A stretch of 58,102 nt of DNA from Sulfurovum sp. (GTDB lineage Bacteria > Campylobacterota > Campylobacteria > Campylobacterales > Sulfurovaceae): positions 1 through 58,102 of the forward strand of contig JALUXB010000086.1 of the NCBI GenBank assembly GCA_027019175.1, in the 5' to 3' direction. Shown here piece by piece: positions 1 through 58,102 of the stretch. Position 1 is the stretch's first letter. The number at the start of each line of letters is the position of its first letter. The position numbers and the translations under genes are program-made. The notes under the pieces were generated by a model. That model saw only the letters and a program-made list of their open reading frames with translations. It did not search any database and was not told where the DNA came from.

Positions 1-666
1 CGGCCAGAGCCCGAATTTTTCGGCATCGTCGAAAATAATGGCGGCATTGCCGTTTCGGGCACACTCTTTAATGGCTTCGACCGCTTCGGGTACCGGCTTG
101 AAAGGGAGCACATACCTGAGTCTCTGGCTAATGGGGAAAAGCGACAGCGATTCACCGCCCTCTTCCGTAAAGAAATAACCATCCATATCCTCTTCGGCAA
201 TACCGGCTGTTTTGAGGTGATAGTCATCGACCATTGCGTACGCGATGCCGCATTGTTTCAGCGCAGAGACTATACTTCCTTCCCATACACGTTCTGTCAG
301 CCAAAGCCCTTTGGGTTTCTGTCCAAAATAGTCTGCAATGGTTTGGCTAAGCTTTTCAACCTGTGCAATCCTGTCTTTTTCGGGGATGGCACTGAGCACC
401 GGTTCGTAGAATCCGGCACTGAAAAACTCGATGTTACCCCTCTTTACAAGACGCTGCATGATGTGAAAAAGTACAGGATGCCGCTGCCTGATCTCTTCAA
501 GAAGCCAACCGCTGCAATGGAGGGAAAATTTGAAAAAGGGAAATCGCTCCACCGTTTCAAAAAAAGGCTTATAGCACTTCTCTACCGCATTGTCTACCGC
601 TTCCCTGAAGTTATCCACGGGCTGGTGCATGTGTATGCCAAAAAGGAGTGTTACATTTTTTTCCAT
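1..666 (-). CDS. GH57 4-alpha-glucanotransferase-like protein (3' end cut by window edge)
   Basis: The first 222 residues are present and the reading frame is open to base 1, so the C-terminal part is missing. The N-terminus has the GH57 motif HMHQP (residues 12-16), then GFYEPV (85-90), WLTERVWEG (122-130) with the likely nucleophile Glu125, and FDDAEKFG (212-219) with the likely acid Asp214. This order and spacing match Thermococcus litoralis 4-alpha-glucanotransferase, whose catalytic pair is Glu123/Asp214 (family knowledge). The enzyme would transfer alpha-1,4-glucan segments in the cytoplasm. AGGAGACAAG precedes the ATG. It lies 8 nt after the other GH57 gene and is the last visible gene of the glycogen operon. 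An alpha-amylase activity cannot be excluded. Confidence 0.88.
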   Translation of the reverse strand, partial: MEKNVTLLFGIHMHQPVDNFREAVDNAVEKCYKPFFETVERFPFFKFSLHCSGWLLEEIRQRHPVLFHIMQRLVKRGNIEFFSAGFYEPVLSAIPEKDRIAQVEKLSQTIADYFGQKPKGLWLTERVWEGSIVSALKQCGIAYAMVDDYHLKTAGIAEEDMDGYFFTEEGGESLSLFPISQRLRYVLPFKPVPEAVEAIKECARNGNAAIIFDDAEKFGLWP

Positions 667-674
667 CTTGTCTC

Positions 675-2702
675 CTATACAAACCAGTTTTTACTGTAGT
701 CATCAAGACACACTTCTATCTCACCGAAAAGCGGCACAAATTCTGTCGTACCGTCAGCTTCGACAAGCTCCAGCCGAAGGTGCAGTTTTTTCTTTTGCCT
801 ACAATAGCGCTTGTCTACGGAAAACTCCACAAAATCCGCACAGGCAAGCTGGAAGCCATCTCTGTCATAATGGGCAGAAACAGGAAGCGATACAGGGGCA
901 TCCACCTCTTCAAAGTGCAGCCGAATCTCTTTGCAGGTTTCAAGAAAATGCTTTACATCCGTATCGAGCCGGAAAAAGAGAGTTGTTTCGTTTTCCCCAT
1001 AATAGAGTACACGTACACTCCGTTTAACGCCGTCCATGGTCGAAAAGAGTCTGCCGTCATCTACCTTTCCCGCGCCAAGCCATTCATAGAAAGAGCTCTC
1101 TTTCCCATCAACCTCCACCGAAATGGGGAACTGCGGTCTGAGTCTCCCTTCCGAAGCACTCCGCTGTTTGAAAATATTCATATAGAGGTTAGGTGGCACA
1201 GACAACCCGCACACGGTATATACCGCTATCAAATGAGAGCGGAAAAGGGTATCGAATTCAAGGAGAAAATCACTGAAATGGTCATCGCCGTACCACCAGA
1301 ACCAGTCTGAACACTCTCCGGCAAGAAAATGCGCATCGACTTCCTCTTTCTTTTTTGAGGGGAGTTTGGCATAGGCCTGAGCTGTCTCTTTTTTTGTCTG
1401 ATAGAGCAATTCCCATGCCCGGTTCTTCTCTTCCGCTCCCACCCAGGTGTCGAAAGTACCTCCTATCCAGCTTCCCGGTTGGAGTGTTTCAAGCACCGTG
1501 CTTTTTGCTTCAAGCAGTGCATCAAAATGTACCATGTCTATTGATGTGTCCTGCACTATACGGGTATAGAGTTCCCGGAAGAACACCATACCGTTTTGAG
1601 GGTAGAACTCCCACGCGTTTTCACCGTCAAGGATCACAGGTACAGTAGCACCGGGTACCGTTTTGCCTATTTGTTCAAGCTGCGCCATAAAATCATCCAC
1701 TGCTTCCTTGGCAGAGAGATAACGGTAGCGGAAACCGATGCTGTCACTAAGGGGATGATCACGGAAAAGTACCATCACATCATCGTAACGGTAAGGACGG
1801 TACAGAAGGGATCGATCCGATTTTCCAAGTGTCTTGAAAAGCAGTACTTCATCCGTTGCAATCCACCCGATACCGTGTTTGCTGTAAAGATGCACACTCC
1901 GGGTATCTACAGCCCCTTCGGCAGGCCAGAACCCTGTCGGTTTCTCACCGAATGTCTCCTGAAAAAGTGTTACAGCCTCTGCAATCTGTTTTTCAGCATC
2001 CTCGACAAGTGAAACCGGCTCACGCGGCAGCACCGTTTCCGAGTTGGCAACAGCAGCCGTGTGCATATCGATCAAAAGCGGAAGAATGGGATGGTTGTAC
2101 GGGGTAGTCGACAGCGAAATAGACCTCTTTTTCAGCAGCATACCATAGAAGGGAAGAATTTGGGGAATGAATGCAATAAGCGTATCTAACAGGGTCTGTT
2201 TGTCTTCTTCGGTGTACCCTTCCCCTTTTGCAAGCATCTGCCCCACTACCGATTCGTTTTTCCGCAGATAGTTTCCGCACCAGGCAAGGAGGAAAAGGAC
2301 TTCAAAATCCCTCATCTCCTCGGCGTTATAGTCTGATTTTTTATAGAGTGCTGCATACCGAGAAAACGGTTTTACCATCGTATCATAAGGGGCTGAACGG
2401 CACACTTTTATGAGTGCGTCTTTTGTTTTTTCATCCAGTGTTTCCGTACGCTGTATCCACTGTTGCAAAAAGGTATCTTTTGTATACCCGTAGGTTTCAT
2501 ACAGTTTCAACTGTCTGATAAGCGTAGGAGTCAGGTTGAATGTAGCCTGCAGCTTTGGATATTGCGAGAGCATCCACGGCATATCGTAATAGTCTTTGAT
2601 TGCATGAAGGAATACCCATGGCATACGCTGCATCCCTGTGGCATCAGCATAGTCGGGCTGGTGCATATGCCACAGGAAAGAGAGTTTCAGCTTCACATCC
2701 AT
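675..2702 (-). CDS. GH57 family alpha-glucan hydrolase
   Basis: 675 aa glycoside hydrolase family 57 protein. GH57 motif 1 is HMHQP (12-16); TTPYNHPILPLL (199-210) is typical of the alpha-amylase/amylopullulanase branch; WPAEGAVD (259-266) carries the probable nucleophile Glu262; FRDHPLSD (313-320) carries the probable acid Asp315; and DGENAWE (359-365) is the fifth motif. There is no signal peptide, so it should act in the cytoplasm on stored glycogen or on maltodextrins left by GlgP. The exact specificity (alpha-amylase, debranching or transferase) cannot be told from sequence. The start overlaps the end of the upstream nucleotidyltransferase gene by 10 nt, so translation is probably coupled. 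Confidence 0.88.
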   Translation of the reverse strand: MDVKLKLSFLWHMHQPDYADATGMQRMPWVFLHAIKDYYDMPWMLSQYPKLQATFNLTPTLIRQLKLYETYGYTKDTFLQQWIQRTETLDEKTKDALIKVCRSAPYDTMVKPFSRYAALYKKSDYNAEEMRDFEVLFLLAWCGNYLRKNESVVGQMLAKGEGYTEEDKQTLLDTLIAFIPQILPFYGMLLKKRSISLSTTPYNHPILPLLIDMHTAAVANSETVLPREPVSLVEDAEKQIAEAVTLFQETFGEKPTGFWPAEGAVDTRSVHLYSKHGIGWIATDEVLLFKTLGKSDRSLLYRPYRYDDVMVLFRDHPLSDSIGFRYRYLSAKEAVDDFMAQLEQIGKTVPGATVPVILDGENAWEFYPQNGMVFFRELYTRIVQDTSIDMVHFDALLEAKSTVLETLQPGSWIGGTFDTWVGAEEKNRAWELLYQTKKETAQAYAKLPSKKKEEVDAHFLAGECSDWFWWYGDDHFSDFLLEFDTLFRSHLIAVYTVCGLSVPPNLYMNIFKQRSASEGRLRPQFPISVEVDGKESSFYEWLGAGKVDDGRLFSTMDGVKRSVRVLYYGENETTLFFRLDTDVKHFLETCKEIRLHFEEVDAPVSLPVSAHYDRDGFQLACADFVEFSVDKRYCRQKKKLHLRLELVEADGTTEFVPLFGEIEVCLDDYSKNWFV

Positions 2703-5209
2703 TCCCCTATGTAACCTTCATACTTATCAAGCAGAGCAGTACCCGCTTTTGTGTTCCCGGCCTGTACATATAGATGAAGCCTGTCTTCAATCTGATCGGG
2801 GATCATCAGAACCCAATCGGTTTCATTTTCCCATATTTTTACACCGTCAAGAGCAGAAGAGCGTTTTCCTTTTGCTTCCTGCATAAAACGTCTCATCATT
2901 TTCCCTTTTTGAGCCTGCGTACATTCTATGGTGCTATGCGTGTAGTAAAAGTCCTCAAATTTACGGGTCAACTCTGAAATTTTTACATTTTGTCTGGAGA
3001 GCATCTCCATGATCTTGAGACTGGCATACATTGCATCACGGTGCAGAGAGAATTCTGTAAAAGAGAAGTTACCGTCAATCGTAGCAATAAGCACATATTT
3101 CCTTAACTGCTCTGCTTTGAAGTTGGCATAGCGCCCCCGTTCAATGATGAGATTTTCAAAAGCACTGTCTGCAAGGTCAGGTGCCCAGGTGGGCAAAAAG
3201 ACACGCAGCGGTTTTTCTTTTGCTTCTTTGTTCAGCAGCGAAAGTACCACAAACAACCCTTTGATCTTGTTGAGTACCTCTCCGTCATCACTCACTATGC
3301 CAAGTTTCTGACCGTTTGGATAAAGAAGAATACCGATATTGCATGCGAGACTCTGCACTATGGCAGAAACCTCTTCGCGTGATTTTTTTTCAACATATGC
3401 CATATTTGCAAGCTTGTGATAGTCTGTGTAGCTGTTTAGAATAATATTCTCAAGCTGCAGGTCTGACATCACTTCGGGGAAGATATCTTTTGTACCGCCA
3501 TACATCAGGTCTACCGCTACTTTAAAACCGTTCGTTTTGATGATACGGTGGTCGATCGCTTTTTCAAGCGCTTCTTTGTATGTCAGGCACTCTTTGACAT
3601 GGTGGAACTGGTTCTCTTCAATTCTGCCGATTTTATTATAGTCCACTCTGCGATACTTTTGCTGGAAAAACGCTTTTTCCACCGCCTTGGCCATATCTGT
3701 GTCAATACGCAGTCCCTCTTCTGTATAAAAAGTAAATTCTACACTGGTCGGATCAAAGGTATTTTGCCGAAAATAGACACCGCCCGTCAGATGCGACTCT
3801 ATACCAAGGTTGTATCTGAGTACAGCCGGCGGCATCGCCTTGATATCTACAACATTTATGCCTCCGGAGAGCAACCCGCCAAGAAACGCACGTTTAAGCA
3901 TACGTGCACTTTTGCTGTGGTCTCTTCCTACAATGACTGTACTGCCAAGCGGCAGGTTGGATGCAAACGCTTCGGCAAGCTGGCAGGCCATTTCACATGA
4001 AATTTCCACATTGCTTTTTCCAATGACGCTGCCATTCTCAAATATGGAATTTTTATATTTGTTTCCCCAGATGATATTGTTGTTGACAATGGAAGCAGCC
4101 TCTATGCTTTTGTGCGGCCAAACTGTAACATCCTGATCGAAAACAGCCAGTTTGCCCACTTCACACCCTTCCGAGAGGATCACCCCGGCTTTTGCTGTCA
4201 CCATGTCTCCGATCCGCGTATCGTTACAGATCACACTGTTGTCAAAAACACACTGTTTACCCATGCTGACATCATGCCAAAGTACACTGTTACGCAGTTT
4301 TGTTTCGCGTCCGATCTGCACATTGTCTCCGACAGACACATTGTGCAGACGGACATTTTTGCCTACAGAAACATGTGCGCCGAGAATAACCGTATCGATG
4401 ATTTCTACTGTTTCATCGATCTGGCATCCTTCTGAAACGTAGAGTACCCCGGCAGGGTATTCAATTCTCTCTCCAGGCAGGCTTACCTGTATCTTCTCTT
4501 TGAAAATATCGGCATATACTTCACGGTAGCTGTCCGGGTTGCCCACATCACGCCAGTATCCTTTGGCATCATAAGACATCAAATCAATGCCCTCTTCCAT
4601 AAGAAGCGGGAAGAGATCTTTTGCAAAATCAAAACTGTCGTCACTTGGAATATAGTCAAGGATCTCCGGCTCGATAACATAGATACCGGTATTGATCGTA
4701 TCGCTGAATACCTCTCCCCAGCTCGGTTTTTCAAGAAACTTCTCTATTTTTCCGTTCTCATCGACAATGACAACACCAAACTGTAACGGATTATCCACCG
4801 AAGTCAGTGTAATCGTCAGTTTCGAATCGATGGCCCAGTGATGGTCGATAATCTTCTTGAAATCAAAATCGCTCACAAGATCGCCACTGACGATGATGAA
4901 TGTCGTATCCAAAAACGCTCTTGCCGCTTTTACCGCTCCGGCCGTACCAAAATCCTCTTCAGGCAGTACATATTCGATCTTGGCACCGATACTGCTTCCG
5001 TCACCAAAATGGTTTTTGATGATATCGGGTTTGAAGTAGAGCAGTACGACAATTTCTGTAATCCCGATATCGACCAGCTTTCGCATGGTATGTTCCATCA
5101 TGGGAATATTGCAAATGGGAAGCATAGGCTTGGGCAGCGAATGCGTCAGCGGCTGAATACGTGTTCCAAACCCTCCGGCCATCATGACCGCTTTGATCTT
5201 GCGAGACAT
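2693..5209 (-). CDS. Nucleotidyltransferase/left-handed beta-helix/degenerate phosphomannomutase fusion
   Basis: 838 aa with three parts. Residues about 5-240 are a sugar-1-phosphate nucleotidyltransferase: MAGGFGTRIQPLT (10-22), LPKPMLPI (25-32), GTAGAV (88-93) and SGDLVSDFD (108-116). Residues about 255-385 are hexapeptide-type repeats forming a left-handed beta-helix. Residues about 395-838 resemble phosphomannomutase. The mutase half lacks the usual catalytic TASHNP loop (GGVYFRQNTFDP at 476-487 instead) and the metal loop DGDGDR (LYPNGQ at 629-634), so it is probably inactive. Similar fusions are commonly annotated mannose-1-phosphate guanylyltransferase/phosphomannomutase. In this operon it may make or sense a glucose nucleotide instead; that is inference. 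GGGAGGGG precedes the ATG. Confidence 0.85.
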   Translation of the reverse strand: MSRKIKAVMMAGGFGTRIQPLTHSLPKPMLPICNIPMMEHTMRKLVDIGITEIVVLLYFKPDIIKNHFGDGSSIGAKIEYVLPEEDFGTAGAVKAARAFLDTTFIIVSGDLVSDFDFKKIIDHHWAIDSKLTITLTSVDNPLQFGVVIVDENGKIEKFLEKPSWGEVFSDTINTGIYVIEPEILDYIPSDDSFDFAKDLFPLLMEEGIDLMSYDAKGYWRDVGNPDSYREVYADIFKEKIQVSLPGERIEYPAGVLYVSEGCQIDETVEIIDTVILGAHVSVGKNVRLHNVSVGDNVQIGRETKLRNSVLWHDVSMGKQCVFDNSVICNDTRIGDMVTAKAGVILSEGCEVGKLAVFDQDVTVWPHKSIEAASIVNNNIIWGNKYKNSIFENGSVIGKSNVEISCEMACQLAEAFASNLPLGSTVIVGRDHSKSARMLKRAFLGGLLSGGINVVDIKAMPPAVLRYNLGIESHLTGGVYFRQNTFDPTSVEFTFYTEEGLRIDTDMAKAVEKAFFQQKYRRVDYNKIGRIEENQFHHVKECLTYKEALEKAIDHRIIKTNGFKVAVDLMYGGTKDIFPEVMSDLQLENIILNSYTDYHKLANMAYVEKKSREEVSAIVQSLACNIGILLYPNGQKLGIVSDDGEVLNKIKGLFVVLSLLNKEAKEKPLRVFLPTWAPDLADSAFENLIIERGRYANFKAEQLRKYVLIATIDGNFSFTEFSLHRDAMYASLKIMEMLSRQNVKISELTRKFEDFYYTHSTIECTQAQKGKMMRRFMQEAKGKRSSALDGVKIWENETDWVLMIPDQIEDRLHLYVQAGNTKAGTALLDKYEGYIGEWM

Positions 5210-5221
5210 TGTACCCCTCCC

Positions 5222-5503
5222 TTAAATGGAAATAATGGAATTTTCCGTACCGAAGCTGTTGCTTCTGCACGCAGTTTCCGGCTCATTCTGCCATACGTCA
5301 TCGACAATATAGCGGAACTCATACTCATTATTGGCTGGCAGAATTTTAGTAATAGAAAAACTGCCATCTTTCTTCTGCTTCATTTTTTCCCGTTTCCAGT
5401 CACTCCAAGACCCTGCAATTTCAACTGTTTCTCCCGTACCTTCAGGCACCTCAAGCGTAAAAGTAACCCATGCTTTATTTGCATTTTTTTTGATCTTGAG
5501 CAT
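5222..5503 (-). CDS. Stand-alone CBM48/isoamylase-type E-set domain protein
   Basis: 93 aa, a single beta-sandwich domain. VEIAGSWSDWKREKMK (27-42), DGSFSITKILP (46-56) and YEFRYIVDDVWQNEP (61-75) match the glycogen-binding fold found in AMPK beta subunits and at the N-terminus of branching and debranching enzymes. It has no catalytic domain and no signal peptide. It sits between pgi (12 nt upstream) and the nucleotidyltransferase fusion (12 nt downstream), with AAAAGGAG before its ATG. A role as a cytoplasmic glycogen-binding adaptor for the operon's enzymes is likely but inferred. Confidence 0.82.
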   Translation of the reverse strand: MLKIKKNANKAWVTFTLEVPEGTGETVEIAGSWSDWKREKMKQKKDGSFSITKILPANNEYEFRYIVDDVWQNEPETACRSNSFGTENSIISI

Positions 5504-5515
5504 TTTTTCTCCTTT

Positions 5516-6781
5516 TCACTGTTGTGTGAATTTTTTTACAAGAATGCGCTTGCCCAGTTCAACACCGGGCTGATTGTAGGTATCGATGTGCATCCCTATG
5601 CCGCAGGCGGATGTCAGTATTTCAAAATAGAGGATCAGTTCACCGACAGTGAATTCTGACATACTCTCCGCCTCTATCGTCGTTACGGGAATATCTTTGG
5701 CCATAAGACTCTCTTTTGTGGCATCACACTCAATGTCAATGAGTTCATTGAATGTATGCCCGTTGACATAATCGACCTTTTCAATATGTTTGAGCGAAAT
5801 ATCCGGTATGGTGAGTGCCTTGTCAAAATTGTCTATCTTGATGAACGTAACGGTTTTATCTCTGACACCGTCAATGATGAGCTGCAGAAACGAGTGCTGG
5901 TCAACCGAACCTATATGCCCTACGGGTGTCAGTCCGGTATGGTTTCCCTCTGCATCTCTTTTCCCCAGTGACTCTCCCCAAAGCTGAACAAACCATTTGG
6001 TGAAGTTTTCCAGGCAGTCACCGTAGGAAAAGAGCACCGTTACCGGGTAGTGTTCACGGTTTTCTGTCAGATAGACCGCTTTGTGCAGCAGATGGTTTTC
6101 CTTACCTTCAAAAAAACGTTTACCGAAGACCGCTGCTCCCTGAAGAACAGAGGCCACATCATATCCCGCCAGCCGCAATGGCACGACTCCGACACTGCTC
6201 AGAACGGAAAAACGTCCGCCAACATTGTCGGGTATATGAAAACGCCGTATCCCGTACGCATCGGCAAAACGATCCAGCGGTGAATTAGAGTCGGTAATCA
6301 CCATAATCCGCTTTGTGTCCTCTGCCTGTGAGAGGTCGAGGGCAAAGTGTTGGAGTGCCGCTTTAAAAATGGAAGTGGTTTCAATGGTAGTGCCCGATTT
6401 TGAAACCACAATAAAGAGTGTATTGTCCCTTTTCATACGGGCAAACTGTTTCAGGATAGATACCGGATCGGGATTTTCAAGAAAGACCATCCGTTTGGCA
6501 TGGGGATACCGGCTTTCCAGTGCTGCATGTACCGCTTTGGTTCCAAGAGAGGAGCCGCCGATGCCGATAACGGCAATAGTATTGATTTGTGCAAGAAAGC
6601 CCGATGTATCCTTCATATAGGTTTCAACCTCTGAAAGCACTGCCTGAGAATCATCCGGAAGGGTATAGTAGCCGCTTACACCTGTTTCCTTCTCTTTTTT
6701 GATAGCTTCAAATATCTCTTCTGCCCTGCTGCTTTTAGCAGTTTCCTTTTGCCCGCTAAAGCGTTCTTCATACCGTATCAT
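5516..6781 (-). CDS. pgi: Glucose-6-phosphate isomerase
   Basis: 421 aa cytoplasmic enzyme that interconverts glucose-6-P and fructose-6-P, linking glycogen breakdown to glycolysis. Family motifs are clear: GIGGSSLGTKA (72-82), the phosphate-binding VVSKSGTTIETTS, the signature segment GGRFSVLSSVG and WGESLGKRD with the catalytic Glu. The length fits the shorter bacterial isomerases (about 420-450 aa) rather than the 550 aa E. coli type. A very strong Shine-Dalgarno (GGAGGGAGGAG) precedes the ATG. It follows pgm by 23 nt in the same operon. Confidence 0.96.
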   Translation of the reverse strand: MIRYEERFSGQKETAKSSRAEEIFEAIKKEKETGVSGYYTLPDDSQAVLSEVETYMKDTSGFLAQINTIAVIGIGGSSLGTKAVHAALESRYPHAKRMVFLENPDPVSILKQFARMKRDNTLFIVVSKSGTTIETTSIFKAALQHFALDLSQAEDTKRIMVITDSNSPLDRFADAYGIRRFHIPDNVGGRFSVLSSVGVVPLRLAGYDVASVLQGAAVFGKRFFEGKENHLLHKAVYLTENREHYPVTVLFSYGDCLENFTKWFVQLWGESLGKRDAEGNHTGLTPVGHIGSVDQHSFLQLIIDGVRDKTVTFIKIDNFDKALTIPDISLKHIEKVDYVNGHTFNELIDIECDATKESLMAKDIPVTTIEAESMSEFTVGELILYFEILTSACGIGMHIDTYNQPGVELGKRILVKKFTQQ

Positions 6782-6804
6782 TTCTCCTCCCTCCTAATTA
6801 AATG

Positions 6805-8451
6805 TTATGCCAATACTGTATCAGCGATCTTTTTTGCATCTGACTGTAAAGCTTCAAGATGTGATTCTGACACAAAACTTTCCGCATATATTTTGTAGAT
6901 ATCTTCTGTACCTGATGGTCTGAGCGCAATCCAGCCATGCTGTGTCACGATTTTAAGACCTCCTATATCCGCATGGTTTCCCGGAGCCTTTGTATAGATA
7001 GATTGTATCGTTTCTCCGGCAAGCATTGTTTGACCAATATCATTCGGAGAGAGTTTTTTAAGCTGTTCTTTTTGTGATTTTGTTGCCGGCGCATCGATCC
7101 TGCCATAAAATGCCTTGCCAAATTGTGATTCGAAACCGGCATAAATATCTGACAGATCCCGTTTCTCTTTTGTTAGAATTTCGGCAGCCAGCATGTTCAG
7201 CAAAATACCGTCCTTGTCTGTCGTCCATACCGTACCGTCGAAACGGAGGAAAGATGCCCCCGCACTCTCTTCCCCGCCAAATCCGAGTGTTCCGTCCATG
7301 AGCCCTTCGGCAAACCACTTGAATCCAACGGGTACTTCATAGATCTCTTTCCCAAGCGAAGATACAACCCGATCGATCATAGAACTGGAAACCAGTGTTT
7401 TCCCTATCTTAATCTCCTCCGGCCATCTGTTTCTGGTGCGCAGAAGATACCAGATTGCTACACTCAGATAGTGATTGGGATTCATGAGCCCCCCTTTGGG
7501 TGTCACAATGCCGTGCCTGTCAGAGTCAACATCGTTGGCAAAGGCAATATCGTATGTATCTTTCATCTCGATCAAACCTGCCATTGCATAGGGAGAAGAG
7601 CAGTCCATACGGATCTTCCCGTCATGATCAAGGTGCATGAAGGAAAAGGTAGGATCTACATATGGATTGCGTATATCCATTCCAAGGCCGTACAGTTCAT
7701 TGATCTTTTCATACACGGCGATACTCGCCCCGCCAAGCGGATCGACACCGATCTTCAAATCGCTTTTACGAATGGCATCCATGTCAACAATGTCACCAAG
7801 TGCTTCGACATAGGGGGTAACATAGTCATACCCGGAGACAAAACCCGACTGCATTGCCTCCCGGATAGAACAGGAGAGTACCTCTTCGAGTCCGTCTTCA
7901 AGAATGGCATTGGCCCGTTTTTCAATCTCTCCGGTCACATCAGTATCTGCCGGTCCTCCGTTGGGCGGATTGTATTTGTAGCCGCCATCGGCCGGAGGAT
8001 TGTGCGAAGGGGTAATAACAACACCGTCACAGAGTTCTTCACCCTTTTTGTTAGCTTCGATAATGGCAAACGAGACAAGCGGTGTCGGTGTATAGCCGTC
8101 CCCTTTGGCAATCATCACCGGTACACGGTTGGCGGCAAACACTTCAATGGCACTCAGCTGTGCCGGTGTGGAAAGTGCATGGGTATCCTTGCCAATAAAG
8201 AGTGTTCCGGTAATGCCGTTGGCTTTCCTGTAATCGCAGATCGCCTGACTGATTGCCTTGACGTGGGCTTCGTTGAAGCTTCGCGTATAGGCGCTTCCCC
8301 GGTGACCGGAAGTACCGAAAGCGACACGTTCCTCTTTTTTTGTCATGTGCGGCCTACGTGTGTAATAGGCGCTGATCAGCTTGGGAATATTTTCAAGCAT
8401 ACTTTTCGGGACTTTTTTGCCGGCCAGTGGATGGATGTGTGTGGATGCCAT
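6805..8451 (-). CDS. pgm: Phosphoglucomutase (alpha-D-glucose-specific)
   Basis: 548 aa, almost exactly the length of E. coli Pgm (546). It converts glucose-1-P from GlgP into glucose-6-P. AFGTSGHRGS (44-53) is the N-terminal motif, TPSHNPP (147-153) holds the phosphorylated Ser149, NDVDSDRHG is the metal-binding loop, and GGEESAG is the sugar-binding loop. Unlike the mutase half of the downstream fusion protein, all catalytic motifs are intact. Its ATG lies one base after the glgP stop, and its AAGGAG lies inside the end of glgP. Confidence 0.97.
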   Translation of the reverse strand: MASTHIHPLAGKKVPKSMLENIPKLISAYYTRRPHMTKKEERVAFGTSGHRGSAYTRSFNEAHVKAISQAICDYRKANGITGTLFIGKDTHALSTPAQLSAIEVFAANRVPVMIAKGDGYTPTPLVSFAIIEANKKGEELCDGVVITPSHNPPADGGYKYNPPNGGPADTDVTGEIEKRANAILEDGLEEVLSCSIREAMQSGFVSGYDYVTPYVEALGDIVDMDAIRKSDLKIGVDPLGGASIAVYEKINELYGLGMDIRNPYVDPTFSFMHLDHDGKIRMDCSSPYAMAGLIEMKDTYDIAFANDVDSDRHGIVTPKGGLMNPNHYLSVAIWYLLRTRNRWPEEIKIGKTLVSSSMIDRVVSSLGKEIYEVPVGFKWFAEGLMDGTLGFGGEESAGASFLRFDGTVWTTDKDGILLNMLAAEILTKEKRDLSDIYAGFESQFGKAFYGRIDAPATKSQKEQLKKLSPNDIGQTMLAGETIQSIYTKAPGNHADIGGLKIVTQHGWIALRPSGTEDIYKIYAESFVSESHLEALQSDAKKIADTVLA

Positions 8452-8452
8452 T

Positions 8453-10582
8453 TTAATTCTCCTTTAATGTATGACTGATAGGTACGTAAAATTTTTCCAG
8501 ATAGTCTTTCATCATGCGTCTCGCACTGAATTGAGGCGAAATGCTGATGATCGCTCTTTTCATTTTTTTCGCCCACCCTTTGGGGTACCCTTCCTTGCTT
8601 TCGGTATAGAAAAGAGGAATGATCTCGTTTTCGAGGGTATCATAGATAGATGCAGCATCACGGGCATCGTCAGATGTTTCCGTACCAATCACCCATCCGT
8701 TACCGCCGTCATAGCCTTCCGGCCACCAGCCGTCCATGGCAGAAAAATGCAGCGTGCCGTTCAGACTGGCTTTCATGCCGCTCGTACCACAGGCTTCCAT
8801 TGGAATCTGCGGATTGTTCAGCCATACATCGACACCATGTACCAGATATTTGGCAACCTCTTCCCCATAGTCTTCAATAAATGCAATACGTCCCTTGAAT
8901 TTTGGGTTCTGTGCTACCTTGAAAATATTTTGTATCATTTTCTTTCCAGGATTGTCAGAGGGGTGTGCTTTTCCCGTAAAGATGATCTGTACAGGCCGGT
9001 TGCTGTTCGTGACAATCTTTTCAAGCCTGTCAAGATCATGCAGTATGAGGTTGGGACGTTTGTAGCTTGTCATACGCCGTGCAAATCCAATGGTCAGAAC
9101 ATCCGGATCGAGCATCACCCCCTCCGCCATGGCAACAAGCGGATCGATCCCCTCGTTCGACCACTTTTGTCTCACCCGTTCCCGGATAAAATTCACCAAA
9201 CGTACTTTACTGTCATAATGTATCTGCCAAATTTTAAGCGGATCGATCTCTTCCACTCTGTTCCAGACCGCTTTTTCATCTTCAAGGTGCTGCCACTGCT
9301 CTCCAAGTACTTTGTCATAGGTCTGCATCAGTACATCATTCAGCCAGGTGGGAATGTGCACACCGTTTGTCACATAGTCGATGGGAACCTTCTTTTCATC
9401 ATCCATAGCAAAAACATCTTTCCATATCTGTCTGGTCACTTCCGAATGTTTTTTGCTGACGGCATTACGCTGGCGGCACAGCTTCAAACCAAGTACAGTC
9501 ATGTTGAAACCGTCATTGGGAGCGTCAGGATTGATGCCAAACTGAAAGAATTGATCTTTACTCAGACCGAGCCGCTGCCAGTAGTCCCTGAAGTAGTTGC
9601 TCATCATATCAAAACCATAAACATCCGTTGCCGCCTGAAGCGGTGTATGTGTCGTAAATACAGAGGTCGCTTTTACTTTTTCGATCGCCTCTTCGAGACT
9701 CAGGTTCTCATCTTCAATGAAACTCCGTATCCGTTCAAAGAGCGCAAAAGCCGGATGCCCTTCGTTAAGGTGTAAAATGGAGTACTTGATGCCGAGTGTC
9801 TCCAATACTCTATATCCGCCGATCCCAAGAACGATCTGCTGTCTGAGACGCTGGTTCATATCGGGTACATAAAGGTGTGAACTGATACCCCTGTCCCACG
9901 GATCGTTCTGCTCCACATCTGTATCGAGCAGGTAGAGTGTCACCCTGCCTACATTGATCTTCCATACCGATGTATAGACCGGCGGATCTATGAAGGGAAC
10001 CTGTACCGTCAGGTGATCGCCGTTTTGATCCAGTACCCGTTCAATGGGTGCACTGTCTTTGTCGATGGTCTCATTGGTACCGTTCTGCCATCCGTCACTG
10101 CCGATCACCTGTCTAACATATCCCTGTGCATACATAAAACCTATCCCCACCATGGGAAGTCCCATATCACTGGACTCTTTCAAAATGTCACCGGCAAGAA
10201 AGCCCAGTCCGCCCGAGTAGATCGGTACAGAGTGATGCAGTCCGTACTCTGCACAAAAGTAGGCAATGGGCAGAGGCTCCTCTTTGGCATAAACCCGGCT
10301 GTCCTGCATATAGTCTCTGAAGAGTGCATGCACATACTGATACTCTTTCATGAACGTTTCATTCTTAATCAGGGCATCGAGCTCGTGCTGTGAAAGCATA
10401 TTCAGCATTTTAATGGGGTTGTGGCTGCTCGCTTTCCAAAGATAGGGATCGATGAGTCTGAAAAGATTTTTGCCCCGTGGGTTCCATGTCCACCAGAGGT
10501 TGAGGGAGATATCACTTAAAAATTCAATCTCTTTGGGAAGTTTCGGTATGACAATATTTTTGGAGGGATCGGTAGTCAGCAT
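8453..10582 (-). CDS. glgP: Alpha-glucan (glycogen) phosphorylase
   Basis: 709 aa GT35 phosphorylase that releases glucose-1-P from alpha-1,4-glucans using phosphate and pyridoxal phosphate. The N-terminus (FLSDISLNLWWTWNP) is that of the short alpha-glucan phosphorylases (TIGR02094 type) rather than the 800-830 aa GlgP/MalP type. CAEYGLHHSVPIYSGGLGFLAGD segments in two halves (110-132), HLNEGHPAFALFE and GTSGMKASLNG (599-609) are conserved; Lys604 is the expected PLP lysine. It is the first gene of the glycogen operon, with AAAGGATAG before its ATG and a TATAAT box about 70 nt upstream. Confidence 0.95.
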   Translation of the reverse strand: MLTTDPSKNIVIPKLPKEIEFLSDISLNLWWTWNPRGKNLFRLIDPYLWKASSHNPIKMLNMLSQHELDALIKNETFMKEYQYVHALFRDYMQDSRVYAKEEPLPIAYFCAEYGLHHSVPIYSGGLGFLAGDILKESSDMGLPMVGIGFMYAQGYVRQVIGSDGWQNGTNETIDKDSAPIERVLDQNGDHLTVQVPFIDPPVYTSVWKINVGRVTLYLLDTDVEQNDPWDRGISSHLYVPDMNQRLRQQIVLGIGGYRVLETLGIKYSILHLNEGHPAFALFERIRSFIEDENLSLEEAIEKVKATSVFTTHTPLQAATDVYGFDMMSNYFRDYWQRLGLSKDQFFQFGINPDAPNDGFNMTVLGLKLCRQRNAVSKKHSEVTRQIWKDVFAMDDEKKVPIDYVTNGVHIPTWLNDVLMQTYDKVLGEQWQHLEDEKAVWNRVEEIDPLKIWQIHYDSKVRLVNFIRERVRQKWSNEGIDPLVAMAEGVMLDPDVLTIGFARRMTSYKRPNLILHDLDRLEKIVTNSNRPVQIIFTGKAHPSDNPGKKMIQNIFKVAQNPKFKGRIAFIEDYGEEVAKYLVHGVDVWLNNPQIPMEACGTSGMKASLNGTLHFSAMDGWWPEGYDGGNGWVIGTETSDDARDAASIYDTLENEIIPLFYTESKEGYPKGWAKKMKRAIISISPQFSARRMMKDYLEKFYVPISHTLKEN

Positions 10583-10652
10583 TTCTATCCTTTTTCGATG
10601 ATTGATAGATCAAAAATCATAACATAAATTAGTAACTGTCTAATAATATCAA

Positions 10653-10658
10653 ATTATA
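10653..10658 (-). promoter_or_regulatory. Probable -10 box of the glycogen operon
   Basis: On the minus strand the sequence reads GCTATAATTTG, a perfect TATAAT 70 nt before the glgP start. Transcription would begin near 10646, giving a leader of about 64 nt. The region that should hold the -35 element overlaps the GTTAAC repeats at 10669-10699. Confidence 0.6.
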
Positions 10659-10668
10659 GCAACTATGT

Positions 10669-10699
10669 TTGTTAACCAACTAACAGACGTTGTTAACCA
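10669..10699. promoter_or_regulatory. Paired TTGTTAACCA direct repeats, candidate operator
   Basis: TTGTTAACCA occurs at 10669-10678 and again at 10690-10699, exactly 21 bp apart (two helical turns). Each copy contains the palindrome GTTAAC. The pair lies between divergent operons, just upstream of the glgP -10 box on one side and of a possible TATAGT (10708-10713) for DUF4492-cydAB on the other. A dimeric regulator binding both copies on one DNA face is inferred; the protein is unknown. Confidence 0.5.
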
Positions 10700-10804
10700 T
10701 TAGAGAGTATAGTTTCATTGTCATCATACTTCTTTCTATCGTCACTGCATGGGAAGCTGTCTGGTCAACATTTCACTTCACAATTTTTAAACACGGGAAA
10801 ACCC

Positions 10805-11035
10805 ATGATCAAAAAAAGCCTTCACTGGATCTTCCACCTCTACTATGACGGATTTACGCAGATGCGTATGGGAAAGAAACTGTGGGCGATTATGATCATC
10901 AAAGTTTTCATTCTGTTCGTTATCGTCAAATGGCTTTTTTTTCCTGACATACTGCAGGAAAAATTTCACACTGACACAGCAAGAAGCAATTATGTGTTAG
11001 ATCACTTAACAGGAGAGAACAATGCATCACATTGA
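10805..11035 (+). CDS. DUF4492 small membrane protein upstream of cydA
   Basis: 76 aa starting MIKKSLHWIF. An upstream in-frame ATG at 10718 would add 29 poorly conserved-looking residues and is not preferred. One strong transmembrane segment (about residues 26-45, LWAIMIIKVFILFVIVKWLF) follows an amphipathic N-terminus with YYDGFTQMRMGKKLW, the part typical of DUF4492 proteins that precede cytochrome bd genes in Campylobacterota and Bacteroidetes. The function is unknown; assembly or stabilisation of cytochrome bd is plausible. Its 3' end overlaps cydA by 14 nt, so the two are translationally coupled. Confidence 0.85.
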   Translation: MIKKSLHWIFHLYYDGFTQMRMGKKLWAIMIIKVFILFVIVKWLFFPDILQEKFHTDTARSNYVLDHLTGENNASH

Positions 11036-12563
11036 CCCTTCACTGATAGACTGGTCGCGTGCGCAGTTTGCACTGACAGCACTCTATCACTGGATATTCG
11101 TTCCGCTGACACTGGGGCTGACGTTTATTGTTGCCATTATGGAGACGATCTATGTCAAAACCGGTAACGAATGGTGGAAAAAAACCACCAAATTCTGGAT
11201 GGGACTGCTGGCGATCAACTTCGCCATCGGACTTGCCACAGGTATTATTATGGAGTTTGAGTTTGGTACCAACTGGTCGAACTACTCATGGATAGTCGGA
11301 GACATTTTCGGAGCACCCCTGGCCATTGAAGGGCTTATGGCATTCTTTATGGAGTCAACCTTTTTTGCCGTCATGTTCTTTGGCTGGAACAAAGTTTCAA
11401 AACGCACACACCTGCTCTCGACATGGCTGGTGGCCATCGGTTCGAACCTTTCAGCACTCTGGATCCTCATTGCCAACGGCTGGATGCAACACCCTGTGGG
11501 GATGCACTTCAACCCCGACACCGCACGCAACGAAATGACCGACTTCTGGGCAGTGGTTTTCAACCCCAATGCCTACACCAAGTTTCTGCACACCATCAGC
11601 AGCGGTTACGTGCTTGCTTCCCTCTTTGTTATCGCTATCAGCAGCTGGTATCTGCTCAAGAAACGTGATATTCAGTTTGCCAAGCGTTCCATTATGGTTG
11701 CAGCAAGTTTCGGACTTATGGTATCACTCTTTAACCTCACGACAGGTGACGATGCAGCAAGACAGGTTGCCAAGTACCAGCCGATGAAACTGGCATCCAT
11801 GGAAGGTCTTTATGAGGGGAAAAGCGGTGCGGAGATCGTTGCCTTCGGTATTTTGGATCCGTCCAAAACACTCAAGGACAAGAAAGACCCATTCCTTGTC
11901 AAGTTCGCCATCCCCGGAGGGCTTTCACTGCTGAGTTATCACAGTTTCGATGCCTATGTCCCCGGCATAGAGGACATTGTTTACGGAAACAAAGCACATC
12001 ACATTATGAGTGCGGCAGAGAAGATGCAGCAGGGCAAAAAAGCTGTTGCAGCTCTCAAAGCCTACAAAGAGGCCAAAAAGGAAGGCAATGTCCAGGAGGC
12101 AAAAGTACAGCGTAGCATTTTCGAAGCCAACAGCAAATACATGGGCTACGGCTACCTTACTTCACCGGAACAGACCGTACCCAATGTACCTCTTACCTTC
12201 TATGCGTTCCACACGATGGTCGGGTTTGGTACATGGTTTATCCTGCTCTTTGTCATCATTCTCTACCTGACCATGACCAACGAACTGCATGCACACCGTT
12301 GGGTACTCTGGGCAGGTGTCTGGAGCCTTCCTATGGGTTACATCGCCCAGGAAGCCGGCTGGATCACCGCAGAAGTCGGCAGACAGCCCTGGGCCATTCA
12401 GGATATGCTGCCCGTAGGTATGGCGACCTCCAACATAGCATCAGGCTCTGTCATGCTTACCTTCTGGATGTTCGCCATCCTCTTTACCGCACTGCTGATT
12501 GCGGAAGTGAAGATCATGGCAACCCAGATAAACATTGGTCCTAAGGAGGCAGATCATGTTTAA
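11022..12563 (+). CDS. cydA: Cytochrome bd quinol oxidase subunit I
   Basis: 513 aa inner-membrane subunit that binds hemes b558, b595 and d, oxidises quinol and reduces O2 to water. Heme and proton-path residues known from E. coli CydA have counterparts: His23 (ALYHWIFVPLTLG), His190 (FLHTISSGY), Glu103 and Glu111 (IEGLMAFFMES) and Met399 (FHTMVG). KYQPMKLASMEG (251-262) has the Lys and Glu of the quinol-binding loop; the following Q-loop is of the short type. GRQPWAIQDMLP is conserved. AGGAGA precedes the ATG. cydB overlaps its end by 8 nt. Confidence 0.97.
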   Translation: MHHIDPSLIDWSRAQFALTALYHWIFVPLTLGLTFIVAIMETIYVKTGNEWWKKTTKFWMGLLAINFAIGLATGIIMEFEFGTNWSNYSWIVGDIFGAPLAIEGLMAFFMESTFFAVMFFGWNKVSKRTHLLSTWLVAIGSNLSALWILIANGWMQHPVGMHFNPDTARNEMTDFWAVVFNPNAYTKFLHTISSGYVLASLFVIAISSWYLLKKRDIQFAKRSIMVAASFGLMVSLFNLTTGDDAARQVAKYQPMKLASMEGLYEGKSGAEIVAFGILDPSKTLKDKKDPFLVKFAIPGGLSLLSYHSFDAYVPGIEDIVYGNKAHHIMSAAEKMQQGKKAVAALKAYKEAKKEGNVQEAKVQRSIFEANSKYMGYGYLTSPEQTVPNVPLTFYAFHTMVGFGTWFILLFVIILYLTMTNELHAHRWVLWAGVWSLPMGYIAQEAGWITAEVGRQPWAIQDMLPVGMATSNIASGSVMLTFWMFAILFTALLIAEVKIMATQINIGPKEADHV

Positions 12564-13686
12564 TGCACTTACAACCCTGCAGCTACAGGAGTACTGGTGG
12601 TTCCTTACTGCCCTGCTCGCTGCACTTTTTGTTTTTATGACTTTTGTCCAGGGCGGACAGAGTCTGTTGTGGACACTCGCCAAGACAGAAACCGAGCGTG
12701 ACATCATTGTCAATGCACTCGGCAGAAAGTGGGAGCTGACATTTACCTCACTGGTCATGTTCGGTGGAGCACTTTTTGCTTCATTCCCTCTCTTTTACGC
12801 CACCAGTTTTGGAGGTGCCTACTATGTATGGATGGCAATACTGTTTTGTTTCATCATTCAGGCGGTTGCCTACGAATACCGTAAAAAGCCGGGAAATGTT
12901 TTTGGCGAAAAAACCTATGAAGTCTTTTTATTCATCAACGGTAGCCTCGGCATCATTCTTGTCGGCACTGCACTGGGTACACTCTTTACGGGCGGACACT
13001 TCATCGTCAATGACATGCATCTCTCCCACTGGACAACCAAAGCCTATGGGCTTGAAGCAGTACTGAGCTTTTTCAATGTCGCCTTTGGATTCATGCTCTT
13101 CTTCCTGGCACGTTTGAGTGCAGCACTCTACTTCATCAATGCTGTCGATGATGCATCCATTCTCAGCCGTGCGCGCACTGTGCTCAAGTATGAGAGCTGG
13201 ATATTCCTGATCCTCTTCCTCTATGTCACCGGCAGCATTCTGACAATGAACGGATACACGTATGACCCTCAAACCATGATTGTCTCTGTCGAGCCTATGA
13301 AGTTCCTGCACAATTTTGAAGCAATGCCGGCAGTGGCAGGAATGTTTGCAATCGGTGTTCTGCTGCTGCTTGCAGGTCTTTACATGGGTGCCTACACACA
13401 AAGTGACAAGGGCATCTGGCCTGCGGGTATGGGCATTGTACTGACGGTCACAGCACTCATGCTCATACTGGGGTACAACCATACAGCATACTACCCGTCA
13501 CTTTCAGACATGCAAAGTTCCCTGACCATCGAAAACAGTGCCAGCAGCCGTTATACGCTCATCGCCATGAGTTATGTATCGCTTCTGGTACCTTTCGTAT
13601 TGGGATACATTGTTCTCGTATGGAGAGCGATGAACAGAGAAAAAATTACAGCGGATGAAGTCGAAAACGATCCGCATCACTACTAA
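12556..13686 (+). CDS. cydB: Cytochrome bd quinol oxidase subunit II
   Basis: 376 aa from the ATG at 12556, chosen because AAGGAGG sits just upstream; an in-frame start at 12535 would lie inside cydA without a ribosome site. The N-terminus LQEYWWFLTALLAALFVFMTFVQGGQSLL is split here for length: LQEYWWFLTALLAALF then VFMTFVQGGQSLL, the conserved first helix. About eight transmembrane helices follow. It forms the heterodimer with CydA. The next small gene starts 10 nt later. Confidence 0.95.
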   Translation: MFNALTTLQLQEYWWFLTALLAALFVFMTFVQGGQSLLWTLAKTETERDIIVNALGRKWELTFTSLVMFGGALFASFPLFYATSFGGAYYVWMAILFCFIIQAVAYEYRKKPGNVFGEKTYEVFLFINGSLGIILVGTALGTLFTGGHFIVNDMHLSHWTTKAYGLEAVLSFFNVAFGFMLFFLARLSAALYFINAVDDASILSRARTVLKYESWIFLILFLYVTGSILTMNGYTYDPQTMIVSVEPMKFLHNFEAMPAVAGMFAIGVLLLLAGLYMGAYTQSDKGIWPAGMGIVLTVTALMLILGYNHTAYYPSLSDMQSSLTIENSASSRYTLIAMSYVSLLVPFVLGYIVLVWRAMNREKITADEVENDPHHY

Positions 13687-13696
13687 GGAGAAGACA

Positions 13697-13867
13697 ATGG
13701 ACTATTCAGACGCAATATTCTGGTATGCTTCGTGGCCGGTACTTATCTATGTCGCCTACCGTTTCGTACTGATCAATATGAAACACCATGCCAAAATGGA
13801 ACGCCTTGAAATGCTCGAAGAGCGTTTCGGGAAAGAGGTTGAACACCAAAAGTGTGAAGAGTTTTGA
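13697..13867 (+). CDS. Small single-span membrane protein after cydB
   Basis: 56 aa beginning MDYSDAIFWYASWPVLIYVA. It has one transmembrane segment (about residues 6-26) and a charged C-terminal tail (MERLEMLEERFGKEVEHQK). AAGGAG overlaps the cydB stop and fixes the ATG at 13697. I do not recognise a family. Its position and size recall CydX/CydS accessory subunits of cytochrome bd, but the sequence does not look like CydX, so a role as an accessory subunit is inference. Confidence 0.72.
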   Translation: MDYSDAIFWYASWPVLIYVAYRFVLINMKHHAKMERLEMLEERFGKEVEHQKCEEF

Positions 13868-13886
13868 TACTCTGTCAAATACTTGA

Positions 13887-13892
13887 TATAAT
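13887..13892 (+). promoter_or_regulatory. TATAAT box directly before a start codon
   Basis: TATAAT ends 6 nt before the ATG of the DUF202 gene (13899), the usual distance from a -10 box to the first transcribed base. No Shine-Dalgarno is present between them. If used, the mRNA would be leaderless. Read-through from the cyd operon is an alternative. Confidence 0.5.
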
Positions 13893-13898
13893 GGCTGC

Positions 13899-14294
13899 AT
13901 GAAAAAGAAAAAACACACCATCGACCCCAAAGACCTGATGGCGGTCGAACGTGCCACGACAGCACTCATCGGAACCGCTATCTCGCTGATCGTGCTTGGT
14001 TTTGTGGTCGAAAAATTCGAACTCTTTTTGGATCTCTTCGCTACGGAGCTGAAGGGTAAGGAAACTGCCAAACTACCGGTTCAGGTTGCGCATGCGGCTT
14101 TCTACAACTATTTGGGTATCGCCATTGTTGCCGCAGGGATCATCCTTTCGCTCTACACCTACCGTTACTACACCCGCTGGGTACGCCACCTTGAAGAAGG
14201 CCGGCTCGATACGGACAAAAACATCTATCTCATGCTCGCTATTTTTATTGCGCTTATCGGTGTCATTTTGCTTGCGAGTATGATAGTACTGTAA
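13899..14294 (+). CDS. DUF202/YidH-like membrane protein
   Basis: 131 aa with three predicted transmembrane helices (about 22-42, 66-88, 106-130). DPKDLMAVERATTALIGTAIS (9-29, conserved core LMAVERATTAL) is the typical start of DUF202 proteins such as E. coli YidH. The biochemical role is unknown. The start has no ribosome site and lies 6 nt after a TATAAT box. The downstream metal-transporter gene begins 11 nt after its stop, so both are likely co-transcribed. Confidence 0.8.
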   Translation: MKKKKHTIDPKDLMAVERATTALIGTAISLIVLGFVVEKFELFLDLFATELKGKETAKLPVQVAHAAFYNYLGIAIVAAGIILSLYTYRYYTRWVRHLEEGRLDTDKNIYLMLAIFIALIGVILLASMIVL

Positions 14295-14305
14295 AAGGAG
14301 AGAAC

Positions 14306-15166
14306 ATGGATATGCAAAAAGCGCTAAAACAACAACAGAACGAGATCAATGATTATGCCCTCTATACGGCAATGGCACACCGAGAAAAAGAGTTGCACAA
14401 TAAAAAAGTTTTCGAAGAGATCGCTGCCGAAGAGAAAGAGCATTATGAGTTCTGGCGAAACATTACCGGAAAATCACTGAAACCAAGCCGTTTTCTTATC
14501 AATTGGTATATCCTGCTTGCAACACTCTTTGGGACTTCTTTTGCCCTAAAGCTTGCCGAAAAGCGGGAAGAAGGTGCTGAAGCTTTCTATAAATCACTTT
14601 TTCAAACCTATCCACAGGCAAAAGAGATCTATGCACAGGAGATGAAGCACGAAGAAGAGCTCATCGATATGCTTCATGATAAAAAGCTGCTCTATGCCGG
14701 AGCCATCGTACTGGGAATGAACGATGCGCTTGTAGAACTTACCGGAACGCTGAGTGGTATCGCCCTGGCATTTGACAAGAGTATGGTAGTGGGTGTCACA
14801 GGTGCTATTATGGGTATTGCCGCTTCCCTCTCTATGGCAGGTTCTTCTTACCTTGAAGCCAAAGAGAGCCCGGTCGAAGGTATCACTGCGGGCGTTTACG
14901 CTGCCTACACAGGGGTATCGTACATTCTTACCACCCTCTTTCTTGTTCTGCCCTTTTTTCTTGTGGGTTCCATTAAGGTCGCACTTACAAGCATGTTCGC
15001 TGCAGCATTCATTGCCATTATGCTTTACAACTTCTACATCTCCGTGGCCAAAGACCAGTCTTTCTTCCGGAGAACCACACAAATGTTTGTTATCACCTTT
15101 GGTGTTGCACTTATCTCCTTTGCCATCGGCTATGTCGTAAAGCACTACTTCGGAGTCGAAATCTGA
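14306..15166 (+). CDS. Ferritin-like domain/VIT1 (CCC1) family metal transporter
   Basis: 286 aa in two parts. Residues 1-130 form a rubrerythrin-like four-helix module with candidate di-iron ligands Glu13, Glu43-x-x-His46 (AEEKEHYEFW) and MKHEEEL. Residues 130-286 form a VIT1/CCC1 membrane domain with about five helices (GMNDALVELTGTLSGIALAF; SSYLEAKESP). This arrangement resembles MbfA-type membrane-bound ferritins, which export iron under oxidative stress (family knowledge). Manganese is another possible substrate. AAAAGGAGAG precedes the ATG. A hairpin after the stop (15176-15203) closes the unit. Confidence 0.85.
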   Translation: MDMQKALKQQQNEINDYALYTAMAHREKELHNKKVFEEIAAEEKEHYEFWRNITGKSLKPSRFLINWYILLATLFGTSFALKLAEKREEGAEAFYKSLFQTYPQAKEIYAQEMKHEEELIDMLHDKKLLYAGAIVLGMNDALVELTGTLSGIALAFDKSMVVGVTGAIMGIAASLSMAGSSYLEAKESPVEGITAGVYAAYTGVSYILTTLFLVLPFFLVGSIKVALTSMFAAAFIAIMLYNFYISVAKDQSFFRRTTQMFVITFGVALISFAIGYVVKHYFGVEI

Positions 15167-15175
15167 TCTTCTTCT

Positions 15176-15203
15176 CGTATCTGTCAGCTGGCTAACAGAT
15201 ACG
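15176..15203 (+). terminator. Hairpin after the VIT1-family gene
   Basis: Perfect 9-bp stem CGTATCTGT / ACAGATACG with a 10-nt loop, 9 nt after the stop codon. Only a weak T-rich stretch follows, so it may terminate poorly or simply protect the 3' end. Confidence 0.5.
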
Positions 15204-15261
15204 GTTTACCTTACTCCTGTATACTTGTTTTTGCAGATAAATACACCATAAAGGATCTAAG

Positions 15262-16257
15262 ATGAAAAAGAACATTCTACTTTCGGCGGCAGCAGCACTG
15301 CTCGTTGCAAGCACTTCTCTCTATGCGACTTCAAACAAGGAACTCAAAGCGATTGAACATGCCGATGTGCCCGTGCATCATTTCTGGGCATTCGGTGAAG
15401 CACCGGACCATTTGACAAAACAACAGGTCGAATATCTAAAATCAGTAGGTCTATTGAAAAAACATGCCATGCTGAGCAAGGAGATGAAAAAGCTTGTTCA
15501 TAAACAAAACGAAGCATCCAAGGAAGTGACAGCAGGTCTTGTCGAAACGCTCAAAGCCATTGCAAACCTTGAAAAGAAAGAGACCAAGGCAGCAGAAAAA
15601 CACTTGAAGATTGCAAGTGAATTCTTTGAAAAAGCTATCAAAAAAGAGCCGGCACTCAAGCTGATCCCGGTAGATGAAGATATCAGCCTTGTTGAGCATA
15701 CCATTACACTTGACGATGCGAAAAAGATCAAAAAAACAGCACTCAAACTGCTTCAGGAAAATCATCCTCAGGAAACCATCGATCTGCTCAGCCTGCTGAA
15801 GAATCAGATCACTGTCTCTACTACCGCAATACCTATGGATCTCTACCCTGCAGCAACCCAAAAAGCCTATGAAGAACTTAAAAAAGGCAAGAAACCAGAA
15901 GTTGCACTGCAAACACTCGCTGCTGCACTCGACACCATAGTAACGGTTGAAGTTGTAGTACCTATCCCTGTACTCGTAGCACAGAGCGCCATTCTCGATG
16001 CATCAAAACTGTCAAAAAACAAAGGAAAAGAAGCACAAAAGCTGCTTGATATTGCACAAAATCAACTCGACCTTGCCCAATATGAAGGGTATCTCTCCAA
16101 ATATGACAAAGAGTATAAAGCACTCAGCGAAGAGATCAACGTATTGAAGAAAAAAGCAGGCGAAGGGAATATTGTCGAAAAAGATTATGACAAAATAAAA
16201 TCTTACTTTGATGGTCTTTTAACCAAAATGCATAAAGGTAAAAAGAAAGAGAAATAG
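15262..16257 (+). CDS. YfdX family periplasmic protein with C-terminal extension (copy 1)
   Basis: 331 aa with a signal peptide (MKKNILLSAAAALLVAS, likely cleavage after LYA, residue 22). The YfdX core spans about residues 75-260 (EVTAGLVETLKAI, KLIPVDEDI, IPMDLYP, PVLVAQSAILDASKL). E. coli YfdX is about 211 aa, so roughly 70-100 C-terminal residues, lysine-rich and probably coiled coil, are extra. YfdX is linked to acid and multidrug tolerance and is reported to be chaperone-like (established, limited). AAAGGATC precedes the ATG. A paralogue is encoded at 20863-21849 on the other strand. Confidence 0.85.
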   Translation: MKKNILLSAAAALLVASTSLYATSNKELKAIEHADVPVHHFWAFGEAPDHLTKQQVEYLKSVGLLKKHAMLSKEMKKLVHKQNEASKEVTAGLVETLKAIANLEKKETKAAEKHLKIASEFFEKAIKKEPALKLIPVDEDISLVEHTITLDDAKKIKKTALKLLQENHPQETIDLLSLLKNQITVSTTAIPMDLYPAATQKAYEELKKGKKPEVALQTLAAALDTIVTVEVVVPIPVLVAQSAILDASKLSKNKGKEAQKLLDIAQNQLDLAQYEGYLSKYDKEYKALSEEINVLKKKAGEGNIVEKDYDKIKSYFDGLLTKMHKGKKKEK

Positions 16258-16271
16258 CATACTCTTGAAAT

Positions 16272-16312
16272 GTATTGCCCCGCGCAGCAGCACAGGGCAA
16301 TACGCTGCTGCG
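16272..16312. terminator. Two interleaved hairpins between convergent genes
   Basis: Stem A pairs GTATTGCCC (16272-16280) with GGGCAATAC (16295-16303). Stem B pairs CGCAGCAG (16283-16290) with CTGCTGCG (16305-16312). The arms alternate A-B-A'-B', and the connecting segments are too short for both to form easily, so they are probably alternatives. The spot lies between the stops of two convergent genes, so each hairpin may serve one direction. Confidence 0.55.
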
Positions 16313-16313
16313 A

Positions 16314-16673
16314 TTATTTCAGCTTTTTCTTCAAATCAGATTTTGCCTCTTCTTCGAAGGCTTTTATTTTCTTCTTGGCAACCTGCTGATCTTCTTTTTC
16401 AATCTCTTTTACTTCAGTGATTGCATCAACTTTTTTTTCATCTGCTTTTGCCTCTTCAGCAAATTTAGTTTTATCGCGTTTTGCTTCCAGAGCTTCTTTT
16501 TTCGTTACTTCTTCAACCTTTTTCTCTGCGGCTGCTTCTCCTTTGACTTTCCCCTTCATCAATGCGGCTGCCTCTTTTTTTGCCACCACATCTGTCAGAC
16601 TGTTGGCTGTTAACGCCGTAGTTCCAAACAAAACAGCAGCAAGTACCGTAGAAATCATTACAGATTTTTTCAT
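16314..16673 (-). CDS. Lys/Glu/Ala-rich periplasmic protein
   Basis: 119 aa with a clear signal peptide (MKKSVMISTVLAAVLFGTTA, likely cleavage after LTA, residue 23). The mature part is almost wholly Lys, Glu, Ala and Asp and should be a charged alpha-helix or coiled coil (VAKKEAAALMKG, EVTKKEALEAKRD, KAFEEEAKSDLKKKLK). No known family was recognised. AGGAGAATACT precedes the ATG. Its composition recalls the C-terminal tails of the two nearby YfdX proteins, which suggests related periplasmic roles; that is inference. Confidence 0.75.
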   Translation of the reverse strand: MKKSVMISTVLAAVLFGTTALTANSLTDVVAKKEAAALMKGKVKGEAAAEKKVEEVTKKEALEAKRDKTKFAEEAKADEKKVDAITEVKEIEKEDQQVAKKKIKAFEEEAKSDLKKKLK

Positions 16674-16776
16674 AGTATTCTCCTCAAGTATAGTATGGAT
16701 AACATTCTATTATATCGATATCCATTTTCAGCTGTATTGATTTACATCAATGAAAAAAGTAATACGATGTTCGTGT

Positions 16777-17157
16777 TTATCCGTACAAACGTTTAAAAAG
16801 CATCATGCCAAGCATTGTTGCTGTAATACACAAAACAACATTGAGTGTCACGTTCATCGTCACCCTGCCCCACAGTCCGCCCTGAAGCATGGTGAGTGTC
16901 TCAAGAGAAAAGGTTGAAAAGGTTGTCAGCGCGCCGAGCATCCCTGTGATAACAAGCGCCTTCTGGTGCGGTGCGACTACCGACTCGAAGTAAAGTGCCA
17001 TAAAGCCGATGATGAAGCTGCCCAGTATGTTGACACTGAGTGTACCTACAGGAAAAAGTGTCGGAGAGAGTCTCTGTACCCAGCCGCTAATGAGAAAACG
17101 TAAAATAGCACCTATGAAACCGCCGGTTCCTACGGCAAGCAGAAGTGTCGGTTGCAT
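16777..17157 (-). CDS. crcB: Fluoride channel/exporter CrcB (Fluc)
   Basis: 126 aa, four transmembrane helices, the usual length. GGFIGAILRFLISG (12-25), GTLSVNILGSFIIG (38-51, with the conserved Asn) and GALTTFSTFSLET (74-86, with the Phe-box TTFSTFS) are hallmark Fluc motifs. It forms a dual-topology dimer in the inner membrane that exports fluoride. Its ATG overlaps the last base of the DUF190 gene. No fluoride riboswitch was seen: the operon spacer before DUF190 is only 27 nt. Confidence 0.95.
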   Translation of the reverse strand: MQPTLLLAVGTGGFIGAILRFLISGWVQRLSPTLFPVGTLSVNILGSFIIGFMALYFESVVAPHQKALVITGMLGALTTFSTFSLETLTMLQGGLWGRVTMNVTLNVVLCITATMLGMMLFKRLYG

Positions 17158-17510
17158 CAGGCTTCTCCTTCAAATTTTGGATGATGATAGAGCACCACAT
17201 CGATGTCATGGGTGGTTACAAGCCCTTCCGTAATCATAGGTGAAGCCGCTTCGAGAAAAGCATTGATCTTCTCTTCGGTTTCAATGATAGTTATGAGCAG
17301 CGGTACTTTCTGTTTGAGTACCCACACATTGAAACTGTGAATCTCCGAATGCGCACCCAGCCCGGCGACCCCTTTAAATACGGTAGCACCGGCCAACCCT
17401 TTCTCTTTTGCCAGGGAAAGCAGTGCTTCAAAAAGCGGTCTGCTCTCATACATATCTTCATTGCTGATATAAATTTTCAGCTCTTTGCGTTTTCCCAGAT
17501 AACGTTGCAT
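17157..17510 (-). CDS. DUF190 family protein
   Basis: 117 aa cytoplasmic protein with a PII-like alpha/beta fold: KELKIYISNEDMYESRPLFEALL is split here as KELKIYISNEDMYES and RPLFEALL (9-31), followed by GLAGATVFKGVAGLGAHSEI core AGATVFKGVAG and PLLITIIETEEKI (70-82). DUF190 genes commonly sit beside crcB, as here, where they overlap by one base. A regulatory or nucleotide-sensing role for fluoride export is suspected but not proven. AAAGGAAATGAA precedes the start. Confidence 0.9.
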   Translation of the reverse strand: MQRYLGKRKELKIYISNEDMYESRPLFEALLSLAKEKGLAGATVFKGVAGLGAHSEIHSFNVWVLKQKVPLLITIIETEEKINAFLEAASPMITEGLVTTHDIDVVLYHHPKFEGEA

Positions 17511-17537
17511 TTCATTTCCTTTTTTAATTTTTATATT

Positions 17538-19376
17538 TCAGGTATGCTTACTTTCTGCCACAAATGTAACACCTTCATCCACAGACCGGATATGCAAATC
17601 CCTTTGCGGGAAAGGTATCTCTATATTGTTGGCATTGAGTGCATCGTAAATGATGATCAGAAACTCCGACGCCGTACGCTTGGGCTTATGGAGTTTGTCA
17701 CCTTTTACCCACACCATCAATTCAAAGTTCACACTGCTGTCAGCCATCTCTGTCATAATCACTCGTGTAGTCCTTAAGGCATCCTCTACAATGGCATCTG
17801 CCACGTCACTGTTGTGTACGGCATCGATAACAATATCGATCACCCGGTGGGCATCTGTGCCATAAGCCACACCAAAAGGAATGGAAAAGCGGCGTACGCT
17901 GTCGCTCATGGTCCAGTTGATGACATTGCCCTCAATGAAACTCTGATTGGGGATGATAATATCGATGTTCTCATTGGTGTTGATGGTGGTCGATCGCATA
18001 CGGATATCTGTCACATATCCTCTATGGTCACCGATTTCCACATAATCACCGATTTTGATGCTGCGTTCAAACATCAGTATCAGTCCCGAAACAAAGTTGG
18101 AAACAATATTCTGCAGTCCAAACCCGATACCCACAGAGAGTGCGCCGGCTACCAATGCAAGCGAGGAGAGTTTGACCCCTACTATATTAAGTGCAATAAA
18201 GAACGAGATGGTAATAATGGTATAGAAACCAAGATTGGCCAAAAGTGTCCGTGTAGAAGGGCTGAACGACCTTCGATTGGATGTCATATTTTTAATTTTG
18301 CTTTTATAGAGCAAGCCAAAAAGAAAACCAAAGATAAAGACCAGTAAAGCCACCACAATTTTAAAAAGACTGATGTCTGTGCCATTAAGTGTAAAAACGG
18401 GTTTATTTACAAATGTCCACCCATCCAGGAGCAACTGCTTAAATTCCTGTTTACCCGAACCTGCAAGTGTTCCGATCTCACCCATATAACTGTTTTCAAA
18501 CTTCAGCAGTAACGGCGCAAGATATGTATCAACTTCATTTTCAGAAAGAAGATGGTACGCCACACTCTCATGTCTCAATGTTTTCGCTTCTTTGAATGCC
18601 CCGTCATTTTTTGCCTTGACATAGGCAGAAAAGAGTAAAAAACGGGTAGAAAGGAGCACTTTTGTTTCATTGAAGTATGTCTGTTTATGCGCATTGATCT
18701 GTTTGTCAATACGGGCTTCCTCTTTCGCATCGTTCACAAGCTGCGCCTGTTCCTTTTGAATGGAAAGCTTGTTCAGTACAGTTTCGTACTTCAGCACCTC
18801 CTGCTCTACTTTGGAGACGTCTGCCGCCAGTTTTTTAACATCAAGCTGTAGTCTTTTCAGCGATACTACCATTGCCTTCTGAAGTTCAAGAAGCTCCTTT
18901 TGCAGCATATCAATACGTTTTTTGTCCAAAGAAACTTTTTTGTGATAAAAAGCATCCTGCAGTTGGTATGAACGCAAATGTACATCATTACTCGATTTGG
19001 ATACAATGGTAGACTCTATAGTCTTTATTTTAACCTTACTGCTGTCAAGTTCTTTTTGAAGGGAAGAGATACGGCTGATATCATCAAGAAAAAAGAGAAA
19101 CAGGTTTCTATACCCTTCTTCATTGTCTGCCGGCTTAACCTTTTTGGGAACAAATACTGATTTTTGATCATTCTGCTTGAGAAGATCCTGCAGCATGATC
19201 TTTTCCAGCGTTGCCTCTTCTGTACGGTTTGACTCTTTTTCTATGGTAAAAAGAAGCTGTTTGTAGACCGTAACATTGCCGTCCACGATTGTAGCATTGA
19301 CTTCTGCCCCGCTAAGCAACAAGGGAAGAGAAAGCAGGAAGCAAAAAAGATGTTTTACAGAAAATGCCCTACTCAT
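17538..19376 (-). CDS. MscS-family mechanosensitive channel with large N-terminal domain
   Basis: 612 aa from the ATG at 19376, which overlaps the marC-family stop as ATGA; an in-frame ATG 12 nt upstream is less likely. A signal peptide (FSVKHLFCFLLSLPLLLSG) leads a periplasmic coiled-coil region (about 90-300). Transmembrane helices follow at about 335-440. The pore helix segment GALSVGIGFGLQNIVSNF and the MscS beta domain (IKIGDYVEIGDHRGYVTDI) are conserved. It would release solutes on hypo-osmotic shock. A second, quite different MscS gene lies at 50019-51701. Confidence 0.9.
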   Translation of the reverse strand: MSRAFSVKHLFCFLLSLPLLLSGAEVNATIVDGNVTVYKQLLFTIEKESNRTEEATLEKIMLQDLLKQNDQKSVFVPKKVKPADNEEGYRNLFLFFLDDISRISSLQKELDSSKVKIKTIESTIVSKSSNDVHLRSYQLQDAFYHKKVSLDKKRIDMLQKELLELQKAMVVSLKRLQLDVKKLAADVSKVEQEVLKYETVLNKLSIQKEQAQLVNDAKEEARIDKQINAHKQTYFNETKVLLSTRFLLFSAYVKAKNDGAFKEAKTLRHESVAYHLLSENEVDTYLAPLLLKFENSYMGEIGTLAGSGKQEFKQLLLDGWTFVNKPVFTLNGTDISLFKIVVALLVFIFGFLFGLLYKSKIKNMTSNRRSFSPSTRTLLANLGFYTIITISFFIALNIVGVKLSSLALVAGALSVGIGFGLQNIVSNFVSGLILMFERSIKIGDYVEIGDHRGYVTDIRMRSTTINTNENIDIIIPNQSFIEGNVINWTMSDSVRRFSIPFGVAYGTDAHRVIDIVIDAVHNSDVADAIVEDALRTTRVIMTEMADSSVNFELMVWVKGDKLHKPKRTASEFLIIIYDALNANNIEIPFPQRDLHIRSVDEGVTFVAESKHT

Positions 19377-20017
19377 AAGGTTGCCCACAGCCCTTTGACT
19401 CCGCTAATGATGAACTGTGCCGCAATGGCACCGACCACAAGCCCCATAATACGGGTCAGTATCTTCATACCAGTCACACCGAGAGTCCTGTTAATCGCCC
19501 CGGCATAGCGCAGTGTAAAATAAACAGCGACAGAAGCTGCAAAAATAGAAACGCTCACCAGTGCATAGCTTACGGTATGGGTATAGTGTTCCAAATGGTT
19601 ATTGTTCAAAACAATGATCGTCGCAATCACACCGGGACCAAACAGAATGGGAATACCAAGCGGAATAACCGAAACGTCATCCTTTGTTTCCGCCTCATTG
19701 GCCTCTTCTACGGAGTGGCGCGTTTTACTCTGCTGTCCGTATGCCATACTGATGGCGATCATCATCAGAATGATCCCGCCGATCACTTTGAGCGAGAGCA
19801 CATTGATACCGAAAAGTTTGAAAATAAACTCTCCACTGAAAAGAGTGACCAAGGAAGCAATGACCACCGTCAGAGTCGCCTTAAAGGCGATGGGACGGAT
19901 GACTGCCGGTGTAGCGGGAGAGACCATTCCAACCATGATACTTGCAGCAGCTATGGGGTTGAGAATGGTAATAAGCGCAATAATATCATGCGAAAGAATG
20001 GGAAAATAAGCAGTCAA
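19373..20017 (-). CDS. MarC family integral membrane protein
   Basis: 214 aa, six predicted transmembrane helices. ITILNPIAAASIMVGM (17-32), the conserved loop GEFIFKLFGINVLSLKVIGG core FKLFGINVLSLKV, and IPLGIPILFGPGVIATII (122-139, core PLGIPILFGPG) are MarC/YhgN family hallmarks. The function is not established. It follows the small two-helix protein gene by 31 nt and overlaps mscS by 4 nt within the YfdX-HdeD operon. Confidence 0.92.
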   Translation of the reverse strand: MTAYFPILSHDIIALITILNPIAAASIMVGMVSPATPAVIRPIAFKATLTVVIASLVTLFSGEFIFKLFGINVLSLKVIGGIILMMIAISMAYGQQSKTRHSVEEANEAETKDDVSVIPLGIPILFGPGVIATIIVLNNNHLEHYTHTVSYALVSVSIFAASVAVYFTLRYAGAINRTLGVTGMKILTRIMGLVVGAIAAQFIISGVKGLWATL

Positions 20018-20048
20018 AACGGCTCCCTTGCTTTTTTACTGTAGTATA

Positions 20049-20297
20049 CTACACGATCTCTTCAAGATCGTGTGCAAGTTCATCCACTTTTGACTTTTCT
20101 CTGCTTTTGAGGTGCACCGCAGTTGCCCATATGGCACCAACAAAACTGAGGATCACGAAGATCCAGGGATTGATCATATCGTAGGCGTAGTAGTCGATCA
20201 TTGCTGTCAGGGCAAGGAAAAGCACAAAGTAGACACTGAAGAGTGCCGCTTTGTGCTTGAAACTACTGCCCTTTTTTTTCTTCGTCTTCGACTTCAT
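20049..20297 (-). CDS. Small two-helix membrane protein
   Basis: 82 aa starting MKSKTKKKKGSSFKHKAALF. A very basic N-terminus is followed by two transmembrane segments (about 19-40 and 45-62) and an acidic C-terminus (KVDELAHDLEEIV). The ATG at 20297 lies inside the end of hdeD (35-nt overlap), with GGAGG 11 nt upstream. In-frame codons further upstream give a cysteine-rich leader that looks like read-through of hdeD in another frame. No family was recognised. Confidence 0.65.
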   Translation of the reverse strand: MKSKTKKKKGSSFKHKAALFSVYFVLFLALTAMIDYYAYDMINPWIFVILSFVGAIWATAVHLKSREKSKVDELAHDLEEIV

Positions 20298-20850
20298 CGA
20301 CAAAGATACCTCCCCACAACAGTGCAAATCCGTCAAATAGCAGGCTGATACCCACAAAGAGTCCTACCATAAAGAATGAGCTGAACGGCCAGCCTACCAC
20401 AAAGATGACACCCAGTGCCAGAGAGGTAATAGCATTAATGAGCCAAAGCCACCATATTTTCTGCGGTTTAAGCGAAAACGCCAAAGCAAAGCCGGCAAAG
20501 GAGTCAATGAAGAAATAGACAGCAAAGAACATCCCCAGTGCTGCAATTCCCTGTGCCGGATAGAAGATCATCAGTATACCGACGAGCGTAAGCACAAAAC
20601 TCTTGAGCCAGCCCGCCCAGTCACGCCGGTTACTCATCCAGGTCAGTGTGCCTGAAGAGATGCCCGCAAAGAGCATCAGGTAGGCAACAAATGCCAGTGT
20701 CGTAAAAGACATAAAGGTCGGGAAAAATATCCCGATCGAGCCAAGGATAATAAAAGCGATACCGCTGACCTTGGCGTACTTTTTAAAATTATCCACCAGA
20801 TTTTTGTTAATATTCATCTCAGGTGAGAGTGCATTATTCCAGTTCCACAT
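20263..20850 (-). CDS. hdeD: HdeD family (DUF308) membrane protein
   Basis: 195 aa with six predicted transmembrane helices in repeated pairs. GIAFIILGSIGIFFP (30-44), LTLVGILMIFYPAQG (91-105) and the WWLWLINAITSLALGVIFV region (132-150) are typical of HdeD. In E. coli HdeD aids acid resistance at high cell density (established). It starts 12 nt after the YfdX stop, so YfdX and HdeD are co-transcribed here, a pairing that fits an acid or envelope stress role. AAAAGGACAATACC precedes the start. Confidence 0.88.
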   Translation of the reverse strand: MWNWNNALSPEMNINKNLVDNFKKYAKVSGIAFIILGSIGIFFPTFMSFTTLAFVAYLMLFAGISSGTLTWMSNRRDWAGWLKSFVLTLVGILMIFYPAQGIAALGMFFAVYFFIDSFAGFALAFSLKPQKIWWLWLINAITSLALGVIFVVGWPFSSFFMVGLFVGISLLFDGFALLWGGIFVDEVEDEEKKGQ

Positions 20851-20862
20851 GGTATTGTCCTT

Positions 20863-21849
20863 TTATTTGACAGTTTTCTTTTCGTCCTGCTGTGCCTCTT
20901 TGTGGAAAACACCAATCTCTTTTTTCGCTTTTTGCGCTTCAGCTTTCTCAAATGCCTGTACTTTCTCTTCTGCAATATTTTCAGATGACTTCTGCGCTTT
21001 CTTACTGCTGTCGATCAAGTTTTTGATATCATTTTTGAGCGTATCATAAAGTTTGGCAACAATATTTTTGCCTTTAATCTCTTTTTGGATATTTTCAATA
21101 TCTGTATTGAGTGTTTTATATGCCGCTTCATGTCTGGAAACATAGCCGAGCAGTTCAGCACGTTTGAGCTCTTCTTTTGCTGCTGCAAGTAGTTTCTGTG
21201 CCTCTTTTTTCTTGTTCTTGTCCAGTTTGGAAGCATCGATAATGAGATCCTGTGCTACCAGCAGCGGTGTCGGAATGACAGCTTTTGCAATGACCAATGA
21301 ATTCATCGCGGTTGCAAGCGTTTCAAATGCCGTTTTCTGGTCACCCTTTTTCAGTGCCTCAAGCGCTTTTTTCGTTGCGATGGGGTAAATTTTCATCGGA
21401 ATGGAAACAATACTGATATCCAATTCATCCTTCAGTGGTACCAGTACCGCTGTCGCAACCTGTGTATCATGTGCTTTAAGCAGCTGCTGTGCCAGTTTCA
21501 GACGCGCTGCGATGACATCGGAACTGCCAAGGAAAGCAAATGCCTGAAAACGCTCATCAATAGGAACCAGGTCAAGTGCAGGATTTGCCTTGAGTGCCGC
21601 ATCGAAACTTTTATTTGCCGCTTCAAGCGCTTTTTGCGCAACATCTTTTTTCCCTGCCTGTAATGCCTGCAATGCGGCAAAAGCATTCTGCATACCCGCT
21701 ACAATCTCTTTGGGTGCCTGCTTATGATTCTTCATCTCTGCCTGAGCCATATTGTGTACCAGTGTTTTTTTGTCTGTTTTTGCCTGAAGTCCGGTCGCTC
21801 CAAGCAGAACACCACATGCCAGTGCTGAAAGTAATACTCTTTTTTTCAT
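20863..21849 (-). CDS. YfdX family periplasmic protein with C-terminal extension (copy 2)
   Basis: 328 aa with a signal peptide (MKKRVLLSALACGVLLGATG, likely cleavage after LQA, residue 23). It is a clear paralogue of the YfdX at 15262-16257: shared blocks include IP(M)xIYPxATxKA, LLVAQDLIIDASKL with KNKKKEAQKLL, and the same lysine-rich C-terminal extension (AQKAKKEIGVFHKEAQQDEKK). It is the first gene of a seven-gene minus-strand operon (yfdX-hdeD-small protein-marC-mscS-DUF190-crcB). AAGGATAAAAA precedes the ATG. Confidence 0.85.
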   Translation of the reverse strand: MKKRVLLSALACGVLLGATGLQAKTDKKTLVHNMAQAEMKNHKQAPKEIVAGMQNAFAALQALQAGKKDVAQKALEAANKSFDAALKANPALDLVPIDERFQAFAFLGSSDVIAARLKLAQQLLKAHDTQVATAVLVPLKDELDISIVSIPMKIYPIATKKALEALKKGDQKTAFETLATAMNSLVIAKAVIPTPLLVAQDLIIDASKLDKNKKKEAQKLLAAAKEELKRAELLGYVSRHEAAYKTLNTDIENIQKEIKGKNIVAKLYDTLKNDIKNLIDSSKKAQKSSENIAEEKVQAFEKAEAQKAKKEIGVFHKEAQQDEKKTVK

Positions 21850-21884
21850 TTTTTATCCTTATGAAATATTTTTTGTTCATTAAC

Positions 21885-21890
21885 ATTATA
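21885..21890 (-). promoter_or_regulatory. -10 box of the yfdX-hdeD operon
   Basis: The minus strand reads CCTATAATGTT, a perfect TATAAT 35 nt before the yfdX start, giving a leader of about 29 nt. No clear -35 element is visible. Confidence 0.55.
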
Positions 21891-22029
21891 GGATCTTAAC
21901 TATAACGAATATTTAACAGGGTTTAAAGTTAAATTGATATTTATTTCAAAACAGCCGGCACTCTATAAAGAATATGATGGATCTATTTTGGATTTGACAT
22001 ATTTCGAATAGATTACACACAGGATTGGC

Positions 22030-22035
22030 TATAAT
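22030..22035 (+). promoter_or_regulatory. -10 box of the gene at 22065
   Basis: GGCTATAATATG contains a perfect TATAAT 29 nt before the ATG. AAAAAGGCC lies between it and the start and can serve as the ribosome site. Confidence 0.5.
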
Positions 22036-22064
22036 ATGCCACATTTTGACAAAAAGGCCTATCG

Positions 22065-22673
22065 ATGAGACAACCTTTTATGCTACTGCTTCTGCTTGGC
22101 GGTACACTGCTGGCAGATGCCACACTTAAACATATGACCCTGCGGGGCACGGACTTTACCTCTATAACTGAAGATTACGACGTCTACGACAGCAAGGGAC
22201 GGGTACTGAAGTTCTACCGTGACGAGCAGAATTATGACCTCAAACATCTTTTCAACCTCACACTTAACGACAAAACCGGTACCTGCAGCGCACGCAGTGT
22301 TGAAGAGGGATCGATGGAGATCAACGGCAATACCATCACACTCTACACCTTCTGGGACAGACAGGGGCGCATCTATGACGTCCCCTATGGCGCACGTATC
22401 AAACGCTACGAAGTGCAAAAAGACGGTACGCTCAAACTGCTCTCAAGCAAACTCTACATCGAAACGGCAAAAAAAAGCTTTGATAGAGAAAGCGGTATGC
22501 GTTTTTTGTGGGAAACTCCCAAGACTGAAGAGGATAAAGCGGCATTCAATGCCTATATCAAAAATGCCGAACAGCAATACAAAGGAAAGTTTGTCTTCGG
22601 CGAAGATGCCAAAGCACTTATCAAAGAGGTCAAAGCCGCATTGGACAGAAAAATGGCCAAGCGCTGGAGATAG
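22065..22673 (+). CDS. Hypothetical exported protein
   Basis: 202 aa with a short signal peptide (MRQPFMLLLLLGGTLLA, cleavage likely near residue 17-19). The mature part is mixed alpha/beta and charged, with TEDYDVYDSKGRVLKFYRDE (35-54), TLNDKTGTCSARSVEEG (66-82) and a helical basic C-terminus ending RKMAKRWR. One cysteine is present in the mature part. No family was recognised. It is a single gene with its own promoter, convergent with thiL. Confidence 0.7.
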   Translation: MRQPFMLLLLLGGTLLADATLKHMTLRGTDFTSITEDYDVYDSKGRVLKFYRDEQNYDLKHLFNLTLNDKTGTCSARSVEEGSMEINGNTITLYTFWDRQGRIYDVPYGARIKRYEVQKDGTLKLLSSKLYIETAKKSFDRESGMRFLWETPKTEEDKAAFNAYIKNAEQQYKGKFVFGEDAKALIKEVKAALDRKMAKRWR

Positions 22674-22690
22674 CGCATATTCTCTTCTTT

Positions 22691-22757
22691 CTCCCACGCT
22701 TTTCTACCTGAAATGTGGGAGCAAAATATCGTAATTTTTGGTGCGTGATTACGCACC
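22691..22757. repeat. Two adjacent palindromes in a convergent spacer
   Basis: CTCCCAC (22691-22697) pairs with GTGGGAG (22715-22721). Then GGTGCGT-gatt-ACGCACC (22740-22757) forms a tight 7-bp hairpin followed by CTACGC. The second element resembles short GTGCGT/ACGCACC palindromes that recur between genes in many bacterial genomes. No further copy was noticed in this window. Either hairpin could also end transcription of the flanking convergent genes. Confidence 0.5.
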
Positions 22758-22811
22758 CTACGCGACATCGATACCGTTGTTTCTCCCAAGACCAAATACG
22801 CCAACAAGCAA

Positions 22812-23633
22812 TCAAAAATGGTGGCTTTTGCAGGGAAAACGTTTCTCGTTTTCTGCCACTTTTGCGAAGATGTTCAGCGGTGTATCTGTCTTTTTTGCCA
22901 CCGCTTCCACGGCTTCAATATTCTCTTCAGGAAAGCTGATCAGCATTTCATACTCCTCCCCGCTAAAGCCGGTATCATCGTCAATATTTTTTAATATTTC
23001 AAATCCATATTTATTCATATCAAGCAGCTTGTTCGTATCACAGTAGAGGCCATCGGAGATGTCCATGCCACTGTGAAGCAACGGGCGTGCCTCGTAGATA
23101 AAATCACCCCGAAGCTTCGGTTCGTAAAAGCGTGAATCCGCAGCGATCTTTTCTCCCCGGAAAAGTGCATCGAGCGCTTTTTTACTCTTGCCCAGCGTGC
23201 CGGTATAGGCAAGCAGGTCTCCGGGTTCAAGTCCGCTTCTAAGCAGCGGATCGTCACTTTCTGACACCAGCGCAATACTAAGATGCAGTTTCTCTCCTCC
23301 TATTGTATCGCCGCCGATGATTTCACAGCCAAACTCAGCCGCAGTGCGTTCCATGCTCCCCGTCAGTTCATCAATTTGGGATGTCGTCAAATCAGGCGGT
23401 ATGCAGACGGTTACCAGCGCATATTTGGGGTGTGCGTTCATAGCTATGGCATCGGAGAGGTTCACGAGCATCGCCTTGCGCCCGATCTGCGCCATACTCA
23501 TCCATTCACGCTTGAAGTGGCTTCCCTCGAAAAAAGCGTCCATGCTGTAAAGCGTCTTTCCTACTACCGCAGCATCGTCACCGACATAACCGGATTTCAA
23601 TGTGCCTATCAAATAGGCTTCTTTGTCTATCAT
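22812..23633 (-). CDS. thiL: Thiamine-monophosphate kinase
   Basis: 273 aa from the ATG at 23633; a TTG two codons earlier is less likely. ThiL phosphorylates thiamine monophosphate to the pyrophosphate cofactor using ATP. GDDAAVV (about 18-24), EGSHFKREW, NLSDAIAMNA, GGDTIGGEKLHLS and GMDISDGLYCD are the AIR-synthase/ThiL motifs with the acidic metal ligands. The protein is shorter than E. coli ThiL (325 aa), mainly at the N-terminus, as is common in this phylum. It has its own transcription unit. Confidence 0.92.
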   Translation of the reverse strand: MIDKEAYLIGTLKSGYVGDDAAVVGKTLYSMDAFFEGSHFKREWMSMAQIGRKAMLVNLSDAIAMNAHPKYALVTVCIPPDLTTSQIDELTGSMERTAAEFGCEIIGGDTIGGEKLHLSIALVSESDDPLLRSGLEPGDLLAYTGTLGKSKKALDALFRGEKIAADSRFYEPKLRGDFIYEARPLLHSGMDISDGLYCDTNKLLDMNKYGFEILKNIDDDTGFSGEEYEMLISFPEENIEAVEAVAKKTDTPLNIFAKVAENEKRFPCKSHHF

Positions 23634-23768
23634 TGTCAACCGTTCCCCTATCTATTATTATGTATCAAAAAGGCAATAGCTCAAATATTACATTGCAAAA
23701 TTGTAACATACCAACCTCTAACTTGCTGCTGCAACACAAAAACACTCCATGTTGGAAGTATTGCACGC

Positions 23769-23774
23769 TATAAT
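23769..23774 (+). promoter_or_regulatory. -10 box of the SdhB/SdhE-like fusion gene
   Basis: CACGCTATAATTTA contains a perfect TATAAT 52 nt before the ATG at 23827. The local sequence ACGCTATAAT also occurs at the sdhA promoter (25003-25012), suggesting matched expression. AAAAGGACA supplies the ribosome site. Confidence 0.55.
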
Positions 23775-23826
23775 TTATCTAACTTTAAATATATTTTAAA
23801 AACAAGTTCACACAAAAGGACACCCC

Positions 23827-24873
23827 ATGGAGCACACCCTCACGCTCAAAGCATTCTTTTTCAATGCCAAAACCGATTACCTTCCCTACTATAAAACCTT
23901 CACAGTCACACTTGATGAAAATGCTACAGGCATTGCACTCTTGGAAACGATCAAAGCACAAAACGAAAACTTTGCCTACCCGGAAGAGAAACTGCTTTTC
24001 AAGATCAACGGCTTAGTTGTCACCGGTCAGGAGCGCATCGGAGATATTGTTGAAAAACTCGGTACTGAACTCCAGATCGACCCTGTACTCTCTTACCGTG
24101 CAAACCACTGCCTTGTCATCAATGACGATGATTTTATGGAACGCTTCGCACTGCTTGAACCCTATGCCGATGAAGAGGACAAAGCCTACTACGAAAGCCT
24201 CTATGCCCTTCACTACGCTTCAGAAACTTCAAAATTCAACCATGACTACATTGGTGATGCCGTACTCCTGCTGGCACACAGAATGATTGAAAACGGCAAT
24301 CCGCACAAAGCAGAGATCCTTGCTGCTGTCAATGATCCTTATGACGGGCTCAATGCCTGTGAATACGAGAACAACCTCTTCGATGCCCAGGATCACACTG
24401 CTGTTATTGAAGCACTGCGTGCACACATTGAACGTCCGGAGCCAAACCGTTTCCTTGAAAAGATGAGCCAAAAACTCTCACGTGAAGCAACAGCCGCCTA
24501 CAGTACCGATACAGTAACAGGAAAAACAGCAGCTTTCTATACGGGAGGAGCAGCGGTTCCCACACAAACAGAGGTTTTTGAAGCGATTGAAAATGCCGGA
24601 GGCCGTGTCATTCGCTTTGAGCGTGAAAACAAACTGTGCGGACGTACAATCATCGGGTATCAGGAGAGTCTGGCACTTCAAAAAGCGGGAACGACACTGC
24701 TTCAGGCATTCGATAACGGTGCAGAAATACTCATTGTCGCAGATGCAAACGATCTGGATTTCTTCAACCGCCATTATAAAGCCATTGAAAAACGTATCGG
24801 CAGAGAAATTCCGTTTGCACTGCTCTCTTTTGAAACCTACAAAAAACTTGCACAAAATGAAAATGCCGCCTAA
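23827..24873 (+). CDS. Cysteine-stripped SdhB-like/SdhE-like fusion protein
   Basis: 348 aa. Residues 5-22 (LTLKAFFFNAKTDYLPYY) match residues 27-43 of SdhB encoded 3 kb downstream almost identically, and similarity continues to GLVVTG, GTELQIDP and LLEPY, but the 2Fe-2S cysteine loop is shortened to PEEKLLF. Residues 139-200 align with the SdhB region carrying the two other clusters, again without their cysteines. Residues 233-343 resemble the C-terminal CCG domain of SdhE (NKLCG versus NKCCG; KRIGREIPFALL versus KVIGRDIELPVL). Only Cys95, Cys178 and Cys271 exist, so no cluster can form. The frame is intact. A structural, assembly or regulatory role towards SdhABE is inferred. Confidence 0.8.
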   Translation: MEHTLTLKAFFFNAKTDYLPYYKTFTVTLDENATGIALLETIKAQNENFAYPEEKLLFKINGLVVTGQERIGDIVEKLGTELQIDPVLSYRANHCLVINDDDFMERFALLEPYADEEDKAYYESLYALHYASETSKFNHDYIGDAVLLLAHRMIENGNPHKAEILAAVNDPYDGLNACEYENNLFDAQDHTAVIEALRAHIERPEPNRFLEKMSQKLSREATAAYSTDTVTGKTAAFYTGGAAVPTQTEVFEAIENAGGRVIRFERENKLCGRTIIGYQESLALQKAGTTLLQAFDNGAEILIVADANDLDFFNRHYKAIEKRIGREIPFALLSFETYKKLAQNENAA

Positions 24874-24904
24874 CTATTCACACTGCTTATTATCTTCATC
24901 AATC

Positions 24905-24934
24905 TTCCTTCCGCTTTGAAAGAAGCGGAAGGAA
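24905..24934 (+). terminator. Strong hairpin between the fusion gene and sdhA
   Basis: TTCCTTCCGCTT pairs perfectly with AAGCGGAAGGAA (12 bp, 6-nt loop). It lies 32 nt after the fusion-gene stop and before the sdhA promoter. The following bases (AATGTG) are not T-rich, so intrinsic termination may be partial. Confidence 0.65.
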
Positions 24935-25006
24935 AATGTGTAACAACCCCCTTTATATTTGGCCTTTTTGTCCTTTGTGTTAATCCGTTTAATATGAAGC
25001 GGACGC

Positions 25007-25012
25007 TATAAT
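25007..25012 (+). promoter_or_regulatory. -10 box of sdhABE
   Basis: GACGCTATAATAG contains a perfect TATAAT 35 nt before the sdhA ATG. AAAAGGACGC is the ribosome site. No clear -35 is visible, as is common for sigma-70 promoters in this phylum. Confidence 0.6.
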
Positions 25013-25047
25013 AGATGGAAATCTGACACAAAAAGGACGCAAGCGTT

Positions 25048-26766
25048 ATGGACGTTAAAATCTACGAATACGATGCTGTGATCGTCGGTGCCGGCCTTGC
25101 CGGTCTTGCCGCTGCCAAGGAACTCACCGAAGCAGGAAAGAAAACAGCAGTCATCACCAAACTTCACCCGCTACGAAGCCACTCCGGCGCAGCACAGGGA
25201 GGCATCAATGCCGCTCTTGGCAAAGAGGACTCAGTTGAGCTCCATATGTTCGATACAGTCAAGGGTTCAGACTACCTTGCCGATCAGGACGCAGTCGAGC
25301 TGATGTGTACCAAAGCACCTGAAACCATCCGCTGGGCCGAGCATATGGGTGCGGTCTTTTCAAGAGATGAAGAGGGTAACATTGCCATCAGACCGTTTGG
25401 AGGCCAGAGTAAGCCGAGAGCCTGCTATGCCAAAGACAGAACCGGGCTTGCCGTCCTTCAGGCGATTTACGAGCAGGCATTCCGTGCCGGCATCGAAGTA
25501 TTTGACGAGTGGTACTGTGCCGACCTGCTCTACGAAGACGGCAAGGCGTACGGTGTATCGGCATACAACATCCGAAACTCAGAGCCTGCCATCTTCAACG
25601 CAAAACTGGTTATGTTCGCAACAGGCGGACATGCAAGAGCCTACCGCTTCAACTCCAACGCACACGCCAATACCGGTGACTCACTCTCCATCGTTGCACG
25701 CCACGGGCTTCCTCTTGAAGATATGGAGTTCGTTCAGTTCCACCCGAGCGGACTTGGCGGATCGGGTGTCCTCATCTCCGAAGCGGCACGTGGAGAGGGA
25801 GGACGCCTCTTTAACTCCAAAGGTGAGCGTTTCATGGAAAAATATGCACCCAACGCACTCGAGCTTGCATCACGTGACGTTGTCAGCCGTGCTATTATGG
25901 AAGAGGTACGTCAGGGACGCGGTGTCGGGAAAGACGGTCAGTCGGTCAACCTCGACCTGACCCACCTGCCAAAAGAGATCATCCTCGAGCGTCTGCCCGA
26001 GCTGCGTGAACTTGCCATTGCATTCCAGGGACAGGACATGCTCAAAGAGCCCATCCACATCTCTGCAACGGCACACTACTCCATGGGCGGCATTCCGACC
26101 AACATCAACTGTCAGGTACAGAAGAATGCCAAAGGCGACCTCGTAGAGGGCTTCTATGCAGCCGGTGAGTGTTCATGTGTTTCCGTACACGGTGCCAACC
26201 GTCTGGGGGCGAACTCAGTCCTTGAGGCACTTCTCTTCGGGCGCCATGCGGGAGAGAACATGGTCAAAGCACTTGACGAAGGTGTCGAGATGAAAAAAGC
26301 GACCAAGGCCGATGCGGACAGAATGCTCGAAGAGCTTAACCGTGTCAAAACTTCCAATGGGACAGAGAGTGTTCCGGGACTGCGGGAAGAGCTGCAAAAC
26401 GGTATGACTGCCAATGCAGGTGTCTTTAGAAGCAAAGAGTCACTGGAAAAACAACTCAAACTCATCGATGAACTGCTCGAGCGCTACAAGCACATCCGTA
26501 TCGACGACAAATCCAACACATTCAACACAGACCTTCAGGAGGCACTGGAACTTGGACACATGCTGGAATTCAGCAAATTCATCGTTGTCGGTGCACTCGA
26601 ACGTGAAGAGAGCCGCGGCGGACACTTTAGAGAAGATTTCCCTGAGCGTAATGACGAAAAGTTCCTCAAGCATACGTATGCCTATATGGATGAGAACTTC
26701 AACATTACCACAGAGTGGGGCGAAGTGACACTCGGCATGTTCGAACCAAAAGAAAGATCATATTAG
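25048..26766 (+). CDS. sdhA: Succinate dehydrogenase/fumarate reductase flavoprotein subunit
   Basis: 572 aa FAD subunit of a non-classical, E-type complex. [13 protein letters not shown] (14-26) is the dinucleotide fold. [14 protein letters not shown] (42-55) contains His45, the expected covalent FAD attachment. [37 protein letters not shown] core FHPSGLGG and [10 protein letters not shown] are substrate-site motifs. There is no twin-arginine signal, so unlike the periplasmic methylmenaquinol:fumarate reductase MfrA it should face the cytoplasm. It heads sdhA-sdhB-sdhE, with sdhB starting 9 nt after its stop. Confidence 0.94.
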
Positions 26767-26775
26767 GAGGTCAAG

Positions 26776-27822
26776 ATGAGTACACAAACTGAAGAATTTG
26801 AACCGTTCAATACCGACGAGATCGAAGTGACACGCCCCGACACTGTCACGGTCACGCTGAAGACTTTCCGTTTCAATGCCGAAACGGACTACCTGCCCTA
26901 CTATAAACAGTACACGATGGAAGTGGGCAAAGACGAATTGATGCTTGACCTCCTTAACCGCATCAAGTGGGAACATGACGGCTCTTTCTCCTACCGCCGT
27001 TCCTGCCGCCACGGTATCTGTGGTGCCTGCGGTATCAAAGTCAACGGCAAAGCAACACTGGCGTGTAAACAGAATGCCCTCGAACTCGTAGCGCTTTTTG
27101 GAAATGAACTGCTCATCGAACCGCAGAGCAAGAAGCGCGCGGTCAAAGATATGATCATTGACAAAAAAGATTTCTGGGACAAGCATGCCGAAGTAAAACC
27201 TTACGTTGTTGCCGATATCGATCCGCATCCTGAGCATGAGACCAAGCAAACCATTGAAGAGTTCAACAAGTTCCTCGACTCTGATCTCTGTATCCAGTGC
27301 GGTAACTGCCACTATGCGTGTCCCGTTGTCGAAGTCAACGAAGACTACCTCGGGCCTGCCGCATTCAACGCTGCCTACCGCTTTACGGTCGATACACGTG
27401 ACGAGGCCGGGAAAGAGCGTCTTGAGCTCACTGCACAGATGGGGCAAGGTGTCTGGGACTGTGTCAAATGTTATGAGTGTGCCGAAGCGTGTCCAAAAGA
27501 TATCAATCCGATCGAAAAGATCACCAAACTGCACAATATGCAGTTTGAGCAGGGTGTCGCCAAGCCAAATGTTGCTACCAAACACGCAGAAGGTTTCCTA
27601 CGCGGCATGAAGAAGTATGGTTACCTTGACGAAGCCGATATTGTCGCCTATTCTGAAGGCTATCTTGGTATGTACAAGCACCTCAAGACAGCTATCAAAA
27701 TGATGAAAGCAGGCAAGATTCACTGGCATTCAGGTATTCCGTTCATCGACAGCGTACCGAAGATCAAGAATCTTGACGAAGTACAGAAACTGATTGAAAT
27801 TTCACAAACGAACACACTGTAA
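26776..27822 (+). CDS. sdhB: Succinate dehydrogenase/fumarate reductase iron-sulfur subunit
   Basis: 348 aa. The ferredoxin domain binds 2Fe-2S through Cys77, Cys82, Cys85 and Cys97 (SCRHGICGACG). Two further motifs follow: CIQCGNCHYACP (172-183) and CVKCYECAEACP (229-240). The second has four cysteines where classical SdhB has three, so a second 4Fe-4S cluster rather than 3Fe-4S is expected, as known for Sulfolobus-type E complexes. Compared with E. coli SdhB (238 aa) it is about 100 residues longer, mostly C-terminal. TTAGGAGGTC precedes the ATG. Confidence 0.94.
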   Translation: MSTQTEEFEPFNTDEIEVTRPDTVTVTLKTFRFNAETDYLPYYKQYTMEVGKDELMLDLLNRIKWEHDGSFSYRRSCRHGICGACGIKVNGKATLACKQNALELVALFGNELLIEPQSKKRAVKDMIIDKKDFWDKHAEVKPYVVADIDPHPEHETKQTIEEFNKFLDSDLCIQCGNCHYACPVVEVNEDYLGPAAFNAAYRFTVDTRDEAGKERLELTAQMGQGVWDCVKCYECAEACPKDINPIEKITKLHNMQFEQGVAKPNVATKHAEGFLRGMKKYGYLDEADIVAYSEGYLGMYKHLKTAIKMMKAGKIHWHSGIPFIDSVPKIKNLDEVQKLIEISQTNTL

Positions 27823-27831
27823 GGAGCTATG

Positions 27832-28725
27832 ATGAGCACATTGAAATATGCACTATTTACCGGCTGTACAGCCAAACAATCCACCCCGGAGCTGCTCTCT
27901 TCCACCCTTGCAGTTGCGGAAAAACTCGGCATTGAGATCACTATTCTTGAAGAAGCAAGCTGCTGTGGTGCAAGCCACCTGCAGGACTTCGACGAATTCC
28001 TTGCGCATGTACTCAACGCACGTAACATCTGCTACGCAGAGAAGCTTGGAATGACAATGATCACCATCTGTAACACCTGTCAGCTCAACTCTGCCATGAC
28101 AAAACATGCACTCGACACCAACCCGGAGCTCAAAGCCCGTGTCAACGAAAAGCTTGCTGAAGTGGGTCTGGAGTACAAAGGAACTTCCGAGATCAAACAC
28201 TTCCTCTATGCACTCATCGACGACTATGGTCTTGAGAACATCAAAGACAAGGTTCAGGTACCGCTGAGCCAGTTCAACATTGCACCGTTCTACGGCTGTC
28301 ACAACATTCGCCCATCCGAACTGCACCATGATGCCAACGGCGGCGAGAACCCGTACAATCCGACATCACTCGACCGTCTCATCGATGCACTCGAAGGACA
28401 TCCGGTAGACTACAGCCACAAAAACAAGTGCTGCGGTTTCCACGTCGAGCTTCAGGCAAACCACACATCAGAAGTACTTGCAGGTAACGCCATGGTTGAC
28501 GCCATCGACAACAACGCCGACCTCATGGTCACCCCTTGTCCGCTCTGCCACCTCAAAATGGATACCTATCAGGATGATGTAGGCAAAGTCATCGGTCGCG
28601 ACATCGAACTGCCGGTACTGCATATGCCGCAGATGGTCGCCCTTGCCCTTGGCTGTACGCCAAAAGAGATCGGCCTGAACTTCCACGTCCAGAAAGCGAC
28701 ACACCTCTACCCTGAAACGGCGTAA
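27832..28725 (+). CDS. sdhE: E-type Sdh/Mfr subunit with two CCG domains (HdrB-like)
   Basis: About 297 aa from the second of two adjacent ATGs (27829 or 27832), chosen for its 5-nt spacing from AAGGAG. It replaces the membrane anchors of classical complexes and hands electrons to or from the quinone pool. Each cysteine-rich CCG domain is complete: first GCTAKQ, ASCCGASH and NTCQ; second GCHNIRPSE, NKCCGFHVE and PCPLCHLK. In heterodisulfide reductase HdrB such domains bind noncubane 4Fe-4S clusters (family knowledge). It has no transmembrane helix. The name here is not the FAD-assembly factor also called SdhE. Confidence 0.92.
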   Translation: MSTLKYALFTGCTAKQSTPELLSSTLAVAEKLGIEITILEEASCCGASHLQDFDEFLAHVLNARNICYAEKLGMTMITICNTCQLNSAMTKHALDTNPELKARVNEKLAEVGLEYKGTSEIKHFLYALIDDYGLENIKDKVQVPLSQFNIAPFYGCHNIRPSELHHDANGGENPYNPTSLDRLIDALEGHPVDYSHKNKCCGFHVELQANHTSEVLAGNAMVDAIDNNADLMVTPCPLCHLKMDTYQDDVGKVIGRDIELPVLHMPQMVALALGCTPKEIGLNFHVQKATHLYPETA

Positions 28726-28740
28726 GCTTTTCCGCCATTT

Positions 28741-28773
28741 GGGAGGGAATGCACATCATATGCTTTCCTTCCC
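28741..28773. terminator. Terminator-like hairpin after sdhE
   Basis: GGGAGGGAA (28741-28749) pairs with TTCCTTCCC (28765-28773), 9 bp with one G-T wobble. It sits between the convergent ends of sdhE and the exported protein at 28785 and may act for both. Confidence 0.5.
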
Positions 28774-28784
28774 GGGATAGGACG

Positions 28785-29372
28785 CTACTTACCTACTACA
28801 TTTGCGCTTTGGCGTTTTCTTTCAATCTCTTCTCTCATTTCCGGAAATTTGGCAAAAATATCATCTTTCGCTTTGGCGATCTTGATATAGATTTTATCTC
28901 CATAGGTTTTCACATATTTGTTGAGCGTTTGCTGCATGCGATATTTCTGATAATGGAAAATATGTCTGCCAATGTCATAGCTGTATGTTACAATGGTTCT
29001 GTTGCCGCTTGGAACATGCTGCGCATTTGGCACTTCAGCAATGATGGGGAACAGAATACTGACACTAAAGTCAACGACACACATACGGTTGCTTCTGAAA
29101 CCCAGTGTCGAAATATATACTTCAGGGGTCAAAAAGTCCCTTTTCTTTACAACTTCAAATCCATCATTTTTAAGTGCCTGTTCCATAGACCGCTTCAATT
29201 GCTCCGGTTTTGGCAAACAGCCTCCGGTCACTTCATCTACAACCTTTACATAAAACCTGTTTTTGTCTACAAGCAGTGCATCCTCATTTCCGTTTAGCAG
29301 CATTGTCGCGTTCGTCTCTGCGTGTAAGATTGCCACAGCACCAAGTGAAATAGTCCATAGTAATTTTTTCAT
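28785..29372 (-). CDS. Hypothetical exported protein
   Basis: 195 aa with a signal peptide (MKKLLWTISLGAVAILHA, likely cleavage after residue 18). The mature part contains DKNRFYVKVVDEVTGGCLP, a helical SMEQALKNDGFEVVKKRDF and a basic C-terminus. The alpha/beta layout with a conserved-looking helix then strand recalls small periplasmic lipid- or ligand-binding domains, but no family was recognised. Two cysteines (about 52 and 98) could form a disulfide. GGGGAGGGTA precedes the ATG. It is divergent from the rhodanese gene. Confidence 0.68.
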   Translation of the reverse strand: MKKLLWTISLGAVAILHAETNATMLLNGNEDALLVDKNRFYVKVVDEVTGGCLPKPEQLKRSMEQALKNDGFEVVKKRDFLTPEVYISTLGFRSNRMCVVDFSVSILFPIIAEVPNAQHVPSGNRTIVTYSYDIGRHIFHYQKYRMQQTLNKYVKTYGDKIYIKIAKAKDDIFAKFPEMREEIERKRQSANVVGK

Positions 29373-29431
29373 TACCCTCCCCTTTATTTTAAAATATAAA
29401 ATATTAATATCTTGTAGGTCTGTTCCAACTT

Positions 29432-29474
29432 AATGTAACAGATACTCTTCCTAAAATGCTACCTTTGTTACATT
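29432..29474. promoter_or_regulatory. Inverted repeat AATGTAACA...TGTTACATT
   Basis: Perfect 9-bp arms (29432-29440 and 29466-29474) with 25 bp between, in the 157-bp divergent spacer between the exported protein and the rhodanese. A regulator site is plausible; a cruciform or RNA hairpin is an alternative. Confidence 0.4.
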
Positions 29475-29485
29475 TTTATTTACTT

Positions 29486-29506
29486 TAGTTATGTAAAATA
29501 TAACTA
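29486..29506. promoter_or_regulatory. Inverted repeat TAGTTAT-N7-ATAACTA near the rhodanese start
   Basis: Perfect 7-bp arms with a 7-bp centre, ending 23 nt before the rhodanese ATG. This 21-bp symmetry is the size expected for a dimeric repressor or activator site and overlaps where the promoter should be. Confidence 0.45.
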
Positions 29507-29529
29507 CAACACACATAAAGGAGTCAAAC

Positions 29530-29925
29530 ATGGCTGACAAAACAAAAGAAAAACTGAGTACGATCATTGACCTGAACAAAAACAAAGAGAACCTTGGAAT
29601 GGTGACACTGCATCAGACAAGAGAACTGTTGATGGATGCGGGAGCTATTCTGCTTGATGTACGTCCTCCAGCAAAAGTCAACGGTGAAAATGCGCAGGAA
29701 GCAGATATTGTCAATGCATACTATACACCATACCCTGATTTTGCAAACTATCTTGACGAACTGCCTTCCGACCACACAAACCCCATCGTCGTTGCATGTG
29801 TCAAAGGATGGTTCGCCAACCGTGTCATGGGATACCTTGAAATGATGGGCTATGAGAACGTGTATGTCCTCGACACCAACATTGAAGACCTCATTGAAGT
29901 ACACCACGCACACGCAGACAAGTAA
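29530..29925 (+). CDS. Cytoplasmic rhodanese-like sulfurtransferase
   Basis: 131 aa single-domain rhodanese. AGAILLDVRPPAKVNG (37-52) is the first conserved strand and loop; ACVKGWFANRVMGYLEMMGY (93-112) is the active-site loop with Cys94 in C-x-x-G-x4-R form. There is no signal peptide. It would move sulfane sulfur between acceptors, consistent with sulfur metabolism, but the donor is unknown. AAAGGAGTC precedes the ATG and a clean intrinsic terminator follows. Confidence 0.85.
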   Translation: MADKTKEKLSTIIDLNKNKENLGMVTLHQTRELLMDAGAILLDVRPPAKVNGENAQEADIVNAYYTPYPDFANYLDELPSDHTNPIVVACVKGWFANRVMGYLEMMGYENVYVLDTNIEDLIEVHHAHADK

Positions 29926-29933
29926 TCTCCTTT

Positions 29934-29960
29934 CCCGTGCCTTGCACGGGATCCTCTTTT
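29934..29960 (+). terminator. Intrinsic terminator after the rhodanese gene
   Basis: CCCGTGC-ctt-GCACGGG, a 7-bp GC-rich stem with a 3-nt loop, followed by ATCCTCTTTT, 8 nt after the stop codon. Confidence 0.75.
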
Positions 29961-29990
29961 GAACGTAGACACCGCTTATGACTACTTCGC

Positions 29991-29996
29991 TATAAT
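29991..29996 (+). promoter_or_regulatory. TATAAT box directly before the patatin start codon
   Basis: TATAAT ends 6 nt before the ATG at 30003, the same geometry as at 13887-13892. No Shine-Dalgarno fits between them, and no later in-frame start exists before the conserved core. A leaderless mRNA is implied. Confidence 0.55.
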
Positions 29997-30002
29997 ACCT
30001 CC

Positions 30003-30785
30003 ATGACAACAGATACACTTCGAAATCATCCCTTTACATTGGTACTCTCCGGCGGCGGCGCGCTTGGTATTGCCCACCTTGGTGTACTGCACGACATGGA
30101 AGCACAAGGGCTCAAACCAGCTGAACTTGTCGGTACGAGTATGGGCGGTATTATTGCCGCATGCATGAGTATCGGGATGAACGAAGCACAGATCTATGAA
30201 CAGATAGCCTCCTTTGTCAAAGTCTCCAACTGGATCAAATTCTCCTTTTCAGGCAATGCCATTGTCGATAACGATAAAATCGCTTCGATCTTCGAAACCC
30301 TGTTTGGAAAACGCAAGATGCATGAAACGAAAATACCGCTCAAACTCATCACTACCAACCTCAAAACAGGCCACAAACGTGTCTTCAGTGCCAAAGATGG
30401 TGTCTGTATCAAAGATGCCGTACTTGCTACCATGGCTATTCCCGGTGTCTTTGAGGAGCATATCATTGAAGGAGAGGTTTACGGTGACGGCTTTTTGTGT
30501 GAGAATCTCGGTATTTCCGAAAGTTCTCACAACTATGTTTTAGCCGTAGACGTACTCGGCGAACACTCTTTTGAAAAAGAACTTCCTGACAACTTCTTCA
30601 AAACCCACAACGTACTGGAGATGTTCGAGCGCTCTATGCGGCTGCTCATCTACAACCAAAGCCGTACACTGCTGCACCATACCGACAAAAAAGTACGCCT
30701 CATTGAGCCTGAAACCTATCCATACAGCACCTACCAGTTTCATAAATTTGAGCAAATACGCGCACTGGGGCTGGGACTGCTATGA
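30003..30785 (+). CDS. Patatin-like phospholipase
   Basis: 260 aa cytoplasmic patatin-fold lipase. LSGGGALGIAHLGVL (15-29) is the oxyanion loop, GTSMGGIIAA (45-54) holds the nucleophile Ser47 in GxSxG, and YGDGFLCENLG (about 160-170) has the catalytic Asp. It is similar to the RssA/YlbK group. It probably cleaves acyl chains from membrane phospholipids. The methyltransferase gene overlaps its stop by 4 nt (ATGA), suggesting co-translation. Confidence 0.9.
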   Translation: MTTDTLRNHPFTLVLSGGGALGIAHLGVLHDMEAQGLKPAELVGTSMGGIIAACMSIGMNEAQIYEQIASFVKVSNWIKFSFSGNAIVDNDKIASIFETLFGKRKMHETKIPLKLITTNLKTGHKRVFSAKDGVCIKDAVLATMAIPGVFEEHIIEGEVYGDGFLCENLGISESSHNYVLAVDVLGEHSFEKELPDNFFKTHNVLEMFERSMRLLIYNQSRTLLHHTDKKVRLIEPETYPYSTYQFHKFEQIRALGLGLL

Positions 30786-31222
30786 AACGTTACTACCCTC
30801 ACCTTCTGGTTGCATTGCAGTTTGGTACTATCTTCACAATGATTCTTTATGCAGCAGCAGACTTTTCCTTCAGCCTGTCCGGCTTGGTGCTTCTACTTGC
30901 CGGCATTGCTGTAGGACTTTGGGCGATTGCGCTTCACCCCAAGGACAACTTCAACATCCGTCCAGAACTCAAGGAGGCATGCTGCCTCGTCACCCACGGG
31001 CTCTACCGGTACATCCGCCACCCCATGTACACTTCCGTTATGCTGATGCAGCTTGGCGTCGTTCTCTTCAGACCGACGCTTACAGCCTGGGCGATGTGGG
31101 GCTTTCTGGTACTGGTACTCTACCTCAAAGCCCACAGGGAAGAGAGGCTCTGGATGGGGCACGATGCTGCCTATGCAGCCTACCGCAAGCGCACGCGCTA
31201 CTTCATCCCCTACATTCTCTAA
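30782..31222 (+). CDS. ICMT/PEMT-like membrane methyltransferase
   Basis: 146 aa with about four transmembrane helices. The C-terminal half holds the SAM-binding signature of isoprenylcysteine carboxyl methyltransferase-like proteins: GLYRYIRHPMYTSVM (71-85), then EERLWMG and AAYAAYRKRTRYFIP. The substrate in bacteria is usually unknown; lipids are possible given the overlapping patatin gene. It is 9 nt upstream of the DUF819 gene. Confidence 0.87.
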   Translation: MKRYYPHLLVALQFGTIFTMILYAAADFSFSLSGLVLLLAGIAVGLWAIALHPKDNFNIRPELKEACCLVTHGLYRYIRHPMYTSVMLMQLGVVLFRPTLTAWAMWGFLVLVLYLKAHREERLWMGHDAAYAAYRKRTRYFIPYIL

Positions 31223-31231
31223 AGGAGTTCC

Positions 31232-32395
31232 ATGATCACCGACGGATTCAGCTACGTTGCACTCTTGATGATGATCGCCGCGCTCATTGTCTATGCCGAA
31301 AAGAAAACAACCAACAGACTCTTTGAGTATCTGCCTGCCATAGTCATTCTCTATTTTACCGTCATGCTCCTCTCCACCTTCGGACTCTGGCAAAAAAGTG
31401 AATCGGTAACAGCAACCTATAAAGCGCTTAAAGGCAACCTGTTGCCGGCAATGATCTTTCTGATGCTTCTGACTGCCGATATGCGACATATACTCAAACT
31501 GGGTAAAAAGATGCTCCTTACTTTCCTGCTTGCCTCTACCAGCATCGCACTTGGCTTCATTGGGATGTTCGCCCTCTTCCATCACAGCTTTGCCCCTGGT
31601 GCATGGAAACCTTTTGCTGCACTCTCAGGCTCCTGGATGGGAGGTACGGGCAATATGGTTGCCATACAGGGTGCACTCAATCTTCCTGACAGCGATATGG
31701 GCTATGCGCTGCTCATAGATTCGGTCGATTATGCAATCTGGGTCATGCTGCTGCTTGCTCTCGTCCCCTTTGCCCAAAAATTCAACTTATGGACAGGTGC
31801 AGATACCTCTGTCATCGACGAAGTGGGTGCCAAACTGGCACAAAATGAGACTGCCCGCAGCCCAATGAATTTTGCATCCCTCTTTTTGCTGCTTGCCCTT
31901 TCACTTGCCGTTTCTGCACTCTCCCAGTATGCCGGCGGACTGTTGCCCTCAAGTGCCTATCTCAGCCACACGACCTGGACGGTCATCATTGCCACGCTGG
32001 CCGGTATTCTTTTTGCCATGACACCGATTGCAAAACTGGGAGGCTCTTCAGAACTGGGAACCATGATGCTCTACCTGATTGTTGCACTCATTGCCTCACG
32101 GGCAAACTTCGGGGAATTGACGGAAGCACCGCTTTACATTGTGGCGGGATTCGTCATTCTTCTCATCCATGCACTGATCATGCTCATCTTTGCCAAACGC
32201 TTCAAACTCGACCTTTTCAGTATTGGGGTAGCATCGCTTGCCAACATTGGCGGGGTAGCTTCTGCCCCCATCCTTGCTTCTGCCTATTCAAGAGCACTCA
32301 TCCCCATCGGAGTGCTGATGGCAATGCTGGGGTACATACTGGGGACGTTTGGAGGGTTGCTTGTAGGAAAGGTGCTGGAGGCCATTGCCTCTTAG
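31232..32395 (+). CDS. DUF819 family membrane protein
   Basis: 387 aa with about ten to eleven transmembrane helices. GSWMGGTGNMVAIQ (131-144) and the repeated-half motif GVASLANIGGVASAPILA (335-352) with VEK-like ends are the markers of DUF819 (YjcL-like) proteins, which look like transporters with an internal repeat. The substrate is unknown. AAAGGAGTTCC precedes the ATG. Its stop is one base from the stop of the convergent lipoprotein gene. Confidence 0.88.
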   Translation: MITDGFSYVALLMMIAALIVYAEKKTTNRLFEYLPAIVILYFTVMLLSTFGLWQKSESVTATYKALKGNLLPAMIFLMLLTADMRHILKLGKKMLLTFLLASTSIALGFIGMFALFHHSFAPGAWKPFAALSGSWMGGTGNMVAIQGALNLPDSDMGYALLIDSVDYAIWVMLLLALVPFAQKFNLWTGADTSVIDEVGAKLAQNETARSPMNFASLFLLLALSLAVSALSQYAGGLLPSSAYLSHTTWTVIIATLAGILFAMTPIAKLGGSSELGTMMLYLIVALIASRANFGELTEAPLYIVAGFVILLIHALIMLIFAKRFKLDLFSIGVASLANIGGVASAPILASAYSRALIPIGVLMAMLGYILGTFGGLLVGKVLEAIAS

Positions 32396-32396
32396 C

Positions 32397-32993
32397 TCAG
32401 CGATACCGTATGCTGCTGTGTGAAGCGCGGTTGTAGTGCGAACGTGTTCCAGATGCACTTGACGTTCTTCCCCCACCACCGTAGTATCTATTGGATGCGC
32501 TGTAACCCCTTCTTCTATGCCCGTTACTGTAACGGTTTGTTGTCGTTCTTGTCGTCCGGGTGCGTTCTCTAACCGTTGTCGTATGTCCGGAATAGGAGTG
32601 CCTCGCATTGTGTCCATACCTGTTTGTCCTGCTTGTTCGGTAGTGTCTGTATTCACTCGCATTGCGATAATAACCATAGCGTCCAGGATACGCCCGGTAA
32701 CGCCGGCCATTGTAGTAACGATATCCATGATGGTAATAGTGTCCGCCATAATAACGGTGACCACGATAATAGTAGTAGCCGTTACGGTAGTAGCCGCCAT
32801 AGTAGTAACGACCGCCATAGTAATAATAGGGCCGGTTGTAATAGTGCGGGTAGGAGTAGACCATTGCCGTTCCGATTGCCCCGACAGCTGCACCACTGGC
32901 GAATGCCTGCTCTTCAGGAGTACATCCGCTAAGCAGCAATGCGGACATAAAGGCTCCCGCCAATGTCATTTTTTTAAGTTTTCCCTGTACCAT
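32397..32993 (-). CDS. Tyrosine/arginine/glycine-rich lipoprotein
   Basis: 198 aa. The N-terminus is a lipoprotein signal with lipobox LLLSGC (Cys24), followed by ASGAAVGAIGTAMVYS. From about residue 48 the protein is dominated by Tyr, Gly, Arg, His and Asn in imperfect repeats such as YYYYGGRYYYGGYY and HRYYGGHYYHHGYRYY, then an Arg/Thr/Ser-rich tail. The sequence should be disordered or a sticky surface layer anchored to a membrane. No catalytic motif is visible. The function is unknown; cross-linking, metal binding or phase separation are only possibilities. Confidence 0.8.
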   Translation of the reverse strand: MVQGKLKKMTLAGAFMSALLLSGCTPEEQAFASGAAVGAIGTAMVYSYPHYYNRPYYYYGGRYYYGGYYRNGYYYYRGHRYYGGHYYHHGYRYYNGRRYRAYPGRYGYYRNASEYRHYRTSRTNRYGHNARHSYSGHTTTVRERTRTTRTTTNRYSNGHRRRGYSASNRYYGGGGRTSSASGTRSHYNRASHSSIRYR

Positions 32994-33112
32994 TATTCTT
33001 CCTTTCCAAAAGCATACTTTATATTTGTAAGTCTACACTAAAAAAGTGAAACAATCGTGATATTCTCAATGCAATTACGCTAAAATCAGGTTTGTGACAT
33101 ACAGGAGCGGTG

Positions 33113-34180
33113 ATGAAAATAAGATCGATACGGACACAATCCCTTAAAGCACCTTTGAAAACCCCTTTTGTAACGGCCCTTCGCCGTGTCGATGCACTCG
33201 AAGACCTGATTGTCATCATTGAATGTGATGATGGCAGTATAGGTTACGGTGAAGGAGCTCCCACCCCCCAGATCACAGGGGAGACCATGGGGTCTATGGC
33301 TGCTGCCGTTGCCTTCATCACACCGCACCTTATCGGCAGAGAGATCGATGATTTCGATACACTGCTGCACCTTGTCCACCATACTATGGTCAAAAACACG
33401 ACTGCAAAATCAGCCCTTGAAATTGCACTCTATGACCTTAAAGCACAGGCACGGCAAATGCCGATTTACAGAATGCTTGGCGGGACAGAACGCCGTTTCA
33501 AAACTGACATCACTGTCAGTATAGGCAATACAGACAAGATGATAGAAGATTCGCTGAAAGCAGTTGCGCTTGGTTATGAGACACTCAAGATTAAAATCGG
33601 TGAAAACCCGCAAAAGGATGCCGGACGTATCAAAGCTATTGCTGCAGCACTCCCCTCTTCCATTTCACTGCGTCTGGATGCCAACCAGGGGTGGAGCGCA
33701 CAGGAGAGTGTGACACTGCTGCATAAGCTTGAAAAAGAGGGCATTGTTGCCGAGTTCATCGAACAGCCCGTACCTGCCGATGACATCGAAGGATTGCGCT
33801 ACATCAAAGAACGGGTTATGACACCCGTCCTTGCCGATGAATCAGTCTTTTCACTCAAAGATGCCAAACTGCTTTTGGAGATGAAGGCAGTCGATTACAT
33901 GAATATTAAACTGGCCAAAACAGGCGGTATCTCCAACGCACTGGCACTGGCAGACCTCTGTGCCCAATATGACGTGCAGTGTATGCTCGGCTGCATGCTT
34001 GAAGGCCCCCTTTCCGTAGCGGCAGGCGTACATGTCGCTTCCGCACGACCGAAAACCATTACGATGCTCGACCTCGATGCCGTTTCACTGCTTGCCTCAC
34101 ACCCCTTGAAAAGTGATATTTTATTTCATGAAAGTGAAATTGTTTTGTCCGATACACCGGGTATCGGAGTATCGCTTTGA
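33113..34180 (+). CDS. Dipeptide epimerase (L-Ala-D/L-Glu epimerase type)
   Basis: 355 aa enolase-superfamily enzyme from the ATG at 33113 (AGGAG at 33103-33107); a GTG one codon earlier is less likely. The catalytic K-x-K is Lys159-x-Lys161 (LKIKIG). Metal ligands are Asp189 (LRLDANQGW), Glu217 (IEQPVP) and Asp242 (ADES), and the second acid/base is Lys266 (NIKLAKTGG). It probably epimerises L-Ala-L/D-Glu from recycled murein, although family members vary in dipeptide preference. Confidence 0.9.
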   Translation: MKIRSIRTQSLKAPLKTPFVTALRRVDALEDLIVIIECDDGSIGYGEGAPTPQITGETMGSMAAAVAFITPHLIGREIDDFDTLLHLVHHTMVKNTTAKSALEIALYDLKAQARQMPIYRMLGGTERRFKTDITVSIGNTDKMIEDSLKAVALGYETLKIKIGENPQKDAGRIKAIAAALPSSISLRLDANQGWSAQESVTLLHKLEKEGIVAEFIEQPVPADDIEGLRYIKERVMTPVLADESVFSLKDAKLLLEMKAVDYMNIKLAKTGGISNALALADLCAQYDVQCMLGCMLEGPLSVAAGVHVASARPKTITMLDLDAVSLLASHPLKSDILFHESEIVLSDTPGIGVSL

Positions 34181-34244
34181 GTATAATCTCCAACCCCGTA
34201 CTATTATGGTAAAATGCCGAAATTTTTAACCATAAGGATATGAA

Positions 34245-35828
34245 TTGGTAGAGATTCGACGCTATTCCAAACAGAACATTAAAAACGACATTCTCTCAGG
34301 AGCACTGGTTGCCGTAGCCCTTGTACCAGAAGCAATTGCATTCTCTTTCATTGCGGGTGTTTCACCGGTAGTAGGACTCTATGCGGCATTCATTATTGGG
34401 CTTGTCACTTCCATTCTTGGGGGTAAACCAGGAATGATCTCTGGTGCTACGGGATCCGTGGCCGTCGTATTCATTTCCCTTGGACTCTGGGTCAAACAGC
34501 ACTACCCCGGACTCGATGCCGAAGCACTCTCTTTCATGGTACTCAACTATATTCTCATCACCTCCATTCTGGCAGGACTTATTCAAATCGCCATAGGCGT
34601 GATGAAAATGGGAAAATTCATCCGTCTTGTACCCCAGCCTGCCCTCTTTGGGTTTGTCAACGGTCTGGCCATTGTCATTGCCCTGGCACAGCTGCCCTTT
34701 CTTGCACCTGCCCACATGGAGCAGTACCACTCATGGTGGGACATCATTGTCGCCAGCGTGCGTGAAAATTATGTGATGTACATCATCATCGCCGTCACCA
34801 TGCTGACAATGCAGTACCTCCCTAAGCTGAGCAAAGCGGTACCTGCCGGGCTGGTTGCCATTGTGGTCATTACCCTCGTGGTTCACTTTGGCCATATCCA
34901 CACCAAAACAGTCGGTGATCTGGCCGACCTTTCCAATGTATCCTTCCCGCACTTTGTCATGCCGGACTATCATCTGCTCTTTAGCTGGGAGTCACTGACC
35001 GTCATCATCTCTACCGCAGTCATTGTCGCACTGGTAGGACTGATTGAATCACTGCTGACACTTTCGGTGCTCGATGAAATGGGCGGCAAACGCGGTTCGG
35101 GCAACAGGGAGTGTGTTGCACTGGGGCTGGGCAATACGCTTTCAGGCCTCTTTGGCGGTATGGCAGGATGCGCGATGATAGGCCAGTCGGTCATCAACTT
35201 CACCTCCGGAGGGTTGGGAAGACTCTCCTCCTTTACCGCGGCAATGCTGCTTATTGTACTGGTAGTCAGCTTCTCCAACGTGATTTCCGCTATTCCTATT
35301 GCCGTACTTGTAGGAATCATGTTCATGGTGAGTATCGGTACCTTCGAGTTCTCTTCTGTCAAACGTCTCAAGCATATGCCAAAGTCCGATGCATTTGTGC
35401 TCATTGTCGTCACCATCATCACGATTTTTGCAGACCTTGCCGTTGCGGTCATTGCCGGTATCATCATCTCGGCACTGGTCTTTGCATGGAAACACGCCAG
35501 GATCTTCAGCCACACACACATGGAAGGCAATAAAAAGATTTACCAGCTTGAAGGGCCTCTTTTCTTCGGCTCCGTCACCTCTTTCAATGAACAGTTCAAT
35601 GTTGCCGAAGACCCAAATGAAGTCGTCATCGACTTCAAAAATGCACGTGTCATGGACAGTTCCGGTGCCGAAGCGATCGATGCACTGACCGAAAAGTACC
35701 GAAAAGCAGGCAAAAAGCTCACGCTGCGACACCTCTCCGAAGACTGCAAAAAAATGCTGCATACGGCAGGGCCTTTCTGTACCTATGAAGAGGATGATCC
35801 AACATACAAGGTTGCACACGACGTGTAG
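34245..35828 (+). CDS. SulP family anion transporter with STAS domain
   Basis: 527 aa. Residues 1-400 hold the SLC26/SulP transmembrane domain (ALVAVALVPEAIAFSFIAG region, GLVTSILGGKPGMISGATGS core GKPGMISGATG). Residues about 425-520 are a cytoplasmic STAS domain with VMDSSGAEAID. The substrate could be sulfate or bicarbonate; the sequence does not decide. The start is TTG at 34245, with AAGGA 6 nt upstream; an out-of-frame ATG five bases earlier opens only a three-codon frame (ATG AAT TGG TAG). Confidence 0.92.
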   Translation: MVEIRRYSKQNIKNDILSGALVAVALVPEAIAFSFIAGVSPVVGLYAAFIIGLVTSILGGKPGMISGATGSVAVVFISLGLWVKQHYPGLDAEALSFMVLNYILITSILAGLIQIAIGVMKMGKFIRLVPQPALFGFVNGLAIVIALAQLPFLAPAHMEQYHSWWDIIVASVRENYVMYIIIAVTMLTMQYLPKLSKAVPAGLVAIVVITLVVHFGHIHTKTVGDLADLSNVSFPHFVMPDYHLLFSWESLTVIISTAVIVALVGLIESLLTLSVLDEMGGKRGSGNRECVALGLGNTLSGLFGGMAGCAMIGQSVINFTSGGLGRLSSFTAAMLLIVLVVSFSNVISAIPIAVLVGIMFMVSIGTFEFSSVKRLKHMPKSDAFVLIVVTIITIFADLAVAVIAGIIISALVFAWKHARIFSHTHMEGNKKIYQLEGPLFFGSVTSFNEQFNVAEDPNEVVIDFKNARVMDSSGAEAIDALTEKYRKAGKKLTLRHLSEDCKKMLHTAGPFCTYEEDDPTYKVAHDV

Positions 35829-35838
35829 GCAACTTTTT

Positions 35839-36201
35839 TTATCCGCCCACCCATGCCAGTGCTTCAGCCGTTCTCTCCGATGGGAACCAGGCTTCCTTGG
35901 TACCGAAAAATTTAGCAAGAATATCTACTTTTACATACCATTTCCACCATCTGCTGTCTGAGACAATTGCCATTTTTTCAATGTGGCGCATATGCTTTAT
36001 GAGCCATTTTCCATCTTCAAAAGCAGCGTTAAGACTCCAGCAGGCATTGTCTCCAAGTATAAGAAGAATACGTATTTTCTTTTCATTCTCAAGATAGGCT
36101 GTAATCTGTTCTATCCACTCTTTTTCTTCCCGGTATGTTATTGTTCCTCTGATTTCATAGATCAAAACACCGGTTTTTGTATCTTTATGCAGGCTGATCA
36201 T
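35839..36201 (-). CDS. SpoIIAA-like (STAS-fold) protein
   Basis: 120 aa from the ATG at 36201, inside the end of the tetR-family gene (17-nt overlap); an upstream in-frame start at 36243 is less likely. GVLIYEIRGTITYREEKEW (9-27), ILLILGDNACWS and a tryptophan-rich segment (SRWWKWYVKV) are typical of the SpoIIAA-like/DUF3478 family. The role is unknown, possibly lipid or protein binding. A second family member is encoded at 57341-57706. Confidence 0.8.
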   Translation of the reverse strand: MISLHKDTKTGVLIYEIRGTITYREEKEWIEQITAYLENEKKIRILLILGDNACWSLNAAFEDGKWLIKHMRHIEKMAIVSDSRWWKWYVKVDILAKFFGTKEAWFPSERTAEALAWVGG

Positions 36202-36784
36202 CTTGCAGTAAACCTTTCCCAATATAGTGTTGAATGGTTGCATGTATAACCATAGTATTTGTTGTAAAAAAACTTTCGTGCATCATCATACCATTAAGCA
36301 TCATAAAAAGTATTTCACTCTCTGATTGCGGATTAACTGTAGAAGCTATTTCTCCATTTTTTTGCAGACATTCCAGTATCTGCGTATATCCGCTTATGAT
36401 ATCTTTTGAAAAAATACGATAGGTATGTATAAACTGCCTCGATTCAAAGTTGAACCCAAAGACCTCAAAAAACATCCTTACTGCATGCCTCTCTTCTTTT
36501 GTCAAGAGAAGCGTTTTTTCAAGACATGCCAAAAATGTTTTTAGTGTATTGCAAGGTGTTTCACACATAAATTTGTGTCTAAGCTGTTCAAAATGTTTGT
36601 GGGCGATCTCATTCAAAAGATCTTCTTTGCTATCAAAGTAAAGATACAGCGTACCTTTGGCAACATGTGCCTCTTTGGCGATGTCATTCATCGATGTTGC
36701 CCCAAAGCCTTTTTGCATAAAAACCCGCAATGCAGCATCGATAATGTCTGAACGCATTTGTGCTTTGTCAACGATTTTCGGCAT
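36185..36784 (-). CDS. TetR/AcrR family transcriptional repressor
   Basis: 199 aa. The N-terminal helix-turn-helix is classical: IIDAALRVFMQKGFGATSMNDIA core VFMQKGFGATSMNDIA, then VAKGTLYLYFDSKEDLLN core GTLYLYFDSKEDLL (41-57). The C-terminal ligand domain is unlike any I can name. It is divergent from the Lol-like export cassette, and both operators in the 134-bp spacer have TetR-type symmetry, so it most likely represses itself and the cassette until a ligand binds. AAAGGAGTTTTCTGT precedes the ATG. Confidence 0.92.
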   Translation of the reverse strand: MPKIVDKAQMRSDIIDAALRVFMQKGFGATSMNDIAKEAHVAKGTLYLYFDSKEDLLNEIAHKHFEQLRHKFMCETPCNTLKTFLACLEKTLLLTKEERHAVRMFFEVFGFNFESRQFIHTYRIFSKDIISGYTQILECLQKNGEIASTVNPQSESEILFMMLNGMMMHESFFTTNTMVIHATIQHYIGKGLLQDDQPA

Positions 36785-36811
36785 ACAGAAAACTCCTTTG
36801 GAGTATTTTAA

Positions 36812-36825
36812 TGACTATTTGGTCA
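36812..36825. promoter_or_regulatory. TetR-type operator, copy 1
   Basis: TGACTATTTGGTCA, an inverted repeat with TGAC-A arms around a 2-bp centre, 27 bp upstream of the tetR-family start. It matches copy 2 at 12 of 14 positions or nearly so (TGACYA-NN-TGGTCA) and should lie in the repressor's own promoter. Confidence 0.7.
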
Positions 36826-36842
36826 TAAAAAGATTAAAACAC

Positions 36843-36871
36843 TTGACATATCTATAAAAAAGAGCTACCAT
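36843..36871 (+). promoter_or_regulatory. Promoter of the LolA-like/ABC cassette
   Basis: TTGACA (36843-36848) and TACCAT (36866-36871) are separated by exactly 17 bp. Transcription would start near 36878, immediately before or within operator copy 2, so bound repressor would block initiation. Confidence 0.6.
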
Positions 36872-36879
36872 TTTATTAA

Positions 36880-36893
36880 TGACCAACTGGTCA
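36880..36893. promoter_or_regulatory. TetR-type operator, copy 2
   Basis: TGACCAACTGGTCA is a near-perfect palindrome (6-bp arms TGACCA/TGGTCA, 2-bp centre), 68 bp from copy 1 centre to centre and 25 bp before the cassette's first ATG. Confidence 0.75.
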
Positions 36894-36918
36894 CTATAAG
36901 AAAACAAAGGATTTTTGG

Positions 36919-37644
36919 ATGAAAAAAGCACTCGTTTTACTCTTCGCCTCAATCTTGCTGCATGCAAATGAAGTAGAAGATATTGTCAGGAAGGTAGATC
37001 ACAATATGCGTGGCAAAACGCTGTATGTCAAGATGAAGATGACAGTGCAGACTGCGCACCACAAGCGCAGTATGGAGCTGGAGAGCTGGTCTGAAGGAAA
37101 AAAGAAAAATTTTGTCAAGGTGCTTGCTCCCTCAAGAGAGTATGGCATTACCTTTTTGAGTCTTGATGGGCAGATGTGGCAGTATGTCCCAAAGATAGAG
37201 CGCATTATCAAGATACCGCCCTCTATGATGCTGCAAAAATGGATGGGCAGTGACATCACCAATGACGATGTGGTCAAGCAGAGTTCCATTGTTGATGACT
37301 ATACCCCAAAACTGCTCGGCAAAAAGGGTACGATAGTGACTATTTCGCTGATACCCAAACCGCAGGCGACAGTGGTCTGGGGTAAGATTGTGACACAGAT
37401 AGATACCCGCACCTATACAAGCGTGCAGGAGGTCTATTATGATCAAGAGGGTACAAAGGTGCGTGTTTTTGACTATGCAGATGTCAAACAGTACGGAAAG
37501 TACTACCTGCCCACACTCTGGAAGGTAAAACCCTTTGATGCACCAGGACACCTGACCACTATCAAGATAGAAGATGCCAGGTATGATGCACCTATCGATC
37601 CGGCATATTTTAGTTTAAGCGCGCTGAAACGCTTTTCCAACTGA
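36919..37644 (+). CDS. LolA-like outer membrane lipoprotein-sorting protein
   Basis: 241 aa periplasmic protein with a signal peptide (MKKALVLLFASILLHA, cleavage near residue 16). DHNMRGKTLYVKMKMTV, ESWSEGKKKNFVKVLAP, and the FLSLDGQMWQYVPKIERIIKIPPSMM region (core QMWQYVPKIERIIKIP) are the pattern of LolA-like proteins annotated as lipoprotein-sorting (PF17131 type). It likely carries a hydrophobic ligand between inner and outer membrane. It is the first gene of the TetR-controlled cassette and is followed after 8 nt by the first permease. It is not the housekeeping LolA by context. Confidence 0.86.
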   Translation: MKKALVLLFASILLHANEVEDIVRKVDHNMRGKTLYVKMKMTVQTAHHKRSMELESWSEGKKKNFVKVLAPSREYGITFLSLDGQMWQYVPKIERIIKIPPSMMLQKWMGSDITNDDVVKQSSIVDDYTPKLLGKKGTIVTISLIPKPQATVVWGKIVTQIDTRTYTSVQEVYYDQEGTKVRVFDYADVKQYGKYYLPTLWKVKPFDAPGHLTTIKIEDARYDAPIDPAYFSLSALKRFSN

Positions 37645-37652
37645 GGCAGGCT

Positions 37653-38864
37653 ATGTTTTCGCTTGCCTTAAAGAACATCTTTTTCTACAAAGGGCGTTCT
37701 CTGACCACCTTTTTGCTGACCTTTGTTTCGGTCTTTCTCTTCATCGTCTATGTGGCGTTTATGGACGGGGCACACCGCAGTATGCTCAAAAATGCCCTTG
37801 ATGTCTATACCGGATCACTTCAAATCTATCACAAAGAGTACAGAGAGAAGGGTGGCTATGACTATCTTATAGATGATGTCTCCAAACCGCTTGGTATTTT
37901 GGCGCGTACAAAGGGTCTCAAAGCATACGCATCGAGGCTTGAAACCTATGGCATCGCTTCAAGCAAAAAGCACTCATCTGCCATCATGCTTACCGGTGTT
38001 GACTTTGACAAAGAGGCACAACTCTCAGAACTCAAAAAAGCGCTCAAAAAAGGTACCTACAACAGCAAAGGCGCCTGTGTCTATATGGGAGAGACACTTG
38101 CCAAAAGACTGCACACCGACATAGGAGAAAAGATCTCTTTTGTAGGCTCGGCAGTTGACTACTCTTTTGTAGCGGAACTGTTTGATGTCTGCGGTATCTT
38201 TAAAACAGGGATGTACGATTTTGACTCCCAAAGCGCTTTCATGAACCGTCGCTACTTTGACAGCATCTTTCTCTCAGAAGGTATGGCAACCTACATTGTG
38301 GCAATGGCAGACTCCCTTGGGGAGAATGATAAAATCGCTGCACACATCGCAGATAGACTGCCTCCACAACTGGAACTCTACACCTGGAAAACCCTGATGC
38401 ACTCCATGGTAGAGCTGATGAAGATGGACAGTTTCTTCGGCTATATCTCCATGGGGCTCTTTTTTATGGTCATCTTTTTTGTCATTATGATTTACGGGTT
38501 TATCAACGTCAATGCGCGCATGAAAGAGTTTGGGGTACTTCGTGCCATAGGTGTAAGTGATGCACGGGTCAGTGCACTGCTCTTTACCGAGATACTTTTG
38601 TTGACCCTTGCTGCCATGGCACTGGCAGTACCGCTGGGTGCCTATGTGGCGTACTACTTTCAGGTACACCCCATAATCATTGCCGGTATGAGCGATATGT
38701 ACAAGTCGTATGGTGTCGTCTCAGACAGGGTGCCTACGCTTTTTGACCCTGTGATCATCGCTTGGAACAGCGCTTTGGTATTTGGACTCAACATGCTGAG
38801 TATTCTCTACCCCATCCGCTATGTCAGATCATTTACCCCTGTAGAGGAGATACACCATGTTTAA
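37653..38864 (+). CDS. LolC/E-type ABC transporter permease (first)
   Basis: 403 aa with the MacB/LolC layout: one N-terminal helix (about 17-40), a periplasmic domain of about 230 residues, then three helices forming the FtsX domain (about 270-400; RMKEFGVLRAIGVSDARVSALLF core KEFGVLRAIGVSD). It would draw substrate out of the inner membrane, driven by the ATPase at 40074. Its last codons overlap the start of the second permease by 8 nt, so the two are probably made in equal amounts and pair as a heterodimer. Confidence 0.92.
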   Translation: MFSLALKNIFFYKGRSLTTFLLTFVSVFLFIVYVAFMDGAHRSMLKNALDVYTGSLQIYHKEYREKGGYDYLIDDVSKPLGILARTKGLKAYASRLETYGIASSKKHSSAIMLTGVDFDKEAQLSELKKALKKGTYNSKGACVYMGETLAKRLHTDIGEKISFVGSAVDYSFVAELFDVCGIFKTGMYDFDSQSAFMNRRYFDSIFLSEGMATYIVAMADSLGENDKIAAHIADRLPPQLELYTWKTLMHSMVELMKMDSFFGYISMGLFFMVIFFVIMIYGFINVNARMKEFGVLRAIGVSDARVSALLFTEILLLTLAAMALAVPLGAYVAYYFQVHPIIIAGMSDMYKSYGVVSDRVPTLFDPVIIAWNSALVFGLNMLSILYPIRYVRSFTPVEEIHHV

Positions 38865-40077
38865 AACTGTTGCACATATGGCATACCAAAATGCCTTTTT
38901 ACGCAAAAGCCGTGCCTTGCTGCTTGTCTTGATGATAGGGCTCAGTATGGCAGTCATGGTCGGGCTTGAGGGCTTGTATGACGGCATGTCACAGCACATG
39001 ATAGAGAAGACAAAACGCAGTGACTGCGGCGACATTTCTCTGTTTGCACCCAGGTACCGCACAGAGAACAGCATCGTCTATCACATCAGCAATGCCGGTA
39101 AAAAAGTAGCTCTGCTTCAGGGCATGAAAGGGGTCAGAGATGCCATCTGGCGCATAGAGAGCGAAGGGCTTGCCCAGACGGCACGCAAGTCCAGACCGGC
39201 AAGAGTGGTGGGCATAGATGTTGCAGACGAGGAGAAGTTTGGCAGGTATTCGGACTTTTTGCAAAAAGGCTCACTGGAGTTTGGCAAAGACGGTGCGTTT
39301 ATAGGCAATGTGCTGGCAGACAAACTCAAACTGCTTCTGGGCTCCAAAGTGATTTTTTCCATGCAGGACAGCAGTGGACAGCTACAGTCGGTTGCACTGC
39401 GCATCAAAGCCATCATACACACCACCAACATCATGCTTGACGACAGGGCGATCTACATTTCAAGACAGAAGCTCAACAAACTCCTCTCGCTTCCGCCAAA
39501 AAGTGCCACACAGATAGCGGTACTTGCAGGAGATACAGAGGTAAAAACACTACAGCAACATATCAAAAAGGCATTCCCCAAACTGGATGCAAAACGTTTT
39601 GCCGCACTCTATCCGCAGCTCAAACAGACACAGCAGTTGCTTGATGTATTTAATGAGATAAGTTTTGCCATCGTCATGACCGTTGTTTTTATCGGTATTC
39701 TCGGAGTGATGTATGTCTCAGTGCTTGACCGCATCCGTGAGTTTGGCATACTGCTTGGCATCGGATACGCCTACCGCTACATCCGCTTGCAGGTTTTTCT
39801 GGAAGCCTTGTTTCTGGCATTGGCAGGATTTGTACTGGGTTCGGTACTGGGGCTGCTCTTTTTGGTATATCTTAAGTACCATGGGCTTGATCTTTCGGTA
39901 TTTTCGTCCGGCATGAGCATGTTTGGTCTTGACAGTACGATACATGCTGTCATAAAACCCGGCTATTTTGTGAGCACTTTCATTGCGATTGTGACCGCTT
40001 CGCTTCTTAGTATCTTTTTGCCGCTGAGAAAAATAAAACGACTCGATCCCATAGAAGTTATAAGGAGTATAGGATGA
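38857..40077 (+). CDS. LolC/E-type ABC transporter permease (second)
   Basis: 406 aa, same topology as the first permease: N-terminal helix (about 19-40), periplasmic domain with RPARVVGIDVADEEKFG and FIGNVLADKLKLLLGSKV, then three C-terminal helices (DRIREFGILLGIGYAYRYIRLQ core IREFGILLGIGYA). The C-terminus ends LDPIEVIRSIG, the usual FtsX/MacB tail. The two permeases differ clearly in sequence, as LolC and LolE do. The ATPase gene overlaps its stop by 4 nt. Confidence 0.92.
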   Translation: MFKTVAHMAYQNAFLRKSRALLLVLMIGLSMAVMVGLEGLYDGMSQHMIEKTKRSDCGDISLFAPRYRTENSIVYHISNAGKKVALLQGMKGVRDAIWRIESEGLAQTARKSRPARVVGIDVADEEKFGRYSDFLQKGSLEFGKDGAFIGNVLADKLKLLLGSKVIFSMQDSSGQLQSVALRIKAIIHTTNIMLDDRAIYISRQKLNKLLSLPPKSATQIAVLAGDTEVKTLQQHIKKAFPKLDAKRFAALYPQLKQTQQLLDVFNEISFAIVMTVVFIGILGVMYVSVLDRIREFGILLGIGYAYRYIRLQVFLEALFLALAGFVLGSVLGLLFLVYLKYHGLDLSVFSSGMSMFGLDSTIHAVIKPGYFVSTFIAIVTASLLSIFLPLRKIKRLDPIEVIRSIG

Positions 40078-40745
40078 TCAGACTTGTCAATGTGAACAAA
40101 TATTTCTACAGAGGAGACCCGCGTGAAGTGCATGCGCTCAAAGATGTCAATCTGAGCATTCAAAGCGGTGAATTTACAGTCATCACAGGACCTTCGGGCT
40201 GCGGTAAAACAACGCTGCTAAACGCCATCGGTGTATTAGATAATGTCAGCGAAGGGGAGATATGGCTCGAAGACAGAGAGATAGCCCATCTGCCCGCCAC
40301 ACAGAAAACAGATATACGCCTCAACAGCATCGGCTTTGTTTTTCAGGCATACAACCTTGTGCCTGTACTGACAGTAGAAGAGAACATCGGATTTATCATG
40401 CGCCTACAGGGTTACAGCGATGAAGCCATACGCATACGTGTCAGAGAGGTTGCTTCTATCTTGCAGATAGACCAGAAGCTTGACTCCCTGCCAAACTTTC
40501 TCAGTGGCGGACAACAGCAGAGGGTTGCTGTAGCAAGGGCAGTTGCCTCTAAGCCCAAGATCATCCTCGCAGATGAACCTACAGCCAATCTGGACAGTAA
40601 AAATTCTACTGCGCTAATGGAGATGATGAAGGAGCTTAACCGAAAAGAGGGGATAACCATACTCTTCTCTTCGCATGATGAGTATGTGATGAAAAATGCA
40701 AGACGTACCATCTTGCTCAACGACGGTGCGGTGGTCTCCTCATGA
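40074..40745 (+). CDS. LolD/MacB-type ABC transporter ATPase
   Basis: 223 aa. Walker A GPSGCGKTT (39-47), Q-loop FVFQAYNLVP (88-97), signature LSGGQQQRVAVARA (142-155), Walker B IILADEPTANLD (162-173) and H-loop SSHD are all intact. The length and the YNLVPVLTVEENI segment are those of the LolD/MacB subgroup. It should power the two permeases. It overlaps both neighbours by 4 nt. Confidence 0.94.
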   Translation: MIRLVNVNKYFYRGDPREVHALKDVNLSIQSGEFTVITGPSGCGKTTLLNAIGVLDNVSEGEIWLEDREIAHLPATQKTDIRLNSIGFVFQAYNLVPVLTVEENIGFIMRLQGYSDEAIRIRVREVASILQIDQKLDSLPNFLSGGQQQRVAVARAVASKPKIILADEPTANLDSKNSTALMEMMKELNRKEGITILFSSHDEYVMKNARRTILLNDGAVVSS

Positions 40746-41890
40746 GGTACATTATGTTGCTGTTTGCCTTTACTGCATCTGCTTTGGCACAAGAGTCCTT
40801 TCGGGCGGAGAATACAAATTTTACCATTTCGCAGGGCTCCTTCATCCCCGGTGAAGATGCACGCTACAGCTACAACTATGACCGACTTAGACTCTATTAC
40901 GACTACAAAAAGGATGCGTACTTTTTTCATACAAGTGCAGACGCTGTGCATTATCTTGGGAGAGCATTTACACACTCGGAGACATTTGACTATCTTGAAG
41001 CGTTGCGGGCAGATACACCCATGCGCATACAAACAGCATTTCAACACTATAGCCGTGGTGCATCTGCGGCAAAACTCTACAGGCTTTACGGGGGCTATCA
41101 GGATGACCGCAACCGTATTGTTGCAGGTGTGCAGAACATTACGATGGGGGTCGGACACATCTGGACACCCAGTAACCTTTTTAACCCCAAAAACAGCTAT
41201 GCCCTTGAGCCCGATGAGACATTTGGTGTCCTTGCGCTCTCCTATACGCGCTATATGGGCATGGCATCACAGGTTTATGGTGTAGTTAGCACCCGCAAAG
41301 ACAACAGTGCCAAATATGCAGCAGGTATGCAGACCACCATAGCAACGGCTGAAATTGCACTCAACAGTATCTACTCCAACGATACCAAAATGTTAGGCTA
41401 CACCATACAGGGCAACCTTGGCGACTCAGGTATAGCATGGCGCAGTGAGGGTGCTTTTATCCGGGGCAAACTTCGTACAGCAGACGGTGAGGCAGAAGAG
41501 TCAAACTTTTTCCAGGGGCTTGTAGGCGCAGACTACGGCTTTGCCCAGGGGCTTACCCTCAGCGTCGAGGCACTCTACAGTTCCAAAACATTTGACCTTG
41601 ACACCTATGTGGCAAACATAAACAGTGAACTGACAAACAATCTCACCCTTTCACACTTCTACCTCGGCACCGAACTCTCGTATGATTTTACCCTCTATCT
41701 GTCCGGCAGTCTGCTTTACATTGAGAGCTTTAACAATGAAAACTCCCGCTTCATCGCACCCTCTTTAAGCTATATCATCAACGACAACAACACCCTGACA
41801 CTCGGAGCCCAGCTCTACAGCGGAGCTAAGAAGAGTGAATTTGGAAGGTGGAAGAACAGTTACTTTTTGAAATATGTGCTGAGTTGGTAG
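40742..41890 (+). CDS. Outer membrane beta-barrel protein of the export cassette
   Basis: 382 aa with a signal peptide (MRYIMLLFAFTASALA, cleavage after residue 16). The mature part is a series of amphipathic strands with alternating aromatic residues (RLRLYYDYKKDAYFFHTSA region, LTLSVEALYSS, LYLSGSLLYIES, NTLTLGAQLYSG) and ends KYVLSW, an aromatic C-terminal residue as in BAM-inserted barrels. No named family was recognised. Its 4-nt overlap with the ATPase gene shows it belongs to the cassette and may be the outer membrane exit or acceptor. Confidence 0.78.
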   Translation: MRYIMLLFAFTASALAQESFRAENTNFTISQGSFIPGEDARYSYNYDRLRLYYDYKKDAYFFHTSADAVHYLGRAFTHSETFDYLEALRADTPMRIQTAFQHYSRGASAAKLYRLYGGYQDDRNRIVAGVQNITMGVGHIWTPSNLFNPKNSYALEPDETFGVLALSYTRYMGMASQVYGVVSTRKDNSAKYAAGMQTTIATAEIALNSIYSNDTKMLGYTIQGNLGDSGIAWRSEGAFIRGKLRTADGEAEESNFFQGLVGADYGFAQGLTLSVEALYSSKTFDLDTYVANINSELTNNLTLSHFYLGTELSYDFTLYLSGSLLYIESFNNENSRFIAPSLSYIINDNNTLTLGAQLYSGAKKSEFGRWKNSYFLKYVLSW

Positions 41891-41961
41891 AAAATAGATA
41901 TTTTCTCATTCCACACACACTACACACTCACCATGGTAGCATGAAACAAAAAAGGGGTTTC

Positions 41962-42630
41962 ATGCGACCGATACATGCAATACTTTTTATCTTGTCTCTG
42001 CTCTCTTTGCTTCATGCCGGCAGTTTTGAACGCAACGGCGTCACCGTAAAAAGCAACGGAAAGACCTATACAGTCAAACGTATCATTCCCGAAATCTGCC
42101 AAAAAATCCCTATCAACAACCATATGCTCTGGACGGGGAACTACGCCAGCAAAGAGGTGCCTGAAGCGTGCAAGTCAACCTATGTACATACCAAAGGCAA
42201 ACTCCTGCCCATGCATCTTGACGAAGATCTTGAAACCTATGGTGAGCTTGAAGTACTTGCTACACTCAAAGAGATGCAGACCGATCCCAATCTCCTGCTT
42301 ATAGACAGCCGCAATGAGGAGTGGTATGAGTACCGTACCATACCCGGTGCCATCAACATGCCGTTTCGCTACTTCAAATACCGTGACAACTATGAGTTCC
42401 ATTTCGAATATGCTATGAAACACCTTGGTGTCACAAAGGACAAAGAGGGGGAGTATGATTTCAGCAAAGCCAAAACACTGGTACTCTTCTGCAACGGACC
42501 GTGGTGCAGCCAGTCGCCAAGTATGATATTTGCACTGTTGGAGGTTGGCTACCCGGCAGAAAAACTCAAATGGTACCGTGGGGGAATGCAGGACTGGCTG
42601 GGTGCGGGGATGACATCGACGAGGGAATAA
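41962..42630 (+). CDS. Periplasmic rhodanese-like protein
   Basis: 222 aa from the ATG at 41962 (AAAAAGGGG upstream); an ATG 21 nt earlier is possible. A signal peptide (MRPIHAILFILSLLSLLHA) is followed by an unusual N-terminal region with two cysteines (Cys46, Cys70), then a rhodanese fold: LLLIDSRNEEWYEYRTIPGAIN core LLIDSRNEEW, and the active-site loop LFCNGPWCSQSP (176-187) with Cys177 and a second Cys182. It probably handles sulfane sulfur in the periplasm. It lies downstream of the export cassette but has a 71-nt gap, so co-regulation is uncertain. Confidence 0.82.
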   Translation: MRPIHAILFILSLLSLLHAGSFERNGVTVKSNGKTYTVKRIIPEICQKIPINNHMLWTGNYASKEVPEACKSTYVHTKGKLLPMHLDEDLETYGELEVLATLKEMQTDPNLLLIDSRNEEWYEYRTIPGAINMPFRYFKYRDNYEFHFEYAMKHLGVTKDKEGEYDFSKAKTLVLFCNGPWCSQSPSMIFALLEVGYPAEKLKWYRGGMQDWLGAGMTSTRE

Positions 42631-42683
42631 TACAGGTGCATGTCACCCCCCCCAATTCAATCCGTGATGGTGATGCATGAGCC

Positions 42684-42833
42684 TTACAAAAAGAAAATAC
42701 CTATCATCAACCCGAAAAACGGTATCATCGCAAGCATATAGACCACTTTTTGTGTCCTCAGCGCTTTCCAGACACCCCAAAAGAAGAGTATGAGCGTGAT
42801 AAAGAAGATGGCAACCAGCAGTGCACCGGTCAT
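42684..42833 (-). CDS. Very small two-helix membrane protein
   Basis: 49 aa beginning MTGALLVAIFFITLILFFWG and ending GLMIGIFFL. It has two hydrophobic helices joined by the basic segment VWKALRTQK. The ATG overlaps the stop of the upstream 71-aa gene as ATGA, strong evidence for translation. No family was recognised. It is the last gene of the SDR-mogA operon. Confidence 0.62.
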   Translation of the reverse strand: MTGALLVAIFFITLILFFWGVWKALRTQKVVYMLAMIPFFGLMIGIFFL

Positions 42834-43045
42834 GAGAGTTTCTCCAGCTCTTCTTTATGCAGTCTGTCAACCATCTTAATACTCTCAAGTGCATTCAGCA
42901 GAATCTTTTTGGTAGAGGCCAGCGGCTTCATGTGGATGTTGGTCATCTGCTTGTCGATACTCTCATCAGTCACCAGAGCCATTACCTCTTGCTCGAGGGA
43001 ACCGATGATTTCATTGATATTTTTTTCAATTAGTTCCATATCCAT
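42830..43045 (-). CDS. Small hypothetical helical protein
   Basis: 71 aa, MDMELIEKNINEIIGSLEQE onward, mostly alpha-helical and soluble, with ASTKKILLNALESI in the middle. Its ATG shares a base with the mogA stop (TAATG), and its stop overlaps the next start (ATGA). A second ATG two codons later could also be used. No family was recognised; the tight coupling suggests a function tied to MogA or to the small membrane protein. Confidence 0.65.
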   Translation of the reverse strand: MDMELIEKNINEIIGSLEQEVMALVTDESIDKQMTNIHMKPLASTKKILLNALESIKMVDRLHKEELEKLS

Positions 43046-43578
43046 TATTTCCCCTTTGGACGGAAAACTTTAATGACCTCTTCATTGGCTTCCATATAGC
43101 GTCCGCCAATAAGGTCAATACAATACGGTACCGCAGGAAAGACTGCATCGAGACATTCCCGGATAGACTTGGGTTTACCCGGAAGATTGATAATGAGCGA
43201 ACCGTCGCATATGCCTGCCGTTTGGCGGGAAAGGATGGCGGTCGGCACGTACTGCAGGCTTACCGCACGCATCTGTTCGCCAAAGCCCGGAAGCAGTTTC
43301 TGGCAGACATTCTCTGTCGCTTCGGTCGTTACATCACGCGGCGCCGGTCCCGTTCCCCCGGTAGTTACAATAAGATCACAGTCACAGTCCCGTGCAAGCT
43401 CAATCAGGGTATCTTCAATGACAGGCTGTTCATCGGGAATACAGCGGTATTCATACTCACACGGATTGAGAAGATATTCTTTCATTGTATCCATGATCGC
43501 TACACCAGAAATATCTTCATAAATCCCCTGTGAGGCTCTGTCGCTCGTGGTAACCACACCAATTTTGATTGTATCCAT
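43045..43578 (-). CDS. mogA: Molybdopterin adenylyltransferase
   Basis: 177 aa. IGVVTTSDRASQGIYED (6-22), TTGGTGPAPRDVTTEAT (71-87) and INLPGKPKSIRECLDAVFPAV core NLPGKPKSIREC are MogA/MoaB motifs. It adenylates molybdopterin before molybdate insertion, so it serves the molybdoenzymes common in these bacteria. It begins 3 nt after the SDR gene stop and shares its last base with the next small gene. Confidence 0.94.
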   Translation of the reverse strand: MDTIKIGVVTTSDRASQGIYEDISGVAIMDTMKEYLLNPCEYEYRCIPDEQPVIEDTLIELARDCDCDLIVTTGGTGPAPRDVTTEATENVCQKLLPGFGEQMRAVSLQYVPTAILSRQTAGICDGSLIINLPGKPKSIRECLDAVFPAVPYCIDLIGGRYMEANEEVIKVFRPKGK

Positions 43579-43581
43579 GTG

Positions 43582-44397
43582 CTATCCTATCTTCAGTAAT
43601 ATTTTGTCTAATAGAGTTGTACTCAAAACTCTCTTTAAAAAGCCTAAAAGCACGGTAGCTTTGGTAATGTAGTAGCGCGGTTTCGGATGCGGTGAGAGCA
43701 AAATTTCATGCACCACCTTCGCAACGGCTTCAGGACCTTCGTTAAAAGGCACATTGCTCTTTTTGGCTTTAAGCGTCTGCCGGTACTTCTCTTTGAAAAC
43801 AGAGTGCTCCATATCAACATTTTCACGCAGTGTACGCATGGCCGTCTCTCTGAAACGGCTTGTCACAGGCCCCGTATTGAGCAGTACGGCATAAATGCCC
43901 GTATCAGCAAGTTCCAAGCGCAATGTATCGGTCAGCCCCTCTATGGCATACTTGCTGGCATTGTAGGCACCCCGCCCAAACAGGGAAACCAGCCCCAGCA
44001 CTGAGGAGTGCTGAATGATCTTGCCGTATCCCTGCTTACGCATCACCGGAATGACCTGTCTGGTGCACTCGTGCAGTCCGAAGACATTGGTTTCGAACTG
44101 CTCCCGCAACACATCTGTACGAATGTCCTCAATGGCACCGGCCTGTCCATACCCGGCATTGTTGAACCAGGCATCGATTTTGCCCTCTCTTTTTAATACT
44201 GTTTCGATAACCGCAGCGATCTCATCGGCTTTCGTCACATCCAGACGCATGGCATTTTCAAAGCCCATCTCTTTGAGCTTTTTGACATCATCCTCATCTC
44301 TTGCAGTAGGATAAACGTTGATAAAACGCTCTTTCAAATAGTGTGCGGTTGCAAGTCCGATACCGCTGCTGCATCCGGTAATAACAATTGTATCCAT
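43582..44397 (-). CDS. Short-chain dehydrogenase/reductase
   Basis: 271 aa classical SDR. VITGCSSGIGLATAHYL (4-20) is the Rossmann nucleotide loop, NNAGYGQ (about 89-95) is conserved, and YNASKYA holds the catalytic Tyr and Lys, with Ser in HSSVLGL. The C-terminal extension with several hydrophobic residues could associate with membranes. The substrate cannot be predicted. It is the first gene of the operon with mogA. Confidence 0.9.
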   Translation of the reverse strand: MDTIVITGCSSGIGLATAHYLKERFINVYPTARDEDDVKKLKEMGFENAMRLDVTKADEIAAVIETVLKREGKIDAWFNNAGYGQAGAIEDIRTDVLREQFETNVFGLHECTRQVIPVMRKQGYGKIIQHSSVLGLVSLFGRGAYNASKYAIEGLTDTLRLELADTGIYAVLLNTGPVTSRFRETAMRTLRENVDMEHSVFKEKYRQTLKAKKSNVPFNEGPEAVAKVVHEILLSPHPKPRYYITKATVLLGFLKRVLSTTLLDKILLKIG

Positions 44398-44432
44398 ACT
44401 GTTTCCTTGTGTACTGCTTTATCTACAATGGG

Positions 44433-44438
44433 TATAAT
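44433..44438 (+). promoter_or_regulatory. -10 box of the AI-2E family gene
   Basis: GGGTATAATAATG holds a perfect TATAAT 28 nt before the ATG at 44467. GAGGAAGG (44455-44462) is the ribosome site. Confidence 0.55.
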
Positions 44439-44466
44439 AATGTAATTCAAATCAGAGGAAGGTAAG

Positions 44467-45477
44467 ATGGGCGGACGTACCACGCAGAGTGTCGGTTTCA
44501 GTATGCTTGTCATGGCTGCCGTGGTCATCGTGCTTGCGGGCATCAAAGCGGCATCTGTCATCGTCGTTCCCTTTCTGCTTGCGCTTTTTCTGGCCATCAT
44601 TCTCTCTCCGCTTTTTCTCTGGCTTCAAAAAAAAGGCCTCCCGCAGGGGCTTTCGCTTTTGGTGGTCGTAATCGTGCTTTTTGGCACTATTGCAACACTG
44701 ATCATGCTCATAGGCAATTCGGTACAGGATTTTACCCACAACGTACCGCTGTATGAAGCGAAACTGCGTACAGATTTCAGTAACTTTCTCGGTGTTCTCG
44801 ATCACTATAATATTAAACTGCCCAAAGAGGATATTCTTGCCATGTTCGCCACAGACAGCGTCATGGAATATATCGCCCGGACATTGCGTTCACTTGGCGG
44901 ACTTTTGACAAATTCGCTCATGATCATTGTTACCGTACTTTTTATGCTGATGGAGATTTCAAACTTCAGAAAGAAACTTCAAAATTCCAAAAGCCAAAGT
45001 CTGCAATCACTGCTGCACGTGAGTGAGAACATCAAGCACTTCATTCTGCTCAAATCTATGACATCGGCAGCTACCGGTATCATTGTCACTGTTGCACTGA
45101 AGATCATTGGTGTGGACTACGCCATACTCTGGGGTGTGGTCGCCTTTCTGCTCAACTTCATCCCCAATATCGGCTCCATTCTTGCTGCCATTCCCGCTGT
45201 ACTTATGGCATTGGTACAGTTCGATGTTACTACGGCACTGATCGTTTCCGGTGTCTATGCAGCCATCAACGTTACCATCGGCTCCATTCTCGAACCGCGC
45301 ATTATGGGTGAGGGGCTTGGACTCTCCACACTGGTGGTATTTCTCTCCCTCATCTTCTGGGGTTGGCTGCTCGGCCCTGTAGGCATGCTTCTCTCCGTAC
45401 CGTTGACAATCGTAGTTAAGATTCTTCTCGATGCAAGAGAAGATACACGCTGGATCGCTACACTGCTTGGAAATTGA
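44467..45477 (+). CDS. AI-2E family (UPF0118) transporter
   Basis: 336 aa with about seven to eight transmembrane helices. The C-terminal half shows the family core: GVDYAILWGVVAFLLNFIPNIGS core LLNFIPNIGS, LEPRIMGEGLGLSTLVVFLSLIFWGWLLG core EPRIMGEGLGLS, and GMLLSVPLTIVVKI. Members include TqsA (autoinducer-2 exporter) and Na+/H+ antiporters, so the substrate here is unknown. It is a single-gene unit convergent with magIII. Confidence 0.92.
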   Translation: MGGRTTQSVGFSMLVMAAVVIVLAGIKAASVIVVPFLLALFLAIILSPLFLWLQKKGLPQGLSLLVVVIVLFGTIATLIMLIGNSVQDFTHNVPLYEAKLRTDFSNFLGVLDHYNIKLPKEDILAMFATDSVMEYIARTLRSLGGLLTNSLMIIVTVLFMLMEISNFRKKLQNSKSQSLQSLLHVSENIKHFILLKSMTSAATGIIVTVALKIIGVDYAILWGVVAFLLNFIPNIGSILAAIPAVLMALVQFDVTTALIVSGVYAAINVTIGSILEPRIMGEGLGLSTLVVFLSLIFWGWLLGPVGMLLSVPLTIVVKILLDAREDTRWIATLLGN

Positions 45478-45510
45478 GAAAAGGAAGCGTGAGGGAACAG
45501 TAAGGTAATG

Positions 45511-46182
45511 TTACTTTCCAAACACCGAGATATCTACCTTCTTACCACGAATATACTCCTTGGCAAACTCAACGACTTTACCATGAAAGCGGGCATAAAC
45601 GTGATTGAGGGGAATGTCATCACCATAAAGGGAAGCAACCACGTCCATATTTCCCTCTATCCCCTCATGCAGCCACTCCTGAATTGCCATATAGTCGTCA
45701 AAAGTGTAACCAAGTGCAGCAAGCAGTCTGTTGGTGTAGCTGTCAACAACCATAACCGGACGGTGGCAGGCGTAGCAAAGGATAGAGTCTGCGCTCTCCA
45801 TGCCGATACCTTTTTGCGAAAGCAGCCACTCCCTGTCGACCTCTTCCTGAAACGTTTCAAAGTCACTAAAGTCTTCTTTGATATGGAGACAAAGCTGCTT
45901 GAGGCGTGCCGCTTTGGTATTGTAAAAGCCACTCGGTTTTATCAGCACCGCAAGCTGTGGCTCTGAAGCAGTGCCGATGGCTTCAAGAGAAAGCAGTCCG
46001 GCTTCTTTGAGATTTTCTAACGACTCCTCCACACGCTCCCACTTTGTCTGCTGTGTCAGCAGTGCGCCGACCACCACTTCGAAGCTGCCGCTGTTTGGCC
46101 ACCAGAGTAGATCGCGTTCGTTTTTGGGGTAGCCTGCCCGCTTCAGCGCGGCGAGCAGTTCAGCACTGTTGGCTATGTCCAT
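45511..46182 (-). CDS. magIII: 3-methyladenine DNA glycosylase of the MagIII type
   Basis: 223 aa HhH-GPD base-excision glycosylase. VVVGALLTQQTKWERVEESLENL core LLTQQTKWERVEESL, the hairpin LLSQKGIGMESADSILCYA (119-137, core KGIGMESADSIL) and VMVVDSYTNRLLAALG with the catalytic Asp (VVD) match Helicobacter pylori MagIII. The C-terminal 4Fe-4S cysteine cluster of endonuclease III is absent, as in MagIII. It removes alkylated adenine. It overlaps the nudix gene by 23 nt and is the last gene of the operon. Confidence 0.88.
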   Translation of the reverse strand: MDIANSAELLAALKRAGYPKNERDLLWWPNSGSFEVVVGALLTQQTKWERVEESLENLKEAGLLSLEAIGTASEPQLAVLIKPSGFYNTKAARLKQLCLHIKEDFSDFETFQEEVDREWLLSQKGIGMESADSILCYACHRPVMVVDSYTNRLLAALGYTFDDYMAIQEWLHEGIEGNMDVVASLYGDDIPLNHVYARFHGKVVEFAKEYIRGKKVDISVFGK

Positions 46183-46612
46183 TGCTGCTCTTTAGGTAGT
46201 CACGAAGTATCTTGGCATGATCAAATACCAGCTTTTCAAACGTAATTTCATTTAGCGGGTAGATATGTGCCTCTTTGGCATCGTCACCCCCTTTGGGCTC
46301 TCCCTCTGCACGGGTTACATAGACAACACTTGCCGTATGAAAACGCGGATCACGGTTAGGATCGGAGTAGACATTCAGAAGCCGGATTATCTGAACATCG
46401 AGGGCTGTTTCCTCTTTCATTTCACGTATGAGAGCATCCTCAACCTTTTCGCCTACATCGACAAACCCTCCCGGAAGTGCCAGTCCGACAGGAGGATTTT
46501 TTCGCTCTATCAGTACAATACCGCGAAACAGCTCACCCTCGTAAACTTCAATAATCCCGTCGGTGGTCAAATAAGGGGTTTTGGGTTGAAACGGATAGGT
46601 GTACTTTGCCAT
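46160..46612 (-). CDS. Nudix hydrolase
   Basis: 150 aa. The Nudix box is complete: GGFVDVGEKVEDALIREMKEETAL (core GEKVEDALIREMKEE, about residues 52-66), with REMKEE supplying the metal ligands. The preceding IVLIERKNPPVGLALPGG resembles ADP-ribose pyrophosphatase-like members. The substrate is not certain. AAAGGAGAGTTT precedes the ATG; it follows bioV by 15 nt. Confidence 0.9.
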   Translation of the reverse strand: MAKYTYPFQPKTPYLTTDGIIEVYEGELFRGIVLIERKNPPVGLALPGGFVDVGEKVEDALIREMKEETALDVQIIRLLNVYSDPNRDPRFHTASVVYVTRAEGEPKGGDDAKEAHIYPLNEITFEKLVFDHAKILRDYLKSSNGHSQQC

Positions 46613-46627
46613 AAACTCTCCTTTATC

Positions 46628-47140
46628 TCAGGCTTGCAGCAGGTGTCCTGCTTCTTTGAAATAGTAGGTTGTTGCAAGCGGTGCAAAAAAATCTCTTGCG
46701 GCCTCTGCGTCGATGATCTTGTCTTTCGCCCCGAGAAAAACTTCAACAACCGTTCCCCTTGCCTGCAGCATGTCAAGCTTCTTTTCATCCCATCGGTAAC
46801 TTAGTAACGCTTCAAGTTCCGCTTTGCTGCCCGTATCAAGGTGTGTTTCCAGATCGATGTTGGAAGGGTAGGCGGCATTTTTGAGAAACTGTGCTACATA
46901 CGCCTCATGCCCGGCATCAAAATAGCGCAGCTGCGCCCGGATAAATGAGGCTTTCTGAGTTTGGAAAAAAGCAGGAGAAAAAAGCAGGACTCTGTCAATC
47001 CGTCTGGTGCTTTCCAGTGCATACTCAAATGCCAGCTGCGCACCATAGCTGAACCCTGCCACAGCATAGTCACTTTCTATCAGCCATGGCTTGAAAAACT
47101 GCTCCTCACCCTGCAGGGAAAATCCGTTAAAATATTTCAA
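46628..47140 (-). CDS. bioV: Pimeloyl-ACP methyl ester esterase, epsilon type
   Basis: 170 aa from a TTG at 47140 that gives (M)KYFNGFSLQGEEQFF, which resembles the N-terminus and length of H. pylori BioV (171 aa); longer upstream reading would lie inside the FtsH-like gene. GFSYGAQ holds the nucleophile Ser, VFLGAKDKIID the Asp, and AGHLLQA the His of an alpha/beta hydrolase triad. BioV ends pimeloyl-ACP synthesis for biotin by removing the methyl group (established for H. pylori). It overlaps the FtsH-like gene by 14 nt. Confidence 0.85.
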   Translation of the reverse strand: MKYFNGFSLQGEEQFFKPWLIESDYAVAGFSYGAQLAFEYALESTRRIDRVLLFSPAFFQTQKASFIRAQLRYFDAGHEAYVAQFLKNAAYPSNIDLETHLDTGSKAELEALLSYRWDEKKLDMLQARGTVVEVFLGAKDKIIDAEAARDFFAPLATTYYFKEAGHLLQA

Positions 47141-48797
47141 GAAGAATTTTCCTGCATGCTTCGTGGGTGATATTCTCGTGGACAAGCAAAAAGTCCGAAA
47201 CCTGTGCAAGTGCACCGTCAAGCCGCTTGAGGAGCGCTTTAAGCTCGGCAACGGACTCTTTCATCAGTACCTCTTCTTCAATACTGGAAACAACAAAATT
47301 CTCACTCATCGCATACTCATAGATGACTTTGCGTATCAGCTCTTTGGCATGGAGAATATCTTCACTGGCATTGGTAAACTGTTCATTGTAGTGCATCTGG
47401 GTTGCCACACTTCCGGCAAGATACACCTTGATACGGTTCAGCAGTGTCGAACGTGACAATATCTCATGCTCCTGCATGATCAGTCTGGTATTGACGATGC
47501 CTATTTTTTCAAACTCCACATCCAGCCATGTCGCTACGACAGCCTTCGCCCCCTGGTAGAAGGCTTGGATTTTACGTTCTTCTTCGGTAAAACTCATGAT
47601 CTTCCGCTTGCCAAGCAGCACCTTCTCCTTAACCGCTTCAAAGTCGGAGGTCTCCACAACACTGCGCCCCTCCCGCATGGCATGGATGGCTGCTTCATTT
47701 GTCAGGGTATCGAGTGCAGCAGAGTTGAAACCTACTGTCATGCGGGCAATGGCATCGATATCGACATTGTGCGGCTTATGTGCGAGGTAAAGCTCCAGTG
47801 TCTTTTTACGGTCTTCAAGGTCAGGCAGGGAAATATGGATACGGCGGTCAAAACGTCCGGCACGCAGCAGTGCCTCATCGAGCACATCGATCTTGTTCGT
47901 CGCTCCGATGACAATGACCCCTGAACTCTCTTCAAAGCCATCCATCTCGGTCAGCAATTGATTGAGCGTAGCTTCACGCTCATCGTTACGAAACTCTCCC
48001 CTGCTCTTGCCTACCGCATCGATCTCGTCGATAAAGATAATGCTTGGTGCATACTGCTTGGCTTTTTGAAAGAGTTCACTGACACGTTTGGCGCCCATCC
48101 CTACATAAATATGCACGAAAGATGCACCGCTTTGGTAGAAAAACGGTACCCCCGCTTCGCCTGCGACCGCTTTTGAGATAAGCGTTTTTCCCACTCCCGG
48201 AGGACCCACCAAAAGTACCCCTTTTGGCAGGCGGATGTCAAGTTCGCGGTACTTTTGCGGCTCACGCAGAAAATCGATGATCTCCTCAAGCTCTTCTTTG
48301 ACATCTTTGATACCGGCAACATCCTTGAATGTCACTGTCGATGTCATAGGACGTATGGGACTGTCCTGGGTTTTACTCCCCTCCTGTACCGCTTCAATAC
48401 GCTCCAGCTGCTGCTGTCTGCTTTTGTTCATAAAACGGATAAGATAGGCAAATGCACCGAGCATAAAAAGAAATGTCAGAATGTTATATATCTCTTCGCC
48501 GGAGCCCTTGACCTCTACAGGGTACTTGCTGAAAAAAGCGTTTTTGTTGATGGCATCTTTATAAACTTTGTACACACCTGATGGTGTAATAAGACGCACA
48601 TAGTCTCCGTCGATGACCAGCTTTTCAATTTTGTTTTTCTTGTAAAGCATATTGGCCTGCTTATGGGTAATGAGTGTTGCATCATCCCGCAGCAGAGCAA
48701 ACGTGACGAGCAGGAGTAAAACAGCAAGCAGCCCGATAATGATTTTCAGATTTTTTTGTGCAAGAAGTTTTGCTTTAAAGTGTTGCGCGGTTGCCAT
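47127..48797 (-). CDS. FtsH-like membrane AAA+ ATPase lacking the zinc protease site
   Basis: 556 aa. Two N-terminal transmembrane helices (18-36, 104-120) flank a periplasmic domain. The AAA module is intact: Walker A GPPGVGKT (198-205), pore loop FVHIYVGMGA (227-236), Walker B IFIDEID (254-260) and arginine-finger region LLRAGRFDR (310-318). Where FtsH has HEAGH, this protein has FYQGAK (413-418), so His, Glu and His are replaced by Tyr414, Gln415 and Lys418, while the third ligand Asp480 (NASEDILHA) seems kept. It should unfold or extract proteins but not cut them. H. pylori HP0286 is, from memory, a similar protein. Confidence 0.88.
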   Translation of the reverse strand: MATAQHFKAKLLAQKNLKIIIGLLAVLLLLVTFALLRDDATLITHKQANMLYKKNKIEKLVIDGDYVRLITPSGVYKVYKDAINKNAFFSKYPVEVKGSGEEIYNILTFLFMLGAFAYLIRFMNKSRQQQLERIEAVQEGSKTQDSPIRPMTSTVTFKDVAGIKDVKEELEEIIDFLREPQKYRELDIRLPKGVLLVGPPGVGKTLISKAVAGEAGVPFFYQSGASFVHIYVGMGAKRVSELFQKAKQYAPSIIFIDEIDAVGKSRGEFRNDEREATLNQLLTEMDGFEESSGVIVIGATNKIDVLDEALLRAGRFDRRIHISLPDLEDRKKTLELYLAHKPHNVDIDAIARMTVGFNSAALDTLTNEAAIHAMREGRSVVETSDFEAVKEKVLLGKRKIMSFTEEERKIQAFYQGAKAVVATWLDVEFEKIGIVNTRLIMQEHEILSRSTLLNRIKVYLAGSVATQMHYNEQFTNASEDILHAKELIRKVIYEYAMSENFVVSSIEEEVLMKESVAELKALLKRLDGALAQVSDFLLVHENITHEACRKILLEIF

Positions 48798-50022
48798 CGG
48801 GGCTTACCTCCACATCATTCAACAATACCCAGTTGCCGGCAAGGTCTTCGTTGCTTGTCACTTCTACACGGTTAAAATACTGGTCAAAACCGCTGAAGAC
48901 ACCATCCTTTCCGGTTTCGAGCAGTACTTCAAGACTACTGTTGTGTGAACGCCTGAAGGCGTAGTTTTTTGCTTTCACCAGTGCCGTAAGTTCGCGGTGG
49001 CGCTCTTTGGCGATGTTACCGCGTATTTCAGGCTTCATGGTTGCAGAGACCGTGTTGTCACGCTTGGAGTAGGAGAAAGCATGTACATGGGTCAGCGGCA
49101 GTGCTTTTACACGTTCAATGGCCTCCTGCCACTCCGTTTCTCCCTCACCCGGATGCCCGACAATAAAGTCCGTTCCAAGAGCATAGCCACGGCTTGCAAT
49201 CGTATTGAAAAGTTCGAGATCACTCTCGAAACGGTTACGCCGATTCATCAATTCAAGCATTCTGTCACTGGTATGCTGTAGTGCAATATGCAGGTGCTTC
49301 GCCATCCACGGCTCATCCAGAAGCTCCATGAACTCATCGTCTATCTGAACAGGCTCAAGGCTGCCGATACGGATGCGCCGTACACCGCGTATCATACTCA
49401 TTTTTTTCAGCAGTTTTGCCATGCTCGTGCCGTGGTCTTTGCCGTAGCTTCCCACGTTGGTTCCTGTTAAAATGAATTCTCCAAATCCGTTAGCGGCAAG
49501 TTTGCGTATCTGTTCGAGGATCGTCTCCTCTTGATGTGAACGCGCATTCCCTCTCACAGAAGGGATAATACAGTAGGAACACCGGAAGTCACACCCCTCC
49601 TGAATCTTGATAAACGCCCTGCTCTTGCCCACAAATTCCTCAACGATTGTCGAATCAATATGTTCAAGGTCACCAATTTCATAAAAACGTGTCTCTTTTT
49701 TGAGAATTTCGTTGATATTCTCTTTTTCCGAGTGCCCCATGACACCGAAAACTTTATGCTCTTCAAAAAGCGATTCGCCTTTGGAGTGCGATCCGCATCC
49801 TGCCAGTATGACTTTGGCATCGGGATTCTTTCGCTTCATGGAAGCAATATAGTTTCGTACCGAAGAGTCTGCACCGTTGGTGACCGTACAGGAGTTCACG
49901 ACAATGATGTCTGAAGTGTTTTCATCCTGTGTCAGTTCAAATTCTTTGAGTTTGGACATCATGACCTGTGTATCGAACTGGTTCGTACGGCATCCGAATG
50001 TTTTAAAAAAGACTTTTTTCAT
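48775..50022 (-). CDS. mtaB: tRNA t6A37 methylthiotransferase
   Basis: 415 aa radical SAM enzyme that adds a methylthio group to t6A37 of tRNA. The N-terminal UPF0004 cluster uses Cys11 (GCRTNQFD), Cys45 (NSCTVTNGAD) and Cys76 (AGCGSH); the radical SAM cluster uses Cys144, Cys148 and Cys151 (GCDFRCSYC). A C-terminal TRAM domain is present. GCRTNQ and the overall length favour MtaB over MiaB or RimO. It overlaps the upstream mscS by 4 nt and the FtsH-like gene by 23 nt. Confidence 0.93.
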   Translation of the reverse strand: MKKVFFKTFGCRTNQFDTQVMMSKLKEFELTQDENTSDIIVVNSCTVTNGADSSVRNYIASMKRKNPDAKVILAGCGSHSKGESLFEEHKVFGVMGHSEKENINEILKKETRFYEIGDLEHIDSTIVEEFVGKSRAFIKIQEGCDFRCSYCIIPSVRGNARSHQEETILEQIRKLAANGFGEFILTGTNVGSYGKDHGTSMAKLLKKMSMIRGVRRIRIGSLEPVQIDDEFMELLDEPWMAKHLHIALQHTSDRMLELMNRRNRFESDLELFNTIASRGYALGTDFIVGHPGEGETEWQEAIERVKALPLTHVHAFSYSKRDNTVSATMKPEIRGNIAKERHRELTALVKAKNYAFRRSHNSSLEVLLETGKDGVFSGFDQYFNRVEVTSNEDLAGNWVLLNDVEVSPDGNRATL

Positions 50023-51701
50023 GCCTGCTCTCCGTCAAATAGTGTCGGCTGCGGCACTGCCGGCTTAGGCACATCCTTGTCAATGTAGATAGACTGCGTA
50101 GGGTATGCCAGGAAGATATCGTTTTCCGCCTGAATACGCTCAATGATCTCCATGGAAATAGTACTGCGAAGTGTCAGTGTCGCATAGGCATTGGTATGGT
50201 ACCAGGCAGATATCTTAATACCGTAAGGTTCAATGAAACTGTAGATACGCGGCTCGACATTGGTATTCTTCATACTGTACTGGCTGCGCAGTTTGTTGAG
50301 CTGTTTCCGGGTGATATCGGTATATCCCTTGGAGTATTTCTTTGTTACCTCTTTGGCAATGGTACTTGCTTTGCTTGCATTGGAGTCAAACGTAATGGTA
50401 AAATCAATACCATCCCAGACCGTCTTCAACCCTGCATGTGAATAATTGGCGATCATATCGGTAAAGACGTAGTTGTTCGGCACAAAGATGATACGTCCTG
50501 CCCTGCGGTTATGCATGTAGGTTGTCAGCGTGATGTCTTCCTGAATGGTCATACGCAGGAGTGAAATATCTACCACATCACCCACATACTCCATACCGTT
50601 ACGCACAAACTTTACACGGTCTCCTACGTGAATTGCACCCCCAATGATGATGACAAACCACCCCATAATAGACATAAACCAGTCTTTCATGGCAATGGCG
50701 ATACCTGCAGAGGCAAATCCCAAGATGGTGACAAGATAGCTGACATTCTCAATATAGGCAAAGAGCAGCACAAGTACCAGCAGTGTAATGAAGGTAAAGT
50801 TAAGTGCCTTGTTGATCGTATAGAAACGGTCATTGTCCGACATATAGCGGCGTACCAGATATTTAATAAAGAAAATAATGATCAGGAAAACAAGTATGAT
50901 AATACCGATCGTCGTTGCTTTCTCTACCTCTTTTTTGATATCGGCACGCAGATTGAGCATAATCTCGTCAAGTTTTTTGGTATAGACATTCTGCGTCGTT
51001 TTAAAGATCTCCACTACCGGGGTGAACGTATTGATCTGGTCGATCGTATCTTGCAGCTCTTTCCGGTACTTCAGACTGTCCGGTCTGGCTTCGATGAGGG
51101 TATGCAGAATCCGCTCTTTTTCTTTGAGCTCCTGCATGACCTGCTGAATGGAGAGGTACCGGTCGTTATACTCTTTGGCATCATTTTTCAGCTTTTCTAT
51201 GAAGGAGAGCGCCGAAATAATGGCAAGCGGATTCTGCACAACAGGGATCTCTCCTACCGCCGGCGGTGTAAGGAATTTTTTAAACGGATCTTCTTCATAC
51301 TCTTTAAGCAGCTGCAGTTTGCCAAGCAGGATCTTCTTTTTGTTGCGAAGTTCCTTGAGTATCTCACGCTGTTGTTTATTGAGTAAACGCCGATGAGAAA
51401 GTTTTTCCAATTCATCGATCTTTTTGTCAAGTACCGTTTCCTGCTTTTTGAGCTCTTTGTACACATGGTAATTGCTGTAGATCTTTGACCAGATATTGTT
51501 TTCTTTAAGCTGAACATCCAAATGCTCTTTTTCGCTGATCAGCTGTGACAATGTTTCAACATGTTTTTTAATGCTCTGATCCGGCTTTTGTATGACTGGT
51601 GCCGGTACACTCTCACCTGCCCGGTTCTCTCCTGTGGCAAACGCTACAGTCAGTCCCATTACTGTAAGCAGCAGTACAATGTGCAGGGAGCGAAAGGTCA
51701 T
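50019..51701 (-). CDS. MscS-family mechanosensitive channel with coiled-coil N-terminus
   Basis: 560 aa with a signal peptide (MTFRSLHIVLLLTVMGLTVA), a long charged coiled-coil periplasmic region (about 45-240), four transmembrane helices (about 265-370) and the MscS beta domain (VGDRVKFVRNGMEYVGDVVDIS core VGDRVKFVRNG). The pore helix GFASAGIAIAMKDWFMSIMGW differs from the Gly/Ala-rich pore of E. coli MscS, so gating may differ. The start overlaps the aroB stop as ATGA. Confidence 0.9.
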   Translation of the reverse strand: MTFRSLHIVLLLTVMGLTVAFATGENRAGESVPAPVIQKPDQSIKKHVETLSQLISEKEHLDVQLKENNIWSKIYSNYHVYKELKKQETVLDKKIDELEKLSHRRLLNKQQREILKELRNKKKILLGKLQLLKEYEEDPFKKFLTPPAVGEIPVVQNPLAIISALSFIEKLKNDAKEYNDRYLSIQQVMQELKEKERILHTLIEARPDSLKYRKELQDTIDQINTFTPVVEIFKTTQNVYTKKLDEIMLNLRADIKKEVEKATTIGIIILVFLIIIFFIKYLVRRYMSDNDRFYTINKALNFTFITLLVLVLLFAYIENVSYLVTILGFASAGIAIAMKDWFMSIMGWFVIIIGGAIHVGDRVKFVRNGMEYVGDVVDISLLRMTIQEDITLTTYMHNRRAGRIIFVPNNYVFTDMIANYSHAGLKTVWDGIDFTITFDSNASKASTIAKEVTKKYSKGYTDITRKQLNKLRSQYSMKNTNVEPRIYSFIEPYGIKISAWYHTNAYATLTLRSTISMEIIERIQAENDIFLAYPTQSIYIDKDVPKPAVPQPTLFDGEQA

Positions 51702-52750
51702 CGCTTTGCTCCAAACTGCGCCAATACACGCTTGACTGCTGTCTCATCGAGATCTTTGACAATTTTGTGATCTCCAATGCCTTTAGGAAGAATGAACTTG
51801 ATGCTGTTATTGGCACTTTTTTTGTCCAGGAAAAAGTGCTCATAAAAGTCGTCGATATTCTCAATGACATAATCGGTAGGAAGCGCATACTTTTCAAGTA
51901 CTGCTTTAACCTCCTGCGCCTCTTCCGGCTCCATCAGACCCAGCTCGACTGCCAGTGCATTTGCCATGACCATTCCGATGGCAACTGCTTCCCCGTGCAG
52001 GTAGGTTGTGTAGTCTGTTTCATTCTCTACAACATGTCCAAAAGTATGTCCATAGTTGAGCACAGCACGGATACCTGCCTCTTTCTCATCCTGGTTAACT
52101 ACCCATGCCTTGAGTTCTACACTGCGTCTGATTGCCTCTTTGAGCTGTACCTCATCACGCAAGTCTGCTGTTTTGAGGAAATCAAAGTAGGCTCTGTCAA
52201 ACATCACTGCCATTTTGACGATCTCAGCCACACCTGCGGCAAATTCTCTTTTGGGCAGTGTTTCAAGAAAAGCCGGATCAATATAGACCGCTTTGGGCTG
52301 ATAGAATGCCCCTATCAGGTTTTTGCCGTATTTGTTGTTCACACCGGTTTTGCCGCCCACACTTGCATCGACCTGGCTGAGCAGCGTAGTAGGAATCTGA
52401 ATGAAATCGATCCCGCGCTGGTAAAGACTTGCGGTAAAGCCTGTCATATCACCAATGACACCGCCTCCAAAAGCAATGAGCAGCGACTTTCGATCCAGTT
52501 TATGCTCAAAACATTCATCGAGGATCTGCTCAACAGTCTGCAATGTTTTATACTGCTCTCCATCAGGAACCGTTACTACATGCAGCTCTTTTGCTTCAAG
52601 ATTTTGAAGCAGGGTATCAAGGTGAAATCCGGCTACGGTCGGATTGGTGACTACCACTACTTTAGTATCAAAAGAGAGTTTTGGAAGGGCATCAATGGTA
52701 ATGTCATATCTGACAGGCTTGGGAGGGAGAAGTTCAATAGGGACGATCAT
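51698..52750 (-). CDS. aroB: 3-dehydroquinate synthase
   Basis: 350 aa from the ATG at 52750; a TTG three codons earlier is less likely. It makes 3-dehydroquinate from DAHP in the shikimate pathway. VTVPDGEQYKTLQTV, FGGGVIGDMTGFTAS, the metal-site motifs ELIVK-like AGVAEIVKMAV, and LNYGHTFGHVVE and HGEAVAIGM with zinc-binding histidines are all present. It overlaps mscS by 4 nt. The 81-bp gap upstream separates it from the COG3400 gene. Confidence 0.95.
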   Translation of the reverse strand: MIVPIELLPPKPVRYDITIDALPKLSFDTKVVVVTNPTVAGFHLDTLLQNLEAKELHVVTVPDGEQYKTLQTVEQILDECFEHKLDRKSLLIAFGGGVIGDMTGFTASLYQRGIDFIQIPTTLLSQVDASVGGKTGVNNKYGKNLIGAFYQPKAVYIDPAFLETLPKREFAAGVAEIVKMAVMFDRAYFDFLKTADLRDEVQLKEAIRRSVELKAWVVNQDEKEAGIRAVLNYGHTFGHVVENETDYTTYLHGEAVAIGMVMANALAVELGLMEPEEAQEVKAVLEKYALPTDYVIENIDDFYEHFFLDKKSANNSIKFILPKGIGDHKIVKDLDETAVKRVLAQFGAKR

Positions 52751-52831
52751 GCGTGTCAACCTTGCTCGATAATAATTTGCTTTATTTTATCTTATATGCA
52801 CTTAAATCCCGGGGTGCCGGTCACAGCAGCC

Positions 52832-54265
52832 CTAATGCTCTTCATCCGTTGCATACGGTACAAGCAGTTTGGGGTGCTTGTTGCTGGTCAGCAAAAAGTC
52901 CTTGATATGCGTAGATACCAGTTTCCAGAGTGACGCACCGTGCATATTCTTTTCAAAAGGAGCAATTTGAAGAATGTTGTCCATCTGGGCAAGTTCTCTG
53001 ACAGGGTTGGAGACTTTCTGTTCGATCTTTATCTCCATGGAAAAAATATGTGCAAGCGTCTCATAGTGTTCAATAATGATTTTCTTGCTTTCAAACTCAC
53101 CTTCCGGATCAAAATCACACAGAGAAAGTTCCAGTCCCAAAGATTCAGATACATCAAAAGCTGTCGAGGAGATCGATTCCATTTTCTGTTCATTCTCCAT
53201 CAGTACCACACTTCTTTTAATGTTGTAAAGACGTTGTTGACCAAAGAGATAGACTACTTTTTTCAGTAAATAAAGCGTCTGCTGCATTGTACCGGAGAGG
53301 AAGCTTTCACGGCTGGCAAGTACAAGCCCGACATCCTGTTCCTGAATATCGTACTCAATAAGGTGTTCCACACTGCTGTTGTCATAGCAGACAGAAACGT
53401 TGACATGTTCATTCTCATACGACTTTATTTTTTCAATAAGACCAAAGTCATTGGGATGAAGAATACGTACAAAAAGATGCCTGTTCTCAAGCTTTTCAAG
53501 CATATACAGACTCTCTTCGAGATAAAGGATGGCATGTTCTTTGTCAAACCGGAGATCAAGCAGCAGGTAAAGCTCTTTTCCAAAGGGTTCGGGGAAAAGC
53601 CCGATACGCTTGTTGATCGTTTTATAGACACCGTCGAGCACGAGCGGTTTCCCAACAATAAGCAGCGTGTCATTTGGAAGAATTGTCGTCGCATTGGTAG
53701 GCAATATCTGCTTTTCCTTGCGGTAGATCGCAGCGATTTTCCACTTTCGCTGCAAAATCGAACCGACATGACGAAAGGCAAAGGTACTCCCAAAAGGTAC
53801 CAGCACTTCCATGATCTCCCCTTTGCCAAGCCCGACATTCTGGGCAACGACCGGTACATTGGGCAAATGGTCGTAAAGGTGTGCCGCTATCAGTTCATCG
53901 ACATTGAGTACCGTGATGTTCTTGTCATCTTTGCCAATCTCATCATCATCCCAGGGATTGACCAGCACAATGCGGATCTTGTCATCGACAAGCCGTACAT
54001 TTTTTAATACATAGTGTGCATCTTCATGCGCCTGCACAATAATAAATACCTGTACAAACATTGTTTCAGACATAATATGTTTGATTCTGGCATAACTGGT
54101 AGGGTCAGCTTTGATAAGCGTAATATTCTTACCCATTTTTTCCGGTGTAGAATCTTCATGGAAACAGGTGACGTAATAGTGGTTTTCCGATACACGCTTG
54201 CGTCCGACCCACTCAATAAAATGTCTTGCAATGCTGCCGTCGGCAAGTATCAGTATGTTCTTCAT
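52832..54265 (-). CDS. COG3400-type protein with TrkA-N/TrkA-C-like domains
   Basis: 477 aa. The N-terminus MKNILILADGSIARHFIEWV is a Rossmann-like nucleotide fold. Residues about 145-215 look like a TrkA-C ligand domain (MEVLVPFGSTFAFRHVGSI, NDTLLIVGKP), and the remainder contains a second Rossmann-like part (LYLLLDLRFDKEHAILYLEES core). No transmembrane helix is present. It may regulate a potassium or other ion channel, but no partner channel is beside it. It is divergent from tgt and likely heads the aroB operon. Confidence 0.78.
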   Translation of the reverse strand: MKNILILADGSIARHFIEWVGRKRVSENHYYVTCFHEDSTPEKMGKNITLIKADPTSYARIKHIMSETMFVQVFIIVQAHEDAHYVLKNVRLVDDKIRIVLVNPWDDDEIGKDDKNITVLNVDELIAAHLYDHLPNVPVVAQNVGLGKGEIMEVLVPFGSTFAFRHVGSILQRKWKIAAIYRKEKQILPTNATTILPNDTLLIVGKPLVLDGVYKTINKRIGLFPEPFGKELYLLLDLRFDKEHAILYLEESLYMLEKLENRHLFVRILHPNDFGLIEKIKSYENEHVNVSVCYDNSSVEHLIEYDIQEQDVGLVLASRESFLSGTMQQTLYLLKKVVYLFGQQRLYNIKRSVVLMENEQKMESISSTAFDVSESLGLELSLCDFDPEGEFESKKIIIEHYETLAHIFSMEIKIEQKVSNPVRELAQMDNILQIAPFEKNMHGASLWKLVSTHIKDFLLTSNKHPKLLVPYATDEEH

Positions 54266-54276
54266 TTATGCCCTAA

Positions 54277-55613
<1,337 letters not shown>

Positions 55614-55659
55614 CAGCATTATCTCTATCATCCATTTTCTATCCTGACTATATAACCTT

Positions 55660-56853
55660 CTAGTACAAAAATCCAAACAACCACAGTGGTATTTTATGCT
55701 GAAATCCTATTTCAATACCATCTGACACCACATAAGAGTTATTCAAATCTTTTATCTGTTTGAAGCCTTTGTCCTTCCCCCCAATCTCAAATGTATATTG
55801 TCCATCCACCACAAAATCTCCTTTTTTCGGATAACTCAGTGTATGTCCTACTGATAGCATATTCAAAAAATACTCCTCCCTTATGGTACCCACTTCACTC
55901 TCTTGGCAATAGCAGTTGTTCAGATTTGGATTGTTCAAGTAGAGTTTTGCAGGTTTTGAGAATATGGTATCACCTTTGCTTTTTGCCTCAAGCCGGCTAA
56001 AGATATTTCCCAAAGTCAGGTAATGTATATACTGATAGAGTGTTTTTCGGTTGATGCCTATCTTCTGCGCCAATGATGTAAGATTCAGCTCATAGGGTTT
56101 AGAGGCACAGATATAGGCAGTCAACTGTTTAAGTTTGTGAATATTTGAGGGCTCAATATTGAAAATAATAGGCAGATCGCTCTCAATAACGGTATTGATC
56201 GTCTCCTCAAGTTTGATACAGTAATTCTCTTTTGCCTCAAAGTAAAACGGGTAGTACCCCACACGCAAATACTCTTTAAAATGTTCAAGAGGTTTGATTT
56301 CTCGTACTATCTCTTTAGCGATTGGAACATGATTGTCCAAAATTTCATGAAGTGGATAGGTGGGGAACGATTTACCCAGCTTAAATGCCAAAAACTCTCT
56401 AAAACTGAGCCCTTGAAGTCTATATATCATGGCTCTGCGGCTCAAATCAGCTTTTTTATGCTCCAAAACAATGGCACTACTGCCACTGAATATTACCCTA
56501 ATATCCAAAAAGTCATAGATCTCCTTTAGTTCCACCTCGAAATCTTTATATTTGTGTATCTCATCTATGACCAGTACTTTCCCGCCGATATTATAAAAAT
56601 CTTCCGCTATATCAAACAGCTTCATATTACTTGTGGTAATGCTGTCTACACTGAAATAGAGTTTCTTCTCTTCATCGATATCGAGTGATTGAAGATACTG
56701 AAGCAAAAAGGTCGTTTTGCCAATTCCTCTCGCCCCTATGAGACCGATCAATCTTTCATTAAAATCTACCACATCAAAAAAATATCTTTTGTACGATATG
56801 TTTTCTATTTTCTTATAGATATACAACTGTTTCCTGAAGAGAATTTCTAACAT
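55660..56853 (-). CDS. AAA+ ATPase with DUF4143-type C-terminal domain
   Basis: 397 aa from the ATG at 56853 (MLEILFRKQLY); an in-frame start ten codons earlier is possible. Walker A GARGIGKTT (about 40-48) and Walker B VLVIDEIHKYKDFE (about 93-106) are present, with sensor motif VIFSGSSAI. A winged-helix-like segment (SLAQKIGINRKTLYQYIHYL, core LAQKIGINRKTL) precedes the nuclease-like C-terminal domain (FVVDGQYTFEIGGKDKG). Such proteins are frequent, mobile and of unknown role. The gene is clearly AT-richer than its neighbours and rich in AAA/TTT codons, suggesting recent acquisition. Confidence 0.82.
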   Translation of the reverse strand: MLEILFRKQLYIYKKIENISYKRYFFDVVDFNERLIGLIGARGIGKTTFLLQYLQSLDIDEEKKLYFSVDSITTSNMKLFDIAEDFYNIGGKVLVIDEIHKYKDFEVELKEIYDFLDIRVIFSGSSAIVLEHKKADLSRRAMIYRLQGLSFREFLAFKLGKSFPTYPLHEILDNHVPIAKEIVREIKPLEHFKEYLRVGYYPFYFEAKENYCIKLEETINTVIESDLPIIFNIEPSNIHKLKQLTAYICASKPYELNLTSLAQKIGINRKTLYQYIHYLTLGNIFSRLEAKSKGDTIFSKPAKLYLNNPNLNNCYCQESEVGTIREEYFLNMLSVGHTLSYPKKGDFVVDGQYTFEIGGKDKGFKQIKDLNNSYVVSDGIEIGFQHKIPLWLFGFLY

Positions 56854-57072
56854 TTTAATCCTTTTGTATAGTAGAAACAACAATATTCTATCTTTTTGTT
56901 TCTTAAAGTATATTATACAAGGTTACAATCAAGACTTTGAAATAGAATAAAAAGCAAATTTTCAAGGCAGACAACATCATAAAACACAATCCATTATGAA
57001 ATGCAACCCAGGTTACATGACTTCAAACAAAAGTACGGTATGATTTCACAAAATAATTCAAAAGGATAGACC

Positions 57073-57336
57073 ATGAGTCACAGACACAAAGCGAAAATTG
57101 AAAAAGTATTCGAGCACCCTATCTCTACCAACATAGATGTAAAAAAACTGATTGCCGCATTGGAACATTACGGTGTTACGGTAGAGCAGACAAAAAAACA
57201 TAAAGCAAAACTCTTCTACAAAGAGAGCGAATTCGTTCTGCCGCTTCCGCACGGTGATCACCTGACCAAAGACGAAGTTGTTATGCTGCGCCACTGGCTT
57301 GAAGAGATCGGCCTTACGCCTGACACTGTCGAGTAG
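57073..57336 (+). CDS. HicA-like small protein
   Basis: 87 aa. VKKLIAALEHYGVTVEQTKKHKAKLFYKESEFVLPLPHG (short blocks KKLIAALEHYGV, KHKAKLFYKES and VLPLPHG) and KDEVVMLRHWLEEIGL match the alpha-beta-beta-beta-alpha layout of HicA mRNA interferases, with a His in the usual catalytic strand region. No hicB-like antitoxin gene follows: the next gene is convergent. It may be an orphan or a non-toxin RNA-binding relative. AAAAGGATAGACC precedes the ATG, and TATGAT (57039-57044) is a possible -10 box. Confidence 0.6.
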   Translation: MSHRHKAKIEKVFEHPISTNIDVKKLIAALEHYGVTVEQTKKHKAKLFYKESEFVLPLPHGDHLTKDEVVMLRHWLEEIGLTPDTVE

Positions 57337-57340
57337 GCAC

Positions 57341-57706
57341 TTACTTACCCAAAATCCACTCCCGCGCCTCTTTTCTCTCGGCGTAGGGAAACTCTTTCAC
57401 TTCTGCAGCAACAAAATGTGAACCTATTTTTTCGGCAAACGTACCTATGGGTGAATCGGTCACAAATGCAAGTTTCTTCACCTTTTTGTGATGATTTTTA
57501 ATGAACTTCAAATGTTCAGCCAATGCGGAGAAGTCGTCCCAGCCGGGGAAGCTCTCTGCGGCAATCATCAGACCGGAGAGTTTACCGTGTTCGGCAATAA
57601 ACGGATCGATCACTTTTACTGCTGTTTCAAAATCTTCCTCTTTCAATGGCCCATCGGGCTCCAGTGTTACAACGGCTTCCTCTTTATCAAGTGTAATACT
57701 AAGCAT
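57341..57706 (-). CDS. SpoIIAA-like (STAS-fold) protein
   Basis: 121 aa. VVTLEPDGPLKEEDFETAVKVID (core LEPDGPLKEEDF), SGLMIAAESFPGWDDFSALAEH (core AAESFPGWDDFSAL) and KLAFVTDSPIGTFAEKIG are typical of the SpoIIAA-like/DUF3478 family. The role is unknown. It has its own promoter (TATAAT on the minus strand, 57752-57747) and AAAGGGGC before the ATG. It is only distantly similar to the family member at 35839-36201. Confidence 0.85.
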   Translation of the reverse strand: MLSITLDKEEAVVTLEPDGPLKEEDFETAVKVIDPFIAEHGKLSGLMIAAESFPGWDDFSALAEHLKFIKNHHKKVKKLAFVTDSPIGTFAEKIGSHFVAAEVKEFPYAERKEAREWILGK

Positions 57707-57777
57707 AAATGCCCCTTTATAGTGTTTTGATTGTTGTCGTCAAGAGATTATAACACATAATAATTAATGATAAAATA

Positions 57778-58102
57778 TTATTTTTTCTTTTTTACATAGG
57801 GTACTTTTGCTGATGGAGTTGATTTTGAAGTTCTGTCAAGATGGACATCCTGGTCATCAAAGAAGATATCAGCTTTGAAGGCTTTGACCACACGCCTTTT
57901 CTCCACACCGCCCAGAAAAAAAGCTTCATCCACACGTACTCCCCAGGCATCAAACGTGCGTATGACACGTTCGAACGTTGAGAAATTGCGGGCAGTAATA
58001 AGGGCTGTTTTGATGGGTGCCTTCTCCATGGGGAAGCACTGCTGAATCTGGGAAATAACTTTGAGAAGTCTGGCAAAGGGACCTTTGGGAAGCGGCTTTT
58101 TG
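57778..58102 (-). CDS. 5'-nucleotidase (PF06189-like), C-terminal part only
   Basis: The frame is open to the right edge; 107 residues and the stop are visible. IKTALITARN (about 28 residues after the edge), FDAWGVRVDEAFFLGGVEK (core DEAFFLGG) and DIFFDDQDVHLD are the C-terminal motifs of the cytosolic 5'-nucleotidase family, in which FFDDQ supplies metal ligands. It would dephosphorylate nucleoside monophosphates. The C-terminus is lysine-rich (PYVKKKK). The N-terminal catalytic part is outside the window. Confidence 0.85.
   Translation of the reverse strand, partial: KKPLPKGPFARLLKVISQIQQCFPMEKAPIKTALITARNFSTFERVIRTFDAWGVRVDEAFFLGGVEKRRVVKAFKADIFFDDQDVHLDRTSKSTPSAKVPYVKKKK

Follow-up and report, generated by a model that had tools for sequence, protein, structure and literature searches.

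The fusion gene and its gene cluster

The window analyzed here, a stretch of 58,102 nucleotides from the genome of a Sulfurovum sp., a sulfur-oxidizing relative of Campylobacter (contig JALUXB010000086.1), carries part of a glycogen gene cluster whose features are collected in Table 1. Within this cluster the initial annotation had placed a nucleotidyltransferase fused to a degenerate phosphomutase. The gene proved to be a real open reading frame of 838 amino acids, lying on the minus strand, which had not been specified, and its product runs from a nucleotidyltransferase domain through a left-handed beta-helix to a pseudo-phosphoglucomutase half. An active pgm had also been described three genes upstream. 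This is borne out when the 93-aa frame next to the fusion is counted as a gene, and the catalytic loops of Pgm are intact.

Table 1. Genes of the cluster and features of the fusion protein, by position in the window
Feature	Position	Strand	Evidence
Second GH57 gene, N-terminal part, cut by contig end	1..666	minus	tblastn of G145 homologue
GH57 protein, start overlaps fusion end by 10 bases	675..2702	minus	PF03065
Fusion gene: nucleotidyltransferase + left-handed beta-helix + pseudo-phosphoglucomutase, 838 aa	2693..5209	minus	ORF, Pfam, AF2
Pseudo-mutase half, residues 388-838, complete fold	2696..4048	minus	Z 41.1 to 9du5; dN/dS
Degenerate metal loop LYPNGQ, residues 629-634	3308..3325	minus	alignment with GlmM and Pgm; counts in 118 members
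Degenerate phosphoserine loop GGVYFRQNTFDP, residues 476-487	3749..3784	minus	alignment with GlmM and Pgm; counts in 118 members
Left-handed beta-helix, residues 256-353	4151..4444	minus	PF25084 (LbH); strands in AF2 model
Nucleotidyltransferase domain, residues 6-235, motifs complete	4505..5194	minus	PF00483 NTP_transferase, 180 bits; motif counts
Residue 83, Pro (Glu in solved GDP-mannose pyrophosphorylases)	4961..4963	minus	alignments
93-aa stand-alone glycogen-binding module, between pgi and fusion	5222..5503	minus	AMPK1_CBM PF16561, 52.7 bits
Glucose-6-phosphate isomerase (pgi)	5516..6781	minus	NF003016, 565.9 vs 487
Phosphoglucomutase (pgm), catalytic loops intact	6805..8451	minus	TIGR01132, 825.9 vs 778.05; TPSHNP, DVDSDR, GEES, RPSGT
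Alpha-glucan phosphorylase (DUF3417 type)	8453..10582	minus	TIGR02094, 807.8 vs 191.7; PF11897

A further contig of the same genome (C23) opens with the C-terminal part of a gene of the second GH57 type, as found by tblastn of the G145 homologue with the two pieces compared separately. It continues with genes for a GalT-like protein, GlgA, a ROK kinase, another GlgA and GlgB. Judging by gene order in relatives, the window contig and C23 likely adjoin. Both GlgAs score above the cut-off of the ADP-glucose-type model (504.6 and 553.1 vs 328.45). The GalT-like protein (G000:C23:1114-2118, L074) falls under the galT_1 cut-off (89.3 vs 102.1); its nearest solved structures are 1z84 and 2h39 (157 and 153 bits), which we take to be Arabidopsis At5g18200, followed by the GalT 6k5z (72 bits) and 1hxq (58 bits). 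Passages of two papers describe At5g18200 as phosphorolyzing ADP-glucose (PMC11066809, PMC6329318). Being nearest to this plant ADP-glucose phosphorylase, the cluster protein might recycle ADP-glucose.

The arrangement recurs in the phylum. In all 19 of the other Campylobacterota clusters examined the fusion adjoins a GH57 gene, and a gene for a GalT-like protein, GlgA or GlgB lies within the stretch read in 16 of them. The 93-aa glycogen-binding module was found by tblastn in 11 of the 19, and in 10 of the 120 listed loci of the pattern scan described below, some of these matches being partial.

The Pfam profiles for the mutase half are weak. PGM_PMM_I matches residues 389-519 with 56 bits and PGM_PMM_II matches residues 544-643 with 31.2 bits, barely above its cut-off of 29.3; PGM_PMM_III stays under its cut-off and mutase domain IV gave no match. 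In an AF2 model built from 52 chosen alignment rows (mean pLDDT 91) the mutase fold is nevertheless complete, and 441 of its residues can be superposed on Thermococcus PGM 9du5 (rmsd 2.9). The front half of the protein aligns with GMPPB 7d72 over 349 residues (Z 37.8, rmsd 2.8). The pTM of the model is 0.61, so the arrangement of the domains relative to one another is uncertain.

An intact transferase and a degenerate mutase

When the fusion is aligned with the GlmM and Pgm of its own genome, the two stretches that the initial annotation had singled out, which occupy exactly the residues it gave, fall at the phosphoserine and metal loops, and both are degenerate as it had claimed. In place of SHNP the window fusion has NTFD, with Asn at the phosphoserine position. 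The other two active-site loops are degraded too, the sugar loop reading ATIDGN (GEQSGH in GlmM) and the phosphate loop IPDQIE (RYSGTE in GlmM), so that no RxSGT is present. Across 118 fusion members from many phyla, the window included, we found SHNP, the His after the serine position, the three metal Asp together and SGT at the aligned phosphate-loop place in none. The phosphate-loop Arg is kept in 2 of the 118 and Ser at the phosphoserine position in 69. Loop loss is a family-wide trait, and it argues for a mutase half that has no mutase activity.

Comparison of the two loops across Campylobacterota homologues, a check that the initial annotation had proposed, finds them degenerate throughout. 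The first metal Asp is replaced by Tyr or Phe in 42 of the 44 rows and the third by Gln in 42 of 44, and conserved residues occupy the former loops (Q634 in 42/44, F717 and D725 in 44/44 each). Judged from these alignments, the Campylobacterota fusions are the furthest in loop degradation. One locus (L025, G036:C1) has an internal TAA in the fusion gene, which is either a sequencing error or a pseudogene, and was left out of all alignments; alignment A1 holds 24 of 27 rows, with L022, L025 and L030 left out.

Between close relatives the mutase half evolves under constraint. In five close pairs its dN/dS was 0.026-0.053, vs 0.020-0.043 for the nucleotidyltransferase, and in three further pairs its dS was saturated. 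Selection thus maintains this half, and we reject the idea that it is simply decaying. A dead mutase half, first seen in the window gene, thus extends to 118 members in many phyla, with purifying selection in the pairs tested.

The nucleotidyltransferase half carries the motifs of the PF00483 sugar nucleotidyltransferases (GGxGxR, the catalytic Lys, EKP and Asp), and their completeness, originally noted for the window, holds across the family. EKP, D110, N173 and D221 are present in all 118 members, K27 in 116 and GGxG[TS]R in 115, the remainder being gaps. The closest curated and the closest solved relatives of this half are GDP-mannose enzymes. Its best NCBIfam match is man1P_GTase_Rv (NF052502), at 268.3 bits against a cut-off of 440. 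The GlgC model TIGR02091 gives 132.7 bits in the genome search and 135.3 for the protein, against a cut-off of 424.9. The structure 8x7s is about 29-30% identical to the fusion and ranks second when the N-terminal domain is compared by itself.

A FastTree tree of 115 of the 118 rows (L022, L030 and L039 left out) splits the fusions into two clades. Clade A holds those of Campylobacterota, Aquificota, Deferribacterota, Desulfuromonadia, WOR-3 and Hydrothermota; the actinobacterial relatives sit in clade B, apart from the clade of the window fusion. Residue 83 lies five positions before GTAG. In three different GDP-mannose enzymes of known structure (7whr, 7x8j and 7d72) this residue is Glu; a fourth alignment, 8yre_D, seems to repeat the plant protein of 7x8j and is left out of this count. 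The window fusion has Pro here, as do all 53 clade A rows, while all 29 actinobacterial rows have Glu and the other 36 clade B rows vary (A 16, P 8, E 7, L 3, S 1, V 1). GlgC has a Pro near the matching position, in a motif comparison with one GlgC row left out. Residue 83 may read the base, guanine in the GDP-mannose enzymes.

Co-occurrence with glycogen synthesis genes

Among 200 Campylobacterota genomes, 27 carry the full-length fusion and 27 carry GlgA, and the two sets are identical (agreement 200/200). In six families and one genus (f1, f4, f6, f7, f8 and f10; g12) there are genomes with both genes, the others having neither. GlgC passed the TIGR02091 cut-off in none of the 200. Sub-threshold matches to that model at 1e-30 comprised 26 of the 27 fusions and a stand-alone protein of 390-393 aa in each of the genomes G177 and G196. 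The absence of GlgC across the 200 genomes was scored with this one model; the broader PF00483 scan covered the window genome.

Two control genomes bear on how this absence should be read. Bacillus subtilis, which we take to have glgC, gave no match in the GlgC search at 1e-30, which means that a divergent GlgC could have gone unnoticed. Bacteroides ihuae gave a GlgA match and no GlgC match, so that lack of GlgC does not by itself prove a substitute.

GalU is present in 196 of the 200 Campylobacterota genomes and in 26 of the 27 fusion carriers, and UDP-glucose therefore does not need the fusion. Besides the fusion, the PF00483 proteins of the window genome are a separate ManC (GMP_PMI, well over its cut-off), RmlA, GalU, MurU and two GlmU-like frames, with no GlgC; five of the six other proteins were checked, each scoring over the cut-off of a curated model. 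With these assigned, the fusion is the sole PF00483 protein without an assignment in a genome that has two ADP-glucose-type GlgAs. The two GlmU genes (G000:C79 and G000:C40; L006, L007) are very similar and perhaps reflect a strain mixture (contamination 4.75). The co-occurrence shows that the fusion belongs to the glycogen module; it does not show which reaction the fusion carries out.

Beyond the phylum, a pattern scan returned at least 120 fusion loci from many phyla, of which 33 of the 120 listed were incomplete and 87 were used. Glycogen genes (Pgm not counted) neighbor the fusion in 24 of the 26 listed clade A loci vs 2 of the 61 listed clade B loci. We searched 33 of 34 genomes with clade A-type loci (L143 left out; eight loci outside the tree were placed by taxon or context) and found GlgA in 30 and GlgC in 2. 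Coordinates read by eye put GlgA no more than 10 kb from the fusion in 18 of the 33. GlgA was not seen in G214, G216 and G222, all of them Campylobacterota metagenome-assembled genomes (MAGs). The Geobacteraceae G202 and G205, both among the 33, have GlgC as well as the fusion; in each the fusion is near GlgA and GlgC is on another contig.

In clade B we searched the genomes of 50 of the 61 listed loci. GlgA occurs in 27 of these 50, never closer than 10 kb to the fusion (coordinates again read by eye), and GlgC is over its cut-off in one, with an apparent GlgC split in two frames in G282. Presence of GlgA differs with residue 83, at 23 of 29 without Glu83 vs 4 of 21 with it (Fisher 4e-5, kinship ignored). 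The link with glycogen may thus reach past clade A, but it is weak in the fusions outside that clade. That every member of the family is a glycogen enzyme is rejected by the neighbors of the listed clade B loci and by the 14 genomes searched of the actinobacterial group, in which GlgA gave no match.

Of 168 Desulfuromonadia genomes, 116 have GlgC over its cut-off. A further match turned up in 99 of these 116, and in at least 14 of them GlgC is accompanied by a frame as long as a fusion (837-971 aa), which may belong to either clade. These 14 or more genomes reject a strict either/or of fusion and GlgC. The tie of the fusion to glycogen remains in G202 and G205; strict replacement does not.

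Fusion copies also turned up in a plasmid scan, in Sulfuricurvum kujiense, Streptomyces and Nonomuraea. The copy on S. kujiense plasmid pSULKU01 (L113, 12001-14538) has phospholipase genes next to it and efflux genes close by, with no glycogen gene in the 26 kb read. A Sulfuricurvum MAG (L186) has a fusion-like fragment at 4050-4307, just upstream of a full copy at 4664-7156. On the Streptomyces plasmid the fusion (L114, 3756-6004) comes after genes for an AGE-family epimerase and a STAS protein, a neighborhood that suggests another role for the fusion in actinobacteria. A scan of viral contigs returned 19 loci with partial nucleotidyltransferase matches only (143 to 239 query residues).

Proposed function and alternatives

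Fusions of this kind are usually annotated as mannose enzymes, an assignment that is probably wrong in the Campylobacterota lineage. We propose that the fusion is a glucose-1-phosphate nucleotidyltransferase dedicated to glycogen synthesis, most probably an ADP-glucose pyrophosphorylase doing the work of GlgC, and that the mutase half has been kept, most likely to regulate or organize the transferase; we put the probability of this reading at about 0.6. Glucose-1-phosphate rather than mannose-1-phosphate, already predicted in the initial annotation, is the favored substrate because of the glycogen cluster, the complete agreement of fusion and GlgA in the Campylobacterota sample, the lack of any GlgC over its cut-off there and the separate ManC. 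ATP is favored as the nucleotide, on the basis of context. The proposal is also in line with the neighboring glycogen-binding frame, with GlgA in 30 of the 33 genomes with clade A-type loci and with the lack at residue 83 of the Glu seen in GDP-mannose enzymes. In the proposed pathway Pgm would supply glucose-1-phosphate, the N-terminal half of the fusion would couple it to the nucleotide, the GlgAs would polymerize and GlgB would branch the product. The C-terminal mutase fold would regulate or organize the transferase, for example by binding a hexose phosphate or by holding an oligomer together.

The comparison with known enzymes places the fusion between several families. It resembles GlgC in its nucleotidyltransferase and beta-helix, its place in glycogen synthesis, the YWRDVG motif and the Pro near residue 83, and differs from it in scoring under the TIGR02091 cut-off, in its extra mutase half and in having no W[YF]xGT[AS]DA stretch. 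GDP-mannose pyrophosphorylases of the GMPPB, VTC1 and Rv3264c type are closest to the N-terminal half by sequence and among the closest by fold; the fusion departs from them in falling under the NF052502 cut-off, in the Pro that replaces Glu before PLGTAG, in its mutase half and in its glycogen context. The tlr0611 UTP--glucose-1-phosphate uridylyltransferase (8x7s), which we take to be CugP-like, has the nucleotidyltransferase, the beta-helix and the INTGIY motif in common with the fusion at about 29% identity. With its 401 aa, however, it has no mutase half, and its loop before GSAG is different. From the phosphoglucomutase/phosphomannomutase superfamily the fusion retains the complete fold and has lost the catalytic loops.

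As the nearest relatives are mannose enzymes, the fusion could instead be a GDP-mannose pyrophosphorylase with a dead mutase half. GMPPB and VTC1 are among the nearest by sequence and fold, man1P_GTase_Rv is the best NCBIfam match and the actinobacterial relatives still have the E-x-x-P-L-G motif seen in GDP-mannose enzymes. The match of 268 bits is nevertheless far under the cut-off of that model, the window genome already has a ManC well over its own, and the fusion tracks GlgA exactly in the Campylobacterota sample. Experimental work in Streptomyces coelicolor points the same way. There, a passage of one paper describes SCO1388 as an apparent bifunctional GMP and ManB enzyme, a domain composition that likens it to the fusion, and reports that its disruption gave no sign of lost GDP-mannose synthesis, the protein probably contributing little to GMP activity (PMC5982138). 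Any kinship with the fusion is by the paper's description; SCO1388 was tested as a mannose enzyme, and the actinobacterial relatives of the fusion form part of the other clade. Taken together, we regard a GDP-mannose function as improbable. Somewhat less so, though still unlikely, is a glycogen-dedicated enzyme under its own control that makes UDP-glucose, or another NDP-glucose, as the donor used by the GlgAs. The uridylyltransferase 8x7s is about as close to the fusion as the GDP-mannose enzymes are, and a GlgA-bearing control genome without a GlgC match exists. Against a UDP-glucose role, 26 of the 27 fusion genomes already have GalU, both GlgAs belong to the ADP-glucose type and the cluster encodes a GalT-like protein that resembles an ADP-glucose phosphorylase.

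For the mutase half, the most serious competitor to regulation is a purely structural or docking role, in which the domain senses nothing and serves an oligomer or a contact with Pgm or with the glycogen-binding protein; we give this only a little less than an even chance. Beta-helix nucleotidyltransferases form oligomers, and with all four active-site loops of the window fusion degraded, retained ligand binding is not assured. On the other side, the newly conserved Q634, F717 and D725 in the former loops could mean a ligand site. A putative sugar-phosphate sensor is plausible, with a scaffold or docking function an equally good fit. That the half still catalyzes by an altered chemistry is very improbable: Ser persists at the phosphoserine position in over half of the members (69/118) and the phosphate-loop Arg in two, but the window fusion has Asn at the serine position, and the His, the full set of metal Asp and SGT are absent from every member.

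In 2014, a passage of PMC3958643 drew attention to a vent-specific cluster of glycogen genes in Epsilonproteobacteria. Among the titles and abstract openings found in the open-access literature, none gave the fusion a role in glycogen, which is no proof of absence.

Returning to the proposed ADP-glucose function, a wider reading can be put forward more tentatively, at clearly less than even odds. The fusions might constitute a second, so far unrecognized family of ADP-glucose pyrophosphorylases, in which a transferase of GDP-mannose type has changed both base and sugar and a dead phosphoglucomutase acts as a built-in sensor of the hexose phosphates at the enzyme's own branch point. This family would feed glycogen synthesis with no need of GlgC in Campylobacterota, Aquificota, Deferribacterota, WOR-3, Hydrothermota and part of Desulfuromonadia. 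If the proposed ADP-glucose function holds, the fusion would supply the route to ADP-glucose in the sampled GlgA-bearing Campylobacterota, in which no GlgC was found, and the mannose annotation would be corrected in this lineage. The fusion would also be a case of an enzyme fold that lost its catalysis and became a component of another enzyme acting at the same branch point of metabolism.

Follow-up and report, generated by a model that had tools for sequence, protein, structure and literature searches.

A putative redox-dead sdhB-sdhE paralogue beside sdhABE in Sulfurovum belongs to a family found in most sampled Campylobacterota

Results

The window, that is the whole 58,102-nucleotide stretch of Sulfurovum sp. 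DNA that was analysed, carries a gene, here called X, between a divergent thiL-like gene (AIR synthase-related; 22812-23639, minus strand) and the plus-strand genes of an E-type complex: sdhA for the flavoprotein (25048-26766), sdhB (26776-27822) and the CCG/HdrB-like sdhE (27829-28725). X (23827-24873, plus strand) is an intact open reading frame of 348 aa with three cysteines in all, as the first-pass annotation, made from the letters alone, had described; they are C95, C178 and C271. The window holds just two copies of the sequence ACGCTATAAT (0.04 expected), the putative -10 boxes of X (23765-23774) and of sdhA (25003-25012), both on the plus strand, so the two genes do have the same -10 context as was then claimed. 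CGCTATAAT recurs at matching places in the closest relatives. The strong hairpin terminator ascribed to X was half right: a 13-bp hairpin lies 3' of the gene (24905-24934, plus strand) and is strong (-21.2 kcal/mol, z -4.3), but it has no T-run and the scan does not call an intrinsic terminator after X.

The N-terminus of X had been noticed for its near identity to SdhB, and indeed residues 6-22 are identical to SdhB residues 27-43 at 14 of 17 positions. A tblastn search of its own genome with X returned SdhB (35% over residues 4-118, E 6.6e-13); the match to SdhE, over residues 246-334, was weak (E 0.09). In hhalign comparisons, the X-family profile matched the SdhB of the window over 208 columns (E 5e-23) and the SdhE of the window over 101 columns (E 4.8e-10). 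The profiles of relatives gave E 5.9e-28 over 207 columns for the SdhB-like part (psB) against SdhB, and E 4.5e-27 over 274 columns for the full SdhE-like part (psE) against SdhE. Thus both relationships of X are significant, and the profile check that had been proposed came out in favour of the B+E origin. NCBIfam gave a weak SdhB match in X (E 1.8e-4), the Pfam match to PF22196 (HdrB-like_C) stayed below its curated cut-off (17.3 bits vs 33.4), and no match to PF18712 (DUF5644) was listed at E <= 1. The suggestion that a DUF name might already exist is right for the relatives, which carry DUF5644 and HdrB-like_C, but not for X itself, which falls below both Pfam cut-offs.

The AF2 model of X alone has a pLDDT of 93.8, and it matched both of the folds expected from the earlier reading. 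Against the FrdB chain 1qlb_B, X residues 1-204 gave Z 13.7 with 197 residues aligned, and residues 1-205 gave Z about 11-14 against FrdB/SdhB chains in general; residues 228-348 gave Z about 11.4-11.9 against HdrB chains. The model was compared with VIA-align and with Foldseek. In the predicted structure, the psB part (residues 1-205; 23827-24441, plus strand), whose living paralogue is sdhB, has the whole two-domain fold of SdhB/FrdB without the 2Fe-2S cysteine loop, and the psE part (residues 228-348; 24508-24870, plus strand), whose living paralogue is sdhE, matches the C-terminal half of SdhE/HdrB, a CCG domain, and lacks the ligands. Both assignments rest on structural alignment and hhalign. 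The CCG portion of SdhE that had been recognised in X is thus its second half only, the first being absent.

Although X resembles complex II SdhB/FrdB in its N-terminal motif and its entire fold, it does not carry the cysteine ligands of the three clusters. Twelve ligand cysteines are invariant in 18/18 aligned SdhB proteins. Among 24 psB sequences, C77 and C82 (SdhB numbering) are gapped in 24/24 and C97 in 23/24, and at the other nine ligand positions cysteine is found in few cells (four at C229 and one at C239 among the residues listed). Judged from these alignments, the 2Fe-2S ligand loop of SdhB is deleted in psB, beyond mere substitution, and the remaining cluster ligands are replaced. 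The psE part shows a comparable loss: ten cysteines are invariant in 13 SdhE proteins and full-length psE retain almost none of them, while non-cysteine landmarks of SdhE such as D227 and R257 are retained. The short fusions, X included, are missing the first CCG half of SdhE altogether, and in X the second half has one cysteine; the CCG cysteine pair is not kept.

That one is C271 (codon 24637-24639, plus strand), which aligns with SdhE Cys202 and was first singled out as the ligand left behind; it is retained in 9/30 Sulfurovum copies. The more telling cysteine is C178 (codon 24358-24360, plus strand), which aligns with the SdhB ligand Cys229 and is kept in 30/30. We infer that one or two cysteines cannot hold the SdhB/SdhE clusters. 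Because C178 is invariant in Sulfurovum, some thiol chemistry may take place there.

Two further observations were made on the SdhE side. In full-length psE (L070, L071, L077-L083, L086), the position of SdhE C46 is occupied by D in 9/10 and that of C81 by E/D in 10/10; these acidic replacements could form a new metal, ligand or substrate site, instead of belonging to a passive scaffold. Separately, the SdhE matches in f1 g2 and f11 genomes (e.g. G118, G134) are two-piece within one frame of 323-359 aa, suggesting an insertion between both CCG halves.

The relatives of X, together called psBE, come in three forms: adjacent split genes, fusions of ~500 aa, and short fusions of ~325-460 aa such as X. 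In a tree that holds no SdhB from other phyla and gave long-branch warnings, the 24 psB lie on one side of a branch with support 100/100, separated from SQR-type SdhB, MfrB and FrdB. This single clade speaks, with the same reservation on long branches and missing phyla, against several independent duplications, and split and fused forms are mixed within it, so that fusion probably occurred more than once. An origin of psB from MfrB or FrdB is likewise disfavoured by the psB profile scores, which were 87-136 bits for SQR-type SdhB, 20-30 for MfrB and at most 26 for FrdB. One Sulfurovum genome has X as two overlapping pieces with a stop (G040:C10:24658-25667), so that either the gene is broken there or the assembly is at fault.

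The psB clade includes X and L083, a protein nearly identical to PDB entry 3KWL, which is labelled as an 'uncharacterized' protein of Helicobacter pylori and which, from its family and length, we take to be HP0468. X has the build of this group, a redox-dead SdhB-like part followed by an SdhE-like part, and its model aligned with 3kwl at Z 24 over 319 residues (VIA-align). HP0468/3KWL is a full fusion of ~495 aa with both CCG halves, whereas X lacks the first half. The Campylobacter jejuni orthologue of psBE is presumably Cj1459, by synteny. Our literature searches on HP0468, 3KWL, Cj1459 and jhp0420 found one table entry, one genome-wide association study and one gene list, and no mention of DUF5644 as an SdhB turned up in the literature searched. 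HP0468 has been annotated as DUF5644 (PMC9570263), and one genome-wide association study linked strain variants of it to the risk of gastric cancer (PMC6090961).

We then called psBE in 249 Campylobacterota genomes from strong PF22196 matches (G107 was set aside as SdhE) and from profiles A1 and A4. PF22196 matched in 177/249 genomes at E <= 1e-3, in 151 of them above its cut-off, and in 0/14 control genomes from outside the phylum; psBE was present in 161/249. SdhE was detected at E <= 1e-30 in 98 genomes; by E-value we assigned 57 of these to the SQR type (E <= 1e-80), and the remaining 41 are mostly of the Mfr type. The family was found in 35 of these 41 but in only 10/57 SQR-type genomes, compared with 151/192 genomes of all other kinds (Fisher p 6e-17, in a test that ignores phylogeny). 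Conversely, no SdhE-type subunit was detected in 116/161 psBE genomes, and the SQR type of the window is absent from 151/161. Where both psBE and SQR-type sdhABE occur (n=10 sampled genomes), they are close together in nine, and thiL-truD lies between them in G113. In a sample of the genus Sulfurovum, X is present in 42/61 genomes, 13 have SdhB without X, and six, each <90% complete, have neither. The co-occurrence with sdhABE expected of a factor dedicated to the E-type complex is thus not seen, and the survey turned against the role first proposed for X, since its homologues are found mainly in genomes without that complex.

A flavoprotein of the FrdA/SdhA class was matched (E <= 1e-100) in every psBE genome except G208 and G234, and classical FrdA was above its cut-off in 198 genomes. 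Since almost all genomes of the phylum have FrdA/SdhA, this co-occurrence is uninformative as evidence for a partner. G208 (psBE in L041) and G234 contain psBE with no FrdA/SdhA or FrdB match; frdAB is possibly missing there through draft gaps, as is also suggested by G286, which has FrdB without FrdA, the alternative being that these genomes are free of complex II. The SdhAF2/SdhE(YgfY) family PF03937 was found in 0/249 Campylobacterota genomes, while both controls, E. coli and Caulobacter, gave a match; like the FrdA count, this result points to no particular partner.

Finally, gene order was compared. Among 34 Sulfurovum loci, a few of which are the same genome fetched twice, a divergent thiL lies upstream of X in 30, and in 29 X is followed by sdhA in the same orientation, the others ending too early or giving no match. 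In many families a thiL relative borders psBE, sdhABE or both. In L074 and L127, truD-thiL is followed by X and then by sdhABE, both surviving, and in L126 thiL and truD intervene between X and sdhA. In psBE-free loci, truD-thiL adjoins sdhABE (L118, L119, L121, L124, L130; others have small insertions), and in sdhABE-free loci it adjoins psBE in several families. In Helicobacter the psBE neighbour is pepF, not truD-thiL. The simplest account of these orders would be a tandem sdhBE duplication followed by differential loss, and adjacency would then inform origin more than function.

Discussion

X is a real protein under selection and almost certainly a redox-dead paralogue of sdhB-sdhE: the profiles, the predicted fold and the tree all support the duplicated and fused origin first suggested for it. 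The reading that we prefer as a whole, and hold to be somewhat better than an even bet, is that X is a short fusion derived from an ancient sdhB-sdhE paralogue of single origin and a putative cofactor-free scaffold or regulator. According to this proposal, a tandem duplication of sdhBE next to sdhABE would have taken place early in the history of Campylobacterota, and the copy would have lost every iron-sulfur ligand set while retaining the SdhB and SdhE folds. The two halves would then have fused in several lineages, which later retained psBE, the complex, or both, as in the window. Such a protein would carry no electrons but would show an SdhB/SdhE-shaped surface to a partner. A role for psBE in general as a non-redox scaffold or regulator seems to us probable. 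The leading guess for the putative partner is an SdhA/FrdA-family flavoprotein, which psBE might bind during assembly or on which it might act as a brake; this guess is tentative, and we would sooner expect it to fail than to hold. The presence of psBE without frdAB in G208 and G234 argues against it, unless these drafts miss the operon.

A possible but less favoured alternative is that psBE has acquired a new function unrelated to the old one, such as a metal or ligand pocket at the former cluster sites, with the fold merely retained. The persistence of psBE without the parent complex is consistent with such a role, as are the acidic replacements of cluster ligands in full-length psE and the reported up-regulation of HP0468 by molecular hydrogen (PMC6090961). 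However, the half with the acidic pair is gone from X and the other short fusions, and we found no link to a ligand or a pathway.

It is unlikely, though worth weighing, that psBE serves the SdhA/FrdA-class flavoproteins of Campylobacterota in general as a non-redox factor for assembly or flavinylation. SdhAF2/SdhE(YgfY) is the usual flavinylation factor, and its family was found in none of the genomes surveyed but was found in the controls; a flavoprotein of the right class accompanies psBE nearly everywhere, and an SdhB-shaped protein would be a natural binder of SdhA. Such a factor would not be obligatory, because FrdA occurs in the near-complete psBE-negative genomes G068, G090, G072, G077, G084, G076 and G078, and the two genomes with psBE and no frdAB also stand against it. 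In a bolder version, which appears to us a long shot, two electron-transfer subunits turned chaperone: psBE would replace SdhAF2/SdhE(YgfY) as a cofactor-free partner, specific to this phylum, in the maturation or regulation of SdhA/FrdA flavoproteins.

The first-pass annotation had assigned X to the adjacent E-type SdhABE, as its own scaffold, assembly factor or regulator. This is distinctly unlikely, and very probably psBE is not dedicated to this complex. The linkage is real: X directly precedes a co-oriented sdhA in every Sulfurovum locus whose flank is long enough, psBE and SQR-type sdhABE are close together in nearly every sampled genome having both, and the two promoters have the same -10 context. 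However, most psBE genomes lack SdhE, psBE is absent from 47/57 SQR-type genomes, and Sulfurovum itself includes genomes that have SdhB and do without X. In addition, thiL-truD is also linked there, for no functional reason known to us, which makes linkage weak evidence. That X is a decaying pseudogene or relic is hardly credible: all cluster ligand sets are gone, psBE has been lost outright in many lineages and X is in two pieces in one Sulfurovum genome, but Ka/Ks of X against six orthologues is 0.07-0.14, which rules this reading out, the frames are open across the phylum, the family forms one clade with invariant motifs, and a homologue has been crystallised.

With psBE identified as an ancient sdhB-sdhE paralogue, 3KWL/HP0468, solved in 2010 and since listed as of 'unknown function', gains an evolutionary identity, and DUF5644 is mapped to a degenerate SdhB, on its helical domain. 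For psBE, 'function unknown' becomes a set of specific questions, such as whether it binds SdhA/FrdA and whether it affects covalent FAD. The function of HP0468 would be of use in view of its variants associated with gastric cancer risk. More broadly, psBE offers a clear case of electron-transfer subunits that lost their clusters and were nevertheless retained across a phylum.
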